23,232 nt of DNA from a virus. The first letter of the stretch is position 1, and each line of letters opens with the position of its first letter. Under the pieces are notes generated by a model, which made no database searches, was not told the origin of the DNA, and saw only the letters and a program-made list of their open reading frames with translations. This document shows positions 1 through 23,232 of the stretch, piece after piece. Both the position numbers and the translations under genes were made by a program. The stretch covers positions 1 through 23,232 of IMG/VR virus record IMGVR_UViG_3300013126_000257. One strand, given 5' to 3'.

Positions 1-265
1 CCCCGCCGCCGCCCCCGCCGCCACTTGGCACCAGACGGACGGTGATGATCTGCCCCGGCTTGGGCCGCACCACGCGCCAAAGCGCCCGCTCCACCACCCA
101 GGTGCCGATCGCGACCTCACGCACACGCGCCACGTCGGCGCCGGCCTCCACCACCAGCTCCAGCAGCGTCGCCCCGGCGGGAACCCGACGCCGGACCGGA
201 GCACCGAGCGGCGCGACCGCCACCAGCGACAGCGGCGCGAGGTCGCTCTTCTCAGGCGCCGGCAT
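1..265 (-). CDS. Tail-tip / host-specificity protein (gpJ-like), N-terminal fragment
   Basis: This is the start of a protein that continues past the left edge; about 88 codons are visible. It opens with ATG at 265-263, 14 nt inside the end of the NlpC/P60 gene. The visible part has a short acidic/hydrophobic start, then a segment containing VREVAIGTWVVERALWRVVR, followed by PKPGQIITVRLVPSGG and a run of glycines. This matches the usual N-terminus of siphophage tail-tip proteins: a beta-rich domain, 'W..VRPK.G..V....P' and a Gly-rich hinge. Its place directly after the tape measure, two minor tail proteins and a tail peptidase is the standard place for the gpJ-like receptor-binding hub. Family membership is inferred from this short piece and from gene order. 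Receptor specificity cannot be judged. Confidence 0.72.
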   Translation of the reverse strand, partial: MPAPEKSDLAPLSLVAVAPLGAPVRRRVPAGATLLELVVEAGADVARVREVAIGTWVVERALWRVVRPKPGQIITVRLVPSGGGGGGG

Positions 266-659
266 GGCGGTAGTATCCCATCACGCGCCGCGACCACAGC
301 GGCCCGTCGAGCCGCTCGATCGCGGCATTGATCCCCATCATGATATGCACCATCGAGGTTCGGCCGACAAAAACACCAACATGACACGGCAGGTGGGCGA
401 GCCGACAGAGCACGGCATCCCCCACCCGGGGGCGGTCAACCTCACACCAGCCGTCAGCCTCCACGCCAGTCGCGACCAAGCCCGCCATCTGCTCGCGCTG
501 CTGATAATCGGTATCATAGGCTGGCGCCTGCCAGCCGAAGCGCTCCGCCCAAATCAGCCGCGCCAGCCCCCAGCAGTCGAGGCCGCCGCGATCCCGTCCG
601 CCGAGCCGCCAGGGCAACCCAATATACGCAACTGCCCAGGGTGCTATATCATCACTCAT
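252..659 (-). CDS. NlpC/P60-family tail peptidase
   Basis: The protein has 135 residues and is a cysteine peptidase of the NlpC/P60 type. In phage tails these cut peptidoglycan peptides during DNA entry or take part in tail-tip assembly. The catalytic Cys is visible at about residue 29 in GGLDCWGLARLIW. The His is at about residue 93 in CHVGVFVG, preceded by the PRVGDAVL turn typical of the family, and a further His sits in MVHIMMG near residue 105. The length is normal for the stand-alone phage tail version. The gene starts with ATG at 659, overlapping the upstream DUF1833 gene by 4 nt, and its end overlaps the gpJ-like start. The order DUF1833, NlpC/P60, gpJ is common in siphophages and gene transfer agents, so the assignment is secure. 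Confidence 0.93.
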   Translation of the reverse strand: MSDDIAPWAVAYIGLPWRLGGRDRGGLDCWGLARLIWAERFGWQAPAYDTDYQQREQMAGLVATGVEADGWCEVDRPRVGDAVLCRLAHLPCHVGVFVGRTSMVHIMMGINAAIERLDGPLWSRRVMGYYRHAGA

Positions 660-1132
660 CGGAACATCCCCGGAAACCTTAAGGGGTCCTGGCTGTCGCG
701 CGGAATGCGCCGCTCGAGCAGTGGGGCATAGGTCAGGGTTCCCCGCACCACCATGGCATCAATCTCGATCTCGGCCAGGCCGAAAATGTACGGCCCCACC
801 TCCACTGTCTCCGGACTGGCCGCCAACACCACCTCCAGCCGCACCTTCGGCCGGCCGGTGATGCCGGCCAGCGCGGTGCCGATCCTGCGGTCGACGTTGT
901 CGATCTCGAGTTGTACCTGGACGATGCGGTCTTCGACATCCGGCGGCAGATGGATACGGAACGGGAACCCTACGAAAGTTTGCCCCTGTCTTACCAGGTC
1001 CGTGGTGTCGTTCACAACCCGGATAGCCACCGCCAGCGCCGCATGGGTGATGGTCAACGTTGTTAAATACACCTCGCCCGTGCTTTGGGCGAACACGCCC
1101 CGCCGGGCTGCGGCCGACAGGCTCCGGCTCAT
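656..1132 (-). CDS. DUF1833-type minor tail protein
   Basis: The protein has 158 residues. The family signature is clear: YLTTLTITHAAL near residue 25, then IRVVND, a GF.FRIHLP stretch, LEIDNVDRRIGTAL and a closing FPGMF. These are the conserved blocks of DUF1833, a phage tail family that sits where lambda carries the minor tail protein gpL. The likely role is in the tail tip between the distal tail protein and the hub. ATG at 1132 overlaps the previous stop by 4 nt, which suggests translational coupling. I see no metal-binding cysteines of the lambda gpL type, so the link to gpL rests on position and fold expectation. Confidence 0.85.
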   Translation of the reverse strand: MSRSLSAAARRGVFAQSTGEVYLTTLTITHAALAVAIRVVNDTTDLVRQGQTFVGFPFRIHLPPDVEDRIVQVQLEIDNVDRRIGTALAGITGRPKVRLEVVLAASPETVEVGPYIFGLAEIEIDAMVVRGTLTYAPLLERRIPRDSQDPLRFPGMFR

Positions 1133-1491
1133 GGCATGATCTCCAGCGCCAGCGATACGTCCCGGTGACTATCCAGTCCGGCCACCCCCCGCCATTCGTA
1201 AGCGGACGTCAACCGCACTGTGAAAGTGCCCCCTGTCGCCCAAGGGTCCGGGATCAGGAACTCAAGCGCACCGCCGGCCAGCGTCGCGTCGACAAACACC
1301 GAAAACGCCGCAAACTCGTCGTCATCCATGCGATAGGTCACTGTCAACGGCCGGACCGCGGCGGTGAACCGCCGCCGCGCCTTGGCCGGTCCGGCATCCA
1401 TCTCGGTCCGCAGCACGGTTGCGGGTCCCTTACCCCCGACCCCAGTGCCGAGGGGATACTGCGGTAACGTCAGTGGCCAAACTGCTGTCAT
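1129..1491 (-). CDS. Minor (distal) tail protein, lambda gpM-like position
   Basis: The protein has 120 residues. It is beta-rich, with W-P-LP at the N-terminus, a central DAGPAKARRRFT block, DDDEFAAFSVFVDATLAGGA, a DP turn and a closing SLALEIMP. This pattern recurs in small siphophage tail proteins encoded directly after the tape measure gene, which serve as distal tail or tail-tip assembly subunits. ATG at 1491 lies 8 nt after the tape measure stop. I recognise the family type but cannot name the exact Pfam entry. Function is inferred from gene order and the conserved blocks. Confidence 0.7.
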   Translation of the reverse strand: MTAVWPLTLPQYPLGTGVGGKGPATVLRTEMDAGPAKARRRFTAAVRPLTVTYRMDDDEFAAFSVFVDATLAGGALEFLIPDPWATGGTFTVRLTSAYEWRGVAGLDSHRDVSLALEIMP

Positions 1492-1499
1492 AATCCCCC

Positions 1500-4400
1500 C
1501 TAAAAGCCCCGGCGCTTTACCCCATAGGCATCGCCGAATGGGCGATCATAGCGGCCGTTTTTGATCCCTTGCGACACCTCATCTGCGATAATCATACGAA
1601 TGACCCGCATGCCGTCGGCCGACTGCGTCTCCTCGCTGCGTACCGGCGCACCGGAACTGCGCTGATCGATGATTTCGATTTTTATTGGGGGCGACGACGC
1701 CGCAGACCCTTGGCCCCCGCCGACCGCCCCCCCGCGTGGCACCACCACCTCACCGGTCTGAAGGATCGCTGGCCGCTCATCCGGTGCCAGCCCGATCACG
1801 CCGCCACGGTGATAGCGCGGCGCGTTGATCCAGGTTTCCCACGGGAGCGAGCGCGTCGGCACGCCGCCGGCGCCGACCACGCCCCCAGCGTGATAGATGT
1901 ATCCTGTTCCGGGGCCGATCGCCCCAACCCCGGATGTCCCCCCCGCCGCCGCAGTCGCCGCGCCGCCCCCGCCGCCCCCGCCGAACAGGCCAGAAAGAAA
2001 CGTCGACGCCGCGCCGGCCAGCGGCCCGGTCACAGTCTGCCTGATGGTCAGTCGGGCCAAGTCAGCGACCATGCTGTCAACCATCCCCCCCCACGACATT
2101 TTCGTGCCGGTGATCATGCCGGCGAGCGCATCTTCCATTCCTTTGAACGCGGTGCTAACCGCATCCTCGGCTACGGCCGCGCCATCCTCGGCCGCCTTAC
2201 CGAACTGGCGAAACCCCCTAACCAGCCCATCCTGCCAGGATTTGGACGCATGAAGCGTGTCCGCCTCCAGCTTTTTCATCGCCCGCTCGTAGGTGGTGGT
2301 GTCGATCCCGCCGCGATCCGGCCCCATCTCCAGGAGCATTTTATATTGCCGCGCGGTATCATCCCGCCGTTCGTGGGGGGTCCACTGAGCTTCCTTGAGC
2401 TGCCGCCCGTCGGGCAGCCGCTGTCTGGCCTCGGTCAGGTCATGGAGCGCCCCGGCTTCCGCCTTAATCGCCGCGATCTGTGTCGGCGTCAGCTCCAGCG
2501 ATCGCCGCCGCGCCTCGCTTTCCGCCCGCTGCACCTCCACCGCAATCGCCCGCTCCTTGCCGGTCAGGCCCAGCGCCTGCTGTTCGGCCCGCAAGCCCAA
2601 GAGTTGCTCGTCGATTGAGCGATTGAGCGCTTTCAGCGCCTTCTCGCCTTTCTCGCTCTCGCGGGCCCCGTCCCGCTCGGCCTTGGTTGCCGCCTTACGG
2701 GCCTCCGTTTGATCCCAGAGCCGGCCTGTCGCCTGCGTCAGCGCCTGGCGCTGACGGTCACTCAGCACTTGGCCACGCTTAGCGGCATCAGTCTCGGCCC
2801 GATCGATCTCCTGCGAGATCGCCCGCTCCCGTTTGCTCTTGCCGGCGGTATCTGCATCACGCGACACATCCTTGATGCGCGCCTCCGTAGCCGCATAGCC
2901 CATCAGGCTCTGAAATGCGCCGCTTCCGGGCCGCCGGTAGGCGGGTCCGGCCTTTTCCCGGCCTTTGCGCGCTTGCGTCTGGTCAAAGACCGTGGCGGCC
3001 CCGGCCGCCAGTTGGTCGCGCTGCCGCTGGCTCAGCGTCACTCCGTCCTTGGCGGCCGTGGCGACGGCCCGCGCCACTTCCTGCGCGATCGCCCGGTCCC
3101 GATCCGGCAGTCCGCTGATCTTGGCGTCCGATGCCAGATCGGTGATCCGGGCGTTTGTCTTGGCGTACCCTTTAAGCCTCTGCCAGGCCCCGCTTTCTGG
3201 ACCACCGCTGCCGCCCCGGCGTCGGATCAGGGCCTTCTTGCGCTCGGTGGCTTCCACCGCCGCCACCTCGGCCTGCGCAACCGTCTGGATTTTTTCCATC
3301 GCCTGCGCAATTTCCGTGTCTTTGATATCTTTACCGGCCATCCCTTTCCATACGGCTTTATCCGCCGCCGCCTTTGCCCAAATGCGCGCTATTTTTGCGG
3401 CCGCATCCTCGTGTTTGGCGACGTCCTTGTCGAGCTTCGCAGCGAGCTTATCGGCGTCGGCCCGGGCCGCCGTGGCGGCCGTCTTCGCGGCCACCGCCGC
3501 TTGGGTTCGCTGCTCCGTGAGTGTATGGAAAGCCTCCCCGCGCTGATTTTCGCGCTGGCGTTCCAGCAGGTCATCCAGCTTGCCTTGGGCGTCGGCCACC
3601 CCGGACCGCATGAAGAGCAACGACAGGCCTTTCAGGGGATTCCACCCTTGTTCGGTCTGTTCTACAGCTACTTGTCGTCGCTTTACCTCAACCTGCGCTT
3701 CCGTGATCTGCTCTTGGAGCGTCGCGCCGCCCGCCATCTTGCGGGCCTGATCGAGCGCATAGGCCCCATAGCCGAGCAGCGCCGCGAACGGGTCCTTGAT
3801 CGGTTGGCCCAACGTGACCAGCAGATGCTCCCAGGCGTTCCCGATAGCGGTAAACTGTGCCTGCAACGTAACGGCGCTGGCCGCAGCCGCCCCCCGGTAC
3901 TCCTCCAAAGCCTTCAGGACGTATCCCAGGAATTGCTCGGACGACACATTTCCCTCGGCCGCCATCTCGCGAAACCCGCCCGCGGTGGTGCCGGCTGCCC
4001 TCCCGATTTTATTCAGAAGGCCGGGCATCGGCTCGGCCATCTGATTGAGTTCTTCCGCCGCCACCTTGCCCCGCCCCATCGCCTGGGCAAAGCCGATCAT
4101 CGCCAGCTTGAGGTCCTCGGTTGAGGCCCCCGTCGCCGCTCCGGCCTGACTGAAGCCCTCGACCGCCTGGCGCAACTGCGCGGTGGTCATGAGATTTTCT
4201 TGTACCAGGGGCTGCAAACGGGAATAGGACGACGCCAACGCATCAATCGGGGTGTGCAGCGCCCCACTGGTCTTCCACAGATAGTCCATCGCCTGGGCAG
4301 CCTGCGTCCCGCTCCCGGTCATGAACTTGAGGCGCGTCTCCAGCGCCTCGATCGCCGCGGTCGCCCGAAGGATCTCGGCGCCGAACGCCATAACCCGATC

Positions 4401-4976
4401 GATTACGAATGCACCCGCCAACACGCCGCCCAGCCCGAGCAGCGTCGCGCGCAGCCGGTCGGCGCCGGCCGCGGGGGCCGTGAACGCTTGGCCGCCCTGG
4501 GCGCGGACGGTCTCCAGCGAGGACTCATACCGCTTGAGCTGACCGGATAACCCCGAAAACGCGTCGCGAGCGCGGCCCGCCGGGGGCGGCAGCGCATCCA
4601 GCGCTTGGGCGGCCCCGTTCCCCGCCCGGCTGGCATCACGCCCGAACTCCTGGGCGTTGGCGCCGGCCTGGGCAAACGCCTGCCCAGCCCGCTGGGCGGG
4701 GGGCGGCAGCAACTCAAACGCCCCCGATGTTTCCGCCCCCGCGCCGCGGGCCACCCGCCCCAACTCCAGCACCTGGCGGTCGACACCCTCCAGCACGCCC
4801 CCGAGCCGGCCGACCGCCTCACCGGCCCGGCCAGCGCCGGCCGGCAACGGATCAAACGATCCGGCCGCCGCCTGCCGAAACTCCCCGGCCTGTCCGGCCA
4901 ACCGCCGCAGTCCCTCGGCGACCGCCTGATGGCCGTCGAGCCGGACCCGGATGGTCATGTCGAGGTCGGCAACCAA
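1500..4976 (-). CDS. Tail tape measure protein
   Basis: The protein has 1158 residues and sets tail length while filling the tail tube. The N-terminal ~150 residues carry three copies of a 'LPPP..RA..AF' motif (about residues 43, 90 and 129). Residues ~190-400 hold the conserved tape-measure domain, with TRLKFMTGSG, DYLWKTSG, GKVAAEELNQMAEPMPGLL and NVSSEQF. A long helical, Ala/Lys/Glu-rich middle contains three ~90-residue repeats (about 597-852). The C-terminus has a lambda gpH-like ending: TKMSWGGMVDSMVADLARL, poly-Gly, YHAGGVVGAGG and ILQTGEVVVPRGG. The start is TTG at 4976, supported by GAGGA seven bases upstream; the first ATG (4958) has no such site. It follows the chaperone frameshift ORF by 10 nt, the usual order. 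Confidence 0.95.
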   Translation of the reverse strand: MVADLDMTIRVRLDGHQAVAEGLRRLAGQAGEFRQAAAGSFDPLPAGAGRAGEAVGRLGGVLEGVDRQVLELGRVARGAGAETSGAFELLPPPAQRAGQAFAQAGANAQEFGRDASRAGNGAAQALDALPPPAGRARDAFSGLSGQLKRYESSLETVRAQGGQAFTAPAAGADRLRATLLGLGGVLAGAFVIDRVMAFGAEILRATAAIEALETRLKFMTGSGTQAAQAMDYLWKTSGALHTPIDALASSYSRLQPLVQENLMTTAQLRQAVEGFSQAGAATGASTEDLKLAMIGFAQAMGRGKVAAEELNQMAEPMPGLLNKIGRAAGTTAGGFREMAAEGNVSSEQFLGYVLKALEEYRGAAAASAVTLQAQFTAIGNAWEHLLVTLGQPIKDPFAALLGYGAYALDQARKMAGGATLQEQITEAQVEVKRRQVAVEQTEQGWNPLKGLSLLFMRSGVADAQGKLDDLLERQRENQRGEAFHTLTEQRTQAAVAAKTAATAARADADKLAAKLDKDVAKHEDAAAKIARIWAKAAADKAVWKGMAGKDIKDTEIAQAMEKIQTVAQAEVAAVEATERKKALIRRRGGSGGPESGAWQRLKGYAKTNARITDLASDAKISGLPDRDRAIAQEVARAVATAAKDGVTLSQRQRDQLAAGAATVFDQTQARKGREKAGPAYRRPGSGAFQSLMGYAATEARIKDVSRDADTAGKSKRERAISQEIDRAETDAAKRGQVLSDRQRQALTQATGRLWDQTEARKAATKAERDGARESEKGEKALKALNRSIDEQLLGLRAEQQALGLTGKERAIAVEVQRAESEARRRSLELTPTQIAAIKAEAGALHDLTEARQRLPDGRQLKEAQWTPHERRDDTARQYKMLLEMGPDRGGIDTTTYERAMKKLEADTLHASKSWQDGLVRGFRQFGKAAEDGAAVAEDAVSTAFKGMEDALAGMITGTKMSWGGMVDSMVADLARLTIRQTVTGPLAGAASTFLSGLFGGGGGGGAATAAAGGTSGVGAIGPGTGYIYHAGGVVGAGGVPTRSLPWETWINAPRYHRGGVIGLAPDERPAILQTGEVVVPRGGAVGGGQGSAASSPPIKIEIIDQRSSGAPVRSEETQSADGMRVIRMIIADEVSQGIKNGRYDRPFGDAYGVKRRGF
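2421..3194 (-). repeat. Three ~90-residue internal repeats in the tape measure gene
   Basis: The encoded segments at residues ~595-671, ~685-761 and ~786-852 share a common pattern: an aromatic or helical lead, then D/ERAI..E..RA...A, a Leu-Ser/Thr..Q block and a closing D.T.AR. The first two copies are closest (GYAKTNARI versus GYAATEARI; FDQTQARK versus WDQTEARK). The third lacks the GYA lead but keeps KERAIAVEVQRAESEA and LHDLTEAR. The spacing is 90-91 residues. The two closest copies correspond to about 2964-3194 and 2694-2924 in the DNA. Confidence 0.8.
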
Positions 4977-4986
4977 GTCTTTATCC

Positions 4987-5666
4987 TCAGTTTGTCTGCC
5001 TCTGTCCGGCCTGGAGGCCGGCCACCAGACCGGCCTCTATGGCCGGCAGCAATGCCGCCAACCCCGCCTCGTCGAACCCTTGGGCCTTGCCGACTGTCAG
5101 CGCGGCGCCGAGGTCAATCCCAATCACAACCCCGGTCATCCCCGCCGTGCGCAACTGCCCCTGAGCGGAAAGAGCGACGCTCCACGCCTCCCAGCCTTCT
5201 ATGCTGACGGGGGCGTGGCGAGCGTAAGGGCATTTGGTCCCGCATCGGGTCCCGGCGCGGGCGCACCGACCGCAATAACCGGCGCCCCCGCCCCAGTGCC
5301 AGCGGGCGAGGGCGATGAGACGTTTTTTTCGAGGTCCAGCTCGTAGGCCGGGCCGAGAAAGCGCGTCTCGAACTGATCGGCCACCTGCCACAAGTCCATC
5401 ACCGCGCCGATCGCCTCCGGTGTCACCGCGAGCGGGGCGTCGTCGGCGCCGACCACCCCGCGCCAGTCTAAGATCGCCGCCAAAGCGGCCCCCTTTAAGA
5501 AAGCGGCGCGGGTGGCGCCGATCCCTGGCGCCGCCCCCGCGGCATCCTTCCCGGCCTCGGCGCGGGCAGCCATGATCACGGCGGTGGTGGCAGGCCGGAC
5601 GTAAAACGCAACGTCGCCGCCGATCTCGAGCCAGTACGGCTCGCGCCGTAAGTCAAGTTTGAGCAT
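4987..5666 (-). CDS. Frameshifted tail chaperone (gpGT-like), joined by -1 shift
   Basis: An open frame ending at 4987 has no good start of its own and overlaps the chaperone gene in the -1 frame. A ribosome slipping at A AAA AAC (5328-5322) would read GAA-AAA-AAC and then continue CGT-CTC-ATC. This gives about 226 residues: 115 of the chaperone plus 111 new ones. The new part contains EGWEAWSVALSAQGQLRTAG, then IGIDLGAALTVG and LAALLPAIEAGLVAGLQAG. That is the W..W..L..Q-R..G and leucine-rich tail seen in the T part of other siphophage chaperone pairs. Its stop lies 10 nt before the tape measure start. The fusion is inferred from the slip site, frame and position, all directly visible. Confidence 0.82.
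5199..5666 (-). CDS. Tail assembly chaperone (gpG-like of the lambda G/GT pair)
   Basis: The 155-residue product starts with ATG at 5666, overlapping the tail tube stop by 1 nt. The visible pattern is a beta start (LKLDLRREPYWLEI), helices around AARAEAGKDAAG and AAFLKGAALAAILDWRGV, then VTPEAIGAVMDLWQVADQFE. It resembles tail chaperones lying between tail tube and tape measure genes, which bind the tape measure during tail assembly. The last ~40 residues after DLEKN are Pro/Ala/Gly-rich and low complexity, as expected for the unshifted product. A slippery heptamer lies in frame at codons 113-115 (5322-5328). Confidence 0.85.
   Translation of the reverse strand: MLKLDLRREPYWLEIGGDVAFYVRPATTAVIMAARAEAGKDAAGAAPGIGATRAAFLKGAALAAILDWRGVVGADDAPLAVTPEAIGAVMDLWQVADQFETRFLGPAYELDLEKNVSSPSPAGTGAGAPVIAVGAPAPGPDAGPNALTLATPPSA
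5322..5328 (-). promoter_or_regulatory. -1 programmed frameshift slippery heptamer A AAA AAC
   Basis: On the minus strand the codons read GAA AAA AAC, giving the heptamer A-AAA-AAC, a perfect X-XXY-YYZ slip site in the correct phase of the chaperone frame. It lies at the point where the upstream frame turns low complexity and the -1 frame becomes protein-like. The sequence after it is strongly GC-rich and could form a stimulatory structure, but I did not fold it. Confidence 0.85.
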
Positions 5667-6604
5667 CAGGCGTAGCTTTCGATGTCGTTGATCAGGGTGG
5701 CGGTCAAAGACTTGGCGCCGTCGTCAAAAGCGCTCCAGGAAAACTCGGCGTCGATCCCCCCCGGCCCCTGGATCGGCAGTTTCGGTTTCGGCAACTGCAC
5801 CTTGGGCAGAGAAAACATCAAGGAGGCGTCTGTGGCCGAATAGCCGAAATCAAGTTCTATTTCGGTGCCGTCGGTCGCCTCGGTCAGCAAGAGGTCGCCC
5901 TCAAACCGCACCGTCAAGGACCCGGTGAGGGCAAATTGGCCGGCATCGAACCGGGTCGCCAGCCCGTCGGGCCGGATCGGCCGGAACTCCGACAGCTCAT
6001 TGGAGATGCTCACCGATCCGCCCAGCACGATCCCCAGCGCGGTGCCCCCCTTTTTCACCACGCCTTGGAAGGCCGAGAACCGGTCGAGAGACCCAATCGC
6101 GGCCGGCGTGCCGCCCGAACTGGTGGCTGCCGCCACCTCGTTCTGGCCCAGCAGCGACAGCGTCGCCTTGGTGTTTTCGTCCGCCCAGTTGATTGCCAGC
6201 GTGTTGAGTTTCACGCCCGTCGACAAAAAGTACTTCGGCAGTGCGGGGTGCCCGATTTCCAGCGCCGCACTCGGCGGTTTCAAATTTGCCGCGGTGAAGA
6301 CGTGGCTGTCGCCACCGGTAACCGCAGTCGAGACCGGTGGGCCCAGCAGCAACTTCAACCAAAAACCGATCGATCGCGTGCACAGCGGCACCGCGATTTC
6401 CCCGCCGACTTCTTTTTTTCCCCGCGCCCCCTTTTGAGGACGGCGTCCGAACCCGAGCACGTCGGACTTCACCAGTCCTTGGGTCATGCCGAAATTCGTG
6501 CTGATGAAAGGAAGCGCCACGAAGTCGCCGGTCGGCGCGACCCCATAGCTGGTCTCAAACTTGGCGCACAGCAGTGCGTCGGCCCCGGTCGCGCTGTCAG
6601 CCAT
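5666..6604 (-). CDS. Major tail tube protein
   Basis: The protein has 312 residues and is beta-rich. It starts MADSATGADALLCAKFETSY and contains DVLGFGRRPQKGARGKKEVGG, then GFWLKLLLGPP, a typical N-terminal pattern of siphophage tail tube proteins. The second half is built from repeating beta strands with TGSLTVRFEGDLLL and ELDFGYSATD. It forms the hexameric rings that stack into the tail tube. The length is at the upper end for the family. ATG at 6604 overlaps the tail terminator gene by 8 nt. The place between tail terminator and chaperone is standard. No sheath gene lies beside it, which supports a non-contractile tail. Confidence 0.87.
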   Translation of the reverse strand: MADSATGADALLCAKFETSYGVAPTGDFVALPFISTNFGMTQGLVKSDVLGFGRRPQKGARGKKEVGGEIAVPLCTRSIGFWLKLLLGPPVSTAVTGGDSHVFTAANLKPPSAALEIGHPALPKYFLSTGVKLNTLAINWADENTKATLSLLGQNEVAAATSSGGTPAAIGSLDRFSAFQGVVKKGGTALGIVLGGSVSISNELSEFRPIRPDGLATRFDAGQFALTGSLTVRFEGDLLLTEATDGTEIELDFGYSATDASLMFSLPKVQLPKPKLPIQGPGGIDAEFSWSAFDDGAKSLTATLINDIESYA

Positions 6605-7034
6605 TGGTTAGTTCCCACGTTGTTTGGAATGAGAAGTCAAAAAACGCCGCGCCGTTAGCGACACCGATCAGCCTCGCGGCAACGAAGTTGAAGGGACCAC
6701 AGCCCGTAACCGGCCGCCAACCGGCGAGCGCCTGGATCAACCCCCCGCGCAATGGCGTCATCACCTGCCGCTTGCCGTCCCCGCGGGCGTCGTTACCGGC
6801 CCGCACGACCACCACCACGCTGATCCTCTCTGTCAACGGCTGGCTGTGGCCACCCCCGAGCACCTTGTTGACGCCGGCCGTCAGGGTCGACCACAGCACA
6901 AACGCAACCGGGGTCGCGGGCGGCAGCACCCCTTTCTCGACCATCGACGCGAAATCGAGGCAGCCCTCCACCGACACCAGCGCCGGCACCAGGTCCCGCA
7001 GGCGGCTGATGACCGCGTCGACCAGATCAATCAT
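6597..7034 (-). CDS. Tail terminator (Mu gp37-like / lambda gpU-like)
   Basis: The protein has 145 residues. The start MIDLVDAVISRLRDLVP is typical of phage tail terminator or Gp37 families: a short N-terminal helix, then a beta-alpha fold. The middle has LTERISVVVVVRAGNDARG followed by LRGGLIQALAGWRP, matching the edge strand and helix of these ring-forming proteins. The end has a beta hairpin with FFDFSFQTTWELTNG. ATG at 7034 overlaps the gpG-like gene by 4 nt. Its role would be to cap the tail tube at the correct length and dock it to the head. Assigned from motif pattern and gene order. Confidence 0.8.
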   Translation of the reverse strand: MIDLVDAVISRLRDLVPALVSVEGCLDFASMVEKGVLPPATPVAFVLWSTLTAGVNKVLGGGHSQPLTERISVVVVVRAGNDARGDGKRQVMTPLRGGLIQALAGWRPVTGCGPFNFVAARLIGVANGAAFFDFSFQTTWELTNG

Positions 7035-7549
7035 GTCATGAGGTCTCCTCTGGCCATATCCCCGAACCAGTCGGCGAAAATCGCCCGTATTTCCGTTTTG
7101 TCGTCCTCGCCGACCCCCAAAAACGGCCGCGCCGGCATCGTCACCTGCCGGCGCATGACCCAGGCGCCGGACGCGAGCTGAAAGCGCAGGCCATGGGCGA
7201 GGACCCCTTGCCGCTTCGGCTTGATCACGCCCCCGAACTGATGAATGGCTGCGTAAAGCACGGCGGTTGACAGTGTGACGCTGTCGTTGGTCGCCGTCCG
7301 TGCGATGGAGTCCCGCAGACGGCCACTGTCGACCAACGTCTTGCCCCCGAGGCTGGCGCGCAGAGACGGTTTCCACGCCTCGCCGTCCGGCCCCGTCCCG
7401 TGCTCGAACCGCTGGGCGGTCGCGGTTTCCAGGTAAGAGCCTACGTCATCCATCACCGGCGACGGATCAGTCCAGGCGCGGGCCAGGACCTCCAGCGCCG
7501 CCCGCATCCCGGCATCCTCCAGCTCGATCGTCTGACCGGCACCGCTCAA
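7031..7549 (-). CDS. Phage virion morphogenesis protein (Mu gpG-like)
   Basis: The protein has 172 residues. The family pattern is clear: an N-terminal helix region, then FEHGTGPDGEAWKPSL, GKTLVDSGRLRDSI, AIHQFGGVI and MPARPFLGV. These blocks (sexF..G..PDG..W.p, L..tG.L..si, iHQfGG, RPflG) define the Mu gpG / P2 gpS tail completion family, which acts in head-tail joining. The start is TTG at 7549, overlapping the previous stop (TTGA), with GAGG seven bases upstream. In Mu this gene lies between gpF and gpI; here it lies after the fibre cassette, next to the tail terminator. Confidence 0.92.
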   Translation of the reverse strand: MSGAGQTIELEDAGMRAALEVLARAWTDPSPVMDDVGSYLETATAQRFEHGTGPDGEAWKPSLRASLGGKTLVDSGRLRDSIARTATNDSVTLSTAVLYAAIHQFGGVIKPKRQGVLAHGLRFQLASGAWVMRRQVTMPARPFLGVGEDDKTEIRAIFADWFGDMARGDLMT

Positions 7550-8706
7550 GGGGAGGCCTCGCCGACGGAGATGCGGACGGCCGTGATCGCGTCACTCGGC
7601 GAAAACCCGAGCAAAAACGTCTCTGTGGCCCGAGCGGCGGGCCTCTCCGGCACCCCGTTGCCGAACTGCACGAAATGGGGGGCAAACGACCGCCAGGTTA
7701 CGTCCTGGGGGGAGGCTGCGTGCTGAACAGTGAGATCAAGGTTGACGGCCGATGACCCCCGCCATGGTTTGACCCAAAGATCGAGACATGGGGTGCTGGC
7801 GTTGACCGGATAGGGCAGATACCAGGACAAGCCCAGCGCAGGATCAATGATCATCGCTACACGATCGCGGCCGAACCAGACATTGGCCGAAAACCCCGCA
7901 GACGCTTCGATTTTTGAGACCGAAGTGAAGTACTGCCGGGTCCCGATGGCCGCAGCCGCCCCCGGCCCGGCAATCACCTCTTCGACCGCCTCACCGGCGA
8001 TCCCAATGCCGACGATCCGGAAATCAACCCCGTTCACCGGGCCGTCGCAGCCCAGCGATATTTGATGCGCGCGGTACGGGCCATAAACCACCCCGGGCGG
8101 GCCGACATCCGGTCCATCCATCACCACGGCGCCAGGCCCAGACTGAGGCCGGGGAGGGCTGATTGCCCTCCAGTTTATGCCGGCCACCGCGGTCACGGCC
8201 GTGAGGTCAACCTTGCGCCCCCCCCAAACGCCCCCCTCAACCTCGGTCGCCCATCCGTCATCGCCGAACCCGATGAGCATTCCCGGCGTGCCGGGAGCCA
8301 GATGTGAGAGCGCGATCGTGCCCGCGCCCAGCCCGTGCGCATGATCGCCCCGCGCCGCAAAAGAACTGGTTCCGGCCCGCCCGGTCCCGGAAACCTCCGC
8401 GGGAACGGCCGCAGGTCCGAACCCAGCCGACCCGGCCGATCCTGCCACGTTGGGAACATACGCAACGCTCACAACATCCGCCGGATCGGCCGGGCGGGCC
8501 AGCCGGATCGCAGTACCATCAACCTCGTAGTCCTCCCCGCCAGAGGCGACAGAGGTGAGCATCACACCGGCAACGGTCACAATCTCGGTGCCCGGCATGA
8601 TCGGCCGGGACACCGTGAATGACCTCGGGTCCCCCGCGGCCCCAACCGCAACCTCGGTCGCCCGCCGCTCCCGCACCTGGCGCAGAGGCACGCTAGTTCC
8701 TGTCAT
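7546..8706 (-). CDS. Fibre-like virion protein with N-terminal beta module
   Basis: The protein has 386 residues. Residues ~36-88 form a small beta module (GTEIVTVAGVMLTS...DYEVDGTAIRL...DVVSVAYVP) also found in three neighbours. Then comes AGTSSFAARGDHAHG, a motif common in phage fibre proteins, followed by LSHLAPGTPGMLIGFGDDGW. The C-terminal ~200 residues, with several Trp residues (NVWFGRDR, LGLSWYLPYP, LWVKPWRG), look like a globular beta domain that I cannot assign; a carbohydrate-binding tip is plausible but unproven. ATG at 8706 has GGAG six bases upstream. The gene overlaps gpG by 4 nt and is the last member of the cassette. Confidence 0.7.
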   Translation of the reverse strand: MTGTSVPLRQVRERRATEVAVGAAGDPRSFTVSRPIMPGTEIVTVAGVMLTSVASGGEDYEVDGTAIRLARPADPADVVSVAYVPNVAGSAGSAGFGPAAVPAEVSGTGRAGTSSFAARGDHAHGLGAGTIALSHLAPGTPGMLIGFGDDGWATEVEGGVWGGRKVDLTAVTAVAGINWRAISPPRPQSGPGAVVMDGPDVGPPGVVYGPYRAHQISLGCDGPVNGVDFRIVGIGIAGEAVEEVIAGPGAAAAIGTRQYFTSVSKIEASAGFSANVWFGRDRVAMIIDPALGLSWYLPYPVNASTPCLDLWVKPWRGSSAVNLDLTVQHAASPQDVTWRSFAPHFVQFGNGVPERPAARATETFLLGFSPSDAITAVRISVGEASP

Positions 8707-8716
8707 GGGTCACTCC

Positions 8717-9103
8717 TCAAGCCAAGATAATTGGGGGCCGTTCGGGCCCCATACAGTCCGCACCCACCAGCAGGACCAACACATCAGCGGTAGGAGGATC
8801 ATCGAGATCAACCCCGCCACTTGCGATAATCCCCCACATCCACCCGGCCACCGCCGGAACCGAGACCTGAAGCCGGTGCAATCCGGCCTGCTCATCGTCG
8901 GTCAGCCGGGCCATGAACTCCAGCGGGGTCAGTAGCCGCCGGCGCAAGGGGCTATCGGCCCCCAAAAACGCCAGCACCTCGGGATCACCGGCCGGGAGCG
9001 GCACCGGGTCGGTCGGCGGGTCCCAGTCGGGCCTGGGCGTGGGAAACACCTGGACGATCCGGCCCTCGATCCGCTGAACGTAAATATCTGAGATACCGGA
9101 CAT
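8717..9103 (-). CDS. Small fibre-associated protein of unknown function
   Basis: The protein has 128 residues from ATG at 9103; a GTG one codon earlier (9106) is also possible. ATG overlaps the upstream stop by 1 nt (TGATG), with a GGGGG stretch four bases before it. The visible block LLTPLEFMARLTDDEQAGLH followed by GGVDLDDPPTADVLVLLVG resembles small proteins encoded beside tail fibre genes in many phages ('LTP.EF..RFT..E' and 'iDLdDP.T'). Their function is not established; a chaperone or fibre-assembly role is a guess from location. Confidence 0.6.
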   Translation of the reverse strand: MSGISDIYVQRIEGRIVQVFPTPRPDWDPPTDPVPLPAGDPEVLAFLGADSPLRRRLLTPLEFMARLTDDEQAGLHRLQVSVPAVAGWMWGIIASGGVDLDDPPTADVLVLLVGADCMGPERPPIILA

Positions 9104-9720
9104 CACGCCCCCGCATGGCGATAGGTGGCCTCAATCCGCTTCTCGGCCGACACGGATTTCACGAAGCAGAGAACGTTCCCGCTCAGCGTATAGTCCGCCG
9201 ATGTCTGATGAGCGTGGTTAACCCACACCGCGACGGTCCCGGCCATGGGAGTCCAGGAAAGCGCGAAGTGCCTGCGGTCGCCAAGGTCCTGGGGCACCTC
9301 AGACAGCGGCACTCCCCTGGTCTGCTCAAACCGGACCCGGGTGCGCGTCGCCGCCCCACCCGGTGGCACCGGCTGATCACGGACGGTCAGGAAAAACCAG
9401 CGAACAGCCACCACCCCCGGCAGCGGCAGCGTCCCACCGATGGCGGCAACACCGAAGACGTAGGTGATGCTCCGGAACCCATACCCCGGCGTGCCGTGCA
9501 GACGGCCGTCGCCGGCCAAGAGCACGCCTGCCGGAAGGCCGTTAGAAACGCCACCGTCGCACTCCGGCGCGCCCCCCGCGATCAGCTCGTAGCGGACCGC
9601 CCCGACCGCGCTGAGGGTCGCGTCGTAGGCCTGCCCCTCGATCGCGTCCGGCAGGACGCCAGCGGTCTGCCACCGCGGCAGCACCGGGCCAGGCGGTGGA
9701 GGGGAACAGCTCATGGGCAT
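9103..9720 (-). CDS. Ig-like / beta-module virion protein
   Basis: The protein has 205 residues. After a Pro-rich start, residues ~28-95 look like a putative Ig-like domain: AIEGQAYDATLSAVGAVRYE, GLPAGVLLAGDGRLHGTPG, then ITYVFGVAA. This is the 'LP.GL.L...G.l.GTP...g.y.F.v.a' pattern of bacterial Ig folds. Residues ~159-205 carry the cassette's shared C-terminal module (AVWVNHAHQTSADYTLSG ... RIEATYRHAGA). Such proteins often decorate capsids or tails and bind surfaces weakly. ATG at 9720 has AGAGGG close upstream. No enzyme motif is visible. Confidence 0.65.
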   Translation of the reverse strand: MPMSCSPPPPGPVLPRWQTAGVLPDAIEGQAYDATLSAVGAVRYELIAGGAPECDGGVSNGLPAGVLLAGDGRLHGTPGYGFRSITYVFGVAAIGGTLPLPGVVAVRWFFLTVRDQPVPPGGAATRTRVRFEQTRGVPLSEVPQDLGDRRHFALSWTPMAGTVAVWVNHAHQTSADYTLSGNVLCFVKSVSAEKRIEATYRHAGA

Positions 9721-9745
9721 GGGACCCTCTCAAGAGACGAGAGAC

Positions 9746-9774
9746 CCTCACCCCCAGCCGCGCCGGGGGTGAGG
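9746..9774 (+). terminator. Stable hairpin with T-rich tail reading on the plus strand
   Basis: A perfect 10-bp stem (CCTCACCCCC / GGGGGTGAGG) with a 9-nt loop is followed on the plus strand by ACTTTTGTTG, which looks like an intrinsic terminator for plus-strand transcription. The genes here are all on the minus strand; in that direction the hairpin is preceded by CAACAAAAGT and followed by GTCTCTCG, with no T-tract. It lies in the 69-nt gap between two fibre-like genes. Confidence 0.55.
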
Positions 9775-9789
9775 ACTTTTGTTGTCGGA

Positions 9790-10797
9790 TCAGGCGGTGG
9801 CCAGATAGTCGACCACCACCAAGTCGTTCTCGACATTGGCCGTCCGGAAGGTGATCACGGCCCCGCTCAGCTCATAGTCGAACTGCACCTGATCCGCGGC
9901 GACCTGGCGGCGCTGCCGGATGCCGTTGAGGCAGACGCGCACCGTCTCGGCCAAAGGCGGATAGGCGAGGGCATAGGCGGTATGATCGCCGGCATCCACC
10001 GGCTCCTCCTCGGTCACCTGCCGGACCCGCACCGCCTGGCCATCGGCACCGCCGATCAACGTGAACCCGGCCGACAAGGCACCGAGCCGGATGCCGTCGC
10101 TCCCGACCACGATGCTGTCGTTGGCGGCCCGCACGGTGATCGGAACGCCGTCACCCCCGGCCAAGCCGGCGCCGAGCGCGCTGCCGGCGATGAGGTCGGC
10201 AGTGATCCCTGACGCCCGCACCTGCACGAGATCAGCCAGGACCTCGATCGCGGCGCCGCCCACCACACTGAGCTGGTTGCCGATCTTGACCAAACCATTG
10301 CCGGCGTCAATCTGGCCGGCCGCCGAGGTCTGCACCCAAACTGCGGAGTCCTGCCCGAGCACGAACGGCGGATCGGACACCATGGTCCAGTTGCTGTCGT
10401 GATTGACCTCGCCCTCGGCGATATGCAAGGTCGCCGCGATCAGCCGCTCCGCCGTATCGGCGTCCTCGTCCCGGCTCCACACCCCGGCCCCGACGACGTA
10501 GATGCCATTCTCGGATGCGAGCGTCTGGTCCTTGACCAGCACGCGGTCGCCCGCGATCAGGGTGACGGCGTCAACGGTCTGGATGCCCTCGAGCACCAGG
10601 GTGCCGGTGGAGGCGACCCTCGCCGCCTGCTTGTGGTTGAGCCGGCGCACGAGATCGAGCACCTGGCCGAGGTTGACCGCGTCGGCGGCATTGGTGCCGG
10701 CGCCAAGATTACCAACCCGGTAGCCGGACGCGTCGACGTCACCGGCAACACGGATCTGAGACGTGGTGCCGCCAAGACGCGGCTGGGTGATAGCCAT
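9790..10797 (-). CDS. Phage fibre protein
   Basis: The protein has 335 residues. The N-terminal ~50 residues carry YRVGNLGAGTNAADAVNLGQ, the classic anchor or collar repeat of phage fibres. Residues ~55-155 hold the block TGTLVLEGIQTVDAVTLIAG, then DRVLVKDQTLASENGIYVV and GVWSRDEDADTAERL, widely found in phage tail fibres. A Gly/Ala/Val-rich stretch (about 160-245) looks like a beta-helical stalk. Residues ~283-335 are the shared beta module (CLNGIRQRR, FDYELSGAVITF, DLVVVDYLATA). ATG at 10797 has GAGGTG about six bases upstream. It is the largest clearly fibre-like gene in the cassette, yet lies next to head genes rather than tail-tip genes. Confidence 0.83.
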   Translation of the reverse strand: MAITQPRLGGTTSQIRVAGDVDASGYRVGNLGAGTNAADAVNLGQVLDLVRRLNHKQAARVASTGTLVLEGIQTVDAVTLIAGDRVLVKDQTLASENGIYVVGAGVWSRDEDADTAERLIAATLHIAEGEVNHDSNWTMVSDPPFVLGQDSAVWVQTSAAGQIDAGNGLVKIGNQLSVVGGAAIEVLADLVQVRASGITADLIAGSALGAGLAGGDGVPITVRAANDSIVVGSDGIRLGALSAGFTLIGGADGQAVRVRQVTEEEPVDAGDHTAYALAYPPLAETVRVCLNGIRQRRQVAADQVQFDYELSGAVITFRTANVENDLVVVDYLATA

Positions 10798-10847
10798 GAA
10801 AACACCTCAGTTTGTTGTTGTTGCAGGAACTTAACGTTTCGCCCGGA

Positions 10848-11129
10848 CTAGACCGATCTCCAATAGCGGATCGCCAACTTGTCTCCAGGCGACATCGGCA
10901 CGTCGGCAGCAATCACTAACGACATCCCGGAAATCGTATAATCCTCGTCGAGATCGAGGATCAGACCATTGAGTGACACAATCTCGGTGCCGATCACCGG
11001 CGGCTGATGCAGCGGGTAGAGCCGGCTGGCTGGCGTGACCACAATCCAGCGCTCGAGAGTGGGGCGGAGCACCGCGGGGGCGATCGTCCCCAGGCCCCCC
11101 CCCTCGACGATGACGATCTTGCGGGACAT
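10848..11129 (-). CDS. Small beta-module protein, possible fibre adaptor
   Basis: The protein has 93 residues from ATG at 11129, with AGAGG about six bases upstream. A longer frame exists, but its upstream part reads as Arg/His-rich out-of-frame translation of the neighbour. The C-terminal ~50 residues (GTEIVSLNGLILDLDEDYTI followed by SG..LVIAADVPMSPGDKLAIRYW) are the same module that ends the 335-residue fibre and begins the 386-residue protein. The N-terminal ~40 residues (MSRKIVIVEGGGLGTIAPA) resemble no family I know. A minimal copy of the module this close to the fibre suggests an adaptor or capping subunit; this is inference. Confidence 0.68.
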   Translation of the reverse strand: MSRKIVIVEGGGLGTIAPAVLRPTLERWIVVTPASRLYPLHQPPVIGTEIVSLNGLILDLDEDYTISGMSLVIAADVPMSPGDKLAIRYWRSV

Positions 11130-11137
11130 CCCAGCCT

Positions 11138-11593
11138 CTACAGCTTGATCCGGACGCCGAGCCGGATCGCCAGCGTGGTCGCAGACACCGCCTGACCCAC
11201 CGGCATCAGGTAGCCGGTGGTGGGGGCGGTGGTGGTGATCTGCCCGGCGGTGGCGCCGAGATAGTAATGAGCGCCCGCCACCAACGCGGCGGCACCGGTG
11301 CCCGCGGTCCAATCGCCAACGGTCAGGAACCCCTCACCATGGACATTGACCACGGCGTCAAGCGCGGCCACCGCGGTGGCGAAGCCGGTGACCTCCGACT
11401 TGACCGCGTCGGCAGCGCTCGCCAGCATCACCTCGCCGGCAGCCGTCACCGCGACCGCCTGGCCCGGCTCAAGCGCTTCCTTGGCGACCAGATTGGTCGC
11501 ATCGGCGATCGACACCACACCCGCCAGCGTGTCGCCATCCGGCAACTGGGCGGTCATGCCATCAATGAGGACCAAGGGTTTTCGGTGGGCCAA
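11138..11593 (-). CDS. Decoration-like protein, paralogue of the DUF1320 fusion's C-terminal domain
   Basis: The protein has 151 residues. The N-terminus is PLVLIDGMTAQLPDGDTLAG. The rest alternates beta strands around ALEPGQAVAVTAAGEVMLAS, GFATAVAA and GEGFLTVGDW, ending with GAHYYLGATAGQITTTAPT and VGQAVSATTLAIRLGVRIKL. The closing block is a common ending in phage virion beta domains ('YyLgaTaG.itttaPt...v..vG.A.sattL.i'). It is also clearly related to the C-terminus of the upstream DUF1320 protein (GNYFLSATAAGRITRTPP). The start is TTG at 11593 with a strong AGGAGGT five to six bases upstream; no better ATG is near. It follows the DUF1320 gene by 38 nt. A capsid decoration or fibre-base role is likely but unproven. 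Confidence 0.72.
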   Translation of the reverse strand: MAHRKPLVLIDGMTAQLPDGDTLAGVVSIADATNLVAKEALEPGQAVAVTAAGEVMLASAADAVKSEVTGFATAVAALDAVVNVHGEGFLTVGDWTAGTGAAALVAGAHYYLGATAGQITTTAPTTGYLMPVGQAVSATTLAIRLGVRIKL

Positions 11594-11631
11594 GTGAACC
11601 TCCTACTGTTGGCGAAACAAAGACAAACTCT

Positions 11632-12498
11632 TCACAACGCAATCGGCTTGGCGGGGTCAACCGCCAGCACCGTGGCGCTGGCCGCCGTCCCGATGAACAC
11701 GACGAACTGCCCGCCGTCCTGCGGCGGCGTCCGCGTAATCCGTCCTGCCGCGGTGGCGCTGAGAAAATAGTTGCCGCCGGTCTCGAGCACCGCGGCGCCG
11801 TCCGCAGTTACGGCGGCCCAGTCGTTGCGCTCGACCCGCCCCCGATCGCGCCACCGCACGATCCGCCCTTGGCTGGCGTCACTGATTGCCACCCCGACCA
11901 CGGTCGCCGTGCCTCTGGCGTCGGCCCGGGCGGGAACCGCCCGGCCGGCGCCGTCGAAGGTGATCGGCTGGCCAACCGCGATGACCTCCCCGGCGGTCGA
12001 GGTGTAGTCGGTCGCGGGCGACGCCGGCACCTCTTCGCGCTGCCCCCGCACCGGCGCCCCGCCGCCGCCCGCCCAAACCCCGAGCCGGCCGCCGCCGAAC
12101 TGTGGCTCGCGCGCCGTAACCCTTGTCCCGCCGGCCCCAGGCGCCACCGGGGTGACCCCGGCTGCGCTCAACACCACCCTTCCGGCGGCAACCTTGTCGA
12201 GCCACGCCAGCGCCAGCCGAAAATTCTCAACAACAAACTCGGGCGCCTCATCCATATGCAGCGAGTGGTAGGCGATCATCGCCACCTGCCGCCGCAACGC
12301 CTCCGGCACCGGATTGAGCGGCAACGCGTAACGCCCGGCCAAGTAGGAGTCGGCCAGCGCCGAGGCGTCGGCCAGCGCCAGCGCGGTGATGGACTCATCG
12401 ATCCCCCCGGTCCGCGGCACCGCCCGGTCGGTTAAATCGATGAGCCGCGCCGGCGAGCCGATACGCAGCAGGTCATCAAGCGTCGCGTAGGCCATCAT
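11632..12498 (-). CDS. DUF1320 head-tail connector (Mu gp36-like) fused to a decoration-like domain
   Basis: The protein has 288 residues, about twice the normal length for DUF1320. Residues 1-~135 are DUF1320: MAYATLDDLLRIG, IDESITALALADASALADSY, LAGRYALPL and MIAYHSLH. This domain is the Mu gp36-type connector at the head-tail vertex. After a Gly-rich linker (about 135-160), residues ~165-288 form a beta domain ending GGNYFLSATAAGRITRTPP and IGTAASATVLAVDPAKPIAL, matching the separate 151-residue protein encoded next. ATG at 12498 overlaps the capsid stop by 4 nt. No stop or frameshift is visible at the junction, so the fusion looks genuine. Which surface the extra domain sits on is unknown. 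Confidence 0.87.
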   Translation of the reverse strand: MMAYATLDDLLRIGSPARLIDLTDRAVPRTGGIDESITALALADASALADSYLAGRYALPLNPVPEALRRQVAMIAYHSLHMDEAPEFVVENFRLALAWLDKVAAGRVVLSAAGVTPVAPGAGGTRVTAREPQFGGGRLGVWAGGGGAPVRGQREEVPASPATDYTSTAGEVIAVGQPITFDGAGRAVPARADARGTATVVGVAISDASQGRIVRWRDRGRVERNDWAAVTADGAAVLETGGNYFLSATAAGRITRTPPQDGGQFVVFIGTAASATVLAVDPAKPIAL

Positions 12499-13478
12499 GC
12501 CACCGCATCGGCAAACAGATAGGAGGTGCGCGCGCCGATGATCAGCTCCTTGACGCTCTCGCCCACCCGCACCCGCCGGCCACCCCGCAGGCCGCCGGCG
12601 TGGGGATCATCGATCACGCCGGCCATCCGGGTGCCGTACTGGACTGTCAGCATGTGGGTGAGACCACCCGCGTTGGTGGCGGTGCGATCGATATACTGGA
12701 GTAACAAGGACTTGCCCCAGACCCGGGTCAAGGCCGGGGTCTGCCCCCGCCGCGCGCTGTTGACGTAGGCAGCGCCGACCAGCACCCGGCCGATCTCCAG
12801 CAAGTCCGCCAGTTGCTGGCGGGTAATCACCCCCTCGCCGGTGGTCGAGCCGATTGCCTTGACCAGCTTGGGGTGCCGGCGCAGCTTCGACCACACCGCC
12901 GACCCCATCACCGCCTGATTGGGCCGCCCGCCCAGCGTGGTATCAAGCGCATCGAGCAGCAAGGGCAACGGGTCGGAGTTGGTGTAGTCAGAAAACTGTC
13001 CGGTCCCGGAGAGCACTGTTTTGTTGGTATCCGGGTAGCTCGCGGCATCGAACGCCAGCGCCGCCACCCGACGCTCGCGATCCAGCCGAATGGCGTTTGT
13101 CAGTTGCTCGACCGCGTGATTGACCGGGTCATAGGCGTAGCCGCCCTGGGCACGCGATGCCTGGGCCTGAGTGATGTCATCCATCGGGATCGGCGCATCA
13201 AGGCCGTAGTCGACGCAAGTGCCCGACGCCTCGGACGCTTCATACTCGAGCTCATTCGGCCGGCCCTTGCGGCCAACCGTGGTTTCAGGCACGACGAAGC
13301 CGGTTTCGAGCGGGTAGGTGTAATAGGTGAACGACTTGGTGCCGATTGGCGCACCTTGCACCGGGCAAACCTCGTCGGCGATCAGGGCGACGTCCGGGTT
13401 GGTGTAGGCGATCGCGATCGCGGTCCGGGTCGGATCAACCGGAAACGGCGCGTTGTTGGCGACGGGATTGGGCATCAT
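12495..13478 (-). CDS. Major capsid protein
   Basis: The protein has 327 residues. The start contains TRTAIAIAYTNPDVALIADE followed by VCPVQGAPIGTKSFTYYTY, then FVVPETTVGRKGRPNELEYE and CVDYGLDAPIPMDDI. These blocks are typical of the HK97-fold major capsid family common in Mu-like and related phages of alphaproteobacteria. The later part has AVMGSAVWSKLRRHPKLVKA, a LADLLEIGRVLVGAAYVNSA segment and a C-terminal RTSYLFADAVA. ATG at 13478 overlaps the decoration gene stop by 1 nt; a second ATG follows at once and has the better spacing to CGGAGC. The place after protease/scaffold and DUF2190 protein, and before DUF1320, is the standard head order. Confidence 0.93.
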   Translation of the reverse strand: MMPNPVANNAPFPVDPTRTAIAIAYTNPDVALIADEVCPVQGAPIGTKSFTYYTYPLETGFVVPETTVGRKGRPNELEYEASEASGTCVDYGLDAPIPMDDITQAQASRAQGGYAYDPVNHAVEQLTNAIRLDRERRVAALAFDAASYPDTNKTVLSGTGQFSDYTNSDPLPLLLDALDTTLGGRPNQAVMGSAVWSKLRRHPKLVKAIGSTTGEGVITRQQLADLLEIGRVLVGAAYVNSARRGQTPALTRVWGKSLLLQYIDRTATNAGGLTHMLTVQYGTRMAGVIDDPHAGGLRGGRRVRVGESVKELIIGARTSYLFADAVA

Positions 13479-14194
13479 CAGCTCCGGGTGATCTCGATCG
13501 TCATGTCAATTGTGACGGCCGCGGTGTTGCCGCCGCCGGGCGTCAGCGCCAGCGTGTCCCCGGCATTGACGAGGTTGGCCGCGGTCGGGCTGGCAGAAAA
13601 GGCCATGCCGGCCGCCGACCCCGCCTGGGTCGCCGTGATGACACCGCCGGTGAGGGCCGCGGGGGCGCCGGTGCCCCCGGCGAGCCGCGCCACGGTGATC
13701 GTGGCGTCGGCCCCGGCCAGCGCCCCCTGGAGCACGGCGGTCACCTGAGTAATGGTGCCCCCGGCCGGCAGGTAGGCATAGGCAGGGCCATCCGCGGCCC
13801 GGGCACCCACCCGGGCGGTCACGAACTCGCGCGTGGCCACCATCGGCGCACCGCCGCGCAGGTGCACGTCGACGATATCGCCGGCCACGGCATCCCGGAG
13901 TGCAATCCCGATCACCCGATCACCGTGCGACGCCGCGATCGCGCGGCCATCGGCGTCCGCGGTGACCGGCGCCAGATACGAGAATGTCCCGCCCGCCACC
14001 AGCTCGACGATCCCTTCGAGGTGGACATCCACCCGTTCTCCCGCCACAACACTGCCGAGGGTGTCCGAAACCCCGAGCGGGGCATCGGTGCCGGCCGCAG
14101 CCTGCACCGCCTGGCCGGTCCCATCGAGCGAGACGATCCGCCGTGCGGCGATCGCACCTCCAGCCACGAAGGTCTTGATCAAGTCTTGGTTCAC
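13478..14194 (-). CDS. DUF2190-type capsid decoration protein with C-terminal extension
   Basis: The protein has 238 residues. Residues ~1-120 match capsid cement proteins: FVAGGAIAARRIVSLDGTGQ, APLGVSDTLGSVVAGERVDV, VTADADGRAIAAS and RVIGIALRDAVAGDIVDVHL. These proteins clamp HK97-type shells from outside. Typical DUF2190 proteins are about 110-130 residues, so the remaining ~110 residues (ITQVTAVLQGALAGADATIT, GVITATQAGSAAGMAF, GDTLALTPGGGNTAAVTIDM) are an extra beta-rich domain. The start is GTG at 14194 in a GTGA overlap with the protease stop, with GGAGGGAA seven bases upstream. The extension could project from the shell; I do not recognise its family. Confidence 0.8.
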   Translation of the reverse strand: MNQDLIKTFVAGGAIAARRIVSLDGTGQAVQAAAGTDAPLGVSDTLGSVVAGERVDVHLEGIVELVAGGTFSYLAPVTADADGRAIAASHGDRVIGIALRDAVAGDIVDVHLRGGAPMVATREFVTARVGARAADGPAYAYLPAGGTITQVTAVLQGALAGADATITVARLAGGTGAPAALTGGVITATQAGSAAGMAFSASPTAANLVNAGDTLALTPGGGNTAAVTIDMTIEITRS

Positions 14195-14778
14195 GGCGCG
14201 TTCCCTCCGGCCGCGGGTTTGCCGCGCGATTTTGCATCGCGCACCCTCGTCACAGCCTCACTGGTGGAAATGACCACCCCCCTTTCACGTAAACTGTGCT
14301 GGAGCGTCACCGCCTCCTCGGCAAGGCGGGTCGGATCAACCTCGGCGTCACCCGCCGGCGGCCTCCCGGTCACCACCTCGGTCGCCAGCGCGTGGAGGAC
14401 CGGCCGCTCCTCAAGTTCTCGCTCGAACGCCTCGGGCGCGGCACTGGCCAGCGCGATCAGGGTGGCCCGTTCGCGGGGGAACGCCCGGCCGGCGCCGATC
14501 ATTCCTTCGACGGTGCGCGCGATCTCGCGCGCCCTGACCCCGGCAACCTCCGCCATCAAGGCGGTCACGGTCGCGGAAAGGCCATCCGCGGAGGCGGGGG
14601 CGGCCGGTGACGCCGCGGGCTTTGCGGCCTTAAGCGCAGTCTCGAGCGCATCAATCCGGCCCAAGGCGGCATTCAGCGCCGTTTCCAGCCGGGCAATCCC
14701 GGCGGGATCAACCGTGGCAGTGGCGGTGTCGGCCCCGCCGGTATGCGCCTGCGCGGCCTTAGATTGGTCATCAGCCAT
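14191..14778 (-). CDS. Nested in-frame scaffold protein (Mu gpZ-like)
   Basis: Within the protease gene, ATG at 14778 is preceded by AAGGA with a six-base spacer (tcctt at 14785-14789 on the plus strand). This internal start would give a 195-residue product beginning MADDQSKAAQAHTGG. It is helical and Ala-rich (ARLETALNAALGRIDALETA), and shares its stop with the protease. In Mu, the scaffold gpZ is made from an internal start of gene I, so this arrangement has a direct precedent. The start lies just after the protease domain ends (NLHLEALNAAEGYP). Expression is inferred. Confidence 0.68.
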   Translation of the reverse strand: MADDQSKAAQAHTGGADTATATVDPAGIARLETALNAALGRIDALETALKAAKPAASPAAPASADGLSATVTALMAEVAGVRAREIARTVEGMIGAGRAFPRERATLIALASAAPEAFERELEERPVLHALATEVVTGRPPAGDAEVDPTRLAEEAVTLQHSLRERGVVISTSEAVTRVRDAKSRGKPAAGGNAP

Positions 14779-15249
14779 AGGATATCCTTCGGCGGCGTTG
14801 AGCGCCTCCAGGTGTAGGTTGGGGCGATTGGTCAGCGACGCGCGCTCCAGCGATACGATGGTTCCGGCGCGATCATGGCGGAATACCGGGCTGATCGAGC
14901 GATAGCGGCGGTCTGCCAGCAGGGCGGTTCCGGCGCTGTTCCAGTCGACCCGGCCCCAGATGGTGCCGTCGGGCCGCTGCTCGAGGCCCCGCACCCACCC
15001 GACTGCCTCCGACGGCCGCCCCTCGGGCGCGGCGAGGTCGGTCGCGTGATTGACGTCGATCGCCAGCGGCAGCGCGCTCGCAGCGATGATCGCGCCTGCG
15101 TCCGCGGACCGCCAGGGACCCCGTCCGTCCCGCCCGCGGAAAATTCCGCCGGGCAACAACTGTATGGTGTCGGGCACCGGCGCATCGGCCCCGGCCCCGG
15201 CCCCGGCGTTGAGCGCCAGGTCAATCTGGTCTGTGGTGCCGTCCATCAT
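14191..15249 (-). CDS. Prohead protease / scaffold precursor (Mu gpI-like)
   Basis: The protein has about 352 residues from the ATG pair at 15249/15246. The signature of Mu I-type proteases is clear: IQLLPGGIFRGRDGRGPW, PLAIDVNHATDLAAPEG, AVGWVRGLEQRPDGTIWGRV, RYRSISPVFRHDRAGTI and ASLTNRPNLHLEALNA. The C-terminal half is Ala/Glu-rich and helical, as in the scaffold part (gpZ). The open frame extends to a GTG at 15366, but that has no ribosome site and its residues are low complexity; the chosen start gives the ~30 residues before QLLPGG seen in the family. The enzyme trims scaffold and capsid proteins during head maturation. It overlaps the DUF2190 gene by 4 nt. Confidence 0.9.
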   Translation of the reverse strand: MMDGTTDQIDLALNAGAGAGADAPVPDTIQLLPGGIFRGRDGRGPWRSADAGAIIAASALPLAIDVNHATDLAAPEGRPSEAVGWVRGLEQRPDGTIWGRVDWNSAGTALLADRRYRSISPVFRHDRAGTIVSLERASLTNRPNLHLEALNAAEGYPMADDQSKAAQAHTGGADTATATVDPAGIARLETALNAALGRIDALETALKAAKPAASPAAPASADGLSATVTALMAEVAGVRAREIARTVEGMIGAGRAFPRERATLIALASAAPEAFERELEERPVLHALATEVVTGRPPAGDAEVDPTRLAEEAVTLQHSLRERGVVISTSEAVTRVRDAKSRGKPAAGGNAP

Positions 15250-15589
15250 CAAGCCCCGTCGCTGCCTCTCGACGACGGGGACTTTGCGCTTGGCCGGTGT
15301 CAGCGGTTTAGCCGGTCCGTCGTCCCGGGAAGGGACACCCCCGGCAAGTTCGCCACTAACAGCCACTAACAGAGGCTGGATGCGTTTTCCGGGCCGGACC
15401 TATGGGGACGGAGGGTCCTCCTGCCTGACGCATCAGCGGGGCTGTTTTCGGCCTTCGCCACCCCCCCCGGGCGGCAGGACCGCCAGCCTTGACTCCCCGG
15501 TCCGGATCGGCCATATCAGGAGAGGCTCGAGGCCGTCGCGACAACCGGGAAATCGCCGGTCCGGTTGGGTGCCCGCTTAGCGGCCACTC
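15250..15589. other. 340-nt stretch without a supported gene
   Basis: This is the longest gene-poor stretch in the window, between gpF and the protease gene, where Mu has gpG. It contains a hairpin at 15254-15280 and a short direct repeat (gccactaac twice at 15351-15369). A 62-codon minus-strand frame (15356-15544) is Arg/Pro-rich and resembles nothing. I see no convincing promoter on either strand, no RNA gene and no remnant of a gpG-like protein. Confidence 0.6.
15254..15280 (-). promoter_or_regulatory. Hairpin just upstream of the protease start, loop carries an SD-like GAGAGG
   Basis: There is an 8-bp perfect stem (CCCCGTCG / CGACGGGG) with an 11-nt loop. In the minus-strand mRNA the loop reads TCGAGAGGCAG, containing a GAGAGG Shine-Dalgarno-like core, and the stem ends only four bases before the first ATG of the protease gene. 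On the plus strand the stem is followed by ACTTTG, too short a T-run for a good terminator. If the protease starts at the upstream GTG instead, this hairpin would lie inside coding sequence. Confidence 0.4.
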
Positions 15590-16972
15590 TTACGGGGATG
15601 GTGGCGTTCCCCCCGGCGGCCTCAGCCCCTCCTCCGGCTCCAGCGCCGCATAGCTGTTGGTGTCCATGAGGTTACGATACGAGACCAGGCCGGCGGTACG
15701 AATGGCGTTGGTCACCACGGGTTGACGTCCGGCGGACGGATCACGCTGGTGGGTCTGAAAGTCCACCCGGACCACCAGCTTCGCCGCTCGCGCGTCCGGA
15801 ACGGACGCCTTCCCTGGCGCCGAGGAGACGGCCCGGGGTTCGACCACATAAAGGACGTCGCCGGTCCCAAGGTCGAGCAACACAGCGGCGGGCGCCGCCA
15901 GGTGCTCGACCAAGCGCCGCATATCCTCTAAGGCAATCCCCTTGCCGGCCGCCGCCTTACTGTCCCTTAAAATATGGGCGATCTCGCGGGTGGAAATCGT
16001 AATCGCGGCCGACTGCGGGTGAATTCCCGCGTCCGCCAGCTTGCCCAGCACCGTGGGATTGATCATGCCGACCACCCGGCGGTCGGCTCCCTCGCCGAAC
16101 CGTCCGGCGGCGATGGCGTCGACCCACGCCGCCGTGTCCGCGGCCAGTTGCGGCAGCGCCGCGCGCCACACCGGCCCCATCGCGGCGCCGGCGGCGATCG
16201 GCGTCGGCAGCGTCACCATCCGGTCGACCAATAGCCGCCGGGCAGGAGCCTCGAAGCCGGCTTTGCCGACGTGATAGGCCCAGCCGGGATCGATCCCGTA
16301 GGGGATGAATTCGTTGGCGCCGCTCGAAGGATTGAACCACGCCCGGTCCGGCCCGGACGGCGCCGGCGCCGTCGGCGTGATGCCGAGCCGGTCGAGGTCG
16401 CGATCGGAGAGCTGCTGCACGGTGCACCGGCAGCGCCAGCCATTGGGCGGGTAGTGGGTGTTCCACCAGGCGTGATCCCAGCGCAAAACCGTGCCGTGCC
16501 AGGCCCGATGCGCCTCCCGGATCCGGCTGTCGAGCACGCCGACGTAGCGCAGCCAGGGCCGCCGGTCCGCGACCCGCGTGATCCGCTCCCACTGGCCAAC
16601 CGCCGCGGACACTCTGAGATTGGTGTCAAAGATGATCCGCAACCGGCGCTCAGACCCAAGTTGCACGATCCGGGCCTTGCCGGTCTTGGGATCGACCCGC
16701 TCGGCCTTGCCCCACCAGCCCGCCCGGCGCATCTCCGGCTCGAGTTCGGCCACAAACTGCTGAAACGTGCGTCCTTCGGTCTGGGCGCCGCCGGCCGCCC
16801 GATAGACCCGCTCGAGCAGCGCCAAATCATCCAGCTTGGCCACGGTGAAGCTACGGGCATGTTCTCCGTGCATCATCTCGTGCCAGTCGAACGTCACCGT
16901 GCGTCCGGTCCGCCGTTCGAACGCCCGAACGGCCTCGGCGGCCGGCAGCCCGAACGGCAGCGGCTCGGCCAT
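15590..16972 (-). CDS. Mu gpF-like minor head protein fused to a PBECR2-like nuclease domain
   Basis: The protein has 460 residues. Residues ~1-195 are the head morphogenesis (Mu F-like) domain: FDWHEMMHGEHARSFTVAK, LRIIFDTNLR, REAHRAWHGTVLRWDHAWW and YPPNGWRCRCTVQQLSDRDL. Residues ~290-435 fit PBECR2, a nuclease-like domain of the barnase/EndoU/colicin E5-D/RelE group described at the C-terminus of phage head proteins. Visible are ADRRVVGMINPTVLGKL, TREIAHILRDSKAAAGKG, a LVEHLAAPAAVLLDLGTG strand, DVLYVVEP, LVVRVDFQ and VTNAIRTAGLVSYRNLM. Candidate active residues are the His in EIAHILRDSK and the late Arg/Ser block. ATG at 16972 lies 3 nt after the portal stop, with GAGGA seven bases upstream. 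Injection into the host with the DNA is possible but inferred. Confidence 0.88.
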   Translation of the reverse strand: MAEPLPFGLPAAEAVRAFERRTGRTVTFDWHEMMHGEHARSFTVAKLDDLALLERVYRAAGGAQTEGRTFQQFVAELEPEMRRAGWWGKAERVDPKTGKARIVQLGSERRLRIIFDTNLRVSAAVGQWERITRVADRRPWLRYVGVLDSRIREAHRAWHGTVLRWDHAWWNTHYPPNGWRCRCTVQQLSDRDLDRLGITPTAPAPSGPDRAWFNPSSGANEFIPYGIDPGWAYHVGKAGFEAPARRLLVDRMVTLPTPIAAGAAMGPVWRAALPQLAADTAAWVDAIAAGRFGEGADRRVVGMINPTVLGKLADAGIHPQSAAITISTREIAHILRDSKAAAGKGIALEDMRRLVEHLAAPAAVLLDLGTGDVLYVVEPRAVSSAPGKASVPDARAAKLVVRVDFQTHQRDPSAGRQPVVTNAIRTAGLVSYRNLMDTNSYAALEPEEGLRPPGGTPPSP

Positions 16973-16975
16973 TGG

Positions 16976-18622
16976 TTATTCCTCGCCGCTGAGCGGCATG
17001 CCGAGCCGCCCGGCCACCGCCGCCCCGAAGCCGGCCCGCTCGAGCGCGCGCACGAAATCACCGGCCGGCGGCTTGGCGGCGATCGCGGCGAGCCGCGCCA
17101 GAAACTCCTCAAACGTGCCGGCCGCCTCACCGGCCAGCAGCACCGCGACCGCGCTTTCCGATCCCGGATCGGTCATGGCCAGGATGGCGTCGACGGTGTC
17201 GTCGATCAGGTCCCGCCCGCCGCCCGCCGGCGCGCGCTGGGCCGCCTGAAGCGCGGGCAAGGCCTGCGGCTGCGGGCCGGCCTCCGGCGCCGGTGCCGTC
17301 GGCGCCCGCAGCACCTCCTGCTCCGGCCCCGGCTCCGGCAGGCCGAGCCGATCGCGCACGTCGCTCTCGCCCACTCTCAAACCCAATGGCACCAAACTCG
17401 CCAGCACCCGCGCGAGCTCGGCCCGCGGTAGTTCATCCGGCCGGCCGATCCGCAGGCGCGGGAACCCCCGCGCCGGCCTGCCGTGCTCGAGCAGGACCCA
17501 CGGCCGGACCAGATCGCGATTGAGGGTTGCCGCCAGGGCGCGCGCGTCGCGGCGTTCGATGTCCTCGCGCACCTGTTGGTGCTCGCGAGAAACCGCGTGA
17601 CCACCGTTGACCGCATCGGTGGTGGTGGTCTGGCCCAGAATGACCTTGGATAATCCAAGGTCAAAATACACCGCCAACCGCTCATAGAGATCGGACGCCG
17701 CCTGCCCGGCCAGCGACACGATCTCAATCTGCTGATCGTCGGGGATGACCGCCGCGGCGTCCGACCCCATCGCGCGCACCGACGCAAACAACCGGTCAAT
17801 TTCCGCATCGGGCAGCCCGGGCCGGTATTTGCCGACCCGGAACGGCATGCCGTAGGTTTCCGAGAACACCAGCCAATCCTTGACCGCGAAGGTCTTGAAC
17901 AGCACGCCCCAGGCGGCCGGCCGCGCCAGCGCCGTGACCAGGGGGATACCGCCGCGGGCGTCGCTCTCGTGCACGATGAACTTGCCGGGCGGCAACACGG
18001 CAAGCTGGGGATCACCGGTGCGCGGCAAGCCGGGGGCATCGCCGGCCCCTTCCACCATCAGCCTGAGAGTCCTTAAATCCTCGGGGTCGGGTCGGAACCA
18101 CCTGGGGTTGCGCGCCAAGAGGCGGGAGGGACGCCACTGCCCCTCCGATCCCTCCCACACAAGCTCCGTGACCGCATATCCCTTGAACACCGCGTCCATC
18201 AACGCCGGCAACTGGGCATCGAGGTCAGCCGTGTGGAGCCAGTCGCGGATCAAATCGGCGTTGCGCACGTCATCGGGCGCATCCGATGCCGCCTCGACCG
18301 TGATCTCGAGGTGCGCCGGCCCCCCGCGGCGGGTTTCCGACACCGCCCGATAGTGCAGGTCACGGTCGCCGAGATCATCGGCCAGCGCGAAAAACCGGGC
18401 CGGCCAGCCGGCCTCGGCCTGGCTCAGGGTGGCGTGCAACCCCTCCGGCGTCAGTCCAATGACGGGATGCTCATGCCAGTGCTGCCGGACCGAGCCGACC
18501 CTGGGACCGGCCATATCACCGGTCAACACCGATCGCGTCGGCGCCGGCAGCCCGGCCGCCGCCAACACCTCGCAGCTCCGGTCAAACGCTCGTCGCAACC
18601 AAGGGGGCCGGCCCCCACTCAT
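16976..18622 (-). CDS. Portal protein (Mu gp29-like, DUF935)
   Basis: The protein has 548 residues. It forms the dodecameric DNA channel at the head vertex. DUF935 features are visible: the N-terminal region with LHATLSQAEAGWPARFFALA; the core MDAVFKGYAVTELVWEG and WFRPDPEDL; GKFIVHESDARGG; AVKDWLVFSETYGMPFRVGK; and LGQTTTTDAVNGGHAVSREH followed by VREDIERRDARALAATLNRD. The C-terminal ~100 residues are Ala/Pro-rich and end in a helical tail. ATG at 18622 overlaps the terminase stop by 4 nt. Order with TerL before it and gpF after it is exactly Mu-like. Confidence 0.94.
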   Translation of the reverse strand: MSGGRPPWLRRAFDRSCEVLAAAGLPAPTRSVLTGDMAGPRVGSVRQHWHEHPVIGLTPEGLHATLSQAEAGWPARFFALADDLGDRDLHYRAVSETRRGGPAHLEITVEAASDAPDDVRNADLIRDWLHTADLDAQLPALMDAVFKGYAVTELVWEGSEGQWRPSRLLARNPRWFRPDPEDLRTLRLMVEGAGDAPGLPRTGDPQLAVLPPGKFIVHESDARGGIPLVTALARPAAWGVLFKTFAVKDWLVFSETYGMPFRVGKYRPGLPDAEIDRLFASVRAMGSDAAAVIPDDQQIEIVSLAGQAASDLYERLAVYFDLGLSKVILGQTTTTDAVNGGHAVSREHQQVREDIERRDARALAATLNRDLVRPWVLLEHGRPARGFPRLRIGRPDELPRAELARVLASLVPLGLRVGESDVRDRLGLPEPGPEQEVLRAPTAPAPEAGPQPQALPALQAAQRAPAGGGRDLIDDTVDAILAMTDPGSESAVAVLLAGEAAGTFEEFLARLAAIAAKPPAGDFVRALERAGFGAAVAGRLGMPLSGEE

Positions 18623-20301
18623 AGTCTCCTCCGTCCGCCGCAGCCGAACGCCGATCGTACAAACCCGCAGATGCTATTGCCGCCGGCATCACCCAAAATC
18701 CGCCTGAGGCTTGCCCCCCCACCATCGATACCGCCGGTGAGGATTTTCCCGCCGCGGCCGGCGAGCGCGATCCGCCACAGCATCTCGAGGGCGTCAGGCC
18801 CGTCATCGTGGTCGGCGAGCGGATAGTGCCTGAGCTGGTCGAGCAGCACGGTCAAGCGGGGATGCAGGCGGATCAGCCCGTTGGCGATATGCGGCTGTAA
18901 CGTCTCAATCCGCAGTGCCTTGTCCGTCCCCGGCACCACCGGCACCACCGGCACCGGGATGCCGCGGGCGCCTGAGCGCTTGACCAGCTCCGAGGCAAAA
19001 AACTCCTGGAACTGTATGGCTTCCACCGCCCAGCGCACGCACCCGTACTGTTGCTGGAGCGCGATGACGTCCTCGATGATCCGATCCGGCAGCCGCCTTT
19101 GGATCCGCGCCTCGACCACGTCGAGCACGCCGGTCTCGCGATCGATGCCGCCGACCAAAATGGCGGAGGGATCGCGCGCCTTGTTGGCCTTGCCCAGCGA
19201 GGGGTCGACCGCGCCGAACATCACCCAGCTCCGCGCCGGGGCGACCCAGAACGTGATCGCACCGAACAGGGCCTCTTCGCTGTTTATGGGATCGTTCTGG
19301 TATTCGGCATCGAACGCCGCATGCCCAACCGTAAAGCGGATCAACATCAACACCGGCAACGGCCGTGCGTCCGGCCACGACACCTCGGCCCCGGCCAGCA
19401 TCTCCGCGGTATGGCCCTGCTGGAACACGAGTGCGGCTTCGTAGCCGTCGTTGCGGTAAATCTCTTCCCAATGCTCCCACAAATCCATCCGGTCCGGCGG
19501 CCGGATCAGGGCCTGGAAGCGCTGCGCCCGCCAGGCCGGATGGCGCAGCTTGCGCGCCAGCACCCCGTCGTAGTGCAGGACCGTCCCGACATAGATCACA
19601 TCGAACTTGCCACCCGCCTCGCCCAGCGCCATCACCGCCTTGTCGATCCAGCCCTCGGTCTTGTCGCGCTGCTCGACCCGGCGGATATTCTCATCGTTCT
19701 CGATGTCATCGAGCATCACCAGATCCGGCCGGTGCGGCCCATGCCGCAAGCCACGCAAGCGCTTGCCCGACCCAAGCGCCTGGATTTTAATGTCGTTGCG
19801 GGTCAGGATCACGGACGTTTGCCAAACCCGCCCCGGCCCGGCGAGGTCCGGGAAGTCGGCCCGCAGGCCCTCGTTATCTTCGAGTTCCGCCTTGATCGCA
19901 TCCAAGAACATCTCGGCTTGGTGCGACGCATCGGCAATTATAAGCATGTAGTGCTTGCGGCCCGTGACGATGGTCCACAGCACGAACAGCACCGAGCAGA
20001 GCGTTGATTTTGCCTCGCCGCGCGGCGCCGCGATCACCTCGCGGCAACTCTCCGGCGCCGCCAGCACGGCCGGCAACCGCGCGAATAGATAGCGGTGCAG
20101 CGCCGATGGCGCCTTCTTGGTGTAGTGCGGGAAGTAGGTGCCGACGAAGGCCTGGAAGCCATCGGCCGCGGTCGCCGCGGCGATCCGCGCCTCCCTCGCC
20201 TCCGGCCCGGGGTCCAGTCCCGACCCCTGGAGCTGCACCTGCCGGCGCAACTCCTTGGCCAATCCGGCCATCTGCCTGCGGAAGTTGGCTTTCCCCGCCA
20301 T
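18619..20301 (-). CDS. terL: Terminase large subunit (Mu gp28-like)
   Basis: The protein has 560 residues and is the packaging motor ATPase/nuclease. Walker A is APRGEAKST at residues 92-100. Walker B is LVMLDDIEND at about 194-203. The C-terminal RNase H-like nuclease starts at about 360, with acidic metal ligands likely at D366 (AVDPSLGKAN), E427 (WAVEAIQFQEFF) and D502 (HDDGPDALEML). The full set of ATPase and nuclease residues looks intact, so the enzyme should be active. ATG at 20301 lies 5 nt after the DUF1804 gene stop. The last ~45 residues are Gly/Arg-rich and look variable. Confidence 0.95.
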   Translation of the reverse strand: MAGKANFRRQMAGLAKELRRQVQLQGSGLDPGPEAREARIAAATAADGFQAFVGTYFPHYTKKAPSALHRYLFARLPAVLAAPESCREVIAAPRGEAKSTLCSVLFVLWTIVTGRKHYMLIIADASHQAEMFLDAIKAELEDNEGLRADFPDLAGPGRVWQTSVILTRNDIKIQALGSGKRLRGLRHGPHRPDLVMLDDIENDENIRRVEQRDKTEGWIDKAVMALGEAGGKFDVIYVGTVLHYDGVLARKLRHPAWRAQRFQALIRPPDRMDLWEHWEEIYRNDGYEAALVFQQGHTAEMLAGAEVSWPDARPLPVLMLIRFTVGHAAFDAEYQNDPINSEEALFGAITFWVAPARSWVMFGAVDPSLGKANKARDPSAILVGGIDRETGVLDVVEARIQRRLPDRIIEDVIALQQQYGCVRWAVEAIQFQEFFASELVKRSGARGIPVPVVPVVPGTDKALRIETLQPHIANGLIRLHPRLTVLLDQLRHYPLADHDDGPDALEMLWRIALAGRGGKILTGGIDGGGASLRRILGDAGGNSICGFVRSAFGCGGRRRL

Positions 20302-20306
20302 CCGGA

Positions 20307-20810
20307 TCAGCTCTTGTAGTCGGCGGCGATGTCGCCGCTCACCTGCTCGATCACCTCGAGCAGCGCCGAGGCGGCATCCGGCCGCCTCGCATTGACCGCG
20401 AGCACCACCCGCGACAACACATCATTGGCAACCGACAGCTTGGAGAGTTGGGGCGTCACGCGCTCCAGCGCCGCTGACATCTTGACCAGCGCGTCAGTGA
20501 GTCCTGCCAAGGCCTTGGCCCGGTCGAGCGGGGCGATAGAGGCATCCGTCTTAAGCTGGGACAGCGTTTCCTGATGGAGAGCCATGTAATCTTCGAGCAC
20601 CGAAAACACGACCGCCTGCTGGCCTTCGCGGGAGATACGGGACACCGCCCGCGCCTTGTCCCAATCGTCGGCGGCCTGGGCATCCTCGCGCTTCCAGCGC
20701 CTCGCCGTACCGATCGGTACGCCTACGCGCTCGGCCGCCAGCTCCAGCGATAGCCGTTCGTGTACATAGGCACGGCGCAGCTCGTCGCGGGTGCCCGGGT
20801 CATGGGCCAT
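20307..20810 (-). CDS. DUF1804 protein, small terminase-like (Mu gp27 position)
   Basis: The protein has 167 residues from ATG at 20810, overlapping the previous stop by 1 nt (TGATG), with GGAGGAG just upstream; the longer open frame reads as out-of-frame Arg-rich sequence. The N-terminus MAHDPGTRDELRRAYVHERL, then SLELAAERVGVPIGTARRWK and DDWDKARAVSR, is the DUF1804 signature, with a helix-turn-helix typical of small terminase DNA-binding domains. The rest is helical (LSQLKTDASIAPLDRAKALA, RVTPQLSKLSVANDVL), suggesting oligomerisation. It sits directly before TerL. DNA recognition for packaging is inferred from fold and position. Confidence 0.9.
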   Translation of the reverse strand: MAHDPGTRDELRRAYVHERLSLELAAERVGVPIGTARRWKREDAQAADDWDKARAVSRISREGQQAVVFSVLEDYMALHQETLSQLKTDASIAPLDRAKALAGLTDALVKMSAALERVTPQLSKLSVANDVLSRVVLAVNARRPDAASALLEVIEQVSGDIAADYKS

Positions 20811-21142
20811 CAGGACTCCTCCGCGCCGAGACCACGCAGCCATGCAGCCACCTTTGCGGCGGTGTCGGCCGACGGCCGGCACACCCCAGGGGCGCTCGCC
20901 CGGCCGGCCGCGACGTCTTCGCCCCGGTTGGTCAGGCGCCACCCTTTGCCGGCCGGGGTCACCAGCCCCTGTTCTGACATCCAGACGAGTGACGTCCGCA
21001 CCTGATCGGCCGTCCCGCCAATCCCGGCCTCGGTGATGGTGTCGTGGAGCAACGAGGCGGTCGCGGGCGAGGGCAGCTCCGCCAGGCCAATCAATACCGC
21101 AAGCCTCTGATGCGATAGCCAGACAGGATTTGCCACGCTCAC
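20810..21142 (-). CDS. VpaChn25_0724-type winged-helix phage protein (Mu gp26 position)
   Basis: The protein has about 110 residues. The pattern is a helical N-terminus (HQRLAVLIGLAEL), GGTADQVRTSLVWMSEQGLV as the recognition helix and wing approach, WRLTNRGEDVAAGRA, then APGVCRPSADTAAKVAAWL. The closing 'LT.RG.DVA.GRA..PGV.RP' block is diagnostic for this conserved family of Mu-like prophages, often annotated ArsR-like. The first possible start, GTG at 21142, overlaps the DUF2730 stop (GTGA). A second GTG two codons later (21136) has better spacing from AAGGGG. Its biochemical role is unknown; the place before the small terminase suggests a packaging or DNA-binding role. Confidence 0.87.
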   Translation of the reverse strand: MSVANPVWLSHQRLAVLIGLAELPSPATASLLHDTITEAGIGGTADQVRTSLVWMSEQGLVTPAGKGWRLTNRGEDVAAGRASAPGVCRPSADTAAKVAAWLRGLGAEES

Positions 21143-21480
21143 CCCCTTGCCTGATCGGCAAAGATGCTCTCATGCCGGCCGACCACCGTCTCGACCCGCT
21201 CCAGCAAGTCCTTGAGGCCATCAAACCGCCCCCGCATCTCGGCGGCCACGGTTGAAACCGTCCCCTCAATCCGGGTGATCGCAACCTTCAAATCGCCGAT
21301 TTCACTCCGGGTCGGGATGTCGTCCAATTTCCCTTCGAGCTCCGCAATTCGCCGTTCCAGCGTCACGACCTCAACCCGTGAGGGAAACACCGCCTGCAAA
21401 ACACACCATGCCGCCGAGTTGACCAGGGTGACCGCCCCCAGCACCGTGCCCCCGATCGTCGCAATCAATGACCAATCCAT
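21139..21480 (-). CDS. DUF2730 membrane-anchored coiled-coil protein (Mu gp25 position)
   Basis: The protein has 113 residues. An N-terminal membrane segment (LIATIGGTVLGAVTLVNSAA) is followed by a coiled coil of Glu/Arg/Leu heptads (VVTLERRIAELEGKLDDIP, IGDLKVAITRIEGTVSTVAA, LKDLLERVETVV). This is the layout of DUF2730 proteins in Mu-like phages, always near the lysis and terminase genes. I chose ATG at 21480 because GGGGAG lies five bases upstream and the family starts just before the membrane segment; ATG at 21492 and a GTG at 21507 overlapping the lysin stop are alternatives. Function is unknown; a spanin-like or membrane-scaffold role would be a guess. Confidence 0.85.
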   Translation of the reverse strand: MDWSLIATIGGTVLGAVTLVNSAAWCVLQAVFPSRVEVVTLERRIAELEGKLDDIPTRSEIGDLKVAITRIEGTVSTVAAEMRGRFDGLKDLLERVETVVGRHESIFADQARG

Positions 21481-21503
21481 GTCACTCCCCATGCGCCCTT
21501 CAC

Positions 21504-21998
21504 TCACAGCAACGGCAGGTGTTTTGCCACCAACTCGTTAAAACTGTGGATGTATTTCTCTTCCGTCCCGGCTCCGCCCGCGGTGTTGTAGTACTGCTTC
21601 CACACCTTGGCTTGCCCCGGCACATCGGTCGCCCGCGGCAGCCGTGCGGGCGCCCGCCAGATCAACAGCCGGGCGATCACCGCACCGTAGGCGAGGTTGG
21701 ACGCAAGCTGCACATGCCGGGCGGGGGCCTCGGCCCGCAACGACAGCACCCGGGATCGCACCTCCGGCCGGGTGTCGAGCCAGGATGCCAATAGATCATC
21801 ATGGGTGGCGGGTTCGATCTGCCACAGGCCCAGCGCCGGCCCGCCGCCCACCTGGCGCAGGAGGCGCAGCCGGCTTTCGACCGCGGCGATGCCGACCAGA
21901 AAGGTGACCGCGTCGGGACCGTCGAACCCCACCATCTCGCCGTTGGCGACCAGCGCCAGCGCGGGGTTGATCAGCCGCGCGAGTTGCCGCGGGTCCAT
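21504..21998 (-). CDS. Lytic transglycosylase-like endolysin
   Basis: The protein has 164 residues from ATG at 21998, with GGAGGGG five bases upstream; a GTG at 22004 overlapping the holin stop is the alternative. The lysozyme-like core is visible: the catalytic Glu in FLVGIAAVESRLRLLRQ (residue ~41), then GGGPALGLWQIEPATHDDL and, later, NLAYGAVIARLLIWRAP and AKVWKQYYNT. Phage transglycosylases of this short type cut the peptidoglycan glycan strand at lysis. No signal peptide is visible, so it would need the holin-like protein encoded immediately upstream. Confidence 0.87.
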   Translation of the reverse strand: MDPRQLARLINPALALVANGEMVGFDGPDAVTFLVGIAAVESRLRLLRQVGGGPALGLWQIEPATHDDLLASWLDTRPEVRSRVLSLRAEAPARHVQLASNLAYGAVIARLLIWRAPARLPRATDVPGQAKVWKQYYNTAGGAGTEEKYIHSFNELVAKHLPLL

Positions 21999-22000
21999 AA

Positions 22001-22378
22001 TCACCCCTCCCCGGCGGTCGGGACGGGCGGGAGCACACCCTGGGCCGGAACGTAGCCGGATTTCGCAGCCCGCGCCGCGACCAGCAGCACCAGCCCCTCC
22101 CAGTCGATGTCGAGCCGGGCCAGGGCGTCCGGCACCAGCTTGGCGACATAGGCGGCGGCTGCTTCGCCGGCTGCCTCGGCGGATGCCGGGCTGAGCGCGT
22201 GGCTGAGCAGCAAACCGTTGCTGATCGCCGTTTCGATCAGCGCGCGCGCCTCGCTGTCCTGTTCGATCCCGAGCCGATGTTCCAGTGCGCGTGCGAACAT
22301 CCCGACGCCCCGGCGCAGGTAATACGCGATCACGCCAGCCAGCAGCGCGGCCACGCCTTCAATCGGTCCCATCGCCAT
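22001..22378 (-). CDS. Holin-like membrane protein
   Basis: The protein has 125 residues from ATG at 22378; ATG at 22372 has better spacing to the G-rich ribosome site. One hydrophobic helix lies near the N-terminus (IEGVAALLAGVIAYYLR), followed by an amphipathic region (GVGMFARALEHRLGIEQDSE) and helices with ARALIETAISNGLLLSHAL and AAAAYVAKLVPDALARLDID. The pattern resembles LLH-type holins encoded before endolysins. The open frame runs much further upstream (ATG 22447, TTG 22459), so a longer basic N-terminus cannot be excluded. The place directly before the endolysin supports the call. Confidence 0.7.
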   Translation of the reverse strand: MAMGPIEGVAALLAGVIAYYLRRGVGMFARALEHRLGIEQDSEARALIETAISNGLLLSHALSPASAEAAGEAAAAYVAKLVPDALARLDIDWEGLVLLVAARAAKSGYVPAQGVLPPVPTAGEG

Positions 22379-22394
22379 CCCCCCCCACGCTGAT

Positions 22395-22424
22395 CGGCGC
22401 TCAACGGCGCTCAACGGCGCTCCA
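22395..22424. repeat. Three tandem 10-bp repeats (CGGCGCTCAA)
   Basis: The sequence is CGGCGCTCAA, CGGCGCTCAA, CGGCGCTCCA, head to tail with one mismatch in the third copy. The 10-bp period places each copy on nearly the same face of the helix. If the holin-like gene starts at 22378 the repeats are non-coding. Confidence 0.85.
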
Positions 22425-22430
22425 CGAGTC

Positions 22431-22459
22431 TTGCGCGGGAGCGGCATAGTCCCGCGCAA
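22431..22459. repeat. Perfect 10-bp inverted repeat with 9-nt spacer
   Basis: TTGCGCGGGA and TCCCGCGCAA flank a 9-base spacer with no mismatch. No T-run follows on either strand, so it is not a usual terminator. As DNA it could be an operator or activator site; as RNA it would be a stable hairpin. Confidence 0.85.
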
Positions 22460-22490
22460 AGGGGAGTTACCCCTGTTTGTTCCTCCTTGT

Positions 22491-23072
22491 TTAGGGGACC
22501 CGTCGCCCGGGATCGCAAAACGCCTCCAGACCTGGCTCGAAGCCGGGCAGCCACCCCTGCGCGGACCGCCCCCCAGCCGCCGCGGGGGACCGGTCAGCGG
22601 CTGCTGCGCGGCGCCGTTCCCACGGCCGGCATCGCCGCAGGCGCCGACGCAAGCCCGGCGGGATATCGGCCACCAGTCGCTGGATCGCCCGCTCCCCAAC
22701 CCGGATCGCGTGCCGGGCCAGGAGGAGGCGCCGGATGTCGGCCGCCCCCCAGCCGTCGATCCAGTAGCGCCTTGCGAAGTACCACGTGAGCTGGGCGATT
22801 CCCAACGGCACCTCCAGTTCTTCCCCGCCCCACTCGGTCACCAGCCGCGAAGCGGCATCAACGCCCACCAGCCCGATCAGCGGATGGTCAATCGCCAGCG
22901 CCTTGGGGATGTAAAGGCGCGTCCCGCCATGGGCATCGATCACCGCCAGGGTGGCCCGCAGCCCGAGCAGCCGCTGGATCGGCTCGAGCACCCCCGGCAG
23001 CGTTGTCCGCCGCCCTCCGGCCTCGAGGCAGGTGATGCCATCATGACCGTGCCGGAGGCGCTTAGCCGTCAC
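22491..23072 (-). CDS. Mor-like late transcription activator
   Basis: The protein has 193 residues from GTG at 23072, with GAGGGGG six bases upstream; the open frame continues into intron sequence, which I exclude. The core LAVIDAHGGTRLYIPK matches the HLGGGQVYIPRG block of Mu Mor, which forms the dimer beta strand. A second block, LVTEWGGEELEVPLG, follows 40 residues later. Then comes a helix-turn-helix (DIRRLLLARHAIRVGERAIQ). The C-terminal ~50 residues are Arg/Ala-rich and low complexity. It sits upstream of the lysis genes, as mor/C genes do in Mu-like phages, and probably switches on the late operon that fills the rest of the window. The link to Mor is from motif similarity and context. 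Confidence 0.75.
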   Translation of the reverse strand: MTAKRLRHGHDGITCLEAGGRRTTLPGVLEPIQRLLGLRATLAVIDAHGGTRLYIPKALAIDHPLIGLVGVDAASRLVTEWGGEELEVPLGIAQLTWYFARRYWIDGWGAADIRRLLLARHAIRVGERAIQRLVADIPPGLRRRLRRCRPWERRRAAAADRSPAAAGGRSAQGWLPGFEPGLEAFCDPGRRVP

Positions 23073-23073
23073 C

Positions 23074-23119
23074 GCCCGCCCCCTCGGTCGCCCGCCCCTC
23101 GGTCGCCCGCCCCCCGGTC
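23074..23119. repeat. Three tandem 15-16-bp repeats before the Mor-like start
   Basis: The units are GCCCGCCCCCTCGGTC, GCCCGCCCCTCGGTC and GCCCGCCCCCCGGTC on the plus strand, followed by a partial GCCAGC. On the minus strand each unit holds a GAGGGG-like purine tract. They fill the space between the intron 3' end (23126) and the GTG start (23072). Confidence 0.85.
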
Positions 23120-23125
23120 GCCAGC

Positions 23126-23232
23126 ATCGGGATAGGGGGAGCCTCGCGGCTGCCCCCTCCCACACCACCGCACGTACGGGTCCGTATACGGCGGTTCGGC
23201 GGATTAAGCGTGGATGGTTGGTTCGAGAAGGG
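23126..23232 (-). mobile_element. Group II intron, 3' end (domains V and VI), bacterial class C type
   Basis: On the minus strand, domain V folds at 23164-23195: ACCGCCGTA pairs with TGCGGTGGT, a distal UACG-GACC-CGUA hairpin caps it, and a two-base CG bulge lies on the 3' side, as expected for domain V. Domain VI follows (about 23129-23161), GGGA-GGGGG-AGCC pairing back with GGCT-CCCCC-TCCC, with a bulged A at 23133, eight bases from the 3' end. The intron ends CCCGAT at 23126, a normal AY end. The remainder, with the reverse transcriptase/maturase, lies past the window. The class C call is from the domain V sequence as I remember it. Confidence 0.85.
23204..23232 (-). CDS. Possible C-terminal end of the intron-encoded reverse transcriptase
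   Basis: Directly upstream of domain V one frame reads LLEPTIHA then TAA (stop at 23204-23206). Intron-encoded proteins usually end shortly before domain V, so this is the likely end of the maturase. Only eight codons are visible, too few to prove it. Confidence 0.35.

Follow-up and report, generated by a model that had tools for sequence, protein, structure and literature searches.

A gene cassette inserted between the DUF1320 adaptor and gpG of a Mu-like siphophage is a candidate for a head- or neck-attached fibre system

The window, by which we mean the whole 23,232-base stretch of IMGVR_UViG_3300013126_000257 that was analysed, has a GC content of 68% and carries all of its assigned genes on the minus strand. 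It represents the virion-encoding part of a Mu-like siphophage and is truncated at either end; sequence similarity to prophages of alphaproteobacteria and to vB_ThpS-P1 suggests an alphaproteobacterial affinity. The genes encode, in order, the small and large terminase, the portal, gpF, the protease/scaffold gpI, a DUF2190 cement protein, a B3-like capsid protein and a DUF1320 adaptor, and thereby follow the order of a Mu/B3-like head module (TerL, DUF935 portal, gpF, gpI protease, DUF2190, capsid, DUF1320). There follow a cassette of six genes, gpG, the terminator, the tail tube, chaperones, the tape measure, tail genes, NlpC/P60 and the start of a tail-tip gene. The features that matter here are as follows, BDOM denoting a small beta domain.

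13478..14194, minus strand: DUF2190 capsid cement protein with an extra 123-residue C-terminal domain (Pfam PF09956, 4e-6)
12495..13478, minus strand: B3-like major capsid protein (PHROG 1005, 2e-84; 46% identity to Pseudomonas phage B3)
11632..12498, minus strand: DUF1320 (Mu Gp36) head-tail adaptor, residues 1-127, with an extra 148-residue cement-like domain, residues 141-288 (Pfam PF07030, E 1e-28)
11138..11593, minus strand: stand-alone cement-like protein (PHROG 4368, E 6e-9; PHROG 18179 'virion structural protein', E 5e-4)
10848..11129, minus strand: 93-residue protein, mainly BDOM (residues 35-90; BDOM HMM E 1.5e-7)
9790..10797, minus strand: 335-residue fibre (PHROG 2647 'head decoration', 4e-29; PDB 9nx3 'Capsid decoration protein', 1.8e-7)
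9103..9720, minus strand: 205-residue protein with an N-terminal Ig-like domain (recognised by eye) and a C-terminal BDOM (141-200; BDOM HMM E 5e-9)
8717..9103, minus strand: 129-residue protein, possibly a fibre-associated or chaperone gene (PHROG 25252 only, E 0.02)
7546..8706, minus strand: 386-residue fibre-type protein with an N-terminal BDOM (23-83; BDOM HMM E 3e-8), an AARGDHAH motif and a C-terminal region without family assignment
7031..7549, minus strand: gpG / Phage_tail_S tail completion protein (Pfam PF05069, 2e-28)
6597-7100: tail terminator (profile E 1e-25)
5666-6604: tail tube (profile E 6e-49)
2..265, minus strand: tail-tip (gpJ-like) gene, first 88 codons, cut by the record end (36% identity to the N-terminus of vB_ThpS-P1 gp003, E 5e-6)

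The first-pass annotation had placed six genes between the DUF1320 connector and gpG. All six open reading frames lie there, in one operon with the flanking genes, and both flanks were confirmed by profile. From DUF1320 to gpG the spacings are 38, 8, 50 and 69 bp, a 4-bp overlap, 10 bp and a 4-bp overlap, the last formed by the start of gpG, the downstream border of the cassette, with the stop of 7546-8706. An alternative start for 8717-9103 lies at GTG 9106, and there is a longer frame of which 10848-11129 is the short form. Every cassette frame is intact, ribosome-binding-like sequences precede most of the genes and GC is even across the window (65-70%). The cassette lies about 7.3 kb ahead of the gpJ-like gene in transcription order and not after it, where a tail-tip fibre gene would be expected. 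That the tail tip has a gpJ-like protein of its own, as was also claimed, holds for the start of the gene, which comes after NlpC/P60 as usual; the record ends inside it and later genes lie outside the record.

To place this arrangement among its relatives, loci anchored on the capsid gene were gathered from 84,980 genomes and IMG/VR, together with phages B3, POA1180 and TJ1, and spacing was measured with profile HMMs built for DUF1320, gpG, the terminator and the cement protein. In 67 of the 68 loci that have both DUF1320 and gpG downstream of the capsid gene, the gap between the two is below 200 bp and typically -3 bp. The window, at 4,083 bp, is the sole exception. Removal of near-duplicates by clustering the capsid proteins at 90% identity left the two genes adjacent in 39 of 40 clusters, or 39 of 39 with the window excluded. 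A further 28 clusters had no gpG downstream, the gene mostly lying upstream of the capsid gene; here the tail terminator follows DUF1320 within 200 bp in 26, and at 216 and 503 bp in the other two. The Mu/B3-like rule that gpG or the terminator comes immediately after DUF1320 is thus broken in the window, and the suggestion that the insertion is unusual is borne out. No comparable cassette was present at the head-to-tail joint in about 70 related viruses or prophages. A second set of loci anchored on gpF, mostly of another capsid family, yielded no second inserted case and added little.

Relatives do carry accessory genes, between the capsid gene and DUF1320 (median 386 bp, up to 4.4 kb), an interval that measures -3 bp in the window. 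We rejected the idea that these represent the same cassette one gene earlier, as the proteins of that slot are unrelated in sequence to those of the window. Searches of sequence collections found no close relative carrying the same cassette set, and single-protein searches for close relatives of 7546-8706, 8717-9106, 9103-9720 and 11138-11593 gave nothing useful.

The adaptor that borders the cassette is itself unusual. Its extra domain, which is matched by the DUF2190-family HMM (3e-7), occurs in one of 147 DUF1320 genes; it begins past the point at which the DUF1320 proteins of relatives end, and a scan of the collection with the fused domain returned no second fusion. The first cassette gene, 11138-11593, is a paralogue of this domain (37% identity over 112 residues, E 6e-11). 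Since the fused domain is absent from all 146 other DUF1320 genes, adaptor and cassette differ jointly from their counterparts in relatives. The DUF2190 cement protein is also enlarged, a C-terminal extension of more than 80 residues being present in just three of 162 matches, the window among them. The DUF2190 family profile matches the base of the phi29 head fibre (6qyy, E 5e-7). A cement-like trimeric base domain of the phi29 type is thus represented in the window through the DUF2190 family; the fused domain and 11138-11593 are tied to that base only indirectly.

The product of 9790-10797 consists of a YadA-like neck motif with a short helix (20-50), a 'decoration' domain (55-160), GNGLVKIGN repeats of trimeric-fibre-like character and a C-terminal BDOM (255-333); the AlphaFold model has a pLDDT of about 90 for residues 50-160. 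By sequence homology the decoration domain belongs to the PHROG 2647 / 9nx3 type. The 9nx3 protein, identical in sequence to gene products of large mycobacteriophages, shares this domain (profile E 4e-19) but differs from 9790-10797 in the C-terminal part, which by sequence is another domain, and its genomic setting is very different. P-SS2 encodes a homologue that mass spectrometry detected among the virion proteins (PMC2784084). The domain also occurs in 9efk 'orf22', whose 18 chains would fit six tail-fibre trimers, and many homologues, situated in fibre clusters, bear tail-fibre annotations. Its neighbours in about 14 viral loci are mostly tail-fibre, structural-protein and terminase genes, so the decoration domain alone cannot separate head from tail. 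Foldseek found nothing significant for the model in the PDB; against viral models it returned a mixture of tail-fibre and capsid-decoration names, which leave the site undecided.

A profile HMM made from the C-terminal domain of 9790-10797 (BDOM) matched three more cassette proteins and no other gene of the window, so that four of the six share this domain. For 9103-9720 the relationship to 9790-10797 was also seen by blastp (E 3e-6). The best solved relative of BDOM is a capsule depolymerase spike (9k4a, 2e-6). AlphaFold gave no usable model of 7546-8706 alone (pLDDT 31), and a weak genome match to this protein was rejected, as it looks like a CoA-transferase. A regular expression for motifs related to AARGDHAH hit 5 of 24,998 open reading frames, of which three belong to, or immediately follow, fibre genes with a decoration domain of the 9790 type. 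The expected fibre and decoration content of the cassette is therefore largely upheld, with four proteins sharing BDOM, one of which is a fibre/decoration protein, and a further gene being the cement-like paralogue. It does not extend to 8717-9103, for which PHROG 25252 was the sole profile match and no family could be assigned.

At least eight unrelated viral contigs also have tandem genes that share BDOM (L318, L323, L327/L345, L332, L344, L347, L349 and L350/L351), which argues that the cassette is a unit and not debris. In L323 a fibre with the domain order of 9790-10797 and a second BDOM gene come straight after TerL and the portal; in L347 the pair comes after an internal-virion-protein-like gene. 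Tandem BDOM genes were also seen by eye in an alphaproteobacterial genome (L171/L338). Gp38 of Curtobacterium phage Sunfish is a homologue of 9790-10797, and gp37-gp39 of that phage, like the window, place such a fibre with a small beta-domain protein in the slot between the adaptor and the tail-completion genes, together with a GDSL esterase. Sunfish differs in its capsid and adaptor families and lacks the cement fusion; gp37 and gp38 are annotated as hypothetical. The same kind of cassette therefore enters the head or neck modules of unrelated phages. The Mu-like alphaproteobacterial siphophage vB_ThpS-P1 shares adaptor, terminator, NlpC/P60 and tail-tip families with the window, as well as the decoration domain of 9790-10797. 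Here, however, DUF1320 is followed directly by the terminator with no cassette, and the decoration domain is in the terminal tail-fibre gene gp002.

Head and neck appendages of several kinds offer precedents. In phi29 the head-fibre protein gp8.5 has a base by which a trimeric fibre is held on the capsid (PMC6542822), and the DUF2190 cement family of the window's head module shares homology with this base, which is likewise trimeric. Base and fibre form one polypeptide in phi29, whereas in the window the cement protein, the fused adaptor domain and the fibres are separate genes. The head spikes of RcGTA, with Rcc01079 as base and Rcc01080 as fibre, resemble what we propose for the cassette: they are the product of several genes, attach to the head of a siphovirus-like particle in alphaproteobacteria and bind polysaccharide. 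They sit on capsid pentamers (PMC7296036). No RcGTA chain was among the PDB sequence matches of 7546-8706, 9103-9720 and 9790-10797. In Anabaena phage A-1(L) the neck fibres gp82-gp81-gp80 are several trimeric proteins chained together and attached to the neck ring (PMC10966104), a design like the one proposed for the cassette, although the tail is contractile and the numbering sets gp80-gp82 well apart from gp5-gp8, the neck genes. Among the PDB sequence matches no chain of A-1(L) was identified. The capsid fibres of phage 7-7-1 are a further precedent (PMC12796354).

The cassette products are very probably virion surface proteins. We lean, with some reserve, to the view that they form a head- or neck-attached appendage rather than tail-tip fibres, a location already suggested by the first-pass annotation. 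This reading is favoured because the 4.1-kb insertion is unique and lies exactly at the adaptor-gpG joint, because the DUF1320 adaptor carries an additional cement-like domain with a paralogue in the adjoining cassette gene, and because the base of the phi29 head fibre has homologues in the DUF2190 family. It is also favoured by the match of 9790-10797 to the 9nx3 capsid decoration protein and the P-SS2 virion protein, by the Sunfish homologue in the same slot and by the L323 pair beside the portal. The strong contender, which we take seriously while thinking it probably not correct, is that the cassette is an ordinary set of receptor-binding fibres that assemble at the tip or on the side of the tail, the genes having moved to a tolerated insertion point in the late operon. 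Gene position need not set location in the particle, and the same evidence that weakens the head or neck reading feeds this one: the decoration domain in the terminal tail fibre of vB_ThpS-P1, the tail-fibre annotations of many homologues, the 18 chains of 9efk 'orf22' and the presence of BDOM in a tailspike depolymerase. The product of 8717-9103 could moreover be a fibre chaperone, and the record ends before the tail-tip end of the genome. Against it, the insertion coincides with an adaptor whose added cement-like domain is paralogous to a cassette gene, and fibres of the same kind are found in the head or neck modules of Sunfish and L323. The gpJ-like gene after NlpC/P60 indicates that the tail-tip module begins at its normal place. 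Among relatives, one domain, in vB_ThpS-P1, lies in a plain tail-tip fibre; the cassette genes themselves do not.

The DUF2190-type and decoration-type domains, with the enlarged DUF2190 protein of this phage, would also suit proteins that only stiffen or coat the whole capsid shell and bind no cell. We consider this improbable, given the fibre-like trimeric neck motif and shaft of 9790-10797; the AARGDHAH motif shared with large fibre proteins and the large non-cement C-terminal region of 7546-8706 point to a fibre with a distal domain. An assembly join, or decayed cargo that is no working part of the phage, might be argued from the single record and the failure to find a close relative with the same set. 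A join is unlikely since GC is uniform and the end genes overlap, and the intact frames, the stop/start overlap at the border with gpG, the ribosome-binding-like sequences and the paralogy within the window make an artefact of either sort very hard to credit.

We propose that the cassette products build a trimeric surface appendage of several parts on the head or neck, which would help the phage to grip the cell ahead of contact by the tail tip. The adaptor subunits are fused to a cement-like beta-barrel domain, and from what is known of the DUF1320 family the adaptor ring would display one such domain on each subunit, probably on the outside of the neck ring. The free paralogue 11138-11593 may pack against the fused domain or, on the capsid, against the DUF2190 cement. 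The shared BDOM could act as the common plug between parts. In this scheme 10848-11129, with its single domain, would be an adaptor, 9790-10797 would form the trimeric shaft, 9103-9720 would provide an Ig-type extension and 7546-8706 would be the distal, probably cell-binding, fibre. The data cannot separate the neck from the capsid shell as the site. A more specific scenario, which we offer tentatively and regard as rather unlikely in full, is that the adaptor ring of a transposable, non-contractile phage was turned into a neck-fibre platform, which would let the phage bind cells through a second system that does not depend on its tail tip. On this view, a distant relative of the base domain of the phi29 head fibre, of cement type, would have been fused to DUF1320 and duplicated, and a modular fibre set joined by one shared beta domain then added.

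Head and neck fibres are a known kind of structure and the arrangement in the window is a new one. Genome analyses seldom predict such fibres, as fibre genes are by default assigned to the tail. An insertion at the normally tight DUF1320-gpG joint and tandem BDOM genes are two signals that could guide a search for head or neck host-binding systems in prophages, and the homology between DUF2190 and the phi29 head-fibre base provides a concrete anchoring hypothesis. If the proposal is true, the host range of such phages would not be readable from their tail-tip proteins alone.

Used as a profile (alignment A8), the DUF2190/Phage_cement_2 family found in the head modules of Mu-like phages matches the base of the phi29 head fibre gp8.5 (6qyy) with an E value of 5e-7, and the match spans nearly the full length. 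The cement protein of the window (13478-14194, minus strand) carries an additional C-terminal domain of 123 residues that almost all relatives matched by their capsid protein lack. Proteins of 257-278 residues at five compared loci (L203, L204, L205, L209 and L240) end in this domain as well.

Between the capsid gene and the DUF1320 adaptor gene, two relatives have an interval of 4.0-4.4 kb (L099, 11055-14973; L156, 8734-12755), whose genes include repeat-rich fibre-like proteins with repeats of the type SITDASQAVF. This interval is a further slot for surface genes in the head module. The corresponding slot of another compared locus (L086, 11738-13039) encodes a 433-residue protein that looks glycoside hydrolase-like by eye (WNEPN, ATETGF); a Pfam search with this protein gave no match.

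Downstream of the tail tube gene, at 4987-5666, two frames (5199-5666 and 4987-5391, the latter matching DUF7697) overlap and are possibly a tail-assembly chaperone pair with a frameshift. Judged by eye, the open-ended reading frame at the right end (22491-23231) looks like a transcription activator of the Mor type, a prediction that fits expectation for a transposable phage.

In the actinophage Sunfish of Curtobacterium, gp37-gp39 (L255, 8649-10979), comprising a small beta protein, a fibre and a GDSL esterase, lie between the head-to-tail adaptor and the tail genes. These proteins offer a tractable proxy for the question of head or neck attachment.
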